From contig NZ_LR701479.1 of assembly GCF_902498745.1 (NCBI RefSeq), positions 2,931,060-2,995,059 of the forward strand: 64,000 nucleotides of DNA, read 5' to 3'. The DNA is from Erythrobacter sp. EC-HK427. Lineage in GTDB: Bacteria; Pseudomonadota; Alphaproteobacteria; Sphingomonadales; Sphingomonadaceae. The position numbers were made by a program, and so were the translations under genes. The notes under the pieces are model-generated. The model searched no databases, had not been told where the DNA came from, and saw only the letters and a program-made list of their open reading frames with translations. Of this stretch, positions 1-64,000 are shown piece by piece; position 1 is the stretch's first letter, and each line of letters opens with the position of its first letter.

Positions 1-378
1 GAGAAAGGCCGCGCCTGGCACGTGGCCAAACCGCTCGAACACGAGGCGATGCACGAAGCGGCGCAGGCGCTGGTGGGCTTGCATGATTTCACGACCTTCC
101 GCAGCGTGCATTGCCAGTCGGCGAGCCCTGTGAAAACGCTCGACCTGCTCACCGTCAGCCGCGAGGGTGAAGGCGTGATCATCCGCGCCGCCGCGCGCAG
201 TTTCCTGCATCATCAGGTGCGTTCGATGGTCGGCTGTCTCGCATTGGTCGGGCAAGGGACATGGGCCGTCGAGCAAGTGGCAGAGGCGCTCGCAGCGAAG
301 GATCGTGCCGCATTGGGGCTGAATGCCCCGCCAGAGGGTTTGTATTTCGTCGCTGCGAAATATCCCGACGAAGCCTAG
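1..378 (+). CDS. truA: tRNA pseudouridine synthase A, C-terminal part (partial)
   Basis: The reading frame is open from the first base of the window and ends at a TAG, so this is the 3' part of a gene that begins outside. The product isomerises uridines 38-40 of the tRNA anticodon stem to pseudouridine. The visible 125 residues carry the family's C-terminal signature, a [12 protein letters not shown] stretch about halfway, followed by the usual helical end. The catalytic aspartate lies in the missing N-terminal half. An in-frame GTG at base 22 is not a start; homology runs through it. A palindromic repeat begins 6 bases after the stop. Confidence 0.93.
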
Positions 379-384
379 CCATCC

Positions 385-463
385 CGTCATTGCGAGCGTA
401 GCGAAGCAATCCAGTCCCGTCGCTACTGGATTGCCGCGTCGCCTGCGGCTCCTCGCAATGACG
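385..463. repeat. 79-bp palindromic intergenic repeat, family A copy 1
   Basis: The ends are inverted copies of CGTCATTGCGAG (385-396 and 452-463), and an inner pair GCAATCCAG / CTGGATTGC (406-414, 426-434) adds a second stem. A copy of the same length, differing at only three internal positions and the last base, lies at 15765-15843. It sits between the truA stop and the ribosome-binding site of the next gene and has no coding potential of its own. It looks like a REP/MITE-type dispersed element. Confidence 0.85.
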
Positions 464-482
464 GCAATTGGGAGATTTTCAA

Positions 483-1595
483 ATGACCACCACAGGCCGC
501 CAACTCGTCTCCACCCTTACCGCCGATGGCACCATGACGCTGGCGCTGGAGGAAAAGACCTTCCCCGCCCCCACCGGCAACCAGGTGCTCGTGCGGATGG
601 AGGCCGCGCCGATCAATCCGTCCGACCTGTTCCTGATGACGACCGGCGCCGATCTTGCGAATGCCACTTACGAGCCCAGCAAAATCACCATGCAATTGCA
701 CCCGCAAGTCGCTGCCGGGCAGGCCGCGCGGCATGGCAAGCCGCAGACGGTCGGCAATGAAGGCGCGGGCACTGTTTTCGCGGCGGGCGAAGGCGAAATG
801 GCGCAGGCGCTGATGGGGCAGCGGGTCGCCTGCGTGCCCGGCAATGCGTTCGGCGAATACGCCCTTGCCGATGCGATGATGTGCATTCCGCTGGGCGAGC
901 ACACGTCAGAACAGGGCGCAAGTTCCTTCGTCAACCCGATGACAGCACTGGGTTTTGTCGAGACTGCCAAGCGCGAGAGACACGAAGCGATTATCCACGC
1001 CGCTGCCGCATCGAACCTGGGGCAAATGCTCGGCCGCATTTGTCAGGAGGACGGCATGGCGCTGGTCAATATCGTCCGCCGCGAGGAACAGGCCGCGATT
1101 CTGCGCGAACAGGGCGAACAGCACATCGTGAATTCCTCCGCCGAGGATTTCGAAAAGGCTCTGGCCAAGGCGATTGGCGAGACGGGCGCCTTTCTCGGCT
1201 ACGATCCGATTGGCGGCGGGCAGACGACCGACATCTGCCTGCGCGCGATGGAGCGGGTGGCCGCCTCGCAAATGACCGAATACAGCCGCTACGGCTCGGA
1301 TCAGGCGAAGAAGATGTATATCTACGGCCGCCTCGATCTCTCGCCGACGATCCTGACGCCAAGCTATGGTTTTGGCTGGACGGTGTCGGGCTGGCTGCTG
1401 ATGCCCTTCCTCGCCAGTTGCGATGTGCCGACGCTGATGGGCCTTCGCCAGCGGGTGGTGAGCGGCCTCACCACCACCTTCGCCAGCAGCTACAAGGCGC
1501 GCGTGGGGCTGGAGGAAATGCTCACCAAGGATGCGATCATGGACTACGCGCAGATGAAGACGGGCGAGAAATATCTGGTGGTGCCGGCGGGGTAG
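483..1595 (+). CDS. zinc-independent alcohol dehydrogenase / quinone oxidoreductase-like protein (MDR superfamily)
   Basis: A 370-residue protein of the medium-chain dehydrogenase/reductase fold. The N-terminal GroES-like part includes the family-typical APINPSDLFLM stretch, a glycine-containing GNEGAGTV segment follows, and the second half is a Rossmann-like domain. I see no cysteine/histidine set for structural or catalytic zinc, so a zinc-free NAD(P)H-dependent reductase is likelier than a classical alcohol dehydrogenase. The substrate is unknown. ATG 483 is chosen because GGAG stands 8 bases upstream; a TTG at 468 in the same frame lacks this. The gene stands alone between the repeat and a convergent gene. 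Confidence 0.82.
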   Translation: MTTTGRQLVSTLTADGTMTLALEEKTFPAPTGNQVLVRMEAAPINPSDLFLMTTGADLANATYEPSKITMQLHPQVAAGQAARHGKPQTVGNEGAGTVFAAGEGEMAQALMGQRVACVPGNAFGEYALADAMMCIPLGEHTSEQGASSFVNPMTALGFVETAKRERHEAIIHAAAASNLGQMLGRICQEDGMALVNIVRREEQAAILREQGEQHIVNSSAEDFEKALAKAIGETGAFLGYDPIGGGQTTDICLRAMERVAASQMTEYSRYGSDQAKKMYIYGRLDLSPTILTPSYGFGWTVSGWLLMPFLASCDVPTLMGLRQRVVSGLTTTFASSYKARVGLEEMLTKDAIMDYAQMKTGEKYLVVPAG

Positions 1596-1602
1596 CTTTA
1601 AC

Positions 1603-3801
1603 TTACGGCCCCCCGCCCTGCGCTTCCAGCTCTTCCTCCAGTTTGCGCCGGATCGCCTCTTCATCCACGTCGAGCGCAACGCCGCCATCGCGCACGCCGA
1701 CGCCGACCGGCACGCCATCGAAATCGGTTTCGAACACCGCCTCGCCATCGCGGATAATCAGGCGGCGGCCATCGCCCAGCGGGATGTCGCCGAGTTCGGG
1801 CACATCGAGCGGCTTGACCGGGCCTGAGGGGTTGGGTGTCGGCACCGGCTCGGTGGGCGCAGGTGCTGCCCCGGCTCCCAATGCGCCGCGCATGAAATCG
1901 CGCCAGATGCGCGCGGGCAAGCCGCCGCCGGAGACGCCATCAAGCGGCGTGTTGTCGTCATTGCCGATCCACACGCCCACCACCAGATCGCCCGCATAGC
2001 CGACGAACAGCGCGTCGCGATTGTCCTGCGTGGTGCCGGTTTTGCCGTAATTGGGAATGGCGAGCATCGCCGCGCGCCCCGTCCCGTCATTGATCGCGCT
2101 GCGCAGCATATCTTCGATTGCGGCATGATCGCGACTGCTCAGATCGCCCGAATTGCCCCACAGCCAGTCAAACCAGCCCTCTTCCTCTTGCGGGAAAGCG
2201 CGCGGGGTGACGGGGAAAGAATTGGCGGCGACACCGGCGTAGGCGGCGGTGAGTTCGATCAGGCTGACCGAGCTGGTGCCCAGCGCCAGCGAGGGATCGC
2301 CTTCCGCCAGCTCGCTCCTGATACCGAAATCGCGCGCGGTCTCGATCACCGCCGCGCTGCCGACATCGTTGAACAGCCGCACCGCGGCGACGTTGGACGA
2401 CTGCGCAAAGGCCTCGCGCAGAGTCAGCTCGTCCTGATACTCGTCATTGTAATTGCTGGGGCGATAGGTGCCGGTGGTAAACTCTGCGCCCGAGATGGTG
2501 TCGTCCAAATCCCAGCCATTGCGCAGCGCGGCGAGGTAAACGAACAGCTTGAAGGTGGAGCCCGGCTGGCGGCGCGCCTGCGTGGCGCGGTTGAAGGGAC
2601 TGTCCGAGTAATCCCGGCCACCGATCATCGCCACAACTTCGCCATTGGTGCGCATGGCCACCAGCGCCACTTGCGCCTCCCCCAGAGGGGCGCGCTCGAC
2701 CACGCGGCGGGCAATGCCCTGCAATTCGGAATCGAGCGTGGTGGTGAGCGTTTGTTCGGAATAGCCGTTCTCGGTCAGCCGCCGCGCTTCGGGCAGTGCC
2801 CAGTCGGCGAAATAGGTGCCGGTTGGCAGATCGTTGCGGGTGCGCACGTCCAGCTCCGGCACCGCCATCGCGTCCGCCTCTTCCTGCGTGATATATCCTG
2901 CGGCGACCATCGCGTTCTTGACCAGCGCATAACGCGCCGCTGCCGCTTCGGGATTGCGCGTGGGGGCCAAGCGGCTGGGGGCCTGCAACAGCCCGGCCAG
3001 CATCGCTGCCTGCTCGGGCCGCAGATTCTCCGGCTGGCGATAGAAATAATGCAAGCTCGCCGCACGGATGCCGTACATATTGTCGCCGAAATAGGCGTTG
3101 GAGAGATAGCGTTCGAGGATTTCATCCTTCGTCAGCCAAGCCTCCAGCCAGAACGCGATGAGCGCCTCGCGCGCCTTGCGCGTCAGCGTCTGTTCGGGCG
3201 TGAGGAAGGTAAATTTGGCGAGCTGCTGGGTAATGGTCGAGCCGCCACCCACGCCGGTAATCGCCGCACGCGCAATGCCGCGCGGGTCGACACCCCAGTG
3301 CGAATAGAAGCGTCTATCCTCGATGGCGAGGAAGGGTTCGAAGACGTGATCAGGCAGGTCGGCAATCTGTACCGGCTCGTCCACCACCGCGCCGTTGCGG
3401 GCAATCGGCGTGCCGTCAGCCGCCAGCAGGGTCAGCTGCGGCGGCGCAATCGGCTGCAGGCTTTTGGAAAGCGGCGCGGTAATCGCGAGATAGCCGACCA
3501 GCAGGAAGAAGACGAGCAGGATACCTGCGATCCAGCGGCTGATCCACCATAGCCAGGATTTGCCCCGCATCCGCGCGGGGAGAAAGCGCCGCCAGCCCTG
3601 CGGTGCGGCCATAGGCGGCAGATAGTCTCCCGGCATACCGCCAGGGTGGCCACCAGGATAGGCATGCGTAGGGTAATCCTCGTCATCATCACCCAACCCG
3701 TGCAAGGGCGACCATGGCGCATTTTCGAGCGCAAGGTCGCGCTCGCTCCAGCCGCCCGCCGCCTCGCGCCTGTCGCGCTTGCTGAAAAGGTTACGCCACA
3801 T
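1603..3801 (-). CDS. class A penicillin-binding protein (PBP1A-type, transglycosylase/transpeptidase)
   Basis: A bifunctional peptidoglycan polymerase of 732 residues. An N-terminal cytoplasmic tail (1-85, glycine/proline-rich) is followed by one transmembrane segment (about 86-107). A glycosyltransferase 51 domain has the catalytic EDRRFYSHWGVD motif (E161) and GGSTITQQLAK. The transpeptidase domain has the three expected motifs: STFK with S415, SSN at 468-470 and KTGT at 587-590. The C-terminal tail of about 80 residues is acidic and proline-rich and matches no domain I know. It is monocistronic, convergent with the oxidoreductase gene 7 bases away. Which PBP1 paralogue it is cannot be settled from the sequence alone. 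Confidence 0.93.
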   Translation of the reverse strand: MWRNLFSKRDRREAAGGWSERDLALENAPWSPLHGLGDDDEDYPTHAYPGGHPGGMPGDYLPPMAAPQGWRRFLPARMRGKSWLWWISRWIAGILLVFFLLVGYLAITAPLSKSLQPIAPPQLTLLAADGTPIARNGAVVDEPVQIADLPDHVFEPFLAIEDRRFYSHWGVDPRGIARAAITGVGGGSTITQQLAKFTFLTPEQTLTRKAREALIAFWLEAWLTKDEILERYLSNAYFGDNMYGIRAASLHYFYRQPENLRPEQAAMLAGLLQAPSRLAPTRNPEAAAARYALVKNAMVAAGYITQEEADAMAVPELDVRTRNDLPTGTYFADWALPEARRLTENGYSEQTLTTTLDSELQGIARRVVERAPLGEAQVALVAMRTNGEVVAMIGGRDYSDSPFNRATQARRQPGSTFKLFVYLAALRNGWDLDDTISGAEFTTGTYRPSNYNDEYQDELTLREAFAQSSNVAAVRLFNDVGSAAVIETARDFGIRSELAEGDPSLALGTSSVSLIELTAAYAGVAANSFPVTPRAFPQEEEGWFDWLWGNSGDLSSRDHAAIEDMLRSAINDGTGRAAMLAIPNYGKTGTTQDNRDALFVGYAGDLVVGVWIGNDDNTPLDGVSGGGLPARIWRDFMRGALGAGAAPAPTEPVPTPNPSGPVKPLDVPELGDIPLGDGRRLIIRDGEAVFETDFDGVPVGVGVRDGGVALDVDEEAIRRKLEEELEAQGGGP

Positions 3802-3950
3802 TGTCTCTACACTGAACCACTAGCCAGTGTGTTAGCAAGGCAATACAGCAATGGCGAGCGAATTTTGGCCAATTCCGCCGGTTCCCCTCAATGGTCACGC
3901 GCAGCGCTGCTAACGCGTGTTGCCTGAATATCAGGTGATGCGCCGCCCTA

Positions 3951-3978
3951 CCAATATGGAAACCCCAATATGGAAACC
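3951..3978. repeat. perfect 14-bp tandem duplication
   Basis: CCAATATGGAAACC occurs twice in direct contact (3951-3964 and 3965-3978) in the gap between the penicillin-binding protein and the M8 peptidase genes, 10 bases before the peptidase terminator. It is probably a replication-slippage duplication; no function is evident. Confidence 0.9.
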
Positions 3979-3988
3979 TTCCGGCCAT

Positions 3989-4021
3989 AAAAAAGGGGGC
4001 GGATGCCGCAGCGCCCGCCCC
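3989..4021 (-). terminator. rho-independent terminator after the M8 peptidase gene
   Basis: Read on the minus strand, GGGGCGG pairs with CCGCCCC (4015-4021 with 3996-4002) around a 12-base loop and runs straight into six T residues (complement of 3989-3994). It lies 25 bases past the stop of the minus-strand peptidase gene. Confidence 0.85.
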
Positions 4022-4046
4022 ATTTCTATCGACTGATCCAGCGCGA

Positions 4047-4961
4047 TCAGGCGATATTGTACTCGTCCACAATCTGGCGATAGTTCGAGTTCAGCTCGTA
4101 ACCCAGATCGGCAAAGGAAGCGGCGCTCCAATAGCTGATATAGTTGGGGTCCGAAATGAAGCCGGTGAACAGCTCATTGGTGTAGGTTGCATCGTCCCAG
4201 TGGCCGAATGCCGTGCCCTGGCCACCATCGGTTTCGATGGCGATCGTATCGTCGCCATTGAACTGCAAAGCGTGCTCCGCCGAAGCCAGCGCACCGCCGA
4301 AAGTGTTGTCGGGAAGCAACAGGCCAAGACGATCCCACAGCGTGCCCAGACCCAGCACGTGCGCCATTTCGTGCACGACGATATCGTCGAACAGGCCAAG
4401 CCCGTTGAACGCATCGGCATCGGCGATATCGAATTCCATGATGCCCTTCACCGTCAACTGGCTATCGGTGCGAATGGAGCTCGGACCGGCGCGACCGAGC
4501 ACGCCGCCCGAACCGTCGATATTGATGAGCGAGGCGGTGATGACGAGGTCGTCAATCGTTTCCGTGGTGGCGCGCTTGCCGCGACCACTGGTAATCGTCA
4601 CGTCCTGCAGGTCACCGACGATAAGGGAGGAGTAGAAATCCGCCGCTGCGACAAAGATGTCATACAGCGCCTGCGTCCACGTGCCTTCGAACACGATGGT
4701 GATGTTGAACGCGCCTGCGGCACCACTGGTGTAGGGGCTGAAGGTGGTGCCACCGCCGCCGTCACCACCGCCGCCGCCGCCGCCGGGCGTGCCACCGGGC
4801 TTGGCATTGGCGAGATCGACACCAAAGTGCTCGACATCGATTTCGCGCACCAGATTAACGTCTTCCACTTGCTGCTTGCGGCCAAAGGCCTTGGCAAACG
4901 TGCGGTAATCGAGTCCCAGCGAAACATCCTCTGCCATCTGGCTCGTGAAGGATTTGTACAT
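4047..4961 (-). CDS. leishmanolysin-like (M8 family) zinc metallopeptidase
   Basis: A 304-residue protein with the M8 metzincin pattern: HEMAHVLGLGTLW with zinc ligands H197 and H201 and catalytic E198, a distant third ligand H254 in GHW, then the family-typical NEL-TG (262-267) and ASFADLGYEL. Residues 57-71 are an almost pure glycine linker between a small N-terminal part and the catalytic domain. No classical signal peptide is seen at the N-terminus. The methionine usually found in the Met-turn near residue 278 appears to be missing. ATG 4961 is chosen because AAGGGG lies 6 bases upstream; the base-4964 TTG is less likely. A terminator follows. Function in protein degradation is inferred from the family; localisation is unknown. 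Confidence 0.85.
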   Translation of the reverse strand: MYKSFTSQMAEDVSLGLDYRTFAKAFGRKQQVEDVNLVREIDVEHFGVDLANAKPGGTPGGGGGGGDGGGGTTFSPYTSGAAGAFNITIVFEGTWTQALYDIFVAAADFYSSLIVGDLQDVTITSGRGKRATTETIDDLVITASLINIDGSGGVLGRAGPSSIRTDSQLTVKGIMEFDIADADAFNGLGLFDDIVVHEMAHVLGLGTLWDRLGLLLPDNTFGGALASAEHALQFNGDDTIAIETDGGQGTAFGHWDDATYTNELFTGFISDPNYISYWSAASFADLGYELNSNYRQIVDEYNIA

Positions 4962-5079
4962 CAACGTCCCCTTACATTCTTGTTTTGCGCAAGCACCCCT
5001 GTGCTGCTGACTCGAATGTTACCCGCTTTGCTTGCGGGGGCAATAAGGGATTTGGATAATCCCCTGTTCACCGGACAGC

Positions 5080-5129
5080 AAAAACGCCCGCTTCGTCGGA
5101 TTTTACAAGAATCCGACGAAGATCGGGCG
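5080..5129 (-). terminator. rho-independent terminator after the M28 peptidase gene
   Basis: A long hairpin: CGCCCG (5085-5090) pairs with CGGGCG (5124-5129) and, inside it, CTTCGTCGGATT (5091-5102) pairs with AATCCGACGAAG (5110-5121). On the minus strand it ends in five T residues (complement of 5080-5084), placing it 25 bases past the M28 stop codon. Confidence 0.92.
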
Positions 5130-5154
5130 ATCTGCTTGTGTTAGTTGGTTATCT

Positions 5155-6810
5155 TTACTCGCCGCCCTGCACCGGGCCGCCGAACACATCGCCGAAGAAA
5201 TCGCCGGAGTTCCACGCGGGCGTTTCCGGCATATTGCCGACATCGCGCACCACCAGATAGGCGATATCCGCAAAGCGGCCCAGCTGTTCGTAGGCGATCA
5301 GATCGGCCTCGTCAGACGGTTCGTGATAATGGGTGGAAAGGAAAGACGTCTGCGCTTCCTGCCCGCCATTGCCGAAACCGATTTCGACATAGACCGCAGG
5401 GATGCCGGCGCGGACATAGGAGTACTGGTCGGAACGGAAGAAGAAATTCTCGCCCGGATTGGGATCGGGCACCAGCGTCAGGCCATAGGCCGCGACTGCC
5501 GCATCGACTGCCGCGCCCAGATTGGATCGATCCGAGCCGAACGCCACGACATCCACGAAGGGATAAGTCAGCACCGGCATATCGACATTGACGTTGGCGA
5601 CGATGGAACCGTTGTCCAGATCCTGATTGTTGGCGTGATAGGACGAACCGAGCAAGCCCAGCTCCTCAGCGCCCAGCGCGGCAAAGATGACCGGCCGACG
5701 CGGCGGCTCTGCGGCGAGCAGACGCCCCATTTCGAGCAGCGCGGAAACGCCCGTCGCATTGTCCATCGCGCCGTTATACAGCTGGTCATTGTCTGGCCCG
5801 TGGCCAGCCTGCAGCCCTTCATGGTCAAGATGCGCGGTGATGACGACATATTCGTCCGCCACCGAAGGATCGGTGCCCGGCAGCATCGCCAGCACATTGC
5901 CGGTGGTCAGCTCGTGCTCGTATGCATTGGCGTAGCTGACGCGCACGGTGCGATCGATTTCAAAGCTCGGCATATCGCTGCCCGGCGTGCGCAGCGCGGC
6001 GTTGAGCGCGTCCATATCGAACGCGGTTCCGGCGAGCAGCTCGCGCGACAGAGCGGGCGAGGCAACCAGCGCAAATTCCAGATCGCCGCCGCCGTCAAAA
6101 GCGACCCCGTCCGGCCCCGCCCAGGTCAGGCCGCCGACATTGCCGAAGAAGCTGACTGCGCGCTCATACGGGATATTCTGCGCTTCGGGCCACACCATGA
6201 TCGCACCAACCGCGCCCGATGCGGCAAAGCGTTCCGCCCCCGCCTGCAACAGGTGGGTGGAGAGCAGCGAATCGAGATCGTCATGCAGGTCAAACACCCA
6301 GACGACGATCTTGCCTTCGAGGTCGACACCTTCGAGATCGTTGTAGCCGAGCGAGGGGATTTGCAGGCCGTGGCCGACAAACACCAGTTCGGCTTCCACC
6401 GTTCCGGCGCCATCTTCACCGCCCGCGCTGGCAAAGCCGCCGCCGACAAAATCCGTGCCGTATTCGGCCTTCATGCGGCTGCCATCGGCGCCGATAATGC
6501 CCATCCGCGTATCCGCCGCCGCACTATGGCGCACCAGATTGAAGCTCTGGTAGTAGCTGTCTCCGTCGCCCGCTGGCAGCAGGCCGATATCGGCATAGCG
6601 GCCCGCGACATATTGCGCCGCGCGTTCATAGCCATCGGTGCCCGCCTCGCGGCCTTCCATCGCGTCATCAGCCAGCGTGCGCACGTCATTTTCCAGCGTC
6701 GCGCGGTCGGTCAGCGGATTGGTCGAAACCGACGGATCGGCAACCTGCGCGGCAGCCGGTACCGCAACGAAAGCGAGCGCCGCAGCGCCGATGAGCAAAA
6801 CGTGTTTCAT
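5155..6810 (-). CDS. M28 family exported aminopeptidase
   Basis: A 551-residue zinc peptidase with a clear signal peptide (1-21, cleavage after AAA/AQ), so periplasmic or secreted. A protease-associated-like insert lies between about 115 and 260. The M28 catalytic core follows with the expected metal ligands and general base: H327 in TAHLDHEG, D350 in GAMDNATG, the paired glutamates E382-E383 in LGAEELGLLG, D410 in NVDMP, and a late histidine in STHYHEPSD. It removes N-terminal residues from peptides. The gene stands alone on the minus strand with its own terminator; the start gives the signal peptide directly. Confidence 0.93.
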   Translation of the reverse strand: MKHVLLIGAAALAFVAVPAAAQVADPSVSTNPLTDRATLENDVRTLADDAMEGREAGTDGYERAAQYVAGRYADIGLLPAGDGDSYYQSFNLVRHSAAADTRMGIIGADGSRMKAEYGTDFVGGGFASAGGEDGAGTVEAELVFVGHGLQIPSLGYNDLEGVDLEGKIVVWVFDLHDDLDSLLSTHLLQAGAERFAASGAVGAIMVWPEAQNIPYERAVSFFGNVGGLTWAGPDGVAFDGGGDLEFALVASPALSRELLAGTAFDMDALNAALRTPGSDMPSFEIDRTVRVSYANAYEHELTTGNVLAMLPGTDPSVADEYVVITAHLDHEGLQAGHGPDNDQLYNGAMDNATGVSALLEMGRLLAAEPPRRPVIFAALGAEELGLLGSSYHANNQDLDNGSIVANVNVDMPVLTYPFVDVVAFGSDRSNLGAAVDAAVAAYGLTLVPDPNPGENFFFRSDQYSYVRAGIPAVYVEIGFGNGGQEAQTSFLSTHYHEPSDEADLIAYEQLGRFADIAYLVVRDVGNMPETPAWNSGDFFGDVFGGPVQGGE

Positions 6811-6905
6811 GTAATCAAAGGATCCCGTTCAATGTCCAATATGCGCGGACGCTACACACCCGTGCATGAACCGCAAGTGGCGTGCGCAAGCCGCCGCTGC
6901 AAAAC

Positions 6906-7754
6906 TTACCAGCCATAGGTGGTGCGCACCTCGCTGGGGACCACGACAAACTCGGTCGGGTTGATTTCCGGCGTGACGCGCAAGGTGGCGCGGTTTTCCT
7001 GCCGCACCGCATCGATCACCTCGAACCGCAGGCCGAACATATAGAAGCCGCCGCGATTGCCCTCGCCAAAACGCACATCGTTGAACCGGCGGGCGGTAAA
7101 GCGGCCGCTTTGCCAAGTGTCGAAACTGCGGGTGCTGCCCCGCTGGATCACATCAAGCTGCAACTGCACTACGCTGCGCCCCACCCGGATCATGCTGATG
7201 CGGGCGATGTCGTCGGCGGTACCCATCGGCTCGGCCATCAGGTCTTCGAACGCCAGAGGTTCAACCGCGCCCAGATCGACGATTCCCGGCCCGTCGCCCA
7301 GCACAATCGCACGATCGAGCAGCAGATCCTTGTCGCTGTCCTGCAGGCAAACGACCTTGTCCTGCAACGAATTCAGCATACTGCCGAACATCGCGCCCAT
7401 GAAGCCGGAACCCTCCTGCGCCTCTGCCACACGGCTGCGGGTGCAATAGGCGACCTCGCCATTGTCAAGCAGCGCCTTGGGCAGCAATTCGCCCGCAGGA
7501 AGGGTCAAAGTCTCGCCGTCCTGCTCGATCACGACATCGCGGCTGAGCCGTGTGGAGAAGGCCCAGCGCAGCGGCAGTTCGAGCACCGCCTCGCCCTCGA
7601 CAAACTCGCGCTCCAGCCGCTCGGTCGCACCGGGCAGAATGATGATCGGCGATTGCTGCCAGCGCACCGGTGCCTGTGCATCTTCCTGCGCCATGGCAGG
7701 AGTTACCGACGCACCCAAGACGAATGCAGCGACGTAAACCGAGCTAAACTTCAT
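6906..7754 (-). CDS. exported protein of unknown function
   Basis: A 282-residue protein starting with a good signal peptide (MKFSSVYVAAF..., cleavage after AMA at about 22), hence periplasmic or outer-membrane associated. The start at 7754 is chosen for this signal peptide; a longer frame upstream would overlap cobS and give an arginine-rich non-secretory N-terminus. The mature part is rich in beta-type segments, has two cysteines in the middle, and shows no motif I recognise. It lies 50 bases downstream of cobS on the same strand, where cobT is often found in relatives, but it is not cobT. Confidence 0.75.
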   Translation of the reverse strand: MKFSSVYVAAFVLGASVTPAMAQEDAQAPVRWQQSPIIILPGATERLEREFVEGEAVLELPLRWAFSTRLSRDVVIEQDGETLTLPAGELLPKALLDNGEVAYCTRSRVAEAQEGSGFMGAMFGSMLNSLQDKVVCLQDSDKDLLLDRAIVLGDGPGIVDLGAVEPLAFEDLMAEPMGTADDIARISMIRVGRSVVQLQLDVIQRGSTRSFDTWQSGRFTARRFNDVRFGEGNRGGFYMFGLRFEVIDAVRQENRATLRVTPEINPTEFVVVPSEVRTTYGW

Positions 7755-7804
7755 CGACCCTGCTCCCCAAAGGCCGGTGCTAGCGGACACCGGCGACTTG
7801 CAAA

Positions 7805-8785
7805 CTACCCCTTCACCACGCTTTCGGGCAATTCCTTGCCGAAAACACGCTGGTAATACTCGGCCACCAGCATCCGTTCTGCCTCGTCGCACTTGTTGAG
7901 GAAGCTGAGGCGGAAGGCGAAGCCGGGGTCGCCGAAAATCTCGGTGTTCTGCGCCCACGTGATCACCGTGCGCGGGCTCATCACGGTCGAGATGTCGCCA
8001 TTCATAAAGCCCTGCCGCGACAGGTCTGCCACGCGGATCATGTCCGCCACCAGATCGGCCCCCAGCGTCGTCTTTGCGCCGACAATCGCGCGCTCGGTTT
8101 CGGCGGGCAGATAGTTGAGACCGACCACGATGTTCCAGCGGTCCATCTGTCCCTGGTTGATCGCCTGCGTGCCATGATACAGCCCGCTCGTATCGCCGAG
8201 GCCCACCGTGTTGGCGGTGGCGAAAAGGCGGAAATGCGGATCGGGGCGGATCACGCGGTTCTGGTCGAGCAGGGTCAGCTTGCCTGCCTGTTCCAGCACG
8301 CGCTGAATCACGAACATCACATCGGGGCGGCCCGCATCATATTCGTCGAACACCAGCGCCACCGGATGCTGGAGCGCCCATGGCAGCAGGCCTTCACGGA
8401 ACTCGGTCACCTGCAAGCCATCGCGCAGCACGATCGCATCGCGCCCGATCAGGTCGATCCGGCTGATATGCGCATCGAGATTGATGCGCACGGTCGGCCA
8501 GTTGAGCCGCGCGGCGACCTGTTCGATGTGAGTCGATTTGCCCGTGCCGTGATAGCCCTGCACCATCACCCGGCGGTTGTGCGCAAATCCGGCGAGGATC
8601 GCGAGGGTCGTGTCGGGATCGAACACATAGCTGTCATCGGTATCGGGCACACGTTCATCCGCCTTGGAGAAGGCGGGAACTTTCATGTCGATATCGATAC
8701 CGAACACCTCGCGCACGCTGACCTCTGTGTCGGGCGCTGCAAGGATGGTGGAGCCGGTTTCGGAAGGTTTGGTCATATCATTCAT
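7805..8785 (-). CDS. cobS: cobaltochelatase CobS subunit (MoxR-type AAA+ ATPase)
   Basis: CobS is the AAA+ subunit that, with CobT, drives cobalt insertion by CobN in aerobic cobalamin synthesis. The 326-residue product has Walker A GYHGTGKS (77-84), a Walker B-type segment ending in VFDEYDAGR, and a sensor/arginine region [13 protein letters not shown]. Start ATG 8785 is the first of two close ATGs (the other is 8776); a longer frame is less likely. In many alphaproteobacteria cobS sits next to a J-domain gene and bolA; here these lie 4.4 kb away, and cobT is not in the window. A CobS-like protein without CobT/CobN could have another role. Confidence 0.9.
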
Positions 8786-8851
8786 CTCGCCGCGCTGCCT
8801 AGACGGGGGAGCGGTGTGCTGCAACACGGGATATCGGCGAGCATTGCCGGT

Positions 8852-9529
8852 TTACCCGATTTTTGGCGGGAGCTTGACGCTGGCTACGAAACGGGCAAGC
8901 ACAGTAGCGTCGCCTTCCACACGAACGGCTGCCAATTCCGCCAAGGGCACATCGCCATAAACATGCGCCGCAACAAGCGGTGCTGCGGGAGCGTGAAGAA
9001 TGGCCTGAGCGCCCTCTGCCGGTGTCCGGCGGATCTTGAGGCTGTCCGTTCTGACGGTAGCGCGAAATGCCTGCCCTGCGACCACAAAACCCAAATCCGC
9101 TTCCAGCCCGTCTGCCAGCGCGGGATCGAACATTGTCCGAAAGCTCATCATCAGCGATGCGGGCGACAACGGCAGCGTGGGATCATGCGCGCAAGACATC
9201 GCTGCCCAGCGGCCCATTTCCATAATCGCCGTTTCTGCCGCATAACCCCACGCGGTAAGCTCATACACCTGTCCAGCAGCAGGCGGTGCGAGCTTGCGCC
9301 GGATGAGCACGCCAGCCGCTTCGAGCCCGGCCAGCCGCTCGGTCAGCACCTTGGCCGAAATACCGGGCATTCCGGCGCGCAAGTCCGAAAAGCGTAATGC
9401 ACCGAACATAAGCTCGCGTACGATCAGAAGAGCCCAGCGCTCTCCGATGACTTCCATGGCGAAAGCGGTACCACAGGCATCGCCATACCACTTGCCGTGC
9501 CCCGATTTGGTTTCCTTTGGTAACTTCAT
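8852..9529 (-). CDS. HxlR family transcriptional regulator with SCP2-like C-terminal domain
   Basis: A 225-residue DNA-binding protein. Residues about 20-105 form an HxlR-type winged helix (ALLIVRELMFGALRFSDL, then the GISAKVLTERL recognition-helix segment). The second half resembles the small lipid-binding SCP2-like extension found on a subset of HxlR proteins and could sense a ligand. There is no conserved N-terminal redox cysteine pattern beyond one cysteine near residue 19. The gene faces a run of small metabolic/detoxification genes, and an inverted repeat lies directly upstream of its start, so autoregulation and control of the facing genes are plausible but inferred. Confidence 0.88.
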   Translation of the reverse strand: MKLPKETKSGHGKWYGDACGTAFAMEVIGERWALLIVRELMFGALRFSDLRAGMPGISAKVLTERLAGLEAAGVLIRRKLAPPAAGQVYELTAWGYAAETAIMEMGRWAAMSCAHDPTLPLSPASLMMSFRTMFDPALADGLEADLGFVVAGQAFRATVRTDSLKIRRTPAEGAQAILHAPAAPLVAAHVYGDVPLAELAAVRVEGDATVLARFVASVKLPPKIG

Positions 9530-9546
9530 AGTTGCTTTTGGTAACT
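9530..9546. promoter_or_regulatory. probable HxlR operator in divergent promoter region
   Basis: An imperfect inverted repeat, AGTTGC - 5 bases - GTAACT, touches the hxlR start codon. A related half, TTTGGTAACT, occurs at 9516-9525 and 9537-9546, 21 bases apart (two helical turns), which is typical for tandem binding of a winged-helix dimer. No binding data are implied. Confidence 0.5.
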
Positions 9547-9596
9547 CAATACGCCAGCCTGTGCAAATCGCGAGTCGCAGACGAGGGAGGTTTGCA

Positions 9597-9950
9597 ATGT
9601 ATATTCAGGGTTTCCTGTTGGCCGTTCCAGAGGACAAAAAGGCCGCCTATGCCGAAGTCGCCATGCGCGCGGGGCACAAGTTCCGTGAATACGGCGTCAC
9701 CGAAATTGTCGAAGCGTGGGAAGACGATGTGCAGGACGGCAAGGTCACCGATTTCCGCATGGCAACCAAGGCCGAGGCGGGAGAGAAAATCGTCTTCAGC
9801 TGGATGATCTGGCCCGACAAGGCCACTGCCGAAGCGGCACACGCGAAAATGGAGGGCGATCCCTTCTGGGATATGGACGCGATGCCGTTTGACGGGGTGC
9901 GGATGATGTGGGGCGGCTTCACTCCGCTTGTGACGATGGGCCGCGATTGA
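9597..9950 (+). CDS. DUF1428 family protein (YbaA-like)
   Basis: A 117-residue protein of the DUF1428 family, which has a dimeric alpha/beta-barrel fold related to antibiotic-biosynthesis monooxygenases. The family pattern is visible: MYIQGFLLAVP at the start, YAEVAMRAGHKFREYGVTEIVEAWEDD region, the FSWMIWPDKAT segment, and the terminal MPFDGVRMMWGGF stretch. The ATG at 9597 has GAGGGAGG 7-14 bases upstream. It is the first gene facing hxlR; the next gene begins 70 bases later, so it may share the regulated promoter. Biochemical function of the family is not established. Confidence 0.9.
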   Translation: MYIQGFLLAVPEDKKAAYAEVAMRAGHKFREYGVTEIVEAWEDDVQDGKVTDFRMATKAEAGEKIVFSWMIWPDKATAEAAHAKMEGDPFWDMDAMPFDGVRMMWGGFTPLVTMGRD

Positions 9951-10020
9951 CGCGCGCATATGTTCATGCAATGTTCTTTTATGGGGTACGGGTGTGGGAG
10001 CCCGGTGATGGGAGGAAGTA

Positions 10021-10812
10021 ATGGCAAATCAACATGGTGACTGGGTCTGGTACGAATTGATGACCCCCGACTCGGATAGCGCGCAGGCGTTCTATGCTGG
10101 ACTGCTCGGCTGGAGTTTTGCGGATTCGGGGCAGGAAGGCGTCGATTACCGGATGTTTTCGGCGGACGAAAAGCCGGTGGGCGGAACCCTGCAATTGACG
10201 CCGGAAATGATCGAACACGGAGCGCATCCCGGCTGGGTCGGCTATATCCGCGTGGACGATGCCGCAACGGCAGTCGCCTCCGCACGCGCGGCGGGGGCGA
10301 ATGTGCTGATGGAAGGCAATGAAGTGCCTGGTGTCGGCCCCTTCGCCATGCTGCAAGACCCCGAAGGCGCAGCGTTCTACGTGATCGAAGACCGCTCGGG
10401 CGAAGAGAGCCACGCTTTCTCCACCCATGAAGCTGCGACTGGCACCTGCGCCTGGAACGAGCTGATGGCGGCCGATCCGGTGGCGGCGATGGCCTTCTAC
10501 GGCAGCCAGTTCGGCTGGGTTGTCGCGGACAGCATGGATATGGGCGAAATGGGCAAATACGACATGCTCAAATGCGGCGCAGACCGCGATTTTCTCTTCG
10601 GCGGGCTGATGCGCCGGATGCCGGAAATGCCCGTGTCGGCCTGGGCCTTCTACTTCCGCGTGCCGCTGATCGATGCGGCGGTCGAATTTGTTACCGCCAA
10701 TGGCGGCCAGGTTATCAACGGCCCGATGGAAATTCCCGGCGGCGAATTCATCATCAACGGCATTGATCCGCACGGCGCGATGTTCTCACTGATCGGCAAG
10801 CGGGAGAGCTGA
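10021..10812 (+). CDS. VOC (glyoxalase/bleomycin-resistance) protein with two domains
   Basis: A 263-residue protein made of two vicinal-oxygen-chelate modules: residues about 7-125 and 135-260. Both start with a W-ELM-P/AD-AFY pattern and end near an acidic-tail motif (DPEGAAFYV and DPHGAMFSL). Such two-module proteins can form a complete metal site in one chain; dioxygenase, glyoxalase-like or binding roles all occur. GGAGG at 10011-10015 precedes the ATG. The gene is one base away from the following PhnB-like VOC gene, so the two are co-translated. The substrate cannot be read from the sequence. Confidence 0.9.
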   Translation: MANQHGDWVWYELMTPDSDSAQAFYAGLLGWSFADSGQEGVDYRMFSADEKPVGGTLQLTPEMIEHGAHPGWVGYIRVDDAATAVASARAAGANVLMEGNEVPGVGPFAMLQDPEGAAFYVIEDRSGEESHAFSTHEAATGTCAWNELMAADPVAAMAFYGSQFGWVVADSMDMGEMGKYDMLKCGADRDFLFGGLMRRMPEMPVSAWAFYFRVPLIDAAVEFVTANGGQVINGPMEIPGGEFIINGIDPHGAMFSLIGKRES

Positions 10813-10813
10813 G

Positions 10814-11296
10814 ATGGCCGGCAAGCTAGCGATCTGCCTGTGGTTTAGTGGTGCCGCAGAGGAAGCCGCGCGCTTCTACTGCGACACTTTCCCAGATAGC
10901 GAGATGGGCGGAGTGAACCGCGCACCCGCAGACTATCCCGGCGGAAAGGCTGGCGATGCGCTGACGGTCGGGTTCACTTTGCTTGGGCAGGAAATGCTTG
11001 GCCTCAATGGTGCGGCGGAGAATACCTTCACCGACGCGGTTTCATTTCAGGTTTTCACCGACTCGCAGGAAGAAACCGACCGCTACTGGAACGCGATCGA
11101 GAGCAATGGCGGTTCGCCGATGGCGTGCAGCTGGATCAAGGACAGGTTCGGCGTCCGCTTCCAGATCGTCCCGCGCATCCTGATGCAGGGTTTGGGTCAC
11201 GAAGATGCGGCTGTTCGCGGACGGGTTTTCACAGCGATGCAGCAAATGGTGAAGATCGACCACGCCGCCGTTGAAGCGGCGATTGCGGGAGAGTGA
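10814..11296 (+). CDS. PhnB-like VOC family protein
   Basis: A 160-residue protein of the PhnB / 3-demethylubiquinone-methyltransferase-like branch of the VOC superfamily. Marks are the start ICLWFSGAAEEAARFYCDTF, the GFTLLGQEMLGLNG core strand, and the WIKDRFGVRFQIVPRIL segment near residue 110. The C-terminal helix (LMQGLG...AMQQMVKID) is typical of this branch. It begins one base after the upstream VOC stop and ends one base before the SRPBCC gene, so it is an internal gene of a tight operon. Its ligand is unknown. Confidence 0.9.
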   Translation: MAGKLAICLWFSGAAEEAARFYCDTFPDSEMGGVNRAPADYPGGKAGDALTVGFTLLGQEMLGLNGAAENTFTDAVSFQVFTDSQEETDRYWNAIESNGGSPMACSWIKDRFGVRFQIVPRILMQGLGHEDAAVRGRVFTAMQQMVKIDHAAVEAAIAGE

Positions 11297-11297
11297 G

Positions 11298-11744
11298 ATG
11301 CAGGAACTCAGCGTAACAATCTTCATCCACGCACCTCCCGCGAAAGTCTGGGATGTCATGGCGCACCGGCAGGAGGAGTGGTTCTGTCCTTCCCCGTGGC
11401 GGTGCGAGATCTTGCGTGATGACAAGCGCGCGGGCGGTGCCATTGCCTCGGTTTTTCGCGGCCCCGATGGCGAGGAAATGCCGCATGAAGGGCTCTATCT
11501 GGCGTGGGACGAAGGGCGGCTTTTCGCCACCACCGATGCGGTAACGGCAGACTTGCAACCCGCCGGGCCGTTTATGATCGGCATCTGGGAAATCGCGCCC
11601 GAAAGCGATGGCACGCGCTACACCGCTCGCGCCCGTCACTGGCGCGAAGAGGATCGCAAGGCGCATGAGGACATGGGCTTTGTGCAAGGCTGGGAAGCCT
11701 GTGCCGCACAGTTGAAAGCCCTGTGTGAAGGAGAGGCCCAGTGA
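11298..11744 (+). CDS. SRPBCC (AHSA1-like) domain protein
   Basis: A 148-residue single-domain protein with the START-like fold, recognised by the first strand SVTIFIHAPPAKVWDVM, the GG-I core, the aromatic EGLYLAWDEGRL segment, and the long C-terminal helix with the GW-AC-QLKAL pattern. The family binds hydrophobic ligands or acts in stress responses. The ATG at 11298 follows the preceding stop by one base; a longer frame would run back into that gene. Its stop overlaps the GTG start of the following GST gene. VOC and SRPBCC genes often travel with small regulators, which fits the facing HxlR gene. Confidence 0.88.
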   Translation: MQELSVTIFIHAPPAKVWDVMAHRQEEWFCPSPWRCEILRDDKRAGGAIASVFRGPDGEEMPHEGLYLAWDEGRLFATTDAVTADLQPAGPFMIGIWEIAPESDGTRYTARARHWREEDRKAHEDMGFVQGWEACAAQLKALCEGEAQ

Positions 11745-12346
11745 GCAGCTATACCCTGTTTTTCAATCCGATGAGCCGCGCGATGATCGCCAAATGGGCC
11801 TTTGCCGAAGCCGGCGTCGAGCCGGAGCTGGTGATGGTCGAGTGGGAGAACAAACCGCAATCGCTGCTCGATGCGAACCCGATGGGCAAGCTGCCGACGG
11901 TGATCCACCATCACGGCGAGCACGATCATGTCATCACCGAAGCAGCAGCGATCTGCCATTACCTCGCCGAAATGGAAGCGCCCGACCTGCTTCCGCGCAG
12001 CGAGGAGAAGGCGGATTACTTCCGCTGGTTGTTGTTCGCCGCCGGGCCAATGGAGAGCGCGGTGATGAACCACGCGATGGGCTGGGATCCGGCAGGCGAG
12101 CGGCAGGAAGGCATGGCGGGTTTTGGCAGCTATTCCCGCGTGATGGATACGATGGATGCCATGCTTTCGAGCCGTGACTATGTCTGCGGAGACCGGTTCA
12201 CCATGGCCGATGTCTATGTCGGCAGCCAGTTCGACTGGGGGCTGAATTTCGGCACGGTCGAACCGCGCGACAGCTTCAGGGCATATCAGGCGCGATTGCA
12301 GGCTCGCGAAGCCTATCGGCAGGGCATGGGACCGGCGGAAGACTGA
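11741..12346 (+). CDS. glutathione S-transferase family protein
   Basis: A 201-residue GST. The thioredoxin-like N-terminal half includes the cis-proline segment GKLPTVI at about 49-55 and the glutathione-binding ITEAAAICHYL (65-75). The helical C-terminal half contains the family hydrophobic staple region DRFTMADVYVG. The start is GTG, overlapping the upstream stop as GTGA, so translation is coupled. It probably conjugates or reduces electrophiles with glutathione; class and substrate are not clear. It is part of the 10.0-12.3 kb run of detoxification-type genes. Confidence 0.9.
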   Translation: MSSYTLFFNPMSRAMIAKWAFAEAGVEPELVMVEWENKPQSLLDANPMGKLPTVIHHHGEHDHVITEAAAICHYLAEMEAPDLLPRSEEKADYFRWLLFAAGPMESAVMNHAMGWDPAGERQEGMAGFGSYSRVMDTMDAMLSSRDYVCGDRFTMADVYVGSQFDWGLNFGTVEPRDSFRAYQARLQAREAYRQGMGPAED

Positions 12347-12384
12347 CGCTGGAATTGCGCCGCGCCCTGCCCCATATCGCGGGC

Positions 12385-13233
12385 ATGGCGCGGCCTGATC
12401 CTATCGAATTTGCCCGGCTGAAACTGGTCGAGCGCGTGCGCGCAGCGTTCAACGATTCGTCCAAGGGCGAAACGCCGATCCCGCCTTCGGAAGAGGCCTT
12501 TTTCGCGCCCGACACGCCCATCCGCATGGTGCACGCCGATCTTGTCAGCATGATGGTGGGCGGAATGTCCGCGCTCTTGCTGCAAATGCTCCATCCGCAC
12601 GCGCTGCAAGGCGTGCTCGATTTCAGCAATTTCCGGGAGGATATGCATGGCCGCCTGCGCCGTACCGCGCGCTTTATCGCCGTCACCACCTATGGCCACC
12701 GCGACGATGCCGAGGCGGCGATTGCGCGGGTGAACCGCATTCACGCGGCGGTGCAAGGCACACTGCCCGATGGCACACCCTATCACGCTACCAATCCGCG
12801 CACGCTGGCATGGGTGCACGTGACCGAGGCGACGATGTTCCTCGAAGCCTGGCTCACCCACGTCAAACCGCAAATGCCGCTGGCCGAGCAGGACGAATAT
12901 TTCCGCCAGTTCGCTCTCATTGCCCGCAAGCTGGGGGCCGATCCGGTGCCGGAAAGCAAAGCTGAGGCGCAAGCGGTGTTCCGCGAACTGCGCACCGATC
13001 TGCGCCCCACTAAGGAAGCGCGCGACGTCGCGCAGCTTGTGCTCACCCACAAGCCGCCCGGCCCAGCGGGCACGATCCAGCCTTTCCTTGCCAATGCGGC
13101 GGTCAGCCTGCTCCCGCCCTTTGCCCGCACGATGCTGGCGCTGGAGAACCCCGGCGCCCGCGCGACGCCATCACGGCTGGTGACCCATGCACTGGGCAGC
13201 ACGATGCGCTGGGCGTTCCAGCAGCGGCCCTAA
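12385..13233 (+). CDS. DUF2236 / MpaB-like oxygenase family protein
   Basis: An approximately 282-residue protein of the DUF2236 family, which includes fungal MpaB and latex-clearing proteins and is thought to be haem-linked. Visible marks are a hydrophobic GGMSALLLQMLHPHALQGV helix with the conserved His-Pro, the RLRRTARFI segment, a TNPRTLAWVHVTEATMF stretch, and a final hydrophobic region ending in a small C-terminal helix. It starts 38 bases after the GST stop and probably belongs to that operon. ATG 12385 is used; a TTG at 12355 in the same frame would add ten residues. It is convergent with and overlaps the J-domain gene by four bases. Confidence 0.85.
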   Translation: MARPDPIEFARLKLVERVRAAFNDSSKGETPIPPSEEAFFAPDTPIRMVHADLVSMMVGGMSALLLQMLHPHALQGVLDFSNFREDMHGRLRRTARFIAVTTYGHRDDAEAAIARVNRIHAAVQGTLPDGTPYHATNPRTLAWVHVTEATMFLEAWLTHVKPQMPLAEQDEYFRQFALIARKLGADPVPESKAEAQAVFRELRTDLRPTKEARDVAQLVLTHKPPGPAGTIQPFLANAAVSLLPPFARTMLALENPGARATPSRLVTHALGSTMRWAFQQRP

Positions 13234-13820
13234 GCAAACGCCGCCGCCTTGCGCAGCAACTGATACGCCTCCACCACCCGTTGCAGGCGCGCTTCATAGG
13301 CACGGTCGCCGCCGTTGCGGTCAGGATGGTAGCGCCGCACGAGTTCGGAATACCGCTGCCGCAGCTCGGTGCGCTCGACCTTTGGCCCCAGCCCCATGAC
13401 CTGCAAAGCCTCGCGCTCCTCCCGCGAAAAGCGGCTTTCATTCTCTCGCCCCCGCCCCGCCGCCGCGCGTTTGATCTCGCTCGCCCGCGCGCCGATTGCA
13501 TCGAGCGGATCGGCAAAATTCGCCCAGCGGGGCATCCCGTCGATTCCTGCGGTGGGGGAGAAGGCGGGGCTCTCACTCGCCCAGTCTGCGCCGGGAGACT
13601 GCGCGCGGTAAATCTCGTCCGCGCTCATCCCTTCGAACCAGTCATAGCCCGCGTTGAATTCGCGCACATGGTCAAGGCAGAACCAGCGCCACTCGCCCGG
13701 CCCGTCAAACGAATTGCCGCGCGTGCCCGGTGCGCGGAATTCGCCCGGTTCGCGGCAGGTCGGATGCTGGCACATCCGCCCCTGGCTTTCATATCGCCCG
13801 TGGAATCGCTCGTTTCGCAT
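13230..13820 (-). CDS. J-domain (DnaJ-class) protein
   Basis: A 196-residue protein with a C-terminal J domain: the catalytic HPD motif sits in YHPDRNGGD, preceded by the LRQRYSELVRR helix and followed by a short helix. The N-terminal 60 residues hold a small cysteine/histidine set (CQHPTC..., CLDH) that could bind zinc. J proteins stimulate Hsp70 ATPase. This type with a C-terminal J domain is commonly encoded beside bolA and cobS in alphaproteobacteria; bolA is indeed divergent 55 bases away, while cobS has been separated. Start ATG 13820 is the first in the homologous region; the much longer open frame upstream is antisense to bolA and GST. Confidence 0.88.
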   Translation of the reverse strand: MRNERFHGRYESQGRMCQHPTCREPGEFRAPGTRGNSFDGPGEWRWFCLDHVREFNAGYDWFEGMSADEIYRAQSPGADWASESPAFSPTAGIDGMPRWANFADPLDAIGARASEIKRAAAGRGRENESRFSREEREALQVMGLGPKVERTELRQRYSELVRRYHPDRNGGDRAYEARLQRVVEAYQLLRKAAAFA

Positions 13821-13875
13821 GAGCGCACCAGAATGGGGATTGCGCCGCGCCAAAGAAACCCCCAATTTCGCCCGT

Positions 13876-14154
13876 ATGGCCCAAAATATCGCACAAGAAA
13901 TCACCGCGCTGCTCACCGCCGCGCTCGCGCCCACGCGTCTCGATGTCATCAATGATAGCGCCCAGCACGCGGGCCATTCGGGCGATGACGGCAGCGGCGA
14001 AAGCCACTTCACCGTGGTGATCGAAAGCGCGGCTTTTGCGGGCAAGAACCGCCTCGCGCGCCAACGACTGGTGCTTGCCGCGCTGGGCGATATTCCCGGC
14101 AACCGCGTCCATGCCTTCGCGATGAAATGCTCTGCTCCCGGAGAGACCGCATGA
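13876..14154 (+). CDS. BolA family protein
   Basis: A 92-residue BolA-type protein of the class that works with monothiol glutaredoxins in iron-sulfur cluster handling. The core motif is present as SHFTVVIESAAFAGKNRLARQR with the invariant histidine, followed by the RVHAFAMKC strand near the C-terminus. ATG 13876 gives a normal-length BolA. It is divergent from the J-domain gene, and its stop overlaps the ATG of the following GST gene by four bases (ATGA). It keeps the bolA/J-domain pairing found in relatives. Confidence 0.92.
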   Translation: MAQNIAQEITALLTAALAPTRLDVINDSAQHAGHSGDDGSGESHFTVVIESAAFAGKNRLARQRLVLAALGDIPGNRVHAFAMKCSAPGETA

Positions 14155-14858
14155 GCGTAGAGCTGTGGTACTGGCCAAACTTCCCCGGCCGGGGCGAGTT
14201 CGTCCGGCTCTACTGCGAGGCCTTTGGCATCGATTACACCGATATGGCGCGCGAGCAGGGCGCGGATGCGCTGGTGGAGCATATGCACGGCCTGCAAGGC
14301 ATCCGCCCATTCGCCCCACCCTATATCGTCGATGGCGATGTGGTGATCGGGCATACCGCGCATATCCTCGCCTATCTGTCCGACAAGGAAGGGCTTGGCT
14401 CGGGCGAGCTGGAAATTGATCTGCAATTGATCCAGCTGCAACTCGATATCGCCGATCTCGTGGAGGAAGTGCACGGCGTCCATCACCCGGTGGCGAACGA
14501 GCTGTATTACGCCGACCAGATGGATGCCGCCTTTGAAAAGGCAGGCCATTTCCGCGCGCGGCGGATTCCCAAATATCTGATCCATTTCGACAATGCGATT
14601 GCCGCCAGCGGCGGGCCGTTCGTGCTCGGACAGCAGCCGACCCATGTCGACACCAGCCTGTTCCAGCTGATGGAAGGGCTCGACTATATGTTCCCCAATT
14701 ATATGCGCGCGATGCAAGGCAGCTGGGCCTATCTCGAAGGTCTGCAGGGCGCGGTGCCCGATCTGGAAGGGGTGGCTGATTATCTCGCCAGCGAGCGGCG
14801 GATGGAATTCAACGAAGACGGGATATTCCGCCATTACGAGGAGCTGGACGAGCTATGA
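14151..14858 (+). CDS. glutathione S-transferase family protein
   Basis: A 235-residue GST unlike the one at 11.7 kb. The start reads MSVELWYWPNFPGRGEFVRL with the aromatic/glycine-rich active-site loop of sigma/alpha-type GSTs, and the glutathione-binding VIGHTAHILAYLSD follows at about 66-79. The C-terminal half is all-helical (ELEIDLQLIQLQLDIADLV and later). The ATG overlaps the bolA stop as ATGA and the stop overlaps the pirin ATG in the same way, so bolA-GST-pirin form one translationally coupled unit. The substrate is unknown. Confidence 0.88.
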   Translation: MSVELWYWPNFPGRGEFVRLYCEAFGIDYTDMAREQGADALVEHMHGLQGIRPFAPPYIVDGDVVIGHTAHILAYLSDKEGLGSGELEIDLQLIQLQLDIADLVEEVHGVHHPVANELYYADQMDAAFEKAGHFRARRIPKYLIHFDNAIAASGGPFVLGQQPTHVDTSLFQLMEGLDYMFPNYMRAMQGSWAYLEGLQGAVPDLEGVADYLASERRMEFNEDGIFRHYEELDEL

Positions 14859-15754
14859 GCATTCTCACCACCGTCACCCCTGTCAGCCATGATCTCGGCC
14901 AGTTCACCGTGCGCCGCGCGGTGCCTTCGCTGGCTGCGCGGATGGTGGGGCCGTTTGTGTTTGTCGACCAGTTCGGCCCGGCGCAGCTTGATCTTGGCAA
15001 GGGCATGGATGTGCGTCCCCACCCGCATATCAATCTGGCGACTGTGACGTGGCTGTTCGACGGCGAATATGCCGGCGCGATCGAGCATCGCGACAGCCTC
15101 GGCACGTTCAGCACGATCCGCCCCGGCACGGTGAATCTGATGACGGCGGGACGCGGTATCGTGCATTCGGAGCGGAGCCCGCAGGACGAACGCGCCAAGG
15201 GGCCGCGCCTCTACGGGATGCAGACGTGGCTGGCTTTGCCCGACGGCAAGGAGGAGATTGACCCGGCGTTCGAAGCCGTTAGCGACCTGCCATGGATCGA
15301 AGGCGACGGTGCGCGCGCTTGCGTTATCATGGGCGAATTGTGGGGCGCGCGGGCGGCGACCACCTGCCATGCCGAGACGATCTATGCCGAAATCCTGCTT
15401 CAGCCGGGCGGCTCTATCCCGATCGACGCCGAAGCGGACGAGCGCGCGGTGATGCTGGTGGGCGGCGAAGCGAGCCTCGATGGCGAGCCGCTGGCGCTGT
15501 ATGATCTGAACGTGCTGAAACCCGGCGAAGCGATGACTCTTGCCAGCCAAACGGGTGCACGCGCGATGCTCCTCGGCGGCGAGGCTTTTGCCACCAAGCG
15601 CCACGTGTGGTGGAACTTCGTCAGCTCGGATCGCGAGCGGATCGAGCAAGCGAAGGAGGACTGGCGCGAAGGCCGGTTTGCGAAGGTGCCGGGGGATGAG
15701 GAGGAGTTTATTCCGCTTCCCGAAGGCAAGCCGAAGACTGTGAGCGAGCCTTGA
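14855..15754 (+). CDS. pirin family protein
   Basis: A 299-residue two-cupin protein. The N-terminal cupin has the pirin metal-site pattern: the HPHINLATVTWLF histidines at about 56 and 58, then the NLMTAGRGIVHSER stretch that supplies the last histidine and glutamate. The second cupin (about 170-280) lacks a clear metal set, as is usual. Bacterial pirins bind iron and can have quercetinase-like activity or modulate metabolism. It is the last gene of the bolA-GST-pirin unit; a family A palindromic repeat begins 10 bases past its stop. Confidence 0.92.
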   Translation: MSILTTVTPVSHDLGQFTVRRAVPSLAARMVGPFVFVDQFGPAQLDLGKGMDVRPHPHINLATVTWLFDGEYAGAIEHRDSLGTFSTIRPGTVNLMTAGRGIVHSERSPQDERAKGPRLYGMQTWLALPDGKEEIDPAFEAVSDLPWIEGDGARACVIMGELWGARAATTCHAETIYAEILLQPGGSIPIDAEADERAVMLVGGEASLDGEPLALYDLNVLKPGEAMTLASQTGARAMLLGGEAFATKRHVWWNFVSSDRERIEQAKEDWREGRFAKVPGDEEEFIPLPEGKPKTVSEP

Positions 15755-15764
15755 GCATAACTAT

Positions 15765-15843
15765 CGTCATTGCGAGCGTAGCGAAGCAATCCAGTCCCGT
15801 CGTAACTGGAATGCCGCGTCGCCTGCGGCTCCTCGCAATGACA
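15765..15843. repeat. 79-bp palindromic intergenic repeat, family A copy 2
   Basis: Same length as 385-463 and identical apart from three internal changes and the last base. The CGTCATTGCGAG arms (15765-15776 and 15832-15843, last base changed) are kept. Again it stands directly between the stop of one gene and the start region of a same-strand gene. Confidence 0.85.
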
Positions 15844-15880
15844 GGTGACTAAGGAGAGAGACGGCGCTATCTCGCTCGCC

Positions 15881-16381
15881 ATGAAACACACACTCCTCAC
15901 CCTCGCCGCCCTTACCCTCGCCACCCCCGCCCTCGCGCAGGAAGCCCCGGCCGAGCCCGCCGCCGGCGCGCCCGGATCGATCCAATGGCACAACGCGCAG
16001 CAGGCCGCGCTGCATGGTCTCAGCCGTGACGATGGCTGGTACCGGCTCGATGGCGGCGTCATGTTCCGCCGCACTGCGGGCGATGGCACGGGCCCCGCAC
16101 CCGAAGTCAGCGACCAGATCACCATCCACTACACCGGCACCTTTCTCGATGGCAGCGTGTTCGACAGTTCGGTCGCGCGCGGTGAACCCGCCACTTTCCC
16201 GCTGTCCGGCCTGATCCGCGGCTGGCAGATCGCCATCCCCTATATGGGCGTGGGCGACACGGCGGAAATCCGCATCCCCGCGGAAAGCGCCTATGGCCTC
16301 ACCGGACGCGGCCCGATCCCGGGCGGTGCGACCCTGTTTTTCACCATCGAACTGCTCGCCATTCCCAGCAAAGGCGTGTGA
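15881..16381 (+). CDS. FKBP-type peptidyl-prolyl cis-trans isomerase, exported
   Basis: A 166-residue protein with a signal peptide (1-20, ALA-QE cleavage), so a periplasmic folding helper. After a short linker, the FKBP domain runs from about 60 to the end, with the active-site stretches ITIHYTGTFLDGSVFDSS, IRGWQIAIPYMGVGDTAEI and the PGGATLFFTIELL final strand. ATG 15881 is chosen because it opens the signal peptide; the nearest AAGGAG is 24 bases upstream, which is far, so initiation may be weak. Its stop overlaps the GTG start of the following hydrolase gene. Confidence 0.9.
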   Translation: MKHTLLTLAALTLATPALAQEAPAEPAAGAPGSIQWHNAQQAALHGLSRDDGWYRLDGGVMFRRTAGDGTGPAPEVSDQITIHYTGTFLDGSVFDSSVARGEPATFPLSGLIRGWQIAIPYMGVGDTAEIRIPAESAYGLTGRGPIPGGATLFFTIELLAIPSKGV

Positions 16382-17283
16382 GCGTGAGCGCGCTAACGCC
16401 CGTCACCCTGCCCAACGGCATTACGCTGGACGTGTGGGATAGCGGCCCGAAGGATGCGCCCGCGCTCATCTTCCTGCACGGCTTTCCCGAAAACCACCGG
16501 ACGTGGCGGCACCAGATCGCGCATCTGAACCCGCGCTTCCGCTGCATCGCGCCCGACCAGCGCGGCTATGGCAATTCCTCCGCCCCCGAAGGCGCGGAGC
16601 ATTACGAGGTTGCCGCGCTGATCGGCGATATTTTCGCGCTCGCCAAAACCTTGGGCGTCGAGCGGTTTACGATTGTCGGGCATGATTGGGGCGGCGCGCT
16701 TGCATGGGGCGTCGCGGCTTTCGGGCAGGCGATGGGCGTGGTTGATCGCGCGATCATCGCCAATGCGCCGCATCCGGCGGTGTTCCAGCGGCTGCTGTTC
16801 GAAAACGAAGCACAGCGCGCCGCCAGCCAGTATATGCGCACCTTCCGCGATCCCGCGCATGACGCGCTCATTGCGACAAGCGGACTGGCAGGCCTGCTCG
16901 CCAGCGCGCTCACATGGGACAGCCGCCCCAATTACGACCCCGCCGAAGTCGCGCTGCTGATGGAGCAATGGAAGCGCCCCGGCAACGCCTTCGCGATGCT
17001 CAACTGGTACCGCGCGAGCGGGATCAAAGTGCCGCCGATGGATGAGCCGATTGGCCTGCCCAAGGACTACACCGACCCGCCCTTCCCCGCGCTTACCATC
17101 CCGACGCTGGTGGTGTGGGGCATGGGTGACGAGGCGCTGCTACCCGCCAATCTCGACGGCTTGGGTGACTGGGTGGAGGATCTGACGGTCGAGCAAGTGC
17201 CCGGTGCCGGCCACTTCATCCCGTGGGAAGCGCCCGATGCGGTGAATGCGGCGATGGATGCGTTTCTTGCCGGCTCCGCCTAA
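16378..17283 (+). CDS. alpha/beta hydrolase, epoxide hydrolase/dehalogenase-like
   Basis: A 301-residue alpha/beta hydrolase. HGFPENHRTW (34-43) forms the oxyanion-hole loop, and the nucleophile elbow reads GHDWGG with aspartate 103 rather than serine, which points to the epoxide hydrolase / haloalkane dehalogenase side of the superfamily. The late acid and the general-base histidine are seen as WGMGDEALL and PGAGHFIPWE. A helical cap lies between about 130 and 210. The GTG start overlaps the FKBP stop. No signal peptide; cytoplasmic. Substrate unknown. Confidence 0.9.
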   Translation: MSVSALTPVTLPNGITLDVWDSGPKDAPALIFLHGFPENHRTWRHQIAHLNPRFRCIAPDQRGYGNSSAPEGAEHYEVAALIGDIFALAKTLGVERFTIVGHDWGGALAWGVAAFGQAMGVVDRAIIANAPHPAVFQRLLFENEAQRAASQYMRTFRDPAHDALIATSGLAGLLASALTWDSRPNYDPAEVALLMEQWKRPGNAFAMLNWYRASGIKVPPMDEPIGLPKDYTDPPFPALTIPTLVVWGMGDEALLPANLDGLGDWVEDLTVEQVPGAGHFIPWEAPDAVNAAMDAFLAGSA

Positions 17284-17350
17284 ACACGGCGGCTTAAACA
17301 CCCCTGTCATGTTCGGCTGGCAAACCCTTAGCATCGAAGGGAGATTTGCC

Positions 17351-17572
17351 GTGACCACAGATCGCGACGTAACCAAAACCTACAGCCGCAAGCACACCAT
17401 CCAGAAGCTGGAACGGCTGGTCGAGAGCCTGAAAGAAGGCAAGGCATTCACGATCCAGATTGCGGGGGAACGGCTCCGCATTCCGGCGACGACCGGGTTT
17501 TCGATTGAGCATGACGTGGCGGACGGCGAGCACGAGCTGGAATTCCAGTTCCGCTGGCGGGACAAGGATTAA
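17351..17572 (+). CDS. amphi-Trp domain protein
   Basis: A 73-residue protein consisting of one amphi-Trp domain: YSRKHTIQKLERLVESLKEG helix, the FTIQIAGERLRIPA strand pair, and the EHELEFQFRW strand that ends in the tryptophan. The function of this small domain is not known. GTG 17351 is preferred as the start because GGGAG stands 7 bases before it and homologues begin just ahead of the helix; an ATG at 17309 in the same frame would add 14 residues. It faces the DUF2332 gene tail-to-tail with 3 bases between the stops. Confidence 0.8.
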   Translation: MTTDRDVTKTYSRKHTIQKLERLVESLKEGKAFTIQIAGERLRIPATTGFSIEHDVADGEHELEFQFRWRDKD

Positions 17573-17575
17573 ACC

Positions 17576-18643
17576 TCAGTCAGCAACCCACTCCACCCAG
17601 GTTCCATGCGGGTGGCTTTCGGTCAGCTTCACCCAGTCTTCTCCATCCGGCCAATGGCGCACGCGGCATTCCTGCCGGAAGGTCTCGCGATTGGTCTCGG
17701 ACATGATCCATGCCAGCGGCGCGTCGCGGGTTGCCGCAGCGCCGGCCGCCTCCATCGCCGACGTAATGGCCGCGCGGGTGGTCTCGGGCAGATACTGCCA
17801 CATAACTGTATGGAACAGCACCCGCGTCACACCGTTGTGGGCAGGCTCTGCCAGCATGGCTTCGACAAAGGCTCCGGCATCCTGCTGCACCAGATCGGGC
17901 GGGGCCTCCCGGGCCATCGCAATCGCCGCGTCTAACCGCGCCATCCGCGCCTTCGCTTCAGGCCAGATATAGGCGCGCAACATCGTAGCCCTTACCGGGT
18001 CACGCAGGTCGATGGGGGCAATGTCGCTGCCTTTGGCGGAGACAATTGTGACGGCAGCGTCAGGCGGCGGTGCTCCGCGCCATTCGGGGACGATATGGAT
18101 GGAGGATGTCGCCGCACCCGCGCTCACACCGCCCAGATCGAACGAGAAGCGCCCCAGCATGGTGTTGATCCCTGCACTGGCGCCGATTTCATTGAGCACG
18201 AATGTCGGCCCCGCGCCTTGCGCCGATAACCACAAGAGCGCCGCCATGATATTGGCCGAGCGACCCGCCTCGTTGGTCTGCGGCGGGTGATCGAGCCACG
18301 GCAGCAATTTGCAATCGAACGTCTGCACTGCCTCCACCACAATCGCATCGACCTGCGCCTGATCGGTGATGCGGCCGCTATAGACATCGCCCAGCCGCCG
18401 CTTTTCACCCGCGAGATGCAGCGCGTGAAGCCCGCCCGCAATGCGCAGCGGCATGGCGTCTTCCAGCGTCAGCCCCTGCCATCCCGCTATCCGTCGACCC
18501 GTAGCGGTATCGCTCTCCATCACCGCTAGCAGCGCGCGCACCACACGCGCTGTGCCTGGCGCACCGGAGTTCTCGGCGTGTTCGGCCTGCCATGCAATCG
18601 CCTCCGCCACACTCCTAATCGCCATTACGCCACCCGCTGCCAT
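17576..18643 (-). CDS. DUF2332 family protein
   Basis: A 355-residue protein of the DUF2332 family, common in alphaproteobacteria and actinobacteria and without assigned activity. Visible family marks are an acidic/aromatic [12 protein letters not shown] start, the [11 protein letters not shown] segment resembling a methyltransferase glycine loop, and a late [10 protein letters not shown] stretch followed by an [11 protein letters not shown] region. The LNEIGASAG loop suggests an S-adenosylmethionine-type fold, but this is inference. It is divergent from hisG with only 42 bases between the starts, so the two share a promoter region. An ATG at 18625 is an alternative start. Confidence 0.85.
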
Positions 18644-18685
18644 ATCCGTTGCCCTTTGCTGCCTTCGCCCCTACATCGCGCGGCG

Positions 18686-19354
18686 ATGACCGACGTTCCT
18701 GCCAACCAACCGCTGATTTTCGCCGTTCCCAAGGGCCGCATTCTCGAAGAAGCGGTGCCGGTGATGGAGCGTGCGGGTGTGGTGCCCGAAGCGGCTTTCC
18801 ACGACAAGGCTGACCGTTCGCTCAGCTTTGCCGACGAGAGCGGCGAAATGCGCATTTTTCGCGTGCGCGCCTTCGATGTGGCGACCTTCGTGGCGTTCGG
18901 TGCGGCGCAGATGGGCATTGTCGGCTCCGACGTGATCGAGGAATTCGACTACTCGGAGCTGTATGCGCCGGTTGATCTGGGCATCGGCGCGTGCCGCCTG
19001 TCGGTCGCCGAACCCGAAGTGCCGATCGACTATGCCTATGGCAATGCGAGCCACCTGCGCGTCGCGACAAAGTATCCGAACATCACCAGCCGACACTTTG
19101 AAAAGGAAGGGATTCAGGCCGAGTGCATCAAGCTTAACGGGGCGATGGAACTCGCACCGTCGAGCGGGCTGGCGAGCCGGATCGTTGACCTTGTTTCGAC
19201 CGGCCAGACCTTGAAATCGAACGGCCTCGTTGAGAAAGACACGATCATGCAAGTGACCAGCCGCCTGATCGTCAACCGCGCCGCGCTGAAGACCGATCCG
19301 CGGGTTGCCGCTTTGGTCGAACGGTTCCGCAATGCCATGGCGGAAGGAGCCTGA
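18686..19354 (+). CDS. hisG: ATP phosphoribosyltransferase, short form
   Basis: First enzyme of histidine synthesis, joining ATP and PRPP. The 222-residue length and the absence of the C-terminal regulatory domain mark the short form (HisGS), which needs HisZ for activity and feedback. The family signatures are present: [12 protein letters not shown] at the start, IVGSDVIEE, and the [12 protein letters not shown] / [13 protein letters not shown] phosphate-binding segments. The ATG at 18686 is chosen by homology; it has only a weak ribosome-binding site. hisD follows after 2 bases; hisZ is not in this window. Confidence 0.95.
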
Positions 19355-19356
19355 CG

Positions 19357-20652
19357 ATGCGCCGCCTCCACAGTTCCGCCAAAGATTTCGCCACGCATTT
19401 CGCGCGCATCGTTAATGATCGCCGCGAAAGCGACGAGAATGTCAGCCGCGATGTCGCGGAAATCCTCGCCGAGGTTAAGCGCACGGGTGACGAGGCGCTG
19501 CGCAACTACACGATGCGGTTTGACCACCACGCGCTCACCGCAGACACCTCCAGCTGGCGTATCACCGCCGACCAGTGCAAGGCGGCGTACGATTTCCTGC
19601 CCGCCGAAGCGAAGGACGCACTGAACCTCGCGGCCGACCGTATCCGCGCCTATCACGAAGGGCAATTGCCGCAGGATCGCGACTACCGCGATGCGGCCAA
19701 TGTCCGGTTGGGGGCGAAGTGGTTTCCGGTCGATGCGGCGGGCCTGTATGTGCCCGGCGGGCGCGCCGCCTATCCCTCCAGCCTGCTGATGAACGCGATT
19801 CCGGCCAAGGTAGCGGGGGTGGAACGCCTCGTCGTCTGCACGCCGACGCCCAAGGGCGCGATCAACGATCTGGTGCTGGCCGCTGCGCATCTGTGCGGCA
19901 TTGACGAGATCTGGCGCGTCGGCGGCGCGCAGGCGGTGGGCGCGATGGCCTATGGCACCGAGCGGATCAGGCCGGTGGATGTCATCACCGGCCCCGGCAA
20001 TGCGTGGGTGGCGGAAGCGAAGCGCCAGCTTTACGGCGTGGTCGGCATCGACATGGTCGCAGGGCCGAGCGAAATCCTCGTCATCGCCGATGGCAAGAAC
20101 GATCCCGACTGGATTGCCGCCGACCTGCTGAGCCAGGCCGAACACGATCCCACCAGCCAGAGCATCCTGATTACCGATGATGCCGCCTTTGCCGAACTGG
20201 TGGAGGATGCCGTCGATGTGCTATGCGCGCAGCTTGCCACCAAGGATGTCGCGCGCAAAAGCTGGGACGATTACGGCGCGGTGATCGTGGTCGATGATTT
20301 GCTGGCAGAGGCCCCCGCCCTCGCCAACGCGCTCGCCGCCGAACACGTCGAACTGGCGGTGGACGATCCCGATGCCATGTTCGCGCTGATCAAGCACGCG
20401 GGCAGCGTGTTTCTGGGGCGCCTCACGCCCGAAGCGGTGGGGGACTATGTCGCCGGGCCGAACCATGTGCTGCCCACCGGTCGGCGCGCGCGCTTTGCCA
20501 GCGGATTGTCGGTGCTCGATTTCATGAAGCGCACCAGCTTTATCGCGCTTGACGAGAGCGCGCTGCAAGCCATCGGCCCTGCCGCTGCGGCATTGGCCGA
20601 TATTGAGGGTTTGCCCGCCCATGCTGCCAGCGTAAGGGTGCGCCTGAAATGA
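19357..20652 (+). CDS. hisD: histidinol dehydrogenase
   Basis: Catalyses the last two oxidations of histidine synthesis, L-histidinol to histidine, with zinc and NAD. The 431-residue protein has the usual family length and motifs: [11 protein letters not shown], the [14 protein letters not shown] segment, a [16 protein letters not shown] stretch, [11 protein letters not shown], and [10 protein letters not shown] with the zinc-binding histidine. [17 protein letters not shown] near residue 370 completes the set. The ATG follows the hisG stop by two bases, and the end overlaps nusB by four bases, so hisG-hisD-nusB are one operon. Confidence 0.97.
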
Positions 20653-21104
20653 CCCAGTCCAACCGCTCCAGATCGCGCTCCGCCGCCCGCCTTGCCGCTG
20701 TGCAGGCGCTCTACCAATGGCAGATGGAGCGAACCGCACTCACCCGTCTGCTCGATGAATTCCACCAGCACCGGCTGGGCAAGGAAATCGAGGACGCGCA
20801 CTATGCGGACGCCGAAGTCGACTTCTTCGACGATGTCGTCTCCGGCGTGGTCGCGCGGCAGGCGGAGATCGACGAGGCACTGACGGCACGGCTGGCCGAG
20901 GGCTGGACACTGCTGCGGCTCGACAAGACGATGCTGCAAATCCTGCGCTGCGGCGCCTATGAATTGCTCGCGCGGGCGGATATTCCGGTCGGCACCGCGA
21001 TCAGCGAATATGTCGACGTGGCGCACGCCTTTTTTGATGAGCGCGAGGCGAAATTCGTGAACGGTGTGTTGGATGCCGTGGCAAAGGATGTGCGTTCCGG
21101 CTAA
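20649..21104 (+). CDS. nusB: transcription antitermination factor NusB
   Basis: A 151-residue all-helical RNA-binding protein that, with NusE, binds boxA RNA in rRNA antitermination. The N-terminus has the NusB pattern SRSAARLAAVQALYQWQ; the second half holds ARLAEGWTLLRLDKTMLQIL and the signature AISEYVDVAHAFFDEREAKFVNGVLDAVA. The ATG overlaps the hisD stop (ATGA). After its stop lies a palindromic repeat before thiL, so the downstream gene could be partly uncoupled. Confidence 0.96.
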   Translation: MTQSNRSRSRSAARLAAVQALYQWQMERTALTRLLDEFHQHRLGKEIEDAHYADAEVDFFDDVVSGVVARQAEIDEALTARLAEGWTLLRLDKTMLQILRCGAYELLARADIPVGTAISEYVDVAHAFFDEREAKFVNGVLDAVAKDVRSG

Positions 21105-21119
21105 TCGAAAAAGTGGAAA

Positions 21120-21224
21120 CCGACTGTCCTGAGCTTGTCGAAGGACTGCTTTTCCTTTTGCGTGGCGTGGCGTGGCGTGGCGTTTTGAAAAAGTGCAGCC
21201 CTTCGACAGGCTCAGGGCAATCGG
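21120..21224. repeat. palindromic intergenic repeat, family B copy 1 (30-bp arms)
   Basis: Two 30-base arms (21120-21149 and 21195-21224) are inverted copies with four mismatches; the core is CCTGAGCTTGTCGAAGG. Between them lies CGTGG repeated four times in tandem (21161-21180). The same arm sequence recurs at 42937-43033. The arms could form a long hairpin in the nusB-thiL transcript. I recall this core as frequent in sphingomonad intergenic DNA, but that is not checked. Confidence 0.85.
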
Positions 21225-21243
21225 ATCGGGGGAATCGCATTAA

Positions 21244-22119
21244 ATGAACGAATCCCAATTCATCACCGCCTTGCGCAACCTGCCGCTCCACAAGGGCGCA
21301 GTTGATCTGGCCGATGACGCCGCCGTCATCGCGCTTGGCAGCGATGTGTTCGTTATCACCCATGATATGCTGGTCGAGGGCCGCCATTTCCTGCCCGGCC
21401 AGCACATGGCCGATGTCGCCTGGAAACTGGTGGCGACCAACCTTTCCGATCTCGCCGCCAAGGGCACCGATCCGCTTGGCGTGGTGCTGGGCTACATGCT
21501 GGGTGACGGGGATGCGGACTTTATCGACGGTCTGGATGAAGTGCTGACCCATTACGGTGTCCCGCTGCTGGGCGGCGACACGGTGAGCGGGGTGCACGGC
21601 AGCGCGCGCGCCTTCGGCCTCACCGCCATCGGCCATGCCAGCCATACGCCGGTTCCACGCCGCAGCGGCGCGAGGATTGGCGATGCGATTTATGTCACCG
21701 GCACGCTGGGCGCGGCGATGCTCGGTTTCGAGGCCTTGCGCGATGGCACTGATGGCGATCCCACACCTTACACCCGCCCGATGGCGCGGCTGGCCGAGGG
21801 GCGCGACCTTGCGCCGCTCGCCACGGCGATGATGGACGTGTCCGACGGCCTGCTGCTCGATGCCTTCCGGATGGCCGAGGCGAGCGAGGCCACCTTTGCT
21901 ATCGACAGCGCAGCCGCTCCACTCGCTGCGCCTGCGCGGGTGATGGATTGCCTGACATGGGGCGATGATTACGAACTGCTGTTCACCCTGCCCACTGGCA
22001 CCTTCCCACCCGTTCCGGCAACAAGGATCGGCGAAGTGCGGCCCAAGGGATTCGCCCCATTGGTGCTCGATGGCGAGCCGCTGGTGAATGCCGACGGCCT
22101 TGGATATGTCCACGAATAG
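21244..22119 (+). CDS. thiL: thiamine-monophosphate kinase
   Basis: Phosphorylates thiamine monophosphate to the active cofactor thiamine diphosphate with ATP. The 291-residue protein has the PurM/ThiL fold motifs: DDAAVIALGSDVFVITHDMLVEG with the metal-binding aspartates, VATNLSDLAAKGT, the LGGDTVSG glycine-rich stretch, and MMDVSDGLLLD. The DDYELLFTLP segment near residue 240 is also typical. It follows nusB after the family B repeat; the pairing nusB-thiL is common in bacteria. ATG 21244 sits 19 bases past the repeat arm. Confidence 0.96.
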   Translation: MNESQFITALRNLPLHKGAVDLADDAAVIALGSDVFVITHDMLVEGRHFLPGQHMADVAWKLVATNLSDLAAKGTDPLGVVLGYMLGDGDADFIDGLDEVLTHYGVPLLGGDTVSGVHGSARAFGLTAIGHASHTPVPRRSGARIGDAIYVTGTLGAAMLGFEALRDGTDGDPTPYTRPMARLAEGRDLAPLATAMMDVSDGLLLDAFRMAEASEATFAIDSAAAPLAAPARVMDCLTWGDDYELLFTLPTGTFPPVPATRIGEVRPKGFAPLVLDGEPLVNADGLGYVHE

Positions 22120-22212
22120 GGCGGTTTTCCGCTTTATCCCCGTCTGCATCCGAAAATGCGCGCTTTAGGCTTGTCCTGAACGCACGGCTTGCCTAGCGAT
22201 AGCGCCACACGA

Positions 22213-22234
22213 ACCCGGCAAACCGGGTCGTTTT
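22213..22234 (+). terminator. possible weak terminator after thiL
   Basis: ACCCGG (22213-22218) pairs with CCGGGT (22223-22228) around a four-base loop, followed by CG and four T residues. The stem has only six pairs and lies 28 bases ahead of the hppA start, so it could instead be a leader structure of hppA. Confidence 0.35.
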
Positions 22235-22261
22235 CATTTCGGAAGAGGGGAATTTCGGGTC

Positions 22262-24385
22262 ATGGAACTCGTACTCATTGCTATAGGCCTTGGTGCACTT
22301 GCCGTTTTGTACGGCTTCGTCACCAGCCGCCAGGTGCTCGGCGCATCTGCCGGCAACGCGAAAATGCAGGAAATCGCCGGTGCCATCCAGGAAGGCGCGA
22401 AAGCCTATCTGAACCGCCAATATTCAACCATTGCCGTGGTCGGCGCTGTTGTAGCAGTGCTGGTCGGGGTGTTCCTCGGCTGGATTTCGGCAGTCGGCTT
22501 TCTGATCGGCGCAGTTTTGTCCGGCGTCGCCGGTTTCATCGGCATGAACATTTCGGTGAAAGCCAATGTGCGCACCGCGCAGGCCGCTTCGGAAGGACTG
22601 CAACAGGGCCTGACGATGGCCTTCCGCGCCGGTGCGATCACCGGGATGCTGGTGGCAGGGCTTGCGCTGCTGGCCATCGCGGTGTTCTTCTATGTGTTGA
22701 TCGGCCCGATGCAACTTGAACCTGCCAGCCGCACCGTGGTGGACGCGCTGGTCGCGCTGGCCTTCGGTGCCTCGCTGATTTCGATCTTCGCGCGTCTTGG
22801 CGGCGGTATCTTCACCAAAGCGGCAGACGTCGGCGCTGACCTTGTCGGCAAGGTCGAAGCGGGCATTCCGGAAGACGATCCACGCAACCCCGCTGTGATC
22901 GCGGACAATGTCGGCGACAATGTCGGCGATTGCGCGGGCATGGCGGCTGACCTGTTCGAAACCTATGTCGTCACCGTGGGTGCGACCATGGTGCTGACCG
23001 CGCTGCTGCTGACCGCCGTGGGCGATCTGCTGCTGCCGTTGATGGCGCTGCCGCTGCTGATCGGAGGTGCCTGCATCGTCACCAGCATCATCGGCACCTA
23101 TTTCGTGCGCCTTGGTGGCGGCACGAATGTGATGGGCGCGATGTACAAGGGCTTCCTTGTCTCCGCCGTGCTCGCCATTCCGCTGATCTGGTTTGCCACC
23201 GCCCACGCGCTGGGCACGGTCAACATCGATATGAACACCGTCCTCAACCCTGGCACGGACATGGTTCCGTTCACCGGACGCGACCTGTTCTATTGCTCGC
23301 TGATCGGCCTGCTGCTGACCGGTGTCATCATTTGGATCACCGAGTATTACACCGGCACGGCTTACCGTCCGGTGCGCTCGATCGCCAAGGCTTCGGAAAC
23401 CGGCCACGGCACGAACGTCATCCAGGGTCTGGCAATCAGCCTTGAATCGACCGCACTGCCGACGCTCGCGATCATCGCGGCGATCATCGGCTGTTACCAG
23501 ATTGCGGGACTGATCGGCCTCGCCTTCGGCGCGACCGCGATGCTGGCGCTGGCCGGCATGGTCGTGGCGCTCGATGCCTACGGCCCGGTGACGGACAATG
23601 CCGGCGGCATCGCCGAGATGGCAGGGCTGGACGACAGTGTGCGGGAAAAGACTGATCTGCTCGATGCCGTCGGCAACACCACCAAGGCGGTGACCAAGGG
23701 CTATGCCATCGGTTCGGCGGGCCTCGCCGCGCTGGTGCTGTTTGCCGCCTACACCACCGATCTGGGGATTTTCTTCCCCGAACTGACGGTCGATTTCAGC
23801 CTTGAAAATCCGTATGTTATCGTCGGCCTGCTGCTCGGCGCGCTGCTACCCTACCTCTTCGGAGCCATGGGCATGACTGCGGTCGGCCGTGCTGCGGGTG
23901 ACGTGGTGATCGACGTGCGAGACCAGTTCGCCAATGATCCGGGCATTATGGCCGGCACCAGCCGTCCCAACTATGCCCGCACGGTGGATCTCGTCACCAA
24001 GGCGGCGATCAAGGAAATGATTATCCCGTCGCTGCTGCCGGTGCTTGCCCCGATTGTGGTCTATTTCGTGATTACCGCGATTGCCGGTCAGGAAAACGGC
24101 TTCGCCGCGCTCGGTGCCTTGCTGCTCGGCGTGATCGTGGGTGGTCTGTTCGTCGCGCTTTCTATGACCGCTGGTGGCGGTGCGTGGGACAATGCAAAGA
24201 AGTACATCGAAGACGGCAATCACGGCGGCAAGGGCTCCGAAGCCCACAAGGCCGCGGTGACGGGCGACACGGTGGGCGATCCTTACAAGGATACCGCCGG
24301 CCCCGCCGTGAACCCGATGATCAAGATCACCAACATTGTGGCGCTACTTCTGCTCGCCGCATTGGCCGGACACGGCGTCGCCTAA
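22262..24385 (+). CDS. hppA: H+-translocating inorganic pyrophosphatase, K+-independent type
   Basis: A 707-residue integral membrane pump with about 16 transmembrane segments that couples pyrophosphate hydrolysis to proton export. The substrate-site signature [23 protein letters not shown] is intact (positions roughly 195-217), as are the [19 protein letters not shown] aspartates and the late DNAKKYIE / [13 protein letters not shown] segments. The potassium-specificity position reads GNTTKA, with lysine instead of alanine, which marks the K+-insensitive class. It stands alone, with AAGAGG upstream and a strong terminator 31 bases after the stop. Confidence 0.97.
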
Positions 24386-24416
24386 ATCCAGGCGGTAACC
24401 TGTTGGAAAAACCTGT

Positions 24417-24451
24417 GCCCTGTCCGGACAATGTCCGGGCAGGGCTTTTTT
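24417..24451 (+). terminator. rho-independent terminator after hppA
   Basis: GCCCTGTCCGGACA (24417-24430) and its near-complement TCCGGGCAGGGC (24434-24445) form a strong stem with a short loop, followed by six T residues. It separates hppA from the acyltransferase gene. Confidence 0.93.
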
Positions 24452-24514
24452 AACCCTTTGCCTTAGGCAATCCTTTCCGCCGCGCCTCTAATCCAGAGAC
24501 GGGGAACGCAGGGC

Positions 24515-25735
24515 GTGGCTTTGGCAAGGGTTAACAATTTTCCGGTGCAGCATGATCTCAACTTTGACGGCCTGGCGATTGTGACCAAGGCCGACGCGCG
24601 AGTGATTGCGGAGAGCGCCGTGGCCAAGCCCGACCCGGTGCTCGTCGCGCAAGGCTGGCGGGTGATGGACAGCGCCGACAACATCGCCCGCTGGGACGCG
24701 CTGGCGCGGCAGGCGAGCGAGCCCAATCCCTTCTTCGAAAGCTGGAGCCTGCTGCCCGCCCTCGCCGCTTTCGATCCTGACCAGAATGTCCGGCTGCTGA
24801 CGCTGGAGGCCGATGGCAGACTGGTGGGCCTCGTGCCGCTCCGGCTCGATCGCCGCTATTACGGCCATCCGATCCCGCATTGGCGGATCTGGACGCATCA
24901 CAATTTGTTCCTCTGCGCCCCGCTGGTTGCACGCGGATTCGAGCATGTGTTCTGGCAGCACCTGCTCGGCTGGGTAGACCGCCATGCCGGGATCGCCGCC
25001 TTCCTCCACTGTGCGCATATGCCCGCCGACACCCCGCTGGTGCGCGCATTGGCGGAGGTTCTCGCCAGCAGCAAACGCCCTGCCGCGACGGTGCAGCACG
25101 AACAGCGCGCCATGCTGGCGGGCGATGGCGATGCGGAAAGCTACGCTGCCGCCTCGCTCTCTGCCAAGAAGCGCAAGGAACTGCGCCGCCAGCACCGCCG
25201 CCTCACCGAACTGGGCACGCTGGAAACCGTACGCCAGCTTGGCGAGGAGGATCTGGAAAGCTGGATCGACAGCTTCCTCGCGCTCGAACTGCGCAGCTGG
25301 AAAGGCGCGGCGGGCTCCGCGCTTGCCAGCGATCCGTTGACCGCCACCGCGTTCCGGCAGGCGCTGACCGGTGCCGCGCATCGCGGGCGGCTGGAGCGGC
25401 TTGCGATCACGCTCGACGGCGCACCTATCGCCATGCTCGCATCCTTCCTCGCCCCGCCCGGCGCGTTCTCTTTCAAGACCGCGTTTGACGAGGACTATTC
25501 CCGCTTTTCCCCCGGCGTCCTGTTGCAGCTCGACAATCTCGACCTGCTCGCGCGCGACCGCATCCAATGGTGCGACAGCTGCGCCGCCGAGGACCACCCG
25601 ATGATCGACCACATCTGGCGCGAACGCCGCGCAATCGACCGCTATTCCATCGCCATCGGAGGGGCCTTGCGCCGCCGCGCCTTTGCCGCGCTGATCCGGC
25701 AGGAAACCGGCGCTGCACCGGGAGGCATCGCATGA
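24515..25735 (+). CDS. CelD/BcsL-type GNAT family acyltransferase
   Basis: A 406-residue protein of the CelD/BcsL (BioF2-like, FemAB-related) acetyltransferase group, found in exopolysaccharide or lipid-modifying loci. The N-terminal half has the W-A-LARQASEPNPFFESW pattern and the VPLRLDRRYYGHPIPHWRIW segment; the second half has a basic helix (SAKKRKELRRQHRRL, about 207-221), then the GNAT core PIAMLASFLAPPGAFSFKTAFDEDYSRFSPG. It starts with GTG. Its end overlaps the next gene (ATGA), so the two are coupled. The acceptor is unknown; a cytoplasmic enzyme is likely as no signal or membrane segment is seen. Confidence 0.87.
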   Translation: MALARVNNFPVQHDLNFDGLAIVTKADARVIAESAVAKPDPVLVAQGWRVMDSADNIARWDALARQASEPNPFFESWSLLPALAAFDPDQNVRLLTLEADGRLVGLVPLRLDRRYYGHPIPHWRIWTHHNLFLCAPLVARGFEHVFWQHLLGWVDRHAGIAAFLHCAHMPADTPLVRALAEVLASSKRPAATVQHEQRAMLAGDGDAESYAAASLSAKKRKELRRQHRRLTELGTLETVRQLGEEDLESWIDSFLALELRSWKGAAGSALASDPLTATAFRQALTGAAHRGRLERLAITLDGAPIAMLASFLAPPGAFSFKTAFDEDYSRFSPGVLLQLDNLDLLARDRIQWCDSCAAEDHPMIDHIWRERRAIDRYSIAIGGALRRRAFAALIRQETGAAPGGIA

Positions 25736-26616
25736 GCCGCATCCGCCGTTCGCTGCATGGCCGCGCCATTGGCGGCAAACGCGCCTTTTCCGAAAGGGCG
25801 CGCAGCTTCTTCAAATCGTCCTACCCCGAAGGCGCGCACCGGTTGGAACACGAAATGGTGTCGAACCCGCTGCTCGAACTCGACGCGCTGGCGCTGCTCG
25901 GCAGTGCCCTGCCCGCAAGCAGCGTGGAGTATAATCGCGGCGATCTGCCTCTGGGTGTCACCGGCAAGCCCGAAGGCAATGGCCTGACCATCGAACAGAC
26001 CATTCGCGGCATCCACGACAATAACAGCTGGGCGGTGCTCAAGAATATCGAGCAGAAAAAGCCCTACGCCGCCTTGCTGGAAGAACTGCTCGACGAGCTG
26101 CGTCCGGTGATCGAAGAGCGGACGGGCAAGATGCTGAAGTTGCAGGCCTTCATCTTCATCTCCAGCCCCGGCGCGGTGACGCCCTACCACTTCGATCCGG
26201 AACACAATATTCTTCTGCAATTGACCGGCAAGAAGACAATGACGGTGTTCCCGGCGGGCGATCCGATGTTCGCGCCCGATGCCGCGCACGAAGCCTATCA
26301 CACCGGCGGCCCGCGCGAATTGCGCTGGCGGGATGAATTCCTACCGCATGGCGTGAATTTCAATCTGCGGCCCGGCGATGCGGTCTATGTCCCTGTGATG
26401 GCGCCGCATTTCGTGCGCAATGGCAAGGACGTGTCAATCTCGCTCTCGATCACCTGGCGCAGCGAGTGGAGCTTCAACGAGGCCGATGCCCGTGCTTTCA
26501 ACCACCTGCTGCGCCGCTTCGGCGTGTCGCCCGCCGCGCCGGGCCGGTGGCCTTCGAGCAACAGCTTCAAGGCCAATGCCATGCGCGTGGCGCGCCGGAT
26601 ACCCGGCCTGACTTGA
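25732..26616 (+). CDS. JmjC/cupin-like oxygenase-family protein
   Basis: A 294-residue protein with a cupin-8/JmjC-like domain. The iron-binding pattern HxD is in YHFDPEHN at about 161-168, followed by the ILLQLTGKKTMTVFP strand pair; a later histidine occurs in PVMAPHFVRN. This suggests an Fe(II)/2-oxoglutarate-dependent hydroxylase acting on a protein or small molecule. The arginine/lysine-rich N-terminus (about 1-30) precedes the domain. The ATG overlaps the acyltransferase stop by four bases, so the products probably act together. The next gene, tesB, begins 33 bases later. Confidence 0.85.
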   Translation: MSRIRRSLHGRAIGGKRAFSERARSFFKSSYPEGAHRLEHEMVSNPLLELDALALLGSALPASSVEYNRGDLPLGVTGKPEGNGLTIEQTIRGIHDNNSWAVLKNIEQKKPYAALLEELLDELRPVIEERTGKMLKLQAFIFISSPGAVTPYHFDPEHNILLQLTGKKTMTVFPAGDPMFAPDAAHEAYHTGGPRELRWRDEFLPHGVNFNLRPGDAVYVPVMAPHFVRNGKDVSISLSITWRSEWSFNEADARAFNHLLRRFGVSPAAPGRWPSSNSFKANAMRVARRIPGLT

Positions 26617-26649
26617 CCTCGTCACGCTCCCCGCGCAGAGGGAGCGGCG

Positions 26650-27546
26650 ATGAGCACCGTGCCCGAAACCCCGCCGACGCCCGAACGCGTGGTCGCCGAT
26701 CTGGTCTTCCTGCTGGAGCTGGAAGCCAAGGGCGCAGACCATTTTGTCGGCCGTCGCCGCCCCGATGGCACCGGTCGCGTGTTCGGCGGACAGGCTATTG
26801 CGCAGGCTTTGGGCGCGGCCAGCCGGACGGTGGAAGACGGGCGCGATGTGCATTCGCTCCACGCCTATTTCCTACGCCCCGGCAGCGACGATTTGCCGAT
26901 CGATTTCCGCGTGAAGCGCGATCTGGACGGGCGCAGCTTTTCCAACCGCCGCGTGGTGGCGAGCCAGGACGGCAAGCCGATCCTTAACCTCACCGCCAGC
27001 TTTCAGGTGCCCGTTGATGGCCCCGGTCACCAGCATCCGGCGATGCCCGATGTGGCCGGGCCGGAAGATTTGACGCCGGATTCGGTCATTCGCCGCCAGA
27101 TCGCTGAAATCATGCCCGAAGGCGGGCTCAAGCGCCTGCTACTGCGCGATTTTCCGGTCGACTTCCGCTCGGTGGAGGAGCGCGACTGGATCGCGCCGCA
27201 GAAGCGCGCGCCGATCAGCCATGTGTGGTTCCGCACAATTGCGCCGCTGCCCGATGATGCCGCGCTACACCGCGCGGTGCTGGCCTATATCTCCGATTTC
27301 CAGATCCTCGCCACCGTGCTGCAACCGCATGGAAAGAGCATTCACGGCGGCCAGATCAAGGCCGCGAGCCTCGATCACGCGGTGTGGTTCCACGAGCCGT
27401 TCCGCGTGGACGAATGGCTGCTCTTCGCCACCGAAGCCCCGTGGAGCGGCGGCGCACGCGGCTTTGCCCGTGGTCAGGTCTTCACGCAGGACGGGCGACT
27501 GGTGGCCAGCGTGACGCAAGAAGGCATGGTGCGCCACGTGGGGTGA
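26650..27546 (+). CDS. tesB: acyl-CoA thioesterase II
   Basis: A 298-residue double hot-dog thioesterase that hydrolyses acyl-CoA to free fatty acid and CoA. Motifs are the GRVFGGQAIAQALGAA segment of the first hot-dog, the SLHAYFLRPGSDD stretch, and in the second half LDHAVWFHEPFRVDEWLLF with the catalytic aspartate, plus the terminal GRLVASVTQEGMVR. The length is normal for TesB. It follows the JmjC-like gene at a distance of 33 bases on the same strand and may be the third gene of that operon. Convergent with the TonB-domain gene. Confidence 0.95.
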   Translation: MSTVPETPPTPERVVADLVFLLELEAKGADHFVGRRRPDGTGRVFGGQAIAQALGAASRTVEDGRDVHSLHAYFLRPGSDDLPIDFRVKRDLDGRSFSNRRVVASQDGKPILNLTASFQVPVDGPGHQHPAMPDVAGPEDLTPDSVIRRQIAEIMPEGGLKRLLLRDFPVDFRSVEERDWIAPQKRAPISHVWFRTIAPLPDDAALHRAVLAYISDFQILATVLQPHGKSIHGGQIKAASLDHAVWFHEPFRVDEWLLFATEAPWSGGARGFARGQVFTQDGRLVASVTQEGMVRHVG

Positions 27547-27557
27547 GCGCCTATTGC

Positions 27558-28037
27558 TCAGTCTAACGCGTAAGTCACCGATGTAGAAAATAGACCTTCG
27601 ACCGGGTCGCCGGCTCTGTTTCGTGCCGGTGCAAACACGGCATGGCGTTCCATGACATCACAGGCTGCAGCGTCGAGAATCGGGTAGCCACTGCTGCTCG
27701 TCACAACGCACCGCGTTACGCTCCCGGTCGTCGAGATGGTCACTTGCACACCCACCGTTCCCTCTTGGCCAGCCCTCATCGCTTGGGAGGGGTAGCTACC
27801 GATAATCCGCGTCGCCAGACTCTGCGTATCCAGCGGCGATGCCATGGTCGACTCATCGGCTTGAGATGACGGAATCGGCTCGATAGTTGTATAGGTTGGA
27901 GCAGGCTCCCGCGCCTCTGTAGGCGCTACCCGATCCTTTTCTTCCTGAGCCAGCGCAGGCGACGCGATTATTGCTGGGGCGAGCAAGCCCGCTGCGGCGG
28001 ATAAGAATCCCTTAGCGATCCAGACTGCACGCAACAC
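27558..28037 (-). CDS. exported TonB C-terminal domain protein
   Basis: A 159-residue protein with a signal peptide (about 1-25, ALA cleavage) followed by a proline/threonine-rich linker and a TonB C-terminal-type domain (about 75-159: YPSQAMRAGQEGTVGVQVTI ... VTYAL) with one cysteine pair. There is no long periplasm-spanning proline/lysine arm, so it is not a typical energy transducer; it is better read as a small periplasmic protein of the TonB-box fold. GTG 28037 is chosen because GGGAGG lies 5 bases ahead; it sits just after the uvrC stop (TGATGTG), so it is coupled to uvrC. ATGs at 28052 and 28064 are alternatives. Confidence 0.8.
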   Translation of the reverse strand: MLRAVWIAKGFLSAAAGLLAPAIIASPALAQEEKDRVAPTEAREPAPTYTTIEPIPSSQADESTMASPLDTQSLATRIIGSYPSQAMRAGQEGTVGVQVTISTTGSVTRCVVTSSSGYPILDAAACDVMERHAVFAPARNRAGDPVEGLFSTSVTYALD

Positions 28038-28038
28038 A

Positions 28039-30024
28039 TCACCCTCCCGCATGGTAAAAGTCATAAACCGTCTGCGCCACGCTTTCGCTGACGCCGGGCA
28101 CGCGCTTCAGATCGTCAAGCGCCGCCGCGCGCACTTTACTCGCTGTGCCGAAATGCAGCAATAACGCACGTTTACGCGCCGGGCCGATGCCGGGTATCTC
28201 GTCCAGAGGCGAAGCGGTAATTGACTTGCTGCGCTTCGCCCTGTGCGCGCCGATAACGTAGCGGTGGACTTCATCGCGCAGGCGCTGGAGGTAGAACAGC
28301 ACGGGCGAATTGACCGGCAGCGTCTTCTCGCGCCCGTCGGGGAAGTGGAACACTTCGCGCCCCTCGCGCCCGTGATGCGGGCCTTTGGCGATGGCGATCA
28401 GCGGCACATCTTCGATCCCCATCTCCGCCAGCGTATCGCGCACAGCGGACATTTGCCCCTTGCCGCCATCGATCAGCACGAGATCGGGCCAGATCGCTTC
28501 GTGGCCCTTGCCAGCCTGAGCGCCCTCACCCAAATCCTCGCGCCCGGACTCCGCCAAAGCCCGGAACCGGCGTTCCATCACTTCGCGCATCATGCCGAAA
28601 TCGTCATTGGTCTGCGCGGTCTTGATGTTGAATTTGCGATACTGGTTCTTCACGAAGCCTTCCGGCCCTGCCACTACCATCGCGCCCACCGCCTTCGCGC
28701 CCTGGATATGCGAGTTGTCGTAGACCTCGATCCGCGCGGGCACTTCGGGCAGTTCCAGAAACTCCGCCATCTCGCGCATGATCTTCGCCTGCGTCCCGCT
28801 TTCGGCGAGCCGCCGGTCAAGCGCCTCAACCGCGTTGCGCGCTGCCTGCTGCATCAGCCTGCGCCGCTCGCCGCGCTGGGGGACGGAGAGGCTGACCTTG
28901 CGCTCCGCTAGCGCACCGAACGCCTCCTCCAGCAAAGCCGCCTCGGGCAGTTCGCGGTCGACCAGAATGACCGGTGGTGGCGGGACTTCCTCGTAAAACT
29001 GCGCGAGGACGCGGGCGAAGACTTCCTCCTTCTCCACATCTTGCGTGCGCGTGGGAAAGAAGGCGCGGTGCCCCCAATTCTGCCCGCCGCGCACGAAAAA
29101 GCCCTGTATCGCGATCTGCCCGCCCTTCGCCGCCAGCGCGAAAACATCCGCGTCGCCGACACCGCTGGCATTCACAGCCTGCGAGCCTTGGATAAAGGTC
29201 GCCGCGCGCAAACGGTCGCGCAGCAGCGCCGCCGTTTCGAAATCGAGCGTCTCTGCCGCCTCCAGCATCTGCGCCTCGATCCGCGCCTGCACCGCCCCCG
29301 ATTTGCCGCCAAGAAAATCCTTCGCTTCGCGGATCAGCGCGTCATAGCCCTGCTTGTCGATCCGCCCGACACAGGGCGCGGAACAGCGTTTGATTTGATA
29401 CAGCAGGCAGGGCCGGTCGCGCCGTTCGAAAAACGTGTCAGTACAGGATCGGAGCAGGAACAGCTTCTGCAGCGCATTGATCGTCGTGTTGACGCTGCCC
29501 GCGCTGGCAAACGGCCCGTAATAGGCGCCTTTCGCCTTCCGCGCCCCGCGATGCTTCATGATGCGCGGATAGTCATGCCCTTCGCGTAGCAGGATGAAGG
29601 GGAAGCTCTTATCGTCGCGCAGCAGCACGTTGTAAGGCGGGCGGAACCGCTTGATGAACTGCGCTTCGAGCAGCAGCGCCTCGGCCTCCGAATTGGTGGT
29701 GACGATCTCCATCGCGCGGGTCTGCGAAACCATGCGCTGCAAGCGGTTGGTCAGCCCCTTGATCTGCGTGTAGTTCGCCACCCGCGCCTTCAGGCTGCGG
29801 GCCTTGCCGACGTAGAGCACATCGCCCCGCGCATCGAGCATCCGGTACACGCCGGGCTTGGGCTTCAGCGTGGCGACGACGTTGCGGATCGCATTCACGC
29901 CCGCTTCCAGATCGGGCTGCGCGCCCTTCTCTGCGCTGCCTTTCACCGTGTAGGCCGCGCGTTCCTCGTTGAACCGCTCCTTGCCCCGGGGATCGGGCGG
30001 AGAACCTGCTGGCGTGCGCGACAT
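28039..30024 (-). CDS. uvrC: excinuclease ABC subunit C
   Basis: UvrC makes the two DNA cuts around a lesion in nucleotide excision repair. The 661-residue protein has the N-terminal GIY-YIG nuclease (KPGVYRMLDARGDVLYVGKA at about 55-75), a central cysteine-containing YQIKRCSAPCVGRI segment, a UVR helix pair, an RNase H-like nuclease domain (IEVYDNSHIQGAKAVGAMVV; DLVLIDGGKGQ), and C-terminal helix-hairpin-helix motifs (IPGIGPARKRALL). ATG 30024 is chosen by homology; an upstream extension would overlap the divergent permease gene. The first 50 residues form a non-conserved extension. Confidence 0.96.
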   Translation of the reverse strand: MSRTPAGSPPDPRGKERFNEERAAYTVKGSAEKGAQPDLEAGVNAIRNVVATLKPKPGVYRMLDARGDVLYVGKARSLKARVANYTQIKGLTNRLQRMVSQTRAMEIVTTNSEAEALLLEAQFIKRFRPPYNVLLRDDKSFPFILLREGHDYPRIMKHRGARKAKGAYYGPFASAGSVNTTINALQKLFLLRSCTDTFFERRDRPCLLYQIKRCSAPCVGRIDKQGYDALIREAKDFLGGKSGAVQARIEAQMLEAAETLDFETAALLRDRLRAATFIQGSQAVNASGVGDADVFALAAKGGQIAIQGFFVRGGQNWGHRAFFPTRTQDVEKEEVFARVLAQFYEEVPPPPVILVDRELPEAALLEEAFGALAERKVSLSVPQRGERRRLMQQAARNAVEALDRRLAESGTQAKIMREMAEFLELPEVPARIEVYDNSHIQGAKAVGAMVVAGPEGFVKNQYRKFNIKTAQTNDDFGMMREVMERRFRALAESGREDLGEGAQAGKGHEAIWPDLVLIDGGKGQMSAVRDTLAEMGIEDVPLIAIAKGPHHGREGREVFHFPDGREKTLPVNSPVLFYLQRLRDEVHRYVIGAHRAKRSKSITASPLDEIPGIGPARKRALLLHFGTASKVRAAALDDLKRVPGVSESVAQTVYDFYHAGG

Positions 30025-30101
30025 GGGCGCAGAGATAGGCGGGTGCGCCGCGTTTCTCAATCGCTTGCAAGCGTGTGAAAAGACGGGCACCTCTGCCGCC
30101 C

Positions 30102-31418
30102 ATGGACAAACTGGTAGCACCGCAGCGCACGGTGGGCTTTTGGGGCACTGCGCTTTTCCCCGTCAACGGCATGATCGGTGCAGGCATTTTCGCCCTGCCC
30201 GCCGTTCTGGCCGCCGGAGTGGGCAGCTTCGCCCCGTGGCTGATGCTGGCGGGCGGGATCGCCTTTATGCCGCTCGCGCTGTGCTACGCCTGGCTGGCGC
30301 GCCGGTTCGACAATAGCGGCGGGCCGGTGCTGTATGGCGAGGCGGCCTTCGGGCGTTTCGTCGGCTTTCAGGCAGGCTGGGCGCGCTATGCCAGCGCGAT
30401 TGTGACGGCGGCGGCGAATACGAGCGTGATGGTCGCCTATCTCGCCGCGCTGTTCCCGATCCTTTCCGATCCGGTGGTCGAAATGGGCGCGATTGCCACC
30501 ATTCTGGCGATCATCACTTATGTCAATTACATCGGGATGCGCCGCGCAGTCGGGATGCTCGGGGTGATGACCGTCATCAAGGTGCTGCCGTTGGTGCTGC
30601 TGGTGTTCTCCGCGCTGTTCGCGGGCAATCCGGGCATCGGCTTTGCCATTCCCGAATTCAGCGATGTGGAGACGGTGGTGCTGCTCACCTTCTACGCCTT
30701 TATGGGGTTTGAAGCGGTGACCGAACCCGCAGGCGAAATGAAGGAACCGCGCCGCGATATTCCGCTCGCCATTGTCACCATGGTGGCGGCTGTGACCGCG
30801 CTCTATATGGCGGTGATCTGGGCCTATCTCGCCATCGCACCCGATGTGCCCAATGAAGACAATGCGCTCGCCGGAGCGGCGCTGGAAACCATGGGCGATA
30901 TCGGCGCGATTGCCATTGTGGTTGCCGCCGCCGTCAGCATTGCGGCGAACAATTTCAACGGCTCCACTACCCAGCCGCGCCTCGTTTACGGCATGGCGCA
31001 GCGCGGGATGCTGCCCAAGTGGTTCCTCGGCGTGTCGGAGAAATACGGGACGCCGGGCAACGCGATTTTGTTCACCGGCGTCGCCTCGATCCTGTTCGGA
31101 ATGTGGGAAGATTTCACTGTTCTTGCGGTCGCTGGAACGCTCATCCGGCTGGTCACTTACATCATTTCCGCTGCTGCCTTACCAATTCTTGAATGGCGCG
31201 AGAATGAGCGTAGCCCAATTCATGCTGTCGTCGCGGCACTCGCAATTGCCCTGTGCGTCTTCGTCGCATGGCCCTTTTTCCCGCAATCAATCGAGAATAT
31301 CCAACAAATGCAAAACACCGGCGAGTTCATCGCAGACCCGGTCTTGATCTTCTTGGCGATCATTGCACTCGGCACGGTGCTCTACTTCCTCGCCGCACAA
31401 AAGGAACCGGCGACCTAG
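30102..31418 (+). CDS. APC family amino acid permease
   Basis: A 438-residue membrane transporter with about 12 transmembrane helices. The first helix carries the APC glycine pattern VNGMIGAGIFALPAVLAAG, and a conserved amphipathic segment GFEAVTEPAGEMKEPRRDIP lies after TM6. It likely imports an amino acid or related amine by proton symport; the substrate cannot be read. ATG 30102 is chosen because homologous residues begin there; it is divergent from uvrC with 77 bases between the starts. The C-terminal 60 residues show two further hydrophobic helices and a lysine-containing tail. Confidence 0.92.
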   Translation: MDKLVAPQRTVGFWGTALFPVNGMIGAGIFALPAVLAAGVGSFAPWLMLAGGIAFMPLALCYAWLARRFDNSGGPVLYGEAAFGRFVGFQAGWARYASAIVTAAANTSVMVAYLAALFPILSDPVVEMGAIATILAIITYVNYIGMRRAVGMLGVMTVIKVLPLVLLVFSALFAGNPGIGFAIPEFSDVETVVLLTFYAFMGFEAVTEPAGEMKEPRRDIPLAIVTMVAAVTALYMAVIWAYLAIAPDVPNEDNALAGAALETMGDIGAIAIVVAAAVSIAANNFNGSTTQPRLVYGMAQRGMLPKWFLGVSEKYGTPGNAILFTGVASILFGMWEDFTVLAVAGTLIRLVTYIISAAALPILEWRENERSPIHAVVAALAIALCVFVAWPFFPQSIENIQQMQNTGEFIADPVLIFLAIIALGTVLYFLAAQKEPAT

Positions 31419-31467
31419 GCACTCGCCCCTATCTGAATTCCCCGCCCTTGCGGTCGTCCTTTGCCGC

Positions 31468-32601
31468 ATGACACAGGAACACCCAGCATCGGCGCACGCA
31501 GCCCACGGAGGCTTGCTCAAATGGCTCGGCTTCGGGCGCGACGATGCCGGGCCGGTGACGGGTCGCCGCTATAGCGACCCGGTGCGCCATGCGCGGGCCT
31601 TCCTGCTAGACCGGATCTGCGCCTTCCTGCTCGATAACGGGTTGGAGATTTCCGCCCAAAACCTCGCCGCCGCGCATAGCGCTTTTGCCGGTTTCAATCC
31701 GGGGCTCGAACGGCGCATCTTCCGGCGTATCGAAAGCGGGGAAGCGATCACGCAGGACTGGCTCGACCAAGCCACCGCCAGCGACGGAGTGGTGGATGAC
31801 GAAGCGATCTCGCGCCTGACCGAGCAGCTCGAACAGGGCATCGACCAGTTCTCCCGCAGCACGCAAAACGCCCGCAGCGCGACCACCAGCTATGGCCAAG
31901 CGCTGGCCGAGCACGTCGATGCGCTGGCCGCCGCGCCCGATACCGACGACGTTATCGTCAGCCTCGCCGACTATGCCCGCGCCATGCTCGAACGCTCGCG
32001 CAAGGCGGAGCAGGAGCTGCGCGCGGCGGAGGAGGAGGCGGATACGCTGCGCCACAACCTCGCCCGCGCGCGCCGCGATGCGGAGGTCGATTTCCTCACC
32101 GGCCTGCCCAATCGCCGCGCCTTTGAAGCTGTGCTGGAAGAGGAATATCGCGCGGCGCAGGCAGCGATCGAACCGCTTTGCGTCGCCTTCTGCGATATCG
32201 ACCACTTCAAGGTCGTGAACGACACGCATGGCCATGATGCGGGTGACCGGGTGATTTGCGCGGTGGCCGATTTGCTGGCGGAAATCTCCGGCGAGAAATG
32301 CCATGTTGCGCGCCACGGGGGCGAGGAATTCGTGCTACTGCTGCGCGGTGCAACAGCTGGCAAGGCATTGAATATCCTCGACTCGGCGCGCGAAAAGATG
32401 GCCGCGCGCAAGCTCGTCAACCGCCGTACCAAACAGCCGTTCGGGCAAGTGACCTTTTCGGGCGGATTGGCCGATGTCTTCGCCTTTGCCGACCCCCGCA
32501 CCGCGCTGGCGGCGGCGGATGATGCGCTCTACCGCGCCAAGGAGGCGGGCCGCAACCGCGTGCTGCTGGCCGAACCGGCGGACAAGGTGCAGGCTGCTTA
32601 A
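31468..32601 (+). CDS. diguanylate cyclase (GGDEF domain, cytoplasmic)
   Basis: A 377-residue protein with no transmembrane segment. A helical N-terminal region (about 1-165), a coiled-coil stretch (SRKAEQELRAAEEEADTLRHNLARA within about 175-205), then a GGDEF domain. The active-site loop reads GGEEF at 284-288, which is compatible with cyclase activity. No RxxD inhibitory site is seen at the expected place just before it, so product feedback is probably absent. It makes c-di-GMP from two GTP molecules. It lies 49 bases downstream of the permease on the same strand and 41 bases ahead of the flavoprotein gene. Confidence 0.9.
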   Translation: MTQEHPASAHAAHGGLLKWLGFGRDDAGPVTGRRYSDPVRHARAFLLDRICAFLLDNGLEISAQNLAAAHSAFAGFNPGLERRIFRRIESGEAITQDWLDQATASDGVVDDEAISRLTEQLEQGIDQFSRSTQNARSATTSYGQALAEHVDALAAAPDTDDVIVSLADYARAMLERSRKAEQELRAAEEEADTLRHNLARARRDAEVDFLTGLPNRRAFEAVLEEEYRAAQAAIEPLCVAFCDIDHFKVVNDTHGHDAGDRVICAVADLLAEISGEKCHVARHGGEEFVLLLRGATAGKALNILDSAREKMAARKLVNRRTKQPFGQVTFSGGLADVFAFADPRTALAAADDALYRAKEAGRNRVLLAEPADKVQAA

Positions 32602-32642
32602 GGCTTGGACGCAGGGGCGGATTCCGCCTAACGCGCTGGGCC

Positions 32643-33845
32643 ATGCAATATGATGCGATCATCCTCGGCGGCGGCGCGGCGGGCCTGTTTTGTGCGGCGA
32701 TTGCGGGCCAGCGCGGGGCCAATGTGCTGGTGCTCGAAGCCGCTGAGAAGGTTGGCAAAAAGATCCTGATTTCGGGCGGCGGACGGTGCAATTTCACCAA
32801 TCTGGGCGCAGGGCCAGCCAATTATCTTTCCGCCAATCCGCATTTCGCCAAGAGCGCGTTGAGCCGCTACAAACCGCGTGATTTCATTGCCTTGGTGGAG
32901 AAGCATGACATCGCTTGGCATGAAAAGACGCTCGGCCAATTGTTCTGCGACGGTTCCGCGCGGCAGATCGTCGATATGCTGCTGGAGGAATGCGCCACCG
33001 GCCCCGGCACCGTCACCATCCGCTGTAACGAGGAAGTATCGGGCATTGGCCATGACAACGGCCAGTTCACCGTCACCACGCAATATGACCACTTCACCGC
33101 GCCCGCACTGGTGATCGCCACTGGCGGGCCGAGCATCCCCAAAATGGGCGCGAGCGATTTTGCTTACCGCCTCGCCCGCCAGTTCGGGCTCAAAGTCGTC
33201 GAACCGCGCCCCGCGCTTGTCCCGCTGACCCTCGGCGGCGAGGAGGTTCTGTTCCGCGAGCTTTCCGGCGTCTCCGCCGAAGTCGAAGCGACCGCCAGCA
33301 AGACCACCTTCCGCGAGGCGGCGCTGTTCACGCACAAAGGTCTCTCCGGCCCCGCTATTCTGCAGGCATCTAGCTATTGGCGGCATGGCGAGCCGGTCAA
33401 TATCCGCTTCCTGCCCGATGCCCCGCAAGGCTGGCTGACCGATGTGAAGCGCGCCGAGCCTTCGCTGCATCTTCGCACGATCCTTGCCCGCCACTTGCCC
33501 GATCGTCTGGCGGCTGTCCTTGCCGACCAGCTTGGCATTAGCGGTGATCTCGGAAACGTGCCCGACAAGGCCTTGCGCGCGGCGGAGGAACGGCTGCGCA
33601 GCTGGCGCTTCCACCCCAATGGCAGCGAGGGTTTCGCCAAGGCCGAAGTCACCGCGGGCGGGATTTCGACCGCCGAACTCAGCTCGCAAACGATGGAGGC
33701 AAAGAACGTCCCCGGCCTCTACGCCATCGGCGAGGCGGTGGACGTGACCGGCTGGCTCGGCGGCTACAACTTCCAATGGGCCTGGGCGAGCGGCTTTGCC
33801 TGCGGGGAAGCTTTGGGGGCGCGCAGCAAGGGCTTGGAATTCTGA
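32643..33845 (+). CDS. BaiN/RdsA-type (HI0933 family) FAD-dependent oxidoreductase
   Basis: A 400-residue flavoprotein. The Rossmann dinucleotide motif GGGAAGLFCAAIAG begins at residue 8, the family-specific FAD contact KILISGGGRCNFTN lies at about 40, and a second glycine-rich segment GGPSIPKMGASDFAYRLARQ at about 162. The C-terminal part ends with PGLYAIGEAVDVTGWLGGYNFQWAWASG. The HI0933 family (YhiN) reduces an unidentified substrate; some members act on steroids or selenium-like compounds. It stands between the diguanylate cyclase and the helicase genes, with 25 bases to the latter. Confidence 0.93.
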   Translation: MQYDAIILGGGAAGLFCAAIAGQRGANVLVLEAAEKVGKKILISGGGRCNFTNLGAGPANYLSANPHFAKSALSRYKPRDFIALVEKHDIAWHEKTLGQLFCDGSARQIVDMLLEECATGPGTVTIRCNEEVSGIGHDNGQFTVTTQYDHFTAPALVIATGGPSIPKMGASDFAYRLARQFGLKVVEPRPALVPLTLGGEEVLFRELSGVSAEVEATASKTTFREAALFTHKGLSGPAILQASSYWRHGEPVNIRFLPDAPQGWLTDVKRAEPSLHLRTILARHLPDRLAAVLADQLGISGDLGNVPDKALRAAEERLRSWRFHPNGSEGFAKAEVTAGGISTAELSSQTMEAKNVPGLYAIGEAVDVTGWLGGYNFQWAWASGFACGEALGARSKGLEF

Positions 33846-33870
33846 CACAACCCGCTAGCACTCCTCCCCT

Positions 33871-36489
33871 ATGACCACCCCGCCCCCGCTCCTTGCCGCC
33901 ATGCTTTTTTCGGGAACGTGGCGCGATTATCAGGCGCGGGTGCTGGCGGAGATGGACGGGCTGCTCGATGATGGCCGCCTGCATATCGTCGCCGCGCCGG
34001 GCAGCGGGAAGACGGTGCTGGGGCTGGAGGCGATGCGGCGGTTGGGGCGACCCGCCATCGTGCTCTCCCCCAGCCTGACGATCCGCAACCAGTGGCAGGA
34101 CCGGCTGGTGCCGCTCTTCCTCCCCAAGCTGGGCGACCACCGGGCGGAAATCTCGCGCGATCTCACCGCGCCAGGCAGCATGACGCTGGGCACCTATCAG
34201 GCGCTCCACGCCGCATGGAGCCGCAACGCGCCCTTTGCGGAGCTGGCTGCACTTGGCCCCGCCACGCTCATTCTTGACGAGTGCCACCATTTGCGGCGCG
34301 AGTGGTGGAACGCGCTGTTCGCCTTGCGCGATGTGCTGCCCGATCTCGTCATCGTCGCGCTCACCGCCACCCCGCCCTATGATGCGAGCGGCGGCGAATG
34401 GGCGCGGTACGAGCAATTGTGCGGCCCGATCGACACCGAAATCGGCGTGCCCGAATTGGTGCGCAATGGCGATCTCGCCCCGCATCAGGATTTCGTCCAC
34501 GTCTCCGATGCCGAGGGCGATCTGGTGCCGGTGCTGATGCGGCGGCGCGCGGCGGTGTTTGCGCTGATGGACGAGGTGATGGCCGACGCGGCGCTGCCCG
34601 CGATCATCCGCAGCCACCCCTTTATCGCCGAACCGTTCCGGCACGAGGAAGCCATCCTCGAAGCGCCCGAGCACCTCTCCGCCATGCTCTTCTATCTCGC
34701 CGCGCGCGAGGGCGCCGAGGCGCTGCCCGAAGAGCCGCTGGTGCTGCTCGGCGTGAAGGGGGAGCCGGTGCCCGAGTTCAACCATTTCTGGCTGGAACCG
34801 ATGCTCGAATGTCTGCTCCACCGCAATATCGGCCCATGGCGGCTGGAGGATGCGCGCAAGGAAGCGTGGAAGCGCGCGCTCTCGGCGGGCGGGCTGGTCA
34901 GCAACAAGCGGGTGGATTTTTCCGAAAGCGTCGATCTGGCGCGGGTGCTGGCGGGCAGCACGGGCAAGCTCGCCTCGATCACCGCGATTGCCCGCTGCGA
35001 GAGCGCGGCGTTAGGAGACGTGCTGCGGATGGCGGTGCTGTCCGACCATGTGCGCGCTGCCGAATTGCCCGCTTCACCCGATGCGCCCTTCGCGCCTGCC
35101 AAGCTGGGCGTGGTGCCGATCTTCGAGACGCTGCGCCGGGCAGGCATCGATGCGCCGCTGGGTGTGCTCACCGGAACGCTGGTGATCGTGCCTGACAGCG
35201 CGCGGGGCGTGTGCGCGGAGGCGGCGCAGGCGCTGCGCATTCCGTGCGATGATCTTACCTTCACCCCGCTCAAAGGCGCACCGGGATATTGCAAACTCGA
35301 CTTCGCGTCGGCGGCAGACCGGGGCCGCGTCGCGCTTATCACCCGGCTGGTCGAGCAGGGGCATATCCGCATCCTTATCGGCACGCAGGCGCTGCTCGGC
35401 GAAGGCTGGGATGCGCCCGCCTTGAACGCGCTGGTGCTGGCGAGCAATGCGGCGAGCTTTATGCTGTCCAACCAGATGCGCGGGCGGGCGATCCGCACCG
35501 ATCCTGCGCGGCCCGACAAGGTGGCGAATATCTGGCACCTTGCCACCCGTGATCCCACCGCGCTGGAAGGCCATGGCGGCGATGTGACGCGGCTGGAGCG
35601 GCGGTTCTCGATGTTTGACGGGATTGCCGAGGATGGCAGCGCGGTGATCGAGAATGGGATTGCGAGGATCGGGCTCGATCTGGCGCAGCCCGCCGCCACG
35701 CTCAACGAAGACACGCTGCGCCGCGCCTATGTCCGGCGCATCACCGCGGAGAGCTGGCGGCGATCCCTGGGTGCAGGCACTGCGCGGGCGCAAACGCGCG
35801 AGGTCGCCGAGGTGAGCGGCGATACCGGCAGCGCCAGCGTGTATCTGCGCGGCACGCTCCAATCCACCGTCCTCGCCAGCGTTGGCGGCGCGGTGATGAC
35901 GGCGGGGCTGAGCGTGCGCGGGCTTACCGACCTCGGCACAGTCGCGGCCATCGGCGGCGGGGCGGGAATGCTCTACGCCCTGCCCGGCCTGTGGAATTCG
36001 GCACGGCTCTGGCTGCGCAACGGCACGCTGGAGCGGCGGCTGCGGCAAGTGGCCGAAGTGCTGGTGGAAGGGCTGGCGCGGGTGGGCGCGCTGTCGCGTC
36101 CGGCGAGCGCCTACACGATCCGCGTCGAGGAGAGCCTGAAGGGCAAGCGCGCGGTCACTATCGAAGGCGGCACCCGCGCTGATGGGCACGCCTTTGTCGG
36201 GGCCTTTGCCGAACTGCTCGGGCCGGTGGAGAACCCGCGCTACATCTTGAAGCGCGAGGACAAGGCATTGGGCTTCCACCGTATCGATTACCACACCGTG
36301 CCGCAGGCGCTGGCCAAGCGGAAGGAGGATGCGGAGGACTTTCTGGCGCTATGGACGCACCGCATCGGCGCTGCGCGGCTGGTTTTCGTGCGCTCCAAAC
36401 ACGGCCGGCGCGTGCTGCTGCGCGCCCGCGCCAAATCGCTGGCGGCAGGCCTGCGCCGCCCGGTCGAGCGGCGCAGTATGTGGTTGTAA
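33871..36489 (+). CDS. SF2 DEAD/DEAH-type helicase with C-terminal membrane hairpin
   Basis: An 872-residue protein. The N-terminal half is a complete SF2 helicase: RDYQ (18-21), Walker A APGSGKT (42-48), DECH (136-139), TAT (165-167), motif V GEGWDAP (510-516) and motif VI QMRGRAIR (535-542). About 250 residues between the two RecA lobes form a large insert. After the helicase, residues about 664-706 hold two hydrophobic segments that could form a membrane hairpin, followed by a basic, beta-rich domain of about 160 residues that I do not recognise. A membrane-bound helicase is unusual; a DNA/RNA transport, repair or defence role are all possible. No nuclease motif is visible. It is 25 bases from the flavoprotein gene and 124 from the lipoprotein gene. 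Confidence 0.85.
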   Translation: MTTPPPLLAAMLFSGTWRDYQARVLAEMDGLLDDGRLHIVAAPGSGKTVLGLEAMRRLGRPAIVLSPSLTIRNQWQDRLVPLFLPKLGDHRAEISRDLTAPGSMTLGTYQALHAAWSRNAPFAELAALGPATLILDECHHLRREWWNALFALRDVLPDLVIVALTATPPYDASGGEWARYEQLCGPIDTEIGVPELVRNGDLAPHQDFVHVSDAEGDLVPVLMRRRAAVFALMDEVMADAALPAIIRSHPFIAEPFRHEEAILEAPEHLSAMLFYLAAREGAEALPEEPLVLLGVKGEPVPEFNHFWLEPMLECLLHRNIGPWRLEDARKEAWKRALSAGGLVSNKRVDFSESVDLARVLAGSTGKLASITAIARCESAALGDVLRMAVLSDHVRAAELPASPDAPFAPAKLGVVPIFETLRRAGIDAPLGVLTGTLVIVPDSARGVCAEAAQALRIPCDDLTFTPLKGAPGYCKLDFASAADRGRVALITRLVEQGHIRILIGTQALLGEGWDAPALNALVLASNAASFMLSNQMRGRAIRTDPARPDKVANIWHLATRDPTALEGHGGDVTRLERRFSMFDGIAEDGSAVIENGIARIGLDLAQPAATLNEDTLRRAYVRRITAESWRRSLGAGTARAQTREVAEVSGDTGSASVYLRGTLQSTVLASVGGAVMTAGLSVRGLTDLGTVAAIGGGAGMLYALPGLWNSARLWLRNGTLERRLRQVAEVLVEGLARVGALSRPASAYTIRVEESLKGKRAVTIEGGTRADGHAFVGAFAELLGPVENPRYILKREDKALGFHRIDYHTVPQALAKRKEDAEDFLALWTHRIGAARLVFVRSKHGRRVLLRARAKSLAAGLRRPVERRSMWL

Positions 36490-36613
36490 CTCGGGCGGAA
36501 CGCTGCGGAAATTGTATCACAGCGACATTTTGTGTGACCGTGCATTTTCCGGATTGCCCGGTCGCGAATTGTATCAGATACACCGCGAACCAACTTTGCA
36601 GGGGTCAACCAAA

Positions 36614-37135
36614 ATGAATTTCAAGGTCGCAACCGCGATTGCTATCGCTTCTGTCAGCCTGTCGGGCTGCGCAACTGTTCTCAACGGCGTGAATATGCCC
36701 GTCGAATTCGTGTCCGAGCCGGAAGGTGCCGGGGTCGAAATCCTTGACGGCCGCACCTGTACCGCTCCGTGCACATTCGAAATGCGCCGTGGCAATGATA
36801 CCATGGTGACCTTCACAGCCGCCGGATATGAACCGGTGACGATTTATATGCAAAGCCGCACCGGCGGCAGCGCGGCCGGTAACCTGATTGCAGGCGGCAT
36901 TATCGGCGGTGTGGTGGATGCCAGCAACGGCGCATCGAACTTCCTCGCTCCGCGCCCGGTCTACATCCGCATGGCGCGCGCCGGTTCGGGCGAACCCGCG
37001 CTGCTGCTGGACGAAGAAGGCGAAGTGATCTCCACCGTTTCGGAATTTAACGCCGAAGTCGCTGAAGACGTGCGCGAAGGTCTGGTCGGCCAGGGCCTCT
37101 ATGCCACCGTCGAAGACGTTCCGCCGGCTGACTGA
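36614..37135 (+). CDS. PEGA-like lipoprotein
   Basis: A 173-residue protein with a lipoprotein signal peptide and lipobox LSGC (cysteine at about residue 19), so anchored in a membrane facing the periplasm. Residues about 30-75 resemble a PEGA-type small beta domain (EGAGVEILDGRTCTAPCTFEMRRG with a cysteine pair). A glycine-zipper segment, AAGNLIAGGIIGGVVDA, lies at about 93-109 and may insert into membrane. Such proteins often appear in envelope loci; precise role unknown. AGGGG stands 11 bases ahead of the ATG, and a terminator follows. Relationship to the helicase upstream is not established. Confidence 0.8.
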   Translation: MNFKVATAIAIASVSLSGCATVLNGVNMPVEFVSEPEGAGVEILDGRTCTAPCTFEMRRGNDTMVTFTAAGYEPVTIYMQSRTGGSAAGNLIAGGIIGGVVDASNGASNFLAPRPVYIRMARAGSGEPALLLDEEGEVISTVSEFNAEVAEDVREGLVGQGLYATVEDVPPAD

Positions 37136-37165
37136 GCCAACCGGCCATCAGGCATTGTCCAAGAG

Positions 37166-37196
37166 GGGCGCGACGGGCAACCGCCGCGCCCTTTTT
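37166..37196 (+). terminator. rho-independent terminator after the lipoprotein gene
   Basis: GGGCGCG (37166-37172) pairs with CGCGCCC (37185-37191) around a 12-base loop, then five T residues. It lies 30 bases after the lipoprotein stop. Confidence 0.88.
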
Positions 37197-37323
37197 CTTG
37201 CCAACGGCCTGCGAATGCGTTCTATTCCCCGCGCAGCTTTCGCAACGGGGGGATACCGCGAAAATGGCCAGTGTTCCGAATATGTGCGTCGCCCAGCCGC
37301 CCTCTCCCAAGGGGGAGCAGTTG

Positions 37324-37911
37324 ATGATCGTTGAATTGGCCGAAAGGGCCGAGACCGCCCACAAGGTTGTCGATTACGTTGGGAAAACCGGCAGTTTTGT
37401 CGCCAATTCCAGCGCATCCCGCGCTTTCCGGCGATTCAACTGGGCGGCGTTCGAGCCTGTGATGAACCGATCAGGCAACCTTCGCGGCATGGTCGTCAAC
37501 AAGCGGATGCGCACAGTCTTCAATGTAACCAAGCCGTTGCGCGACGGTTTTGAAAAGCACAGCGGAAAACTTGCCTTCGCGGGAGCATTGATCGAGGTCG
37601 GCAAGGAAATGGGCCGCATAGAACGTGTCATGAATTCGAACATCGCCGATACGGAGAAGTATTCGCGCACGGTGATGCTCGGTGGTGCCGCTATACTCCG
37701 AAGCGTGACGAGCGTCGTGCCGTCAACCTTTGAACTCGCTTCGACCGCAGCGCAGGGTTATCTGATGCTCTATTCGGAGATTTCGGGAGATGCGTCAGGA
37801 ACGCAATTCGCCAAGAAGCTAGATGCATTCGACAAAGAAGTGACGGCAATTCACAAGCGGCAATGGGATGGTGAAATGTGGTACAATTGGGTCGAGGTGA
37901 ACTTGCCGTAG
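37324..37911 (+). CDS. hypothetical protein
   Basis: A 195-residue protein that I do not recognise. It starts with MIVELAERAETAHKVVDYV and has basic segments (SRAFRRFNW; NKRMRTVFNVTKP) in the first half, a small glycine/alanine-rich stretch (FAGALIEVGKEMG) and a second one (MLGGAAILRS) that could be weak membrane or amphipathic helices, and a tryptophan-rich end (KRQWDGEMWYNWVEV). Its codon and base use seem less GC-biased than neighbouring genes. ATG 37324 is chosen because GGGGGAG stands 8 bases ahead. It lies alone between a terminator and purC; acquisition by transfer is possible but unproven. Confidence 0.65.
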   Translation: MIVELAERAETAHKVVDYVGKTGSFVANSSASRAFRRFNWAAFEPVMNRSGNLRGMVVNKRMRTVFNVTKPLRDGFEKHSGKLAFAGALIEVGKEMGRIERVMNSNIADTEKYSRTVMLGGAAILRSVTSVVPSTFELASTAAQGYLMLYSEISGDASGTQFAKKLDAFDKEVTAIHKRQWDGEMWYNWVEVNLP

Positions 37912-38020
37912 GCGTTCCGCCCGCAATTGCCCTTCCCCGCCGCCTGCTGTATAGCCATCAGAACACGCCCCGGCCCGTGCGCAGCTTCACGCTCCGCTCC
38001 GCCGGGGCGCCGTATTTTTC

Positions 38021-38036
38021 GGGAAGCGTGCTTCCC
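38021..38036 (+). promoter_or_regulatory. hairpin in purC leader
   Basis: GGGAAGC and GCTTCCC form a perfect seven-pair stem with a two-base loop, 22 bases upstream of the purC ATG. A larger stem, CGCCCCGG (37966-37973) with CCGGGGCG (38002-38009), precedes it and is followed by a run of T residues. This could be a terminator of the preceding gene or an attenuating leader; I cannot tell which. Confidence 0.35.
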
Positions 38037-38058
38037 ATCCGCTTGAAAGGTTTCGCCC

Positions 38059-38868
38059 ATGTCCCGCCGTCGCCAAATCTATGAAGGCAAGGCCAAAATC
38101 CTGTATGAAGGGCCGGAACCGGGCACGATCATCCAGTATTTCAAGGACGATGCGACCGCTTTCAACGCCGAAAAGCGCGGCACGATCAACGGCAAGGGCG
38201 TGATCAACAACCGCATTAGCGAGCACGTTTTCACCCGCCTCTCCCACATCGGCATCCCCACCCATTTCATCCGCCGCCTGAATATGCGCGAGCAATTGGT
38301 GCGGCAGGTGGAAATCATTCCTTTGGAAGTGGTGGTGCGCAATGTCGCGGCGGGCTCGATTTCGAAGCGGCTCGGAATTGCCGAGGGCGAGATGCTGCCG
38401 CACACGCTGATCGAATATTACCTGAAGTCGGATGAGCTGGGCGATCCGCTCGTGGCCGAGGAGCACATCGCCGCCTTCAACTGGGCGAGCCATGAAGAGA
38501 TGCAGGATATCGCCGCGATGGCGATCCGCATCAATGATTTCATGTGCGGAATGTTCGCCGCGATCGATATCCGTCTGGTCGATTTCAAGCTGGAATTCGG
38601 GCGCATCTACGATGGCGATTACAGCCGCGTGATCCTCGCCGACGAAATCAGCCCCGACAATTGCCGCCTGTGGGACTTCAACACCGGCGAAAAGCTCGAC
38701 AAAGACCGCTTCCGCCGCGATCTGGGCGGGGAAGAAGAGGCGTACCAAGAAGTCGCCCGGCGCCTCGGCCTGCTGCAAAAGGAAGACGAAAGCGGCCCCG
38801 GCGACGTGCTGGATATGAGCGCACACCGCTCCCGCCTACGCTCAGCCCCGCCGAAGCCGAAGAAGTAG
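38059..38868 (+). CDS. purC: phosphoribosylaminoimidazole-succinocarboxamide synthase
   Basis: The SAICAR synthase of purine synthesis; joins aspartate to CAIR with ATP. The 269-residue protein has the typical start [20 protein letters not shown], the substrate segment [38 protein letters not shown], and the [14 protein letters not shown] signature near residue 195. The C-terminal 30 residues are a non-conserved basic tail ([15 protein letters not shown]). Other purine genes purS and purQ are found 6 kb downstream on the same strand, separated by an M16 peptidase and two minus-strand genes. ATG 38059 has AAAGG 12 bases upstream. Confidence 0.97.
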
Positions 38869-38870
38869 GG

Positions 38871-39866
38871 TTAGCCGCCCAGCAATTCCACGACCCACGG
38901 GCCTGATTGCAGGCGGCGATCAGCGAGCGCTTCTTCCACCAAAGCGCGCATCTCCGCTGCGGTATTCGGGCAATATCCGTCAAACGGCGCGCCCGCGTCA
39001 TAACGAGTGGCCAGGGCGTTTTCGATTTCCGCGATGACGCTTGTGGCCAGTCCATCGCTTTGCAGCAACGCCTCCAGACTCCGCCATTGCTCCGCCGCCA
39101 ATTGCTCCTGCGCCTCGCGCAAAAGGTCGTGCTGTTGCGGTGGCCAGATGAGGTCGGGATCGCGCGATCCGCCCAAGGCCAGCCGGTATTCGCCAGAGGC
39201 ATCGAACAGAAGCAATGAACTGCGGGAGAGCTGGAACGCGCCATGCGGGATATAGCCACGCTCGACTATGCCACCCAGCACCTCGCTAACCGCGCCAATG
39301 CCCGCGTTTCGCAACAGCTCTGCTGCCACGAAATCGCGCGTCTCCGCATCGCACCGGCCTGCGACGGTGGCGTAGTCCTGCGCAAAGGTGTCGCGCAAAA
39401 TGGGGGACGCAGACACCACGATGACCCCTTCGCTGTAATCCGCGACGGGTGGGGGCGTAAGGGGCGGAGCGTTGTCGATATGCTGCTGCAACTGTTGATA
39501 CAGCCTGTCCGAACCCAAGGGATAGGGGCCGGTATAGCTGCATACGTGGTAACTCACAGGCGCCGGATTGGGCATCAGGCTGCTGACGAGCAATTGCGCC
39601 TGCCGGAACGGCTCATAACCGCGCCATTCGGCTGCATTCTCTGCCCATCTGGCCCTTTCCTGCGCCGGATAGGCGCGCAGCCATTCGCGGTAATGCACCA
39701 TGCGGCGCGCCCGCTCGGCCTCGTCTATGCCGCGCTCATAGGGATCCCCATGTTCGAGGAAAATCTCTGTCGAGATCGCCATCGTACACATTTCCTCCGC
39801 CATCGCCGGAGCGGGGAGCGCCAGAACGGCTGCAGCAAGGAGTGCGGGACGTATCACAGGTGTCAT
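38871..39866 (-). CDS. exported protein of unknown function
   Basis: A 331-residue protein with a signal peptide (1-23, cleavage after AMA-EE) and several cysteines in the mature part that could form disulfides (MCTMAI, HVCSY, GRCDA, GYCP). The sequence is acidic, alternating with aromatic-rich loops, and shows no catalytic motif I know. ATG 39866 is selected because TAGGAGG lies 8 bases ahead. It ends 2 bases from purC (convergent) and is divergent from the M16 peptidase gene, with 211 bases between the starts that hold no recognisable feature other than that promoter region. Confidence 0.72.
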   Translation of the reverse strand: MTPVIRPALLAAAVLALPAPAMAEEMCTMAISTEIFLEHGDPYERGIDEAERARRMVHYREWLRAYPAQERARWAENAAEWRGYEPFRQAQLLVSSLMPNPAPVSYHVCSYTGPYPLGSDRLYQQLQQHIDNAPPLTPPPVADYSEGVIVVSASPILRDTFAQDYATVAGRCDAETRDFVAAELLRNAGIGAVSEVLGGIVERGYIPHGAFQLSRSSLLLFDASGEYRLALGGSRDPDLIWPPQQHDLLREAQEQLAAEQWRSLEALLQSDGLATSVIAEIENALATRYDAGAPFDGYCPNTAAEMRALVEEALADRRLQSGPWVVELLGG

Positions 39867-40077
39867 CTCACGCCTCCTAACCTTGCTCCCCGATGAACGC
39901 CAAGCGGCATTCCCGCTACCGGATGGGAAAGACCGGAAAAACAGCCACTCTGGCACCGAATGCCGACCTTTGTGCTGTTGCATGGCAGGGTTCGGGTCTG
40001 CATAGTCCTGCGCAACAAAGGCGTCGTGCATCCACGCGCGCCGCAGCCGTGACCGCCATTCGAGAGGACTTTCCCCC

Positions 40078-42927
40078 ATGACCATCCGCCGCGCGCTTCG
40101 TGCCAGCATTTCCACCGCCGCGCTTGCCTTGACGCTTGGGCTCGCCAGCCCCGCGCTCGCGCAGCAGGAATGGGGCACCGAAGCAACCGATGTGGTGGAG
40201 GATGACACCATCACCTATGGCGTGCTGGAAAACGGTATGCGCTATGCCATCCGCGCGAATGACGTGCCCGATGGCGCGGCCTCGTTCCGGATGCATTTCG
40301 ACTTCGGCTCGCTCGCCGAAAGCGAGGCGGAACAGGGGCTTGCGCACTTTATCGAACACATGGCCTTCAACGGCACCACCAATGTGCCCGAAGGCGAGAT
40401 GATCCCGCTGCTCGAACGCCTCGGCGCGGCCTTCGGGGCGGACACCAATGCCTACACCAGCTTCGAAGAGACGGTGTATATGCTCGACATTCCCAATGCG
40501 AATGAGGAAGGCGTCGATACCGCGCTGTTCCTGATGCGCGAGACGGCGAGCGAAATGCTCTTCACCCCCGAAGCGGTGGAGCGCGAGCGCGAGATTATCG
40601 TAAGCGAACGCCGCGTGCGCGACAGCGCGGGCCTGCGCAACTTCCGCGACCTGTTCGATTTCCGCATCCCCGGCACCCGCTATGTCAGCCGCTTCCCCAT
40701 CGGCACCGACGAAACCGTGCGCGCCGCCACGCCGGAAATGTTCCGCAGCCTCTACCAGCGCTTCTACCGCCCCGAAAACGCGACGCTGGTCGTGGTCGGT
40801 GACGTTGATGTGGCTGCCATCGAAGCGGATATTATCGCGCGCTTTTCCGATTGGCAGGGCGTTGGCGAAGCGGGCACCACGCCGCCGCTTGGCGATGTCG
40901 ATTTCGACCGCGCAACGCAGTTCGACACCTTTGTCGATCCGGCCATCGGCGAAGGCATCGCGATTTTCCAGCTGCGCCCCTACACCGATCCGGCGGACAC
41001 TGTGGCAGAACGCACCGAAGGCCAGCTGCGCGGGCTGGCGGGCATCATGTTTAACCGTCGCATCCAGCGCATCGCCAACCAGCCCGACAGCCCGATTTCG
41101 GGCGGCGGCTTCGGCGTGGGCAGCGATGAAGGCGTGGCCGATTACACCTCGCTCAGCATCAGCACGCGCGACGGGGCATGGCAGCAAGGCCTTGCCATTG
41201 GCGAGCAGGAACTGCGCCGCGCGCTGGAACACGGCTTCACCCAGGCCGAGCTCGATTATGCGCTGACGCAAACCGAAGCGGGCTATGAACGCGCCGCCGA
41301 TCAGGCCGATGCGCGGCAAAATGCGCAGCTGGCGATGGCGCTGGTGGGCGCGGCCACCGAGAATGATTTCATCACCACCCCCGCCTACCGGCTGGAGCTG
41401 TTCCGCCAAATGCGCCCGCAATTGACGCTGGACGCGGTCAACGCGACCTTCCGCGAAGCGTGGAGCGAAGGCGCGCCGCTGGTGCGCGTCACCGCGAAGC
41501 AGGAGTTCGGCGGCAACGAGGCGGTCGCCGCGGTCTTCAACGAAAGTACGCAGGTTGCGGTCGCTCCGCCGGAAGACGCCGACGCGGTGATCTTCGCCTA
41601 TGACGATTGGGGCACGCCGGGCGCGGTGGTGTCAGACACGTTTATCGAGGATCTGGGCATCCGCACAGTGGTGTTCGCCAACAATGTCCGCCTGAACATC
41701 AAGCAGACCGATTTCGAACCCGGCCGCGTGCGCTTCAGCGTCAATATGGATGGCGGCAGCTTCGCGCTGGGCGACACCAACGCTACCGCTGCGGGCATCT
41801 ATCTGCAAATCGCCTCCGATGTCGGCGGCACGCAGGCGCATAGCGCGGATGATTTGCAGGAAGTGACTGCCGGGCGGCAGATTTCGACCGGTATCGGCGC
41901 GGGCAGCGACCGGTTCAGCACCGGCGGCGTCACCACGCCTGACGACCTCGAATTGCAGATGAAGGTGAGCGCGGCCTTCCTCACCGATCTGGGCCTGCGC
42001 CCCGAAGCCGATGCGCGCTTCAACGCGGTGATCGAGCAGGTATGGAACTCGCTCCTCTCGCAGCCCGCCTCGATCTTTGGCTTTAACTCGGATGCGATGA
42101 TCGCCGACAGCCCCTACACCGCCTTCCCCACCCGCGAGGAATTGGACGCGGTGGATCGCGAGGCGCTGCTGGCAGCCGTACAGGCAGCGGCGGAAAGCGG
42201 CGCGATTGAAATCGGCATTGTCGGCGATATCGATCCCGATGCGGCGATTGCGGCGGTGGCGCAGAGCTTTGGCGCCCTGCCCGCCCGCAACGCCGAATTT
42301 GCCGAGCGCGCCGAACAGCGTGTGCTTGCCTTCAACGATCTGTCCGATGATACGGTGGCCGACTTTACGCATACCGGGCAGGCCGACCAGGCGCTGGTCG
42401 GCAGCATCTGGCGCACCACCGATGATGGCGATTACCGCGAGGCGGTGACGCACAGCCTGCTGGTCGGCGTGCTGCGGCTGAAGGGTATCGAAACCCTGCG
42501 CGAGGAAGTCGCCGCCACGTACAGCCCGCTCGTCAGCGGATCGACCAGCAGCACGTTTGACGATTTCGGCACGATCAGCATGGCGGCCGTGATCGACCCC
42601 GCGCTGGCGGGTGATGTGCTCGCCCTGATCCACCGCCTCGCGGGCGAGTTGCGCGATGAACCGGTGAGCGAAGACTTCTTGCTGCGCGCGCGCCAGCCGG
42701 TGATCGAGAACATCCGGCAGGCGCGGGAGAACAACGGCTACTGGATGGGCGTGGTCAGCGACGCGCAGAGCGAGGCCGACCGGCTCGACCGGGTGCGCAC
42801 CCAGCTCGATGTGCTGATGAGCATCACGCCGGAAGAAATCCAGGCGATGGCGCAACGCTATCTGGTGCCCGAGCGCCGCGCCGATGCGCGGGTGCTGGTG
42901 GAAGATGCGGGGGAAAGCGGGGAGTAA
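40078..42927 (+). CDS. M16 family (insulinase/pitrilysin-type) zinc peptidase
   Basis: A 949-residue, two-repeat M16 peptidase with a signal peptide (1-28, ALA-QQ), so periplasmic. The inverted zinc motif HFIEH is at residues 90-94 and the downstream glutamate ligand in the VEREREIIVSERR stretch at about 165-175. The second half (about 520-940) is the inactive partner repeat, as usual for fused M16 proteins, with a YSPLVSGSTSSTFDDFG-type segment. Such enzymes degrade peptides, including signal or leader peptides. CCCC-rich leader with GAGAGG ahead of the ATG. A family B repeat follows its stop. Confidence 0.94.
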   Translation: MTIRRALRASISTAALALTLGLASPALAQQEWGTEATDVVEDDTITYGVLENGMRYAIRANDVPDGAASFRMHFDFGSLAESEAEQGLAHFIEHMAFNGTTNVPEGEMIPLLERLGAAFGADTNAYTSFEETVYMLDIPNANEEGVDTALFLMRETASEMLFTPEAVEREREIIVSERRVRDSAGLRNFRDLFDFRIPGTRYVSRFPIGTDETVRAATPEMFRSLYQRFYRPENATLVVVGDVDVAAIEADIIARFSDWQGVGEAGTTPPLGDVDFDRATQFDTFVDPAIGEGIAIFQLRPYTDPADTVAERTEGQLRGLAGIMFNRRIQRIANQPDSPISGGGFGVGSDEGVADYTSLSISTRDGAWQQGLAIGEQELRRALEHGFTQAELDYALTQTEAGYERAADQADARQNAQLAMALVGAATENDFITTPAYRLELFRQMRPQLTLDAVNATFREAWSEGAPLVRVTAKQEFGGNEAVAAVFNESTQVAVAPPEDADAVIFAYDDWGTPGAVVSDTFIEDLGIRTVVFANNVRLNIKQTDFEPGRVRFSVNMDGGSFALGDTNATAAGIYLQIASDVGGTQAHSADDLQEVTAGRQISTGIGAGSDRFSTGGVTTPDDLELQMKVSAAFLTDLGLRPEADARFNAVIEQVWNSLLSQPASIFGFNSDAMIADSPYTAFPTREELDAVDREALLAAVQAAAESGAIEIGIVGDIDPDAAIAAVAQSFGALPARNAEFAERAEQRVLAFNDLSDDTVADFTHTGQADQALVGSIWRTTDDGDYREAVTHSLLVGVLRLKGIETLREEVAATYSPLVSGSTSSTFDDFGTISMAAVIDPALAGDVLALIHRLAGELRDEPVSEDFLLRARQPVIENIRQARENNGYWMGVVSDAQSEADRLDRVRTQLDVLMSITPEEIQAMAQRYLVPERRADARVLVEDAGESGE

Positions 42928-42936
42928 GAATCTCTA

Positions 42937-43033
42937 CCGCTTGTCCTGAGCTTGTCGAAGGACTGCACTTACTTTGAAACCTCTCACGAGGTCAGAAGAA
43001 AAAGCAGTCCTTCGACAGGCTCAGGACGGTCGG
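42937..43033. repeat. palindromic intergenic repeat, family B copy 2 (30-bp arms)
   Basis: Arms 42937-42966 and 43004-43033 are inverted copies with four mismatches, and the spacer of 37 bases differs from copy 1. It lies between the convergent M16 and hydrolase-OsmC genes, so the transcripts of both could fold into the same hairpin, possibly acting as a bidirectional 3' end. Confidence 0.85.
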
Positions 43034-43050
43034 TTCCTTTAAGTTTCCGC

Positions 43051-44265
43051 TTACCCCACCAGCGTAGAATGGATATGCAAATCGCCCTCTATCGTCCTGT
43101 GAACAGGACATTTGTCGGCAATTTCCATCAACCGTGCGCGCTGTTCGGGAGTGAGATCGCCGGTCAATTCAATCGCACGGTCGATCACTTGCAAAGGCTC
43201 CCCGCCGCGTTCGCAGTCCATGCAATCGGTGTGGTGGTCGCGCCAATGTTCGAGATCGACCCGCACGCTCGTCAGCGGGATGCCCTTGCGCTCTGCGTAC
43301 ATTTGCAGCGTCATCGCCGTGCAGGCTCCCAGCGCGCCGAGCAGCAGATCGTAGGGCGTCGGCCCGTCGTCACGCCCGCCAACGCGCACCGGCTCGTCGG
43401 CGATAAAGGCGTGGTGGGGGGTGCGCACCCATTGTGCGAATTTGCCGCCAGCCGTGCTCACTTCGACCGTCCCCGCCAACTCGCCCTGCGGCTGCGCCAG
43501 TTCGGAGAGATGCGGCCCCGCCCAAGCGGCGATCATGTCTGCGGCAAAGCGCGCGCGTTCGGGATCGGTCAGCAGATGGTCGGCATGGTCGAGCGAGACG
43601 AAGCTCTTGGGATGTTTGGCGGCGCTGAAAATCGCGCTGGCGTTTTCGATGCCCACGGTCTCGTCACCCGGCGCGTGGAGCACCAGCAGCGCCTTGCCCA
43701 GCCGCGCCAATCGCTCGGCCTGCGGCTGCCCGCGCCCCTGTTCCAGAAAGTCGCGGCTGATGGTGAATTCGCGCCCGGCGATGGAGACGGCAGCGCGCCC
43801 TGCGCGTTCGATTTCCTCCACCGCCTCGCCGAAATGGTGGAACACATGCGCGGCATCGAACGGCGCACCGATGGTCGCCACCGCGCAGGCAGAGGGAATG
43901 CGCTCCGCCGCCGCGATCACCGCCGCGCCGCCCAGCGAATGGCCGACCAGCAGGACGGGCGGCAGACCCGCCGCGTCGAGCGCTTCCGCTGCGGCGACCA
44001 AATCGTCGATATTGCTGGCGAAACCTGCCTCGGCGAAGTCGCCCTCGCTCCCGCCCAGCCCCGTGAAATCGAAGCGCAGCACCGCGATGCCCTTCGCCGC
44101 CAGCGCCGATGCGACCAAAGTCGCCGCCCGGCTCTGCTTGGTGCAGGTGAAGCAATGCGCGAAAATCGCCGCACCGCGCGGCTGCGTGTAGAGCGGCTTT
44201 TCCAGCCGCCCGTCAAGCCTCTGCCCGTCCGCGCCGGTGAAAGTGAATGTCTCGGTTCCGATCAT
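43051..44265 (-). CDS. bifunctional alpha/beta hydrolase - OsmC fusion
   Basis: A 404-residue fusion. The N-terminal alpha/beta hydrolase (1-255) has the nucleophile elbow GHSLGG with S110, an acid in a GDETVG segment and a histidine in LDHADHLL. The C-terminal OsmC-like domain (about 265-404) has the two reactive cysteines in LGACTAMTLQM and DKCPVHRT, typical of thiol peroxidases that reduce organic hydroperoxides. This fusion is known in alphaproteobacteria. It may hydrolyse a lipid hydroperoxide ester and then reduce it, which is inference. It stands on the minus strand between the M16 and purS genes. Confidence 0.93.
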   Translation of the reverse strand: MIGTETFTFTGADGQRLDGRLEKPLYTQPRGAAIFAHCFTCTKQSRAATLVASALAAKGIAVLRFDFTGLGGSEGDFAEAGFASNIDDLVAAAEALDAAGLPPVLLVGHSLGGAAVIAAAERIPSACAVATIGAPFDAAHVFHHFGEAVEEIERAGRAAVSIAGREFTISRDFLEQGRGQPQAERLARLGKALLVLHAPGDETVGIENASAIFSAAKHPKSFVSLDHADHLLTDPERARFAADMIAAWAGPHLSELAQPQGELAGTVEVSTAGGKFAQWVRTPHHAFIADEPVRVGGRDDGPTPYDLLLGALGACTAMTLQMYAERKGIPLTSVRVDLEHWRDHHTDCMDCERGGEPLQVIDRAIELTGDLTPEQRARLMEIADKCPVHRTIEGDLHIHSTLVG

Positions 44266-44537
44266 CTGTTCGCTTTCCTACAGGCTGCCCGATGGAGCAA
44301 GCCGCGTCTCATGCAGACCATTCGCTCCCTCTTCTCCCACGGTTTCGCCTCTCGCCCAATGCAGCGCGGAATCTTTGCCCTAGGACTGTGTAACAGGTGT
44401 ATCAGGTTGCGCGCTTTGCAACAGTGTCGCCAAGCCATCGTGCTGGGTATTCGCCCGCGCTCCCTCTTGCCGTTCGCGGGCGCTTTCGCCATAGGCTGCG
44501 CGCAGTCCGCAAGCCCCAGCCGCGAAAGGCCGCCCGC

Positions 44538-44771
44538 ATGAAAGTCCGCATCCACGTCTCGCTCAAACCCGGCGTTCTCGATCCGCAGGGCCGCGCGGTG
44601 CATCACGCGCTGGAGGGCCTCGGTTTTGCAGGCGTCGCCGATGTGCGGATCGGGCGGCTGATCGAACTTGAAGTGGCGGATGACACGACCGATGCGGCGC
44701 TCGCCGAGATGTGCGAGAAGCTGCTCGCGAACACCGTGATCGAGAATTACGCGATCGAGAAGGTCGCGTAA
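44538..44771 (+). CDS. purS: phosphoribosylformylglycinamidine synthase subunit PurS
   Basis: A 77-residue small subunit that holds PurL and PurQ together in the multi-subunit FGAM synthase. The family pattern [20 protein letters not shown] and LIELEVAD is intact, with a final helix ending EKVA. The ATG is chosen by homology. Its TAA overlaps the purQ ATG (TAATG), so the two are coupled. The 272-base gap upstream contains the divergent promoter region with the hydrolase-OsmC gene and no other clear feature. purL is not in this window. Confidence 0.95.
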
Positions 44772-45442
44772 TGAAAACCGCCGTCGTCACCTTCCCCGGC
44801 TCCAATTGCGACCGCGATATGTGGGTTGCGCTGCGCGATGTCTCGGGGCGCGATCCGGTTAAGGTATGGCATGGCGATGCCGATTTGCCCGAGGGGCTGG
44901 ACTTCATCGCGCTGCCTGGCGGCTTCTCCTATGGCGACTATCTGCGCAGCGGCGCGATGGCGGCCAATTCGCCGATCATGCGCAGCGTGATCGCGGCGGC
45001 AGAGCGCGGCGTGCCGGTGCTGGGCGTATGCAACGGCTTCCAGGTGTTGACCGAGGCGCGGCTGCTGCCGGGCGCGCTGATGCGCAATGCCGGGCAGACC
45101 TTCATCTGCCGCACCGTGCCGCTGGTTGTGGAGAATGCCGATAGCGTGTTCACGAGCGCCTATGCGGCGGGCGAGACGATCCGCATTCCGGTGGCGCATC
45201 ACGATGGCAATTACTTCGCCGATGACGCGACGCTGGACCGGCTGGAAGGCGAAGGCCGCGTGGCGTTCCGCTATGGCGAGGACGTCAATGGCTCGCAGCG
45301 GCGTATCGCGGGCGTGCTGAACGCGGCCGGCAATGTGCTCGGCATGATGCCCCACCCCGAACGCGCGATCGAGGATGCGCAGGGCGGCAGCGACGGACGG
45401 CGATTGTTCGAGAGTGTTTTGGGAGTTCTCGCTAGCGGTTAG
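44771..45442 (+). CDS. purQ: phosphoribosylformylglycinamidine synthase, glutaminase subunit
   Basis: A 223-residue class I glutamine amidotransferase that passes ammonia to PurL. The nucleophile cysteine is in [11 protein letters not shown], with the histidine-glutamate pair in [24 protein letters not shown] is the family marker. The TAG stop lies at the outermost edge of the palindromic element that follows, and the last codons (SVLGVLASG) are of normal length for the family. The ATG overlaps the purS stop by one base. Confidence 0.97.
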
Positions 45443-45693
45443 TTGTCGTTTCGAACCCGCATCCGCGGGTTCGTCCTCGGTGCAATTCGCTTCGCGGGGG
45501 CTTCGCTCCCGCTACGCGGCACCTGCGGGTCGCGCGCGTGCGCTCGGTCGGTCGCTGCGCGCCCGAGAATTGCGATTGGCGGCAACGGCCCGAAGGGCCA
45601 CAAGGGCGACCGCCCGCCCGCAGCGGGCGCGCAGCAGAGCGGAGCGCGTCTAGCGAGGACGAAGCGACGGATGCCGCTTCGCAAAGCCAACTA
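45440..45693. repeat. 254-bp palindromic element with stop codons in both arms
   Basis: The outer 41-45 bases on each side (45440-45480 and 45653-45693) are imperfect inverted copies; both begin TAGTTG and share GGCATCCG/GCATCCG and TTCGTCCTCG. Inside lie several strong hairpins: CGAACCCGC / GCGGGTTCG (45452-45473, loop ATCC), GGCCC / GGGCC (45587-45599) and GCCCGC / GCGGGC (45616-45628). The TAG in the left arm is the purQ stop and the TAG in the right arm is the stop of the convergent minus-strand gene. It has no gene of its own. Confidence 0.8.
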
Positions 45694-48039
45694 CGCCGCG
45701 TGCCGCCGTTTCACCACCAGCGAATGGGCTTCGGTGGCGTTCATCGGGCGACCGAAATAGTAGCCCTGGATCTTGGTGCAGCCCAGTTCGCGGATCAGAT
45801 CCGCCTGGTCAGCCGTCTCCACGCCCTCGGCGGTGGTCGACATTTCCAGCGACTGCGCCATCGCCACCACCGCGCGGATAATCGCAAGGCTTTCCGGACT
45901 GTCCTTCACCGCGCCCTGCACAAAGCTGCGGTCAACCTTGATCGTCGAGAAGCGCAGATCGCGCAGGTAACCGAGCGAGGAGTAGCCCGTCCCGAAGTCG
46001 TCGAGCGCGATCGAACAGCCCAGCGCCATGATCGCTTCCAGCGTCTGGTTGGCAATCCGCGCATCGCGCAGGAAGACGCTTTCGGTCACTTCGACTTCCA
46101 AGCGGTGCGGCGGCAGACCGGTGGCCGTCAGCGCCTCCACGATGGTTCTGGGGAAATCGGGTTCGAGCAGCTGTTCGCCCGAAACGTTGACCGCAACCTT
46201 GATATCCTGCGGCCAGCGCATCGCCTGCTTGCACGCCTCGTGCAGCACCCAGCGCCCTATGGGCACGATCAGCCGCGTTTCTTCGGCAAGCGGAATGAAC
46301 TTGGCGGGGCTGACCGGGCCATGATCCGCACTGTTCCAGCGCAGTAGGGCTTCAAAGCTCACTGCTTGCTCGGTCTTGGCATTCACCACCGGCTGGTAGT
46401 GCACTTCCAACTCGCCCTGCGCGATGGCATTGCGCAGCGACAATTCGAGCGTGCGGCGCTCTTCCGCATCGGCGTGGAGCGAGGGCTGGTATGTGCGGTG
46501 CACACCCCCGCCCTCGTCCTTCGAACGGTAGAGCGCCAGATCGGCATTGCGCATCAGCATTTCGACACTCTGCCCGTCACGCGGGCCGACTGCCGAGCCG
46601 ACACTCGCGCCGATATAGAGCGTGTGGTTATCGACGACGTAGGGATGCGAGAGGTGTTCGATAATCGTCTCGGCCACGCGGTCAACGCGGGTGTGGTCGC
46701 TCGCCTCGCGGATCACCACCGCAAACTCGTCGCCGCCCAGTCGCCCGCATTGCTCGTTATCGGTGCAGACCTGTTGCAGGCGTTCGGCGACGCGTTCGAG
46801 CAAGCGGTCGCCCACCAGATGGCCGAGCGAATCGTTCACCTGCTTGAACCGGTCGAGGTCGATCATCAGGAAGGCGCAGCGCGTGCGCCACTGCTCCGAA
46901 TAGCGCATCGCTTCGGCGAGCGCTTCGGTGAGCATCAGGCGGTTGGGCAGGCCCGTCAGGGTGTCATAGCGCGCGAGGTAGGCGATCTTTTCGTCGCTTT
47001 CGCGCTGTTCGGTCACATCCGAACCGACCCCGCGGAAGCCGATATAATTGCCCGAGGCATCGCGCATCGGCGTGCCCGAAAGCTCCCACCAGCGCATGTC
47101 CTCGCCGATATGCACTTGCACCAGCAGGTTGGAGAAGCTCTCGCGGCGCTTCAGCCGTTCGGCCAGATCGTGCAGACTGCGCGGCACTTCGCCGTTGTCG
47201 AATGTGTGCCCGGCGATCAGGCGGATAAAGCGTTCGCCCTCGACATCGCCCGGCTCGCGGCCCAGCGCAAAGGCGAAGCGCGGGCTGACCGAGCGCAGGC
47301 GGCGGTTATTATCGACCTGCCATAGCCAATCGGATTCCTTTTCCTCGAATTCGCGCAGCAGCAGCGAGACGACCTCGTCCTTCTCGGCAACCCCTGCTTC
47401 GGCAATGCGCGCAGAAAGGTTCATCCGCGCCGATCCCAGCGCGCCCGCCACAATCGTCGCCACAAAGGCGAGACTGGCAACCGCGAACAGATATTCGCCG
47501 GTGATGATAAAGGAAGCGGCCCCGGCAACGCCCACCACAAGGTCGAACACCACGGTGGCGACTGGCGGCGAGGCGTTGGTGGCCGCGCTCCCCGCGATCA
47601 GCATGGCGGCCAGCGTCCACAGCCCGAAATGCTGCGCCGCGCTACCCTGCGGCACAAAGAACAGCAGCGCCACCACCCACGGCACCGCGCATAGGGCAAC
47701 TGCGCCCGCGTGCTGGCGGAACTCCAGCTTGGTGATCGAACGCCGTTCGATATCGGCGAAGCGCCGGTTCAACCGGCCAACGTTGAAAATCGTGCCGACC
47801 GTCAACAGCAGCCAGCCCGCGAGCAGCCAAGCGGGCAGAGTGCCCAGATACAGCGTCACCGCCATGATCCCGGCGATGCCATGCGCGGCCAGCCGAACAC
47901 GGCTGGCCTTATGGAGTTCGCAATATTGCAAGGTGCGCAGGCGCGCCCAATCCCCCTCGGCGGGGTCACGCAAGCCGATAACTTGCGCCGCAGTCAAACG
48001 CAGCGGAAGTTTCGGGAGGCCGGTCGGGTTCTTGTTCAC
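45691..48039 (-). CDS. membrane GGDEF-EAL protein with PAS domain
   Basis: A 782-residue signalling protein for c-di-GMP. Residues about 55-205 hold several transmembrane helices (an integral-membrane sensor), 230-345 a PAS/PAC-like segment, then a GGDEF domain with intact RLGGDEF (433-439) and an EAL domain with SFEALLRW (561-568) and EVTESVFL, DDFGTGYSSLGYL. All catalytic residues of the EAL appear present, so it may be both cyclase and phosphodiesterase. The start is GTG. Its stop lies in the palindromic element that separates it from purQ; glmS is upstream on the same strand, 73 bases from its start. Confidence 0.92.
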   Translation of the reverse strand: MNKNPTGLPKLPLRLTAAQVIGLRDPAEGDWARLRTLQYCELHKASRVRLAAHGIAGIMAVTLYLGTLPAWLLAGWLLLTVGTIFNVGRLNRRFADIERRSITKLEFRQHAGAVALCAVPWVVALLFFVPQGSAAQHFGLWTLAAMLIAGSAATNASPPVATVVFDLVVGVAGAASFIITGEYLFAVASLAFVATIVAGALGSARMNLSARIAEAGVAEKDEVVSLLLREFEEKESDWLWQVDNNRRLRSVSPRFAFALGREPGDVEGERFIRLIAGHTFDNGEVPRSLHDLAERLKRRESFSNLLVQVHIGEDMRWWELSGTPMRDASGNYIGFRGVGSDVTEQRESDEKIAYLARYDTLTGLPNRLMLTEALAEAMRYSEQWRTRCAFLMIDLDRFKQVNDSLGHLVGDRLLERVAERLQQVCTDNEQCGRLGGDEFAVVIREASDHTRVDRVAETIIEHLSHPYVVDNHTLYIGASVGSAVGPRDGQSVEMLMRNADLALYRSKDEGGGVHRTYQPSLHADAEERRTLELSLRNAIAQGELEVHYQPVVNAKTEQAVSFEALLRWNSADHGPVSPAKFIPLAEETRLIVPIGRWVLHEACKQAMRWPQDIKVAVNVSGEQLLEPDFPRTIVEALTATGLPPHRLEVEVTESVFLRDARIANQTLEAIMALGCSIALDDFGTGYSSLGYLRDLRFSTIKVDRSFVQGAVKDSPESLAIIRAVVAMAQSLEMSTTAEGVETADQADLIRELGCTKIQGYYFGRPMNATEAHSLVVKRRHAA

Positions 48040-48112
48040 GCCTCTGCATTAAGCAGGGAATGGTTGCTACCGGGTAAAGGCTGTAAAGAACCGCCAGATT
48101 TTACAAGTATAA

Positions 48113-49936
48113 CTACTCCACCGTCACCGATTTGGCGAGATTGCGCGGCTGGTCGACATCGGTGCCCTTGGCCACAGCGACATGATAGGCGAGCAATTGC
48201 ACCGGCACGGCGTAAACCAGCGGGGCGATCAGCGGGTGGACTTGCGGCATCTCGATAGTCGCCATGCAGCCCTCGCCCGCCTCGGCAATGCCAGCAGCAT
48301 CCGAAATCAGCACCACCTTGCCGCCACGCGCGCGCACCTCTTCCATATTGGACACGGTCTTTTCGAACAGCGGGCCGGACGGTGCGAGGACGATCACCGG
48401 CACCGCTTCGTCGATCAGCGCGATGGGGCCGTGCTTCATTTCGCCCGAGGCATAGCCTTCGGCGTGGATATAGCTGATTTCCTTCAATTTCAGCGCACCT
48501 TCCAAGGCCAACGGGAAGTCCGCTCCGCGCCCCAGATACAGCACATCGCGCGCAGGAGCGATCAGATGCGCCATACCGGCAATGTCCTGGTCATGCGCCA
48601 GCGCGGCGTTGAGCGCCGCGGGCGCTTCGATCAGATGGCGGACGATATCCGCCTCCTCCGCCTTGTCGATCCGCCCGCGCTTCACCGCCATATGCGCCGC
48701 CAGCGCCGCCAGCACGGCCAGCTGGCAGGTGAAGGCCTTGGTGGAGGCGACGCCGATTTCCGGTCCGGCATGGGTCGGCAGCAGCAGATCCGCCTCGCGC
48801 GCCATCGAACTGGTGGGGACGTTGACGACGACCGCGATGGTCTGCCCGTGCTCCTTGCAATGGCGCAAAGCTGCCAGCGTGTCTGCCGTCTCGCCGCTCT
48901 GGCTGATAAACAGCGCGAGCCCGCCTGCCTCCAGCACCGGATCGCGGTAGCGGAACTCGCTCGCCACATCGATATCGACCGGCAAGCGGGCAAATTGCTC
49001 GAACCAGTATTTGGCGACCATCCCCGCGTAAAAGGATGTTCCGCACGCCACAATGGTGACGCGGTTGATCCCCGCCAGATCGAAGTCGATCTGCGGCAGC
49101 GCCACCGTGTTATCCTCGCGCCGGATATACGAGGCAAGCGTCTGCGCGACGACGGTCGGCTGCTCGAAAATCTCCTTCTGCATGAAGTGGCGGTACGGCC
49201 CCTTCTCGATGGCGGCGGCAGACGCGCCCGATGTCGTAACTTCGCGCTCCACCGCGTTGTTATCGCGGTCAAAAATCTGCGCGCCATCCTTGGTGATGAC
49301 CACCCAGTCGCCTTCTTCGAGATAGGCGATCTTCTGGGTGAGCGGCGCAAGCGCCAGCGCGTCCGAGCCCAGATAGGTTTCCCCCTCGCCATAGCCGACC
49401 ACGAGCGGCGAACCGAGCCGTGCGCCGATCAGCATATCGGGGTGCTGGCGAAACGCGATGGCAAGCGCAAAGGCACCGCGCAGGCGCGGCAGCACAGCTT
49501 TCACCGCCTCTTGCGGCGATGCGCCCTGCTCCACTTCTTCCGACACCAGATGCGCCACCACTTCGGTGTCGGTCTCGCTTTCGAACACGCGGCCCCGGCC
49601 TTCCAGCTCGGCACGCAGCGTGCGGAAATTCTCGATAATGCCATTGTGGACAAGCGCGATCTCGCCGGTAGCGTGCGGGTGGGCGTTCTTTGCCGTGGGC
49701 GCGCCGTGGGTGGCCCAGCGGGTGTGCGCGATGCCGATTGTGCCCGGCGCAGGGTTGCGCTCCAGCTCGGTCGCCAGGTTGAACAGCTTGCCCTCCGCCC
49801 GGCGGCGCACCAGCGCGCCTTCATGCACGGTGCAGACGCCCGCGCTGTCATAGCCGCGATATTCCATCCGCCGCAGCCCTTCGACCAAGCGCGCTGCGAC
49901 TGCTTCCTTGCCGACTATTCCGATGATTCCGCACAT
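48113..49936 (-). CDS. glmS: glutamine-fructose-6-phosphate aminotransferase
   Basis: Makes glucosamine-6-phosphate from fructose-6-phosphate and glutamine, first step to UDP-GlcNAc. The 607-residue protein starts MCGIIGIVG with the N-terminal nucleophile cysteine 2 of the glutaminase domain; the RMEYRGYDSAG, GHTRWATHG-type and two SIS sugar-isomerase domains with ISQSGETADTLAALR and PAGEMKHGPIALI-type segments follow. Its start is exact because Cys2 must be exposed. It is downstream of the glmU-PIN/antitoxin genes on the same strand, 17 bases from the toxin stop, so it may be partly co-transcribed with them. Confidence 0.97.
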   Translation of the reverse strand: MCGIIGIVGKEAVAARLVEGLRRMEYRGYDSAGVCTVHEGALVRRRAEGKLFNLATELERNPAPGTIGIAHTRWATHGAPTAKNAHPHATGEIALVHNGIIENFRTLRAELEGRGRVFESETDTEVVAHLVSEEVEQGASPQEAVKAVLPRLRGAFALAIAFRQHPDMLIGARLGSPLVVGYGEGETYLGSDALALAPLTQKIAYLEEGDWVVITKDGAQIFDRDNNAVEREVTTSGASAAAIEKGPYRHFMQKEIFEQPTVVAQTLASYIRREDNTVALPQIDFDLAGINRVTIVACGTSFYAGMVAKYWFEQFARLPVDIDVASEFRYRDPVLEAGGLALFISQSGETADTLAALRHCKEHGQTIAVVVNVPTSSMAREADLLLPTHAGPEIGVASTKAFTCQLAVLAALAAHMAVKRGRIDKAEEADIVRHLIEAPAALNAALAHDQDIAGMAHLIAPARDVLYLGRGADFPLALEGALKLKEISYIHAEGYASGEMKHGPIALIDEAVPVIVLAPSGPLFEKTVSNMEEVRARGGKVVLISDAAGIAEAGEGCMATIEMPQVHPLIAPLVYAVPVQLLAYHVAVAKGTDVDQPRNLAKSVTVE

Positions 49937-49952
49937 TGGGGAGGGGTTCCTG

Positions 49953-50333
49953 TCAGAGAGTATAGGGGACTCGGATACCCGGCATATTTGCCGGAAAATC
50001 CTTGGTATTTCGTGTAACCAGAACCCGGCCGCGGGTAAGCGCGGTGGCCAGGATGATGGCATCGGGCGATTTGAGCCGCGGCCGTTCGCGGCGAAGGGCG
50101 GCAGCGCGCGCCGCGATTTCCTCGTCAATTTCGTCGACGCCGAAGCGCATCAGGAAGTTTTGCGTTTCCCGCACAATTGTCTCGTCACCTTTCGAGAGCA
50201 CTTCGACCCATGCCATGCGGCTGATCCATGGCCGGGCACCTTGTGAGACCGCGCGCTTCAGCTCGGCGCGCGCCAGCGGATGCCCCGCCAGCGCGTCGAT
50301 CAGGATATTGGCGTCGAAGCTGAAACCGCTCAC
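49953..50333 (-). CDS. PIN domain toxin (VapC-type)
   Basis: A 126-residue PIN-domain ribonuclease. The acidic residues of the active site are visible: D8 in FDANILID, E44 in WVEVL, D90 in SPDAIILATA and the later acidic residue in TKDFP. Such toxins cleave RNA (often tRNA) when the partner antitoxin is lost. The GTG start at 50333 overlaps the antitoxin stop by four bases (GTGA), the usual toxin-after-antitoxin order. The pair sits between glmU (plus a small gene) and glmS, which are normally near neighbours, so it is probably an insertion. Confidence 0.88.
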   Translation of the reverse strand: MSGFSFDANILIDALAGHPLARAELKRAVSQGARPWISRMAWVEVLSKGDETIVRETQNFLMRFGVDEIDEEIAARAAALRRERPRLKSPDAIILATALTRGRVLVTRNTKDFPANMPGIRVPYTL

Positions 50334-50704
50334 TTCAGCTTGCCAGACTTCGGTTCGGGATGTTTTCCGGCGAGCATATCGAGGTAGATCTGGCGCTGCC
50401 GGTCATCCTCCTCGTCGAACATATCGGGCGATTCGGCGCGAACCTCTTCGTAATCATCGTCCCAATAGCGCGTCCATTCGGCCCTTCGCTTGCGCTCGTA
50501 TTCCTTCGCGTCAAAAGCGGTGCCATCGCGCGTCCAAAGCCCGAAGGCCGCATCGATCCAGTCAGTGTCGGCAGAAGGCTGCTCCGCCCGGTAAGCGCTC
50601 ACCGCTTCGCGCAGCAGCGAGGCACGGCTCTTCCCCTGCTCCTTGGCGAGCTTGTCGAGCCATTCGATGTCGTCATCGGGAAGATCTGCGAGTACGCGTG
50701 CCAT
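50330..50704 (-). CDS. ribbon-helix-helix antitoxin partner of the PIN toxin
   Basis: A 124-residue acidic protein. The first 40 residues are a ribbon-helix-helix DNA-binding segment (ARVLADLPDDDIEWLDKLAKEQGKS... SRASLLREAVSAYR), and the C-terminal part is acidic (RYWDDDYEEVRAESPDMFDEEDD), suited to neutralise a PIN toxin. It probably also represses its own promoter at the palindromic site just upstream. Its end overlaps the toxin start (GTGA). Length is at the upper end for CopG-type antitoxins because of the acidic tail. Confidence 0.8.
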   Translation of the reverse strand: MARVLADLPDDDIEWLDKLAKEQGKSRASLLREAVSAYRAEQPSADTDWIDAAFGLWTRDGTAFDAKEYERKRRAEWTRYWDDDYEEVRAESPDMFDEEDDRQRQIYLDMLAGKHPEPKSGKLK

Positions 50705-50706
50705 AG

Positions 50707-50735
50707 TGATATACTGATATCATATCATGATATCA
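50707..50735. promoter_or_regulatory. autoregulatory operator of the antitoxin-toxin pair
   Basis: Three TGATAT-type elements spaced by 8 and 13 bases lie directly ahead of the antitoxin ATG; two are the perfect 8-base palindrome TGATATCA (50715-50722 and 50728-50735) and one is TGATAT (50707-50712). Clustered palindromes like this fit cooperative binding by RHH antitoxin dimers. Very AT-rich compared with the surroundings. Confidence 0.7.
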
Positions 50736-50744
50736 TTGCAAGGC

Positions 50745-51056
50745 CTAATGGGGGAATTTCTGATCGACGAAGGTGATCGCAAACATCACCGGATCAGGCT
50801 CCCCCTGCCCCGCCGCCGCGAAACGCGCTCTGCCGCTTTCCCACAATTGCCGGATCGCATCCTGCATTCCCGCCGGAAACTGCATCTGCGCGGCGACAAT
50901 CGCCTGCCAGCTCCCCTCCCCGCCATAGGTGGCGCGCAAATGCGGTTCCGACGCGGTCAGCCAAGCCGCATTGGCATCATCCAGCGCACCGATAGCGTCG
51001 AGCACGTAGGAATCGAGCAGCCGCAGGAACGGCTTGCCGTCGTAGCGGTCGCTCAC
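50745..51056 (-). CDS. small hypothetical protein coupled to glmU
   Basis: A 103-residue acidic protein starting MSDRYDGKPFLRLLDSYVLDAIGALDDAN. It has a predicted helical character with one tryptophan-rich stretch (AAWLTASEPHL; SWQAIVAAQMQ; RQLWESG), no signal peptide and no cysteines. I do not recognise the family, though a small helical gene after glmU is common in sphingomonads. The GTG start overlaps the glmU stop by four bases, so it is translationally coupled to glmU. It ends 41 bases before the antitoxin start, within which the antitoxin operator lies. Confidence 0.75.
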   Translation of the reverse strand: MSDRYDGKPFLRLLDSYVLDAIGALDDANAAWLTASEPHLRATYGGEGSWQAIVAAQMQFPAGMQDAIRQLWESGRARFAAAGQGEPDPVMFAITFVDQKFPH

Positions 51057-52411
51057 TTGCCCGCCGCTTTCTTCTTCTTCATCGCATCGTGGAAGCGGTC
51101 GGCCCAGCCCGGTTTCACCAGCTGTTCGGCGCGCACCATCCGCAGTTCGCCCGCATCGACATCGCGGCTGACCGCGCTGCCCGCCGCAACAATCGCATCC
51201 GCGCCGATCTTCACTGGCGCAATCAGCGAGGAGTTGGAGCCGATAAAGGCCCGCTCGCCGATCACGGTTTGGTATTTGAAATAGCCATCATAATTGCAGG
51301 TGATCGTGCCAGCACCGATATTCGCGCCTGCGCCCACGGTCGCATCGCCGATATAGGTGAGGTGGTTGGCCTTTGCGCCTTCGCCCAGCACGGCCTTTTT
51401 CATCTCGACGAAATTGCCGACCTTGCTGCCCTTTTCCATCACCGCGCCGGGGCGCAGGCGGGCATAGGGGCCGACCTCGCAGTCCTCGCCCACGCGCGCG
51501 CCTTCGAGATGGCTGAACGCCTTGATATGCGCGCCGCTGGCCACCGTGACGCCGGGGCCGAACACGACATGCGGATCAACCGTCACATCGGGCGCGATTT
51601 CGGTGTCCCAGCTAAAGAACACGGTTTCGGGCGCGCGCAGGGTGACGCCAGCCTCCATCGCCTCCCGCCGTTTCAGCGCCTGCCATTGCGCTTCTGCCGC
51701 CGCCAGTTCAGCACGTGAGTTAATGCCGGTGACTTCGTCAGGCGAAGGGGTGACAACCACTGCACAACTATGCCCGTCGGTGATGGCGATATTGACGATA
51801 TCGGGGAGATAATATTCGGCCTGCGCATTGCTGTTCGACACGCGGCCCAGCAGCGCGAAGAGATTGTCCGACCGCGCCGCCAGCAGGCCCGAATTGCACA
51901 AGGTGCAGGCGCGCTCGCCCTCGCTGGCATCCTTCCACTCGACCATTTTGACGATCTGCCCTGCCTCCGCGATCACGCGGCCGTAGCGCAGCGGGTCTTC
52001 GGGTTCGAAGCCCAGCACCACAGCGGCGGGCGCATCGGCTGCGTTGAGCCGTTCGATCATCGCCTGCATGGTCGCGGTGCTAACGAAGGGCACATCGCCA
52101 TAGAGCACCAGCACATCGCCATCGAACCTTGCCAGAGCCGCCTGTGCCTGCTGCACCGCGTGGCCGGTGCCCAGTTGCGGCTCCTGCACGGCAAAGGCGC
52201 AGCGATCCCCCAGCGCATCGTGCAATTGCTCGCGCGATTCGCCGACAATGGTGACCAGATGCGCAGGCTCCAGCGCCTCGACATTGGCCAGCAGGTGTTC
52301 GATCATCGCGCGCCCGCCCACTTCGTGCAGCACTTTGTGGCGGGAACTCTGCATCCGCGTGCCTTTTCCGGCGGCGAGGATGATGGCGGCGATGGGGCGT
52401 TTTTCACTCAT
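51053..52411 (-). CDS. glmU: bifunctional GlmU: UDP-GlcNAc pyrophosphorylase / glucosamine-1-phosphate acetyltransferase
   Basis: The 452-residue two-domain enzyme that makes UDP-GlcNAc for peptidoglycan and LPS. The N-terminal Rossmann-type uridylyltransferase starts IILAAGKGTRMQSSRHKVLH (nucleotide-binding loop), with the LYGDVPF metal-binding aspartate near residue 100. The C-terminal half is a left-handed beta-helix of hexapeptide repeats with KVGNFVEMKKAVLGEGAKANHLTYIGDATVGAGANIGAGTITCNYDG. The ATG at 52411 is 61 bases from the divergent gph start. The stop overlaps the small gene that follows. Confidence 0.97.
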   Translation of the reverse strand: MSEKRPIAAIILAAGKGTRMQSSRHKVLHEVGGRAMIEHLLANVEALEPAHLVTIVGESREQLHDALGDRCAFAVQEPQLGTGHAVQQAQAALARFDGDVLVLYGDVPFVSTATMQAMIERLNAADAPAAVVLGFEPEDPLRYGRVIAEAGQIVKMVEWKDASEGERACTLCNSGLLAARSDNLFALLGRVSNSNAQAEYYLPDIVNIAITDGHSCAVVVTPSPDEVTGINSRAELAAAEAQWQALKRREAMEAGVTLRAPETVFFSWDTEIAPDVTVDPHVVFGPGVTVASGAHIKAFSHLEGARVGEDCEVGPYARLRPGAVMEKGSKVGNFVEMKKAVLGEGAKANHLTYIGDATVGAGANIGAGTITCNYDGYFKYQTVIGERAFIGSNSSLIAPVKIGADAIVAAGSAVSRDVDAGELRMVRAEQLVKPGWADRFHDAMKKKKAAGK

Positions 52412-52472
52412 GGCGTGCGCTTTGCCAGCAATTTGTTGCGGTTTCCATATCGCTCTCTATTGCCCCGGCGCG

Positions 52473-53147
52473 ATGAGCAATTTTCCCTTCGATATCGTCC
52501 TGTTCGACCTTGATGGCACGCTGGTCGATTCCGCGCGCGACCTGTGCCCTGCGGTCAATCACGCCCTCAGCGTGATCGGGCGCGGCCCGGTGAGCGAGGA
52601 TGCGACGCGCAACATGATCGGCGGCGGCACCGATATGATGCTCACCCGCGCGCTGGAGGCGACCGGCGGCATGGTGGCGCAGGCCGACTACGCCCGCCTC
52701 ATGGAGGCGCTGCTGGCGCATTACTGGGCGAATATCACCACCAATACGGTGCCGTTTGAAGGCTGCCTCGAAATGCTCGACGCGCTGATTGAAGAAGGCG
52801 TGAAGCTGGCGATCTGTACCAACAAGTCGGAAAAGCCCGCGCGGCAATTGCTCGATGCGCTCGATATGACGCGGCGCTTCACCGCGATCTATGGCGGGGA
52901 CACGCTGGGGCGGGAAAACGCCAAGCCCGCGCCCGATATGCTCCACGCAGCCACACGGGATTGCGGCGCCGGCCGCGCGGCGATGGTAGGCGATTCGACC
53001 TACGATATGCGCGCCGGACGCGCGGCGGGGGTGCCGGTGGTGGCGTGCTCCTTCGGCTATCACGATGTGCCGCTGGCCGAATTGGGCGCGGACGCGGTGA
53101 TCGACCATCTAGGCGAACTGCCCGATGCGCTCAGAAAGCTAAGCTGA
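52473..53147 (+). CDS. gph: phosphoglycolate phosphatase (HAD superfamily)
   Basis: A 224-residue HAD hydrolase. Motif I VLFDLDGTLVDS (8-19) holds the nucleophile aspartate, motif II is seen as AICTNKSEK, the lysine motif in NAKPAPDML, and motif IV as MVGDSTYDMRAG. A helical C1 cap follows motif I. This matches Gph, which removes phosphate from 2-phosphoglycolate, a product of DNA repair and Rubisco-type reactions. ATG 52473 gives normal family length; the frame is open upstream only because of antisense coding of glmU. Closely related phosphatases cannot be excluded. Confidence 0.9.
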   Translation: MSNFPFDIVLFDLDGTLVDSARDLCPAVNHALSVIGRGPVSEDATRNMIGGGTDMMLTRALEATGGMVAQADYARLMEALLAHYWANITTNTVPFEGCLEMLDALIEEGVKLAICTNKSEKPARQLLDALDMTRRFTAIYGGDTLGRENAKPAPDMLHAATRDCGAGRAAMVGDSTYDMRAGRAAGVPVVACSFGYHDVPLAELGADAVIDHLGELPDALRKLS

Positions 53148-53232
53148 GGAAACAGCATGTTTTACACCTTGGCACCGGCCCACATTCGCGGCAGTCTACC
53201 AAAAACAGGGCTGTAATCAGGGGATTCGCGTC

Positions 53233-53892
53233 GTGAGTATGTCCTCGCACGGATTGGCGTCGCTAGGCGCGTTGTTGCGCATTGTCCTTTTGATCTTTGT
53301 CGGCACCTGCGCGATGCTGATCCTGATGCAGCTGACCGCTCTGGCCGTCCCCGATCTGATGCTGAGCAGCAGCGCGGCGATCATCGGCTTTGCCGCATGG
53401 GGCCTGGGGATTATCCAGCTGCTCGTCTTCCTCGCCGCCATCGTGCTGGTCGCGCTGTGGGTTCACGCGGCGCATTCGCACCTGCATGACAGCCGCGTGC
53501 AAGGGCTGAATTACCAACCCGGCTGGGCGACCGCTTCCTTCTTCATCCCCTTCATCAATCTCTACGTGCCCTTCGCCTCGACACGAGAGCTGTATAATCG
53601 CAGCCACGGCGAGAGCGACTGGCACGCCGCGATCCCCGCGGGCGATGTCACCAGCTGGGCGGCGTGCAATTGGGCGGCGTTGCTGATGTTCTCGGTGATT
53701 GTCGGCTATGTCTTTGTGGACTCGATCCAGTTCGTCCATGTCATTATGCCGATCTGGGGATGGCTGGGGCTAAGCATACTGCTCTACACCTTCCTTGCCG
53801 GATCGGCGTGGTATCTTGCGCAAATCGTTACCAAGGTCACCTATGCGCAGGTCAATGGCGCGCATCAGAGCCAGAGCGACGTCTTCGCCTGA
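53233..53892 (+). CDS. DUF4328 family membrane protein
   Basis: A 219-residue protein with about five hydrophobic segments: 12-40, 44-75, 96-110 (PGWATASFFIPFINLYVPF), 140-160 and 175-205. It carries the DUF4328 pattern, including the FFIPFINLYVPF and ASTRELYNRSHG segment, and a histidine-rich VHAAHSHLHDSRV loop. The function of the family is unknown. GTG 53233 and ATG 53239 are both possible starts. It lies 85 bases from gph on the same strand and 82 bases before the next membrane protein; it is probably transcribed from its own promoter. Confidence 0.85.
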   Translation: MSMSSHGLASLGALLRIVLLIFVGTCAMLILMQLTALAVPDLMLSSSAAIIGFAAWGLGIIQLLVFLAAIVLVALWVHAAHSHLHDSRVQGLNYQPGWATASFFIPFINLYVPFASTRELYNRSHGESDWHAAIPAGDVTSWAACNWAALLMFSVIVGYVFVDSIQFVHVIMPIWGWLGLSILLYTFLAGSAWYLAQIVTKVTYAQVNGAHQSQSDVFA

Positions 53893-53913
53893 TTGCAGCG
53901 ACATCGCACCTCA

Positions 53914-53935
53914 CTGTATTGACAATGTAATACAG
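53914..53935. promoter_or_regulatory. inverted repeat with a -35-like box upstream of membrane protein gene
   Basis: CTGTATT (53914-53920) and AATACAG (53929-53935) form a 7-base inverted repeat with an 8-base spacer, and the spacer includes TTGACA (53919-53924), a good -35 box. It stands 40 bases ahead of the ATG at 53975. This looks like a repressor site, but no regulator is encoded next to it. Confidence 0.5.
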
Positions 53936-53974
53936 CTCGCTACCTTTTGCCCAAGGGTATAAAAGGGAAGAGCA

Positions 53975-55141
53975 ATGTATAGCGAGCAGGATCTGCGCGA
54001 CGCGGTTGCGGGCGGGGCGATCACATCGGAGTCCGCCGACGCGCTGCGCGCCTATGTGGCGAATGCACGGCAGGTGCCGCTGGGGGACGAGGAAAATTTC
54101 CGTCTCATCAACGGTTTCAACGATATTTTCGTCGCGATCGGCGTGGTGATCATGCTGGTGGCGATGGGCGCTATAGGGCAGGCGATTGCAGGAGCGGTTG
54201 CGGGCGGCTTCTACCCCGACATGGTGGGCCTGAGCTTCTGGGATCTCGAAGGCGAGATGGCGGAAGAGTTTGCCGTTTACTCCAACTTGCGAGACGGACT
54301 TTCGGTCGCTCTTGGCGGAGCTTTGGTCGCGGCGACAGCTTGGCCGCTGGCAGAGTTTTTCACCCGTAAACGGCGGATGGCGCTGCCGAGTATTATCCTG
54401 CTCTTGGCTTTCGTCGGCGGCATTTTTGCCTGTGCGGTCGGCTTCGGGATAGCGGCCGTGGTCAACGGAAATGACCGTCTGGCGCCTCTTGTAATCGCCG
54501 GGGGAGCATTGCTCAGCGCAGGCGGCGCTTGGCTGCATTGGAAGCGCTTTATGGTGCCGATCACCGTGGCGGCGGGAGCGGCGGCGATTGCCGGAACGCT
54601 GGTCGCGCTGATAGCGGCTGCTATCGGGCCGAACCGCGAGAATATGGAGACGATCATGCTCTCGCTCGTCTTCGTCGCAGGCCTCGCAGTCTTCGCTTTC
54701 GCCATGCGCTGGGACATGAGCGATCCGTCGCGCTCCACGCGCCGCAGCGATGTTGCCTTCTGGCTGCATTTGCTCGCCGCACCGATGATTGCGCATCCGG
54801 TCTTCCACCTGCTCGGTGTGACGGAGAATGAGGCGCTGGGCGTCGGCGCAGCCTTGGGCGTGCTGGCAGTGTATGTGGTGTTTGGCCTCGTAGCGCTCAC
54901 CATCGACCGGCGGGCACTGCTCGTCTCCGCCCTCGCCTATGTGCTGATCGCGCTGACATTCCTGTTCGATCGTTTTGGCGCGGTGGAGCTGACTTTCGCG
55001 CTAACGGCCTTGGTGATCGGATCGGCACTGCTGACGCTGAGCGCGTTCTGGAGCACGATCCGAAAGGCGGTGGTGGAGAAGCTGCCAGAAGACCTGGCCG
55101 CACACCTTCCGGCGACATCGGTGGTTGCGGTTTCGGCCTAA
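53975..55141 (+). CDS. multi-pass membrane protein of unknown function
   Basis: A 388-residue protein with a short cytoplasmic N-terminal helix (MYSEQDLRDAVAGGAI) followed by roughly nine transmembrane helices between about 48 and 360 and a short C-terminal cytoplasmic helix. The soluble start resembles the leading segment of DUF2157-type membrane proteins, but the rest is not diagnostic. It has GGGAAG 9 bases ahead of the ATG. A palindromic site with a -35-like box lies upstream, so expression may be regulated. Its stop overlaps by four bases, tail-to-tail, with the DUF2794 gene. Confidence 0.8.
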   Translation: MYSEQDLRDAVAGGAITSESADALRAYVANARQVPLGDEENFRLINGFNDIFVAIGVVIMLVAMGAIGQAIAGAVAGGFYPDMVGLSFWDLEGEMAEEFAVYSNLRDGLSVALGGALVAATAWPLAEFFTRKRRMALPSIILLLAFVGGIFACAVGFGIAAVVNGNDRLAPLVIAGGALLSAGGAWLHWKRFMVPITVAAGAAAIAGTLVALIAAAIGPNRENMETIMLSLVFVAGLAVFAFAMRWDMSDPSRSTRRSDVAFWLHLLAAPMIAHPVFHLLGVTENEALGVGAALGVLAVYVVFGLVALTIDRRALLVSALAYVLIALTFLFDRFGAVELTFALTALVIGSALLTLSAFWSTIRKAVVEKLPEDLAAHLPATSVVAVSA

Positions 55142-55497
55142 GCGTCCACCACCTTGACCAGCCGCCGTTCCAGCGGGGCGAGCACGCCTGCCAGTTCGTG
55201 GCCGCGTTTCAGCACTTGCCCTTGCTCGCCAAACAGCGTCCACATCCCCTGCCTACCCCGCAGTGCAGGGCGTTTTTCCAGCCGCATTTGCGGAACCTCG
55301 GCGGTGCGGCGAAAGGCGGCGAAGGTGGCGCAGTCCTTGTCGAAATCCATCGCGTAATCGCGCCACTCGCCAGCGGCGACCATGCGGCCATACAGATCGA
55401 GAATGCGCGTCAGCTCGTGCCGGTCAAACCCGATCTGGGCGGGCGGGCGCAGGCCGGGAAAGCTGACGATATTGGGCCCTGTCGGCGGCAGCCCCAT
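55138..55497 (-). CDS. DUF2794 family protein
   Basis: A 119-residue protein of the DUF2794 family, widespread in alphaproteobacteria. The pattern FDRHELTRILDLYGRMVAAGEWRDYAMDF, the FRRTAEVPQMRLEKRPAL core and GQVLKRGHELAGVL end are visible. Function unknown. Its ATG overlaps the stop of the serine acetyltransferase gene by one base (TAATG), so they form an operon with translational coupling. Confidence 0.9.
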   Translation of the reverse strand: MGLPPTGPNIVSFPGLRPPAQIGFDRHELTRILDLYGRMVAAGEWRDYAMDFDKDCATFAAFRRTAEVPQMRLEKRPALRGRQGMWTLFGEQGQVLKRGHELAGVLAPLERRLVKVVDA

Positions 55498-56222
55498 TAT
55501 GCCTTGGTACCCGTCTTGCGCTTCGCCACCGGAACCGGCGCGGCTGTGTCAGGAGTAGGCAAGTTGTTGCGCAACGCCGCCATCTCGGCGCGCAGGTCAG
55601 CGAGGTCGCGTTCCAGCTTCTCGATGCAGTCACGCCCGGGACCCTCCTCGCACGGATCATCGCAGGGCGTGCCGTAGGGAATAAATTCGCGCAGCCATTC
55701 GTCGGCGGGCACCAGCGTGGAGCGGGCCTTGAGGCCGATCATCGTCGCGCCATCGGGCACATTGTCGGTCACCACCGCATTGGCCCCCACGCGCGCGCGT
55801 TCACCCACGGTGATCGGGCCGATAATCTGCGCGCCGGAACCGATAATCACATTGTCCATCAGCGTCGGATGGCGCTTGCCGCCCACGCCGTTGGTGGGAT
55901 TGGTGCCGCCCAATGTCACACATTGGTAAATGGTGACATTGTCGCCAATCTCCGCCGTTTCCCCGATCACCGTAAAGCCGTGATCGATAAAGAAGTTCTT
56001 CCCGATCTTCGCGCCAGGGTGGATGTCGATGGCGGTGAGGAAACGGCTGAAATGGTTGACCATACGGGCGAGGAAAAACATCTCCGCCTCGAATAGCCAG
56101 TGCGCCACCCTATGCAGGCCAAGTGCCAGCACGCCGGGATAGAACAGAATTTCCCAGCGCGAGCGCGGCGCGGGATCGCGGGCGTGGATCGAGTCCAGAT
56201 AGCTGATCAGCCGATCAAACAT
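55497..56222 (-). CDS. cysE: serine O-acetyltransferase (short EpsC-type)
   Basis: A 241-residue enzyme that acetylates L-serine, the entry step to cysteine. The catalytic His-containing stretch FLTAIDIHPGAKIGKNFFIDHG is present and is followed by a left-handed hexapeptide helix (VIGETAEIGDNVTIYQCVTLGGTNPT). Unlike E. coli CysE it lacks a long N-terminal helical domain, so it is the short EpsC form. The C-terminal region has a 60-residue coiled-coil-like acidic/lysine tail. It is followed by the DUF2794 gene and preceded by a 30-base gap to hdaA. Confidence 0.95.
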   Translation of the reverse strand: MFDRLISYLDSIHARDPAPRSRWEILFYPGVLALGLHRVAHWLFEAEMFFLARMVNHFSRFLTAIDIHPGAKIGKNFFIDHGFTVIGETAEIGDNVTIYQCVTLGGTNPTNGVGGKRHPTLMDNVIIGSGAQIIGPITVGERARVGANAVVTDNVPDGATMIGLKARSTLVPADEWLREFIPYGTPCDDPCEEGPGRDCIEKLERDLADLRAEMAALRNNLPTPDTAAPVPVAKRKTGTKA

Positions 56223-56252
56223 GGCAAACTCCGGTTTTCCATCAAAACCCGC

Positions 56253-56858
56253 TCAAAGCAAGGTCGGCTCGTCCGGCCCGTGGACCGCTTCCAGCGCGGC
56301 GCGCCAGATTCCCTGATGAGGTGGGGCCTTTCTTTCCAGAGACAAGCGGTCGATTGTCGCCACCAGCTTTTCCAGATCGGCCTGCGAGCGGGTGGCGCGC
56401 GGGATCAGATAATCGGCAGCATCGTGCGGCAGCGGCAGGCCGCACTCCGCCGCCAGCGAGAACAGCAAGTCGCGCGCCATCTCGTCATCGGGCAGGCCGA
56501 TATCGAGTTGGAGCGACCCGCCAAGGCGTGACTTCAAATCGGGCAGGCGGATAGTCCACGGCGGCTCGCCCCCGATGATGAGCAGCGGCGTGCCTTCTTC
56601 CTGCGCGCGGTTCCAGCGGTGGAACACGGCATCCTCGTCCATAGCCTGTGCATCGTCCAGCGCTGCGCCCTTGCCGCTTTCCGCAAACCAGCGCGCGAAC
56701 AAGGATTTGCCCGAACGCGGTGGGCCGGTGAGCACGGCGGTGCGGAACGGCCAGCTTTCCGGGGCCAGCAGCGCCTCTGCGACATGCGCATTGGCGTTCC
56801 CCAGCACGATTTGCGCGGGGCCGCTCGCGGTGGTGAGAGGAAGGGCAATCTGCTCCAT
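56253..56858 (-). CDS. hdaA: DnaA-related AAA+ regulator (HdaA-like)
   Basis: A 201-residue AAA+ protein of the DnaA/Hda type without the DNA-binding DnaA domain IV. Walker A TGPPRSGKS lies at about 44-52; the Walker B-type segment is GAALDDAQAMDE, so the B motif is acidic-poor, and the last part (LSLERKAPPHQGIW) is helical. HdaA promotes DnaA-ATP hydrolysis after initiation in alphaproteobacteria. ATG 56858 is 13 bases after the DUF2066 gene stop, so these two genes are co-transcribed. Next gene downstream is cysE. Confidence 0.88.
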   Translation of the reverse strand: MEQIALPLTTASGPAQIVLGNANAHVAEALLAPESWPFRTAVLTGPPRSGKSLFARWFAESGKGAALDDAQAMDEDAVFHRWNRAQEEGTPLLIIGGEPPWTIRLPDLKSRLGGSLQLDIGLPDDEMARDLLFSLAAECGLPLPHDAADYLIPRATRSQADLEKLVATIDRLSLERKAPPHQGIWRAALEAVHGPDEPTLL

Positions 56859-56871
56859 GGCGCACCGCACC

Positions 56872-58155
56872 CTAGCGCGAAATGCCGAGCGCATTCGCCC
56901 CTTCATTCACCGCCCAGCCGCGCGAGCGCAATGCCGCTGCCAATGCAGAGATGTCGCCGGTATAGGTCACACGCAGAACCGAAGCACCGCCAATGGCGGT
57001 CGACGTGACCGACACCCCGCTGACACCCGGCGTGCCCCGCAGGTTGGAAAGCGCCGTATCGAACGATGCCGGGTCGGGCGTTGCGACCTGCACCACATAG
57101 GTGGCGGCCGTTGCAGCCGGTTGCTCGGTTGCGGTTGCCTCATCCGTGGGCGTATCTGTCGCCGCACCAGCTTCGTCACCACCGCTGGCAGGCGCTGCCG
57201 CCGCATCTTCCCCGCGCCGCGCCTGTTCCAGCAGCGCACGGATTTCGGGGCTCAGCTCGACATTGCCGAGCGAAAGCGTCGGATCTGGGCGCAGGCGACC
57301 GGAAGCGAGTGCATCGGTATAAATCCCGTCAAACCGCTCCACCGCCTCGGTCAGCATGGCGGGCAAGGCTTCTGCATTGGGCGCGCGCAGGGTGAAGCTG
57401 TCGAGGTAGATATTGTCGGGGCCGTAACGCGCAGTGAAGCGCCCGGTGACAGGGCCGCCGGGATAATCCCAGCTGAGATTGGCAATCGGCACGATCACAT
57501 CGGCGGCGCTAAACCGGTCGAGCACAGTGTTCCACCATGCGCGGCTACGGCGCTGGGTCTGCCCAAAGGTAAGCAGCAGCGATTCTTCGCCCGCGCCCGA
57601 AGGCCGCACGTAATCGATCGCGCTGCTGCCGAACTGGTATTCCGCCCAAGCCCGCTGCCACGGATTGCGCACTTCAAACATCGTCTGCGTGCCGCCCGCA
57701 ACCAGCACCGGCAGAGTAAGCATCGGTGCAGAGCGCGCTCGCGCGCCTGACGAACCAAGCAAGGCCCCTGCCCGCTGCCGGTCAAAAATCACGCCCAGCG
57801 TGGCGACATAACGGCGCGGCCCGATGGCCTCGCGCTCGACCACGATGGCCGACACCAGCGATTCGAGCCGGGAATCATCGATGGAAGGCCCGCCCAGCTG
57901 CTCCCACGCCATGCGCTGCGCCTGCCGCCAGCCGTTCGAGCGCGCATCTTCCGGACTGTCTCCGGTCACGTTCACTTCAATGCCGTTGACCTGGATATCG
58001 GTGCTGCTCGCCACCGGCGCGATCCCGCGTTCACCCGAGACCTGCGCCATCAACGAAGCAATCGCGACCAGCAACAGAACAGCAAAGCCGATCCCCCCGA
58101 TCAGGGCGGGCGAAGGCTTAGCAAGCGGGCGGAAGGGGAGAGAAAGTGTGCTCAT
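56872..58155 (-). CDS. DUF2066 family membrane-anchored protein
   Basis: A 427-residue protein of the DUF2066 family. One N-terminal transmembrane segment (about 18-42) is followed by a DUF2066-like domain (about 50-330: [56 protein letters not shown]), a serine/alanine/threonine-rich linker at 330-365, and a short SPOR/sulfur-carrier-like domain near the C-terminus ([20 protein letters not shown]). Its function is unknown; it may be a periplasmic factor for envelope or division. It is divergent from purM with 69 bases between starts, and hdaA follows after 13 bases. Confidence 0.85.
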
Positions 58156-58224
58156 GGGGGAAATCGAAGGCCTTTTGCCCAAAGCCGAGTGGAAATCCAA
58201 GCGCGAATGCGTATGGCGGTGCGT

Positions 58225-59322
58225 ATGAGCGCAAACGATACCTCCTACACCTACGAACAGGCGGGTGTTTCCATCGCGGCGGGCAACCGGCTGGTAAAAG
58301 CCATCGGCCCGCTGGTCAAAGCCACGATGCGCCCCGGCGCGGATGGCGAGATCGGCGGCTTTGGCGGTTTCTTCGATCCCAAGGCGGCGGGGTACAAAGA
58401 CCCGCTGCTGGTGGCAGGCAATGATGGCGTTGGCACCAAGCTGAAGCTGGCCATCGATAGCGGCCGGCACGATACGGTGGGCATCGATCTGGTCGCCATG
58501 TGCGTCAACGATCTGATCGTGCAGGGTGCAGAGCCGCTGTTCTTCCTCGACTATTTCGCCACCGGCAAGCTCGACAATGGCGTCGCCGAGCGGGTGATCG
58601 CGGGCATAGCGGAGGGCTGCAAGCAGGCCGGATGCGCGCTAATCGGCGGCGAGACGGCGGAAATGCCCGGAATGTATGCCGATGGCGATTACGACCTTGC
58701 CGGTTTCTGCGTCGGCGCGGTGGAGCGCGGCGAGCAGTTGACGGGAGAGCGGGTGCGCCCGGGCGACGTGCTGATCGGCCTCGCCAGTTCAGGCGTGCAT
58801 TCGAACGGCTATTCGCTCGTACGGCGGCTGGCGGCGGACAAAGGCTGGAAGCTCGATCGCCCGGCCCTGTTCGATCAGGAACGCCTGCTGATCGACGCGC
58901 TGATGGAGCCGACGCGGATTTATGTCGCCAGCCTCCTCCCGATCATTCGCGCCGGGCTGATCAACGGCTTGGCGCATATCACCGGCGGCGGATTGCTGGA
59001 GAACATTCCCCGCATTCTGCCCGAAGGCGCCCATGCCGAAATCGACGCCGACGTTTGGGACCAGTCCGGTCTCATGGCGTTCCTGCAGGCGCAGGGCAAT
59101 ATCGAGCCGGAGGAAATGGCGCGCACCTTCAATTGCGATGTGGGCATGGTGCTCGCTGTCTCGGAAGACAATTTCGCCGCCGTGATAGACCGGTTGCCGC
59201 AGGACGAATACAGCTTCGGCCAAGTCGGTCGTGTCGTCGAAGGCCTGCGTGGCTGCACCGTGCGCGGCTGCCGTGGCACTTGGGCGGCGAAGGCCGATTG
59301 GGCGGCCACACACAATGTCTGA
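58225..59322 (+). CDS. purM: phosphoribosylformylglycinamidine cyclo-ligase
   Basis: Makes aminoimidazole ribonucleotide from FGAM with ATP, the fifth step of purine synthesis. The 365-residue product has [14 protein letters not shown] near the start, [47 protein letters not shown], and the [24 protein letters not shown] signature. ATG 58225 is chosen because the family homology begins there; alternatives at 58213 and 58207 in the same frame would add short extensions. It is divergent from DUF2066 and overlaps purN (ATG at 59315 before its TGA). Confidence 0.96.
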
Positions 59323-60289
59323 CACGCCAGTGCGGAAAGCCAAGGTCGCGTGCCTGCTTTCCGGCAATGGCACCACCATGTCCGCGCTGTTGTTCCAGTC
59401 GCGGCTGGAGGACTGCCCCTACGAAATCGTGCTCGTCGCCTCGAACAATCCCGACGCGCCGGGCCTCGCCATCGCCGCATCCGAAGGGATCGCCACCTTC
59501 GCCCATTCGCATAAGGGGCTGGAGCGTGAAGAGCATGAGGCGATCATGGACGCCGCCTTGCGGGAAAGCGGCGCGGAATATCTCGCCTTTTGCGGCTATA
59601 TGCGCATTCTGACCGGGGATTTCGTGCAGCGATGGGAAGGCCGCATGGTCAACACCCACCCCTCGCTGCTGCCCAAATACAAGGGTCTCGACACACATCA
59701 GCGCGCAATTGATGCAGGTGATCCCTTTGGCGGATGCACCGTCCATCTGGTAACGCCGGAGTTGGATAGCGGGCCGGTGTTGGGGCAGATGCCGGTAGCG
59801 ATTCTGCCCGATGACAGGGCAGACAGCCTCGCCCGGCGGGTGATTCTGGCCGAATACCAGCTCTATCCGCGCTGCCTCGCCGATTATGTCGGGCGCGCAT
59901 ACCGCGCCGACTGGCTGTTCGAGAAGGTGCGCGCGCTGTCGCTGGCGCTGCCCGAAGCGGAGGAACGCGAAAGCCACGGCTCCCCCGGCTTCCGCACCGG
60001 CGGCAACAGCGGCAAGTTCTTCGCCCATTTTAACGATCAGCATCACGGAAGCCGCCATATCGCTGTGCTTGTCAAAACCAGCGGCGTAGACGAAGTGGTC
60101 GGCCTGACCGAAACCGCGCCGGACACCTATTTCAAGCCCGCCTATTACGGAGCGAGCGGGTGGGTCGGGATCATTCTGAACCGTCCGGGCGTTGATTGGG
60201 AGAATGTCGCCGAGTGGCTGCAGCGCAGTTGGCGCAGCGTGGCACCCAAGCGGCTGACCCGGATGCTCGATATTGCGGACGAATTTTAG
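59315..60289 (+). CDS. purN: PurN glycinamide ribonucleotide transformylase fused to YjbR/MmcQ domain
   Basis: A 324-residue fusion. Residues 1-200 are Pur[20 protein letters not shown], the [20 protein letters not shown] catalytic region with asparagine-histidine and the later catalytic aspartate in [11 protein letters not shown]. Residues about 205-320 are a YjbR/MmcQ-type domain ([16 protein letters not shown]...FFAHFND, the [13 protein letters not shown] segment), a small DNA-binding-like fold of unclear role. Both parts are in one frame without a stop; a fused YjbR is unusual. The ATG lies inside the end of purM (59315 before the purM TGA at 59320). Confidence 0.93.
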
Positions 60290-60293
60290 CCCA

Positions 60294-61499
60294 ATGCCAT
60301 TCACCAAGCCACCGGCGCGCCCGCACCCCTTGGCGCGCTCGCCACACGTGGAGCGCGCCAATCGCTGGCTGGAAAGCCTGTGGGAGCGCGGCTTTGCGAA
60401 CAAGCCGTCGCTCGATCCGGCTGTGTTGTGGGAGAAGGCGCTCAAGGATTCGCCTGCGGCAGGCGAAGCGGGCGGGCGCAGCGCGCAGGATGTCGCCGAT
60501 TTCCGCGAACGGTTGATCGCTCTCACCCACGCGCTGCAAGCCGAAGCGCGGCTCAATTCGCTTGGCCTCACCATTGCCCATGGTCAGCTTGTGCGGGTCA
60601 TCCGCCAGCGCCTGGAACTGGGCGCATTGTGGGCGAGCACGCCCGACGTGCTCGCTCATCCCATGGCTCCGCCGATCATTGTGGTCGGCCAGATGCGCAG
60701 CGGGACGACGCGGGTGCACCGCCTGCTCGCCGCCGATCCGGCGCACGCCGCCACCCGCTTTTGCGATAGCTGGCTGCCGGTGCCGCGCAGGCCCGATACG
60801 CGCCCTGCATGGTCGGCGCTGTCGCTGCTGGCGGCGCGCACGCTCGATCCGTGGCTCGATTCGATCCACCCGTTCGGGGTGACGCGAGCGGACGAGGAAT
60901 TGGGCTGGCTCGCCTGCGCGCTCGATCATTGCGCCTATGAAGCGCAGTGGCGCATTCCGTCCTTCTCGGCATGGTCGGAAGCGCGCGATCCCGCGCCCGT
61001 TTACCGCGAATTTGCCCGCATCCTGCGCACCGATGCGCATTTCCACGGCAATGCGATGCAGCCGCGCGTGCTCAAAGTGCCGCAATTCGCCGAGGATTTG
61101 CCCGCGCTGCTGGAGCAATTCCCCGAAGCGCGGCTGGTGATGACCAAGCGTTGCCAGGACGATCTCGCCGCAAGCTCCGCTTCGCTGGTGGCGAACCAGA
61201 TGACGATCCAGTCGGACACGCCCTGCATCGACTGGATCCGCAGCGAAGTGCAGCGCAAGATCGCGCTGCGGCAGGAACGGATGGCAGAAGCACGCGCCGC
61301 CTTTACCGGGCCGGTGGCGGATGTCGATTTCCGCGATCTGGACAAGGATTGGGAAGCGGCAGTGGCGCGCATCTATGCCGATCTCGGCCTGACGCTCTCG
61401 CCCAAAGCCTTGGCGGCAATGCAGGCCGAACAAAGGCGCGCCTGCCATTCACCGCACACGGAACACGCGGCACAGGTCGCCTGTTTCGACGCGGACTAG
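60294..61499 (+). CDS. sulfotransferase family protein
   Basis: A 401-residue protein of the sulfotransferase fold, which uses PAPS. The 5'-phosphosulfate loop is VVGQMRSGTTRVHRLL at about 131-146, and the 3'-phosphate-binding segment is probably LVMTKRCQDDLAASSASL around residue 285. The N-terminal 125 residues are an extra helical region. Bacterial members of this family may act on lipids or sugars. The ATG at 60294 is 4 bases after purN, so it is at the end of the purM-purN operon. Specificity cannot be predicted. Confidence 0.87.
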   Translation: MPFTKPPARPHPLARSPHVERANRWLESLWERGFANKPSLDPAVLWEKALKDSPAAGEAGGRSAQDVADFRERLIALTHALQAEARLNSLGLTIAHGQLVRVIRQRLELGALWASTPDVLAHPMAPPIIVVGQMRSGTTRVHRLLAADPAHAATRFCDSWLPVPRRPDTRPAWSALSLLAARTLDPWLDSIHPFGVTRADEELGWLACALDHCAYEAQWRIPSFSAWSEARDPAPVYREFARILRTDAHFHGNAMQPRVLKVPQFAEDLPALLEQFPEARLVMTKRCQDDLAASSASLVANQMTIQSDTPCIDWIRSEVQRKIALRQERMAEARAAFTGPVADVDFRDLDKDWEAAVARIYADLGLTLSPKALAAMQAEQRRACHSPHTEHAAQVACFDAD

Positions 61500-61501
61500 G
61501 C

Positions 61502-61571
61502 CACAAAAAGCGGCGCGATCCGCAGGCGTTCCGGCTTTGCCGAAAACCGCCCGGGTTCGCGCCGCCTTGTG
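61502..61571. terminator. possible bidirectional terminator between sulfotransferase and ndk
   Basis: CACAA (61502-61506) with TTGTG (61567-61571) and, inside, GCGGCGCG (61510-61517) with CGCGCCGC (61558-61565) could form a long stem, with a 40-base internal loop. It lies between convergent genes, 3 bases past the sulfotransferase stop, but lacks a long T run. Confidence 0.3.
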
Positions 61572-61595
61572 AAGAACGGCAGTTAAGTGGCCGAA

Positions 61596-62018
61596 TTAGC
61601 CGACGATTTCGTCGTTGCTGAAGAAGTAAGCGATTTCGATGGCGGCGTTTTCCTCGCTGTCCGAACCGTGCACCGAGTTTTCGCCGATCGACAGCGCGAA
61701 TTCCTTGCGGATCGTGCCTTCGGCGGCTTCGGCGGGGTTGGTCGCGCCCATGACTTCGCGGTTCTTGGCAACAGCGTCTTCGCCTTCGAGCACCTGCACC
61801 ACCACCGGCTCGCTCATCATGAATTCGACGAGTTCACCGAAGAAGGGGCGTTCCTTGTGCACGGCGTAGAAGCCTTCGGCCTGTTCCTGGCTCATGCGGA
61901 TGCGCTTCGACGCAACGACGCGCAGGCCAGCGTCTTCCAGCTTCTTGGTGACCGCGCCAGTCAGGTTGCGCTTGGTGGCATCGGGCTTGATGATCGAAAA
62001 GGTGCGGGTAACCGCCAT
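61596..62018 (-). CDS. ndk: nucleoside diphosphate kinase
   Basis: Balances nucleoside triphosphates by phosphate transfer from ATP. The 140-residue enzyme has the whole family pattern: [20 protein letters not shown] at the start, [12 protein letters not shown], the [19 protein letters not shown] region, and the phosphohistidine in [12 protein letters not shown] near residue 117. Its length is exact for the family. GGAAA lies before ATG 62018. It is a single gene convergent with the sulfotransferase and followed upstream by a lipoprotein gene on the same strand. Confidence 0.97.
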
Positions 62019-62109
62019 GGGAGTTTCCTTTGGATGTAACGAGGGGTTGCGTGTTGCGCGCGCCCCTAGCCTTCCCCGGCGGTGCGGGCAAGCCCGCTGG
62101 TTGCGGCAA

Positions 62110-62598
62110 CTACTCGCGCCCGACAATCAGCATACCGCTCGATTCGTCACCGGATCGGCTCACATTGAAGCTGAAGGCGGTGCCGTCCGGCCCCTCGCCA
62201 CCGATCATCATGGTTTCGTTGCTGGTCATTTCCATTTCGATGGAAAAGCCTGCAGCTTCCGCCTCGCGCCGGACATGGGCGACCATTTGTTCGGGCGTGT
62301 CGCTGCTGGTCATCATCGTCATGCTGCCTTGTCCCTCGGTGCCGTTCATCACCGTGCTGGAGACGACTTCGGCTCCGGGATAGACAGTAAAGCCGTCAGG
62401 CAAGCTGGCGGCGACGCCTTCGCCCGAATTGACGACGACTTCATTGCCCTCGTTATCGGTAATGCGCATTTCGGAATTGCCCCCGCTGCGCTCGGTTTCG
62501 TATTCGACAGTGCCGTCTTCGGTTTCGATCGTACCGCTATCGCTGCCTCCGCAGGCGGCAAGCGTCAGGCCGAGCGTTACAATGACAAGATTGCGCAT
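62110..62598 (-). CDS. small lipoprotein with repeated domain, paralogue of 62689-63096
   Basis: A 162-residue protein with a lipobox LAAC (cysteine at residue 16) followed by an acidic serine/glycine/threonine-rich region, so an envelope lipoprotein. The second half ([19 protein letters not shown] ... [21 protein letters not shown]) matches a similar segment of the following gene (62689-63096), so the two are relatives. It may belong to a family of envelope-stress or adhesion lipoproteins with no known role. ATG has GGGGGA nearby. Lies 91 bases from ndk and 90 from the next lipoprotein. Confidence 0.78.
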
Positions 62599-62688
62599 GA
62601 TTCCCCCTCGAATGGTTGTGCTGGCAAAGCATCACGTTCCGCGCTGGTGGTCAAGCCCCGCGCCTCGGGAGCAACTGCGCTGTCCGCC

Positions 62689-63096
62689 CTATTCGCCGGC
62701 AACCCGCCCGATCGCCAGGCTCGCGCGGGTTGAGCCGTCCTCGTATGCCGAGGCGGCGAAATCGAATTGCAGCGCATCTTCGCGCTCACCATGAAGTTGC
62801 GAGACACCGCCCGCATTCTCGGCCACGGTCAGGATAAAGCCCTTGCCTTCGGCCTGCTCGCGGAAATGCGCCTCTAGCGTTTCGGGTGTTGCCGTGCTTT
62901 CCAGCAAGACGACCGTTCCGGCGCCCGCGTCGGTGCTGACCTCTTCCATCGAGGCGATTTGCGTGTCGGCGGGCAGAGTGAAGCCTTCGGGCAGCGGCGC
63001 TTGCGCAGCCGCATCGGCTGGCGGCGGCGCTGCGACAGGATCATCGCCGCATCCGGCCAAGAGCAGGGGGGCAAAAAGGCACAAAACTGCTCGCAT
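62689..63096 (-). CDS. small lipoprotein, paralogue of 62110-62598
   Basis: A 135-residue protein with lipobox LLAGC (cysteine at residue 16), so lipid-anchored in the envelope. A proline/alanine linker of about 20 residues follows. The core PEGFTLPADTQIASMEEV and ATPETLEAHFREQAEGKGFIL parallels the neighbouring gene's second half; one tandem duplication followed by divergence is the likeliest reading. Function unknown. The gene starts 46 bases after the holC stop on the same strand. Confidence 0.8.
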   Translation of the reverse strand: MRAVLCLFAPLLLAGCGDDPVAAPPPADAAAQAPLPEGFTLPADTQIASMEEVSTDAGAGTVVLLESTATPETLEAHFREQAEGKGFILTVAENAGGVSQLHGEREDALQFDFAASAYEDGSTRASLAIGRVAGE

Positions 63097-63142
63097 TCAC
63101 AAACTCCCTTGCATCCGGCCGGGGGAATATTCCCCGCAGAAA

Positions 63143-63580
63143 TTACGGCCCTTCGACCCAGCGCCCGCTTTGCTGCTTCCAGAATTTGCGCTCCATCCCC
63201 TCGCGGTCTTGCAGCGCTTTCCATGTCTGGCGGGCGTGGTCGCGGGTGGTGTCATCGAACAGGAACAGCACGCGGGAAAAGCCCTCGCCCGGCTCGCGCC
63301 AGAGGCCATCGGCGATCAGCAGGAAGCGCGCGCCATTCACGGCATCGACTTCGTTGGACAGCAGGATCGGCTGGCGCGCATCGTGTTCGTCGCCCGCGAT
63401 GCCATTGGCGAGAAAGGCTTCCGGCGCGCTTTCCCAGAGGGTTTGTGAGACGGTTTCGAGCAGGTCGAGATCGGCGGCGACAACCAGCAACCGCTCCCCC
63501 GCCTCGCGCGTCTTGCGGGCCAGCAACGCGATGGCGGCGGGTGCGGGGTCGGCAGACAAGAGATAAAAGTCCACTCTCAC
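63143..63580 (-). CDS. holC: DNA polymerase III chi subunit
   Basis: A 145-residue accessory protein of the clamp-loader complex that binds SSB. The pattern [23 protein letters not shown], the [22 protein letters not shown] segment with the conserved tryptophan, [20 protein letters not shown] and the VLFLFDDTT stretch are those of HolC. GTG start at 63580; a tiny DUF2256 gene overlaps it (its TGA at 63577-63579 runs into the GTG). Often sits next to pepA in proteobacteria, as here. Confidence 0.92.
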
Positions 63581-63723
63581 TGGTTACCCGTCCCCTTGCC
63601 GCGCCGACAGCGGTCGGAACAATAGCGGACATTGTCCCAATCCCGCTCCCACTTCTTGCGCCATGTGAAAGGCAAGCCGCAGGTATCGCAGATCTTGCTG
63701 GGCAGATCGGACTTTTTCCTCAT
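63577..63723 (-). CDS. DUF2256 zinc-ribbon-like small protein
   Basis: A 48-residue open frame starting [19 protein letters not shown] and ending RRGKGTGNQ. Two cysteine pairs, CDTC and CSDRC, could form a zinc knuckle, with a tryptophan/arginine-rich centre ([15 protein letters not shown]). This matches the DUF2256 family of very small zinc-binding proteins. The ATG at 63723 lies 14 bases after the pepA stop, and the TGA overlaps the holC GTG (63577-63580), so pepA-DUF2256-holC form one operon. Confidence 0.88.
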
Positions 63724-63737
63724 CCGCCCCACGGGAA

Positions 63738-64000
63738 TCAGCCCTCCACGCTATCGCGCACAAAGCTATCGATCAGGCGCGTGCCGTATCCGGTCGCGCC
63801 CTTGTCCCAGGTTGCGCCCGGCTTGTCTGCCCACACCATGCCCGCAATATCACAATGCGCCCACGCGACGCCGTCTTCGATATAGCGTTGCAGGAACTGC
63901 GCCGCGGTGATCGAGCCTGCGCCGCGCGGGCCGACATTCTTCATATCGGCAATCGGGCTGTCGATCAGCTTGTCGTATTCGGGCGAGAGCGGGAAACGCC
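63738..64000 (-). CDS. pepA: leucyl aminopeptidase, C-terminal part (partial)
   Basis: The frame is open to the end of the window; what is seen is the last 87 codons. The family signature of the C-terminal catalytic domain is present: [23 protein letters not shown], then [18 protein letters not shown] and the final [12 protein letters not shown]. PepA releases N-terminal residues, leucine preferred, with two metal ions. The metal-binding NTDAEGR segment lies upstream outside the window. It heads the minus-strand run with DUF2256 and holC. Confidence 0.94.

Follow-up and report, generated by a model that had tools for sequence, protein, structure and literature searches.

A coherent family of predicted XPB-like motors, probably anchored in the membrane, with a basic C-terminal domain seen only in them

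The window (the whole 64,000-nucleotide stretch of Erythrobacter sp. EC-HK427 DNA analysed here) encodes a member of a coherent family of one-gene, predicted XPB-like motors that are probably membrane-anchored and have a C-terminal domain that turned up in no other gene. What the computation provides is the gene, its family, a predicted motor fold, a hydrophobic hairpin, a C-terminal domain without known relatives and a lack of fixed partners. Neither an SF2 motor nor a membrane hairpin is new in itself; the two joined to this C-terminal domain are new as far as the open-access literature searched goes. A literature search, mainly open-access and mostly by title, found no cellular SF2 helicase with a membrane anchor of its own (the phrase ‘transmembrane helicase’ in PMC7603488 denotes helices in an oxidoreductase), and the combination of SF2 motor, hairpin and C-terminal domain had, as a whole, no match in the libraries used (Pfam, PADLOC, NCBIfam). 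An earlier note on this DNA had proposed the gene as a candidate for an undescribed system; the family is indeed broad and undescribed in the open-access literature searched, whereas the three-gene unit that it imagined did not hold up and the defence context that it raised found no support. A widespread membrane-tethered duplex translocase would offer an experimental entry to DNA motors at the membrane, be it in repair, stress response or defence, and the family spans the window’s genome to Bacteroidota, Bacillota and Thorarchaeota.

The 872-residue ORF at 33871–36489 (+) starts with ATG. Its product contains the SF2 motifs PGSGKT (residues 43–48), DECHH (136–140), TATP (165–168) and QMRGRAIR (535–542), patterns found in 84, 86, 82 and 87, respectively, of 87 family members (window included); this alignment covers 87 of 91 loci, leaving out two with broken frames (L018, L039) and two at contig ends (L089, L102). 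Pfam recognizes ResIII (E 4.8e-15) and DEAD (E 1.7e-6), and the four motifs on two RecA domains place the protein in the ResIII/DEAD class of SF2 helicases and translocases. Pfam and the family alignment thereby confirm the earlier claim that all core SF2 motifs are present.

The AlphaFold2 model of the whole protein (mean pLDDT 91, pTM 0.90) was built from an alignment of 66 members, the set also used for the motor profile, which comprises the window protein and 65 of the 77 full-length homologues fetched by a contig scan. It predicts RecA1, a helical insert and RecA2, then a conserved segment and a pair of long helices, and at the C terminus an alpha/beta domain (Table 1). The large insert that had been claimed is thus found in the model, helical and lying between the RecA domains; K366, I373 and E377 are its conserved residues in the family alignment. 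The segment that follows RecA2 is conserved family-wide (D571, N612, R622 and the invariant W629). Among eight longer homologues tested with Pfam, the fused parts were helicase, AAA-ATPase and SNF2-type domains only. The window yielded nothing in searches for tRNA genes and Rfam families.

Table 1. Features of the helicase gene and of the two ORFs downstream of it
Feature	Position in the window	Strand	Basis
Whole gene: candidate membrane-anchored XPB-like SF2 translocase, 872 aa	33871..36489	+	ORF, Pfam, alignment, model
RecA1 domain, residues 13–213	33907..34509	+	Pfam ResIII 16–169, alignment, model
RecA1 motifs: Walker A 43–48, DECHH 136–140, TATP 165–168			alignment
Helical insert between RecA domains, residues 218–384	34522..35022	+	model, conservation
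RecA2 domain, residues 385–560 (GTQALLGEGWDAP, QMRGRAIR)	35023..35550	+	alignment, model, conservation
Conserved segment after RecA2, residues 561–650	35551..35820	+	conservation
Probable membrane hairpin, helices 654–681 and 686–717	35830..36021	+	model, hydropathy in 87 members, tree
Basic C-terminal domain, residues 720–872	36028..36486	+	model, charge, Pfam/PDB searches
Lipoprotein (glycine-zipper)	36614–37135	+	ORF downstream of helicase
195-residue ORF	37324–37911	+	ORF downstream of helicase

Kinship of the motor

In a PDB sequence search with the 66-member profile (33 rows), archaeal XPBII/RAD25 came first (E 9e-20 to 2.7e-18), followed by eukaryotic XPB and, lower down, by Hef (1.8e-6), RadD (2.8e-6) and a Dicer-related helicase (3.4e-4). 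Structural realignment of the whole model, in which rows within 1 Z of each other count as ties, was led by TFIIH XPB chains (Z 19.0–20.1), which took nine of the top ten places at Z 19.2–20.1 (r.m.s.d. of 3.4–4.3 over 369–379 residues at about 18% identity). The best archaeal XPB rows reached Z 18.9–19.2 (r.m.s.d. 4.4–9.3), and behind XPB stood Hef (r.m.s.d. 6.2), SNF2-type remodellers (Z at most 17.1) and RadD (Z 16.1 over 327 residues). With its best superposition on XPB chains the model falls into the XPB-like fold group, Hef being close at Z 18.8. Judged by profile and model, the motor appears most like the XPB/Rad25 translocases (archaeal XPBII, TFIIH XPB, bacterial XPB), with which it shares the SF2 motor core and finds its best profile and structural match, and to which the window protein adds a large helical insert, a putative membrane hairpin and a C-terminal domain without significant PDB match. 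The window protein scored 31.5 bits against the NCBIfam XPB equivalog NF045503 (cut-off 610) and 15.5 bits against the RadD family NF053632 (cut-off 720), and is by these thresholds an equivalog of neither.

The other relatives share less. The likeness to RadD (YejH) lies in the SF2 core, over the 327 superposed residues, and we know of no membrane hairpin in RadD. Hef/FANCM and RIG-I-like helicases resemble the window protein in the SF2 core and, like it, have a helical domain, located between their RecA domains or inside them; to our knowledge they lack a membrane hairpin and, set against them, the window protein’s C-terminal domain taken alone has no significant PDB match.

By analogy with XPB, RadD and Hef, the substrate would be duplex DNA. 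RNA is a possible substrate because Foldseek, ranking by E-value, puts the RIG-I-like proteins LGP2 (E 1.2e-13), RIG-I and MDA5 first (about 640–730 alignment columns), and because of the Dicer-related row in the PDB sequence search. RIG-I-like receptors have a Hel2i insert and an RNA-binding C-terminal domain, and the helical insert between the RecA domains of the window protein would also suit a protein that works on RNA at the inner membrane, whether as a helicase bound there or as a sensor of duplex RNA, RIG-I-like in outline. We consider such a protein improbable: the Foldseek rows, scored by query length, reach TM values near 0.3 at an r.m.s.d. of 16–21, the sequence profile favours XPB by some 15 orders of magnitude, and XPB leads the structural realignment. 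RIG-I-like chains are absent from the 50 realignment rows listed, an absence that excludes nothing.

The hydrophobic hairpin and the C-terminal domain

Two hydrophobic helices, placed by the earlier note at about residues 664–706 and taken there for a membrane tether, are present in the model as helices 654–681 and 686–717, at lower confidence (pLDDT 57–82 in ten-residue blocks of 651–720). They are only moderately hydrophobic in the window protein, with mean Kyte–Doolittle values of 1.43 and 1.22 against 1.70 for a RecA1 stretch of the same protein, so that the membrane claim leans on the family and not on the window sequence alone. Among the 87 members (window included), 77 have a 19-residue segment of at least 1.6 in the aligned hairpin region and 67 have a second segment of at least 1.3 as well; a hydrophobic segment is absent from five (L019, L022, L079, L088 and L098), and another five, the window protein among them, are intermediate.

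When the tree is computed with the hairpin columns left out, these absences correspond to four changes (L019/L022, L079, L088 and L098). Since four separate changes are needed, the hairpin looks like a removable anchor and not a core part. It is the least conserved region of the protein (mean top-residue frequency of 0.21 against 0.57 for RecA1), as expected of a lipid-facing anchor. The frequency of K+R is 0.16 before the hairpin, 0.08 in its loop and 0.19 after it in the 76 members of subfamily A (four hairpin-less members included); this bias fits the positive-inside pattern and, together with the even number of helices, suggests a topology with both ends cytoplasmic. Family-wide hydropathy and charge bias thus speak for the tether that had been proposed, and the family probably consists of membrane-anchored proteins, although in the window segments alone the signal is weak.

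The domain that follows is basic, with 31 K+R against 17 D+E in the window protein (residues 720–872) and a net positive charge in 72 of the 76 subfamily-A members; conserved in it are R790, Y791, P811, K818, R841, G845, R846 and R853. The earlier note had been unable to place it, and it found no significant match in Pfam or the PDB here. Pfam on the C-terminal domains of 48 members (the window protein and 47 of the 77 full-length homologues) gave nothing significant (best E 0.013), nor did a PDB sequence search (one row, E 0.35); a Foldseek search of PDB folds returned 203 rows, none at E ≤0.001 (best E 0.64), and structural realignment reached at best a VIA Z of 6.0 over 67 residues. Such absence of a Pfam or PDB match is no proof of a new fold. 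Structure prediction of the C-terminal region, which the note had called for, was run on the domain alone and gave a confident model (pLDDT 90.6, pTM 0.84, the last nine residues below 50) with the order helix, two strands, helix, two strands, helix, strand, helix.

A profile of the domain matched exactly once in each of 30 carrier entries, every time in a long, helicase-sized ORF; these entries amount to 29 distinct genomes (G744 and G761 are the same place), and many are training members. In a phylum sample of 398 genomes the profile matched four, the window’s included, each in an ORF of 876–930 residues. Three of the four are known carriers (G000, G517 and G744), and the fourth, G926, also encodes the helicase (34.6% over residues 248–871). 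No free-standing copy was seen in the 30 carrier entries and 398 phylum genomes and, as every match lies in a helicase-sized ORF, the domain was found only inside the helicase gene. A natural guess is that it binds nucleic acid, with lipid head-groups as the alternative.

Distribution and genomic context

In the window’s taxonomic family, 5 of 199 genomes match the helicase. Intact copies are those of the window’s own genome, G108 and G016; remnants are found in G098 (residues 154–279) and G065 (residues 775–872, in a frame otherwise encoding something else), and the helicase is missing from the sample’s three other genomes of the window’s genus. It was found in 3 of 289 genomes of the class sample and 3 of 299 of the phylum sample, own genome included in both (one in-frame stop was reported in G517), and in 19 of 149 Flavobacteriaceae genomes, the query’s own included. 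These tallies are lower bounds, because the large genome searches scored few first-look candidates per genome (for example, 3 in the phylum, 4 in the family and 9 in the C-terminal search). The contig scan, which took the best 80 of 175 loci and is no census, reached Bacteroidota, Bacillota, Actinomycetota, Omnitrophota, Thorarchaeota, Verrucomicrobiota and Chloroflexota, among other phyla.

On a quick tree, which carries a long-branch warning and has 15 of 87 rows without a phylum label, phylum labels change 18 times against 39.6 in shuffles; the least possible is 10, and the excess over this minimum is no proof of transfer. The window protein falls in a group with two Roseibium copies and those of G016 and G108. 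Overall, the family seems old, with frequent loss and occasional transfer. Four plasmid records hold long matches, all on large replicons typed non-mobilizable. A first IMG/VR scan found no full-length relative; a second yielded at least 62 loci, mostly part of one RecA domain, with none near full length among the matches listed, four of which span residues 130 to 551–583. The helicase also occurs in two faecal ‘Bacteriophage sp.’ records, and a phage origin was considered and rejected: the tree places both among gut Bacillota, so we read them as bacterial contigs.

The glycine-zipper lipoprotein and the 195-residue gene named in the earlier note do exist downstream of the helicase, on the same strand, and adjacency and shared strand are what a joint action of the three products has in its favour. 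The neighbours, however, stay with purC where the helicase is missing: in helicase-less G103, of the same genus, the lipoprotein (73%), the 195-residue ORF (62%) and purC (96%) occur in the same order. The lipoprotein is found in 15 of 198 family genomes, and of the five helicase-matching genomes only the window’s own has it; the 195-residue ORF is found in 2 of 198, the window’s genome and G103. As for the other intact carriers, both searches report G016 as having no match, and neither counts G108 among its matches. Because the order is kept in G103 and the distributions differ, the two are not partners of the helicase; a general three-gene unit is ruled out, and we give next to no credence to the three proteins acting together.

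The earlier note had held that homologues at a housekeeping locus in all relatives, with no membrane prediction, would speak against its proposal. The helicase is not in all relatives and its membrane prediction stands across the family, yet in Flavobacteriaceae it has a fixed housekeeping site, with hemB on one side and hemF on the other in 13 of 19 carriers. In 14 of the 19, hemF is at most 1.6 kb away, and the helicase is on the opposite strand to the hem genes in each; small ORFs may intervene. Of the first 20 of 130 helicase-less Flavobacteriaceae, 18 have hemB, with hemF within about 1.5 kb in 11 of the 18; in seven of these 11 pairs fewer than 130 bases lie between the genes, which is the site without the helicase. 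Identity to the query at the hem site is 46–56% for the helicase (13 other copies) and 74–88% for hemB, hemE and hemF.

Neighbouring genes across the loci, which are mechanical ORF picks and in part false, were taken as two sets: 148 nearest of 275 candidates (143 analysed) and 148 next of 217 (144 analysed). Left out of both are 14 loci, including the window and the Tritonibacter copies, as well as genes shorter than 90 or longer than 650 residues; the next set also omits 12 Flavobacteriaceae loci. The recurring partners looked for in these 143 and 144 neighbours did not emerge as any specific gene. Among the nearest, the commonest Pfam families were ALAD (7), coproporphyrinogen oxidase (4), ABC transporter ATPase (4) and SMC_N (4), and among the next none exceeded three. 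Apart from the hem site, the most frequent recurrences across the loci are mere superfamilies in varied positions and on varied strands: two-component regulators at 14 loci and ABC ATPases at 12.

Possible roles

Our tentative preference is for a stand-alone, membrane-anchored translocase of duplex nucleic acid, most probably DNA, that serves as an accessory factor in genome maintenance or envelope stress. An XPB/Rad25-like motor and the basic C-terminal domain would both be cytoplasmic, joined via a two-helix inner-membrane hairpin. Duplex DNA coming close to the membrane would be seized and pulled by the motor, with the C-terminal domain adding a second contact, to DNA or lipid head-groups; the outcome would be DNA remodelled, or proteins stripped from DNA, at the membrane. 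The biological role is the weakest step of this explanation. In favour of maintenance or envelope stress are the fixed hem locus, the largely phylum-wise tree, the absence of recurrent defence neighbours and, anecdotally, three lineages in which the gene has membrane-stress-type neighbours.

Patchiness, remnants and fast divergence favour defence. In a single-gene antiphage or anti-plasmid system, an anchored translocase would block, unwind or eject incoming DNA, or would sense it and kill via the membrane. The scatter over many phyla including Thorarchaeota, the three intact copies and two remnants in 199 family genomes, the 19 of 149 Flavobacteriaceae (query’s own included) and a divergence faster than that of the neighbouring hem genes are in keeping with such a system, as are single defence-type genes near some copies (type I methyltransferase, PDC-S05 and PDC-S23 matches among the next neighbours). 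Helicases are moreover common parts of defence systems, according to PMC10952713.

We nevertheless consider this possible but doubtful. No defence family recurs in PADLOC searches of the 143 nearest and 144 next neighbours: repeated rows among the nearest (mad3 4, AriA 3, mad8 3, mad2 2) are ones that we put down to regulator, kinase or ATPase folds of a general kind matching across models, and of 72 families among the next, the 25 listed each occur in one member. A defence island, for which the earlier note had wanted the neighbourhood checked, was searched for among the neighbours without any pattern appearing beyond the single defence-type genes. The best PADLOC row for the window protein itself is PbeA, with 21.4 bits (E 2.1e-5) over 60 residues, and the antiphage systems in PADLOC 2.0.0 (2023) provided no clear model match. 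The lack of a full-length relative among the matches listed in two IMG/VR scans, the large non-mobilizable replicons of the four plasmid records, the fixed hemB–hemF site and the largely phylum-wise tree also argue against defence. More specifically, a single-gene membrane surveillance system of Bacteria and Thorarchaeota, in which an anchored XPB-like translocase attacks or senses phage or plasmid DNA at entry through a DNA-binding C-terminal domain of new fold, strikes us as unlikely.

Mokosh systems have helicase and membrane features, and the earlier note had named them as an example of membrane-tethered helicases in defence. As described in PMC10952713, types I and II have PLD-like domains and type I also NERD. 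The window protein, by contrast, shows no PLD or NERD Pfam row (E 0.1), no HxKx4D pattern and no Mokosh PADLOC row (E 0.1), and so lies outside Mokosh as that article defines it; the PLD nuclease pattern is absent from 82 of the 87 members, too, which further weakens the antiphage case.

A membrane hairpin on a duplex-translocase-like motor would also befit a DNA-uptake or DNA-segregation motor, which would carry incoming DNA or the chromosome through the membrane or alongside it. Such a motor is highly improbable: its presence would be patchy, and the recurrent neighbours listed include no family of competence, conjugation or division genes.

As for membrane-stress-type neighbours, the cases are anecdotal, three in number and chosen afterwards from 91 loci: hairpin-less L088 adjoins PspA and DnaJ genes, the hairpin-less Tritonibacter lineage adjoins DUF4178 genes and a spermine-synthase homologue, and hairpin-bearing L082 follows TelA and XpaC genes. 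In the window, the helicase starts 25 bases past the stop of a flavoprotein gene, and the two may be co-transcribed there; in G016 and G108 the flavoprotein lies far from the helicase.

Helicase at the hemB-hemF junction

The hemB-hemF junction in Flavobacteriaceae is a fixed site of gain or loss for the helicase. Occupying this junction (loci L206-L219) in 13 of the 19 carriers, the query's own counted among the 19, is the helicase gene, and in 11 of the 18 non-carriers with hemB (L225-L242), taken from the first 20 listed of 130 helicase-less Flavobacteriaceae genomes, hemF lies no more than ~1.5 kb from hemB.

Lipoprotein, remnants and records deposited as phage

The glycine-zipper lipoprotein of the window is found in 15 of 198 Sphingomonadaceae genomes, and its occurrence is independent of the helicase. 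Two relatives carry helicase remnants: an internal piece (L015) and the last 98 residues, in a frame otherwise coding for something else (L016). Two records from faeces that were deposited under the name 'Bacteriophage sp.' (L020 and L021) contain full-length copies; as these copies cluster with gut Bacillota in the tree, the records are probably bacterial DNA.

Neighbours at other loci

In an uncultured Clostridia bin (metagenome-derived genome), TelA, XpaC and the helicase form a one-strand row. In a Gastranaerophilales bin, a homologue lacking the hydrophobic hairpin comes after an OmpH-like gene and ahead of genes for a DnaJ-domain protein and PspA. The hairpin-less homologue of Tritonibacter has a 4-base overlap with a gene of 145 residues that has no Pfam match, and is adjoined on the other strand by two genes of the DUF4178 type and by a homologue of spermine synthase.

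Ending 6 bases ahead of a distant homologue, itself truncated by the contig end, is a reverse-transcriptase gene (RVT_1, E 2e-21) in a Lentisphaerae bin. A response regulator precedes the helicase in two gut bins that are close relatives; it lies on the same strand and ends ~8-10 bases short of the helicase.

Coordinates of the features (L-numbers, loci in other genomes or records)
Locus	Positions	Feature
Window	36614-37135	Lipoprotein
L015	8642-9724	Remnant
L016	1335-2546	Remnant
L019	3468-10322	Tritonibacter locus
L045	9274-9972	Response regulator
L073	9294-9992	Response regulator
L082	8159-12466	Clostridia row
L088	9446-13504	Gastranaerophilales locus
L102	8900-11818	Lentisphaerae locus
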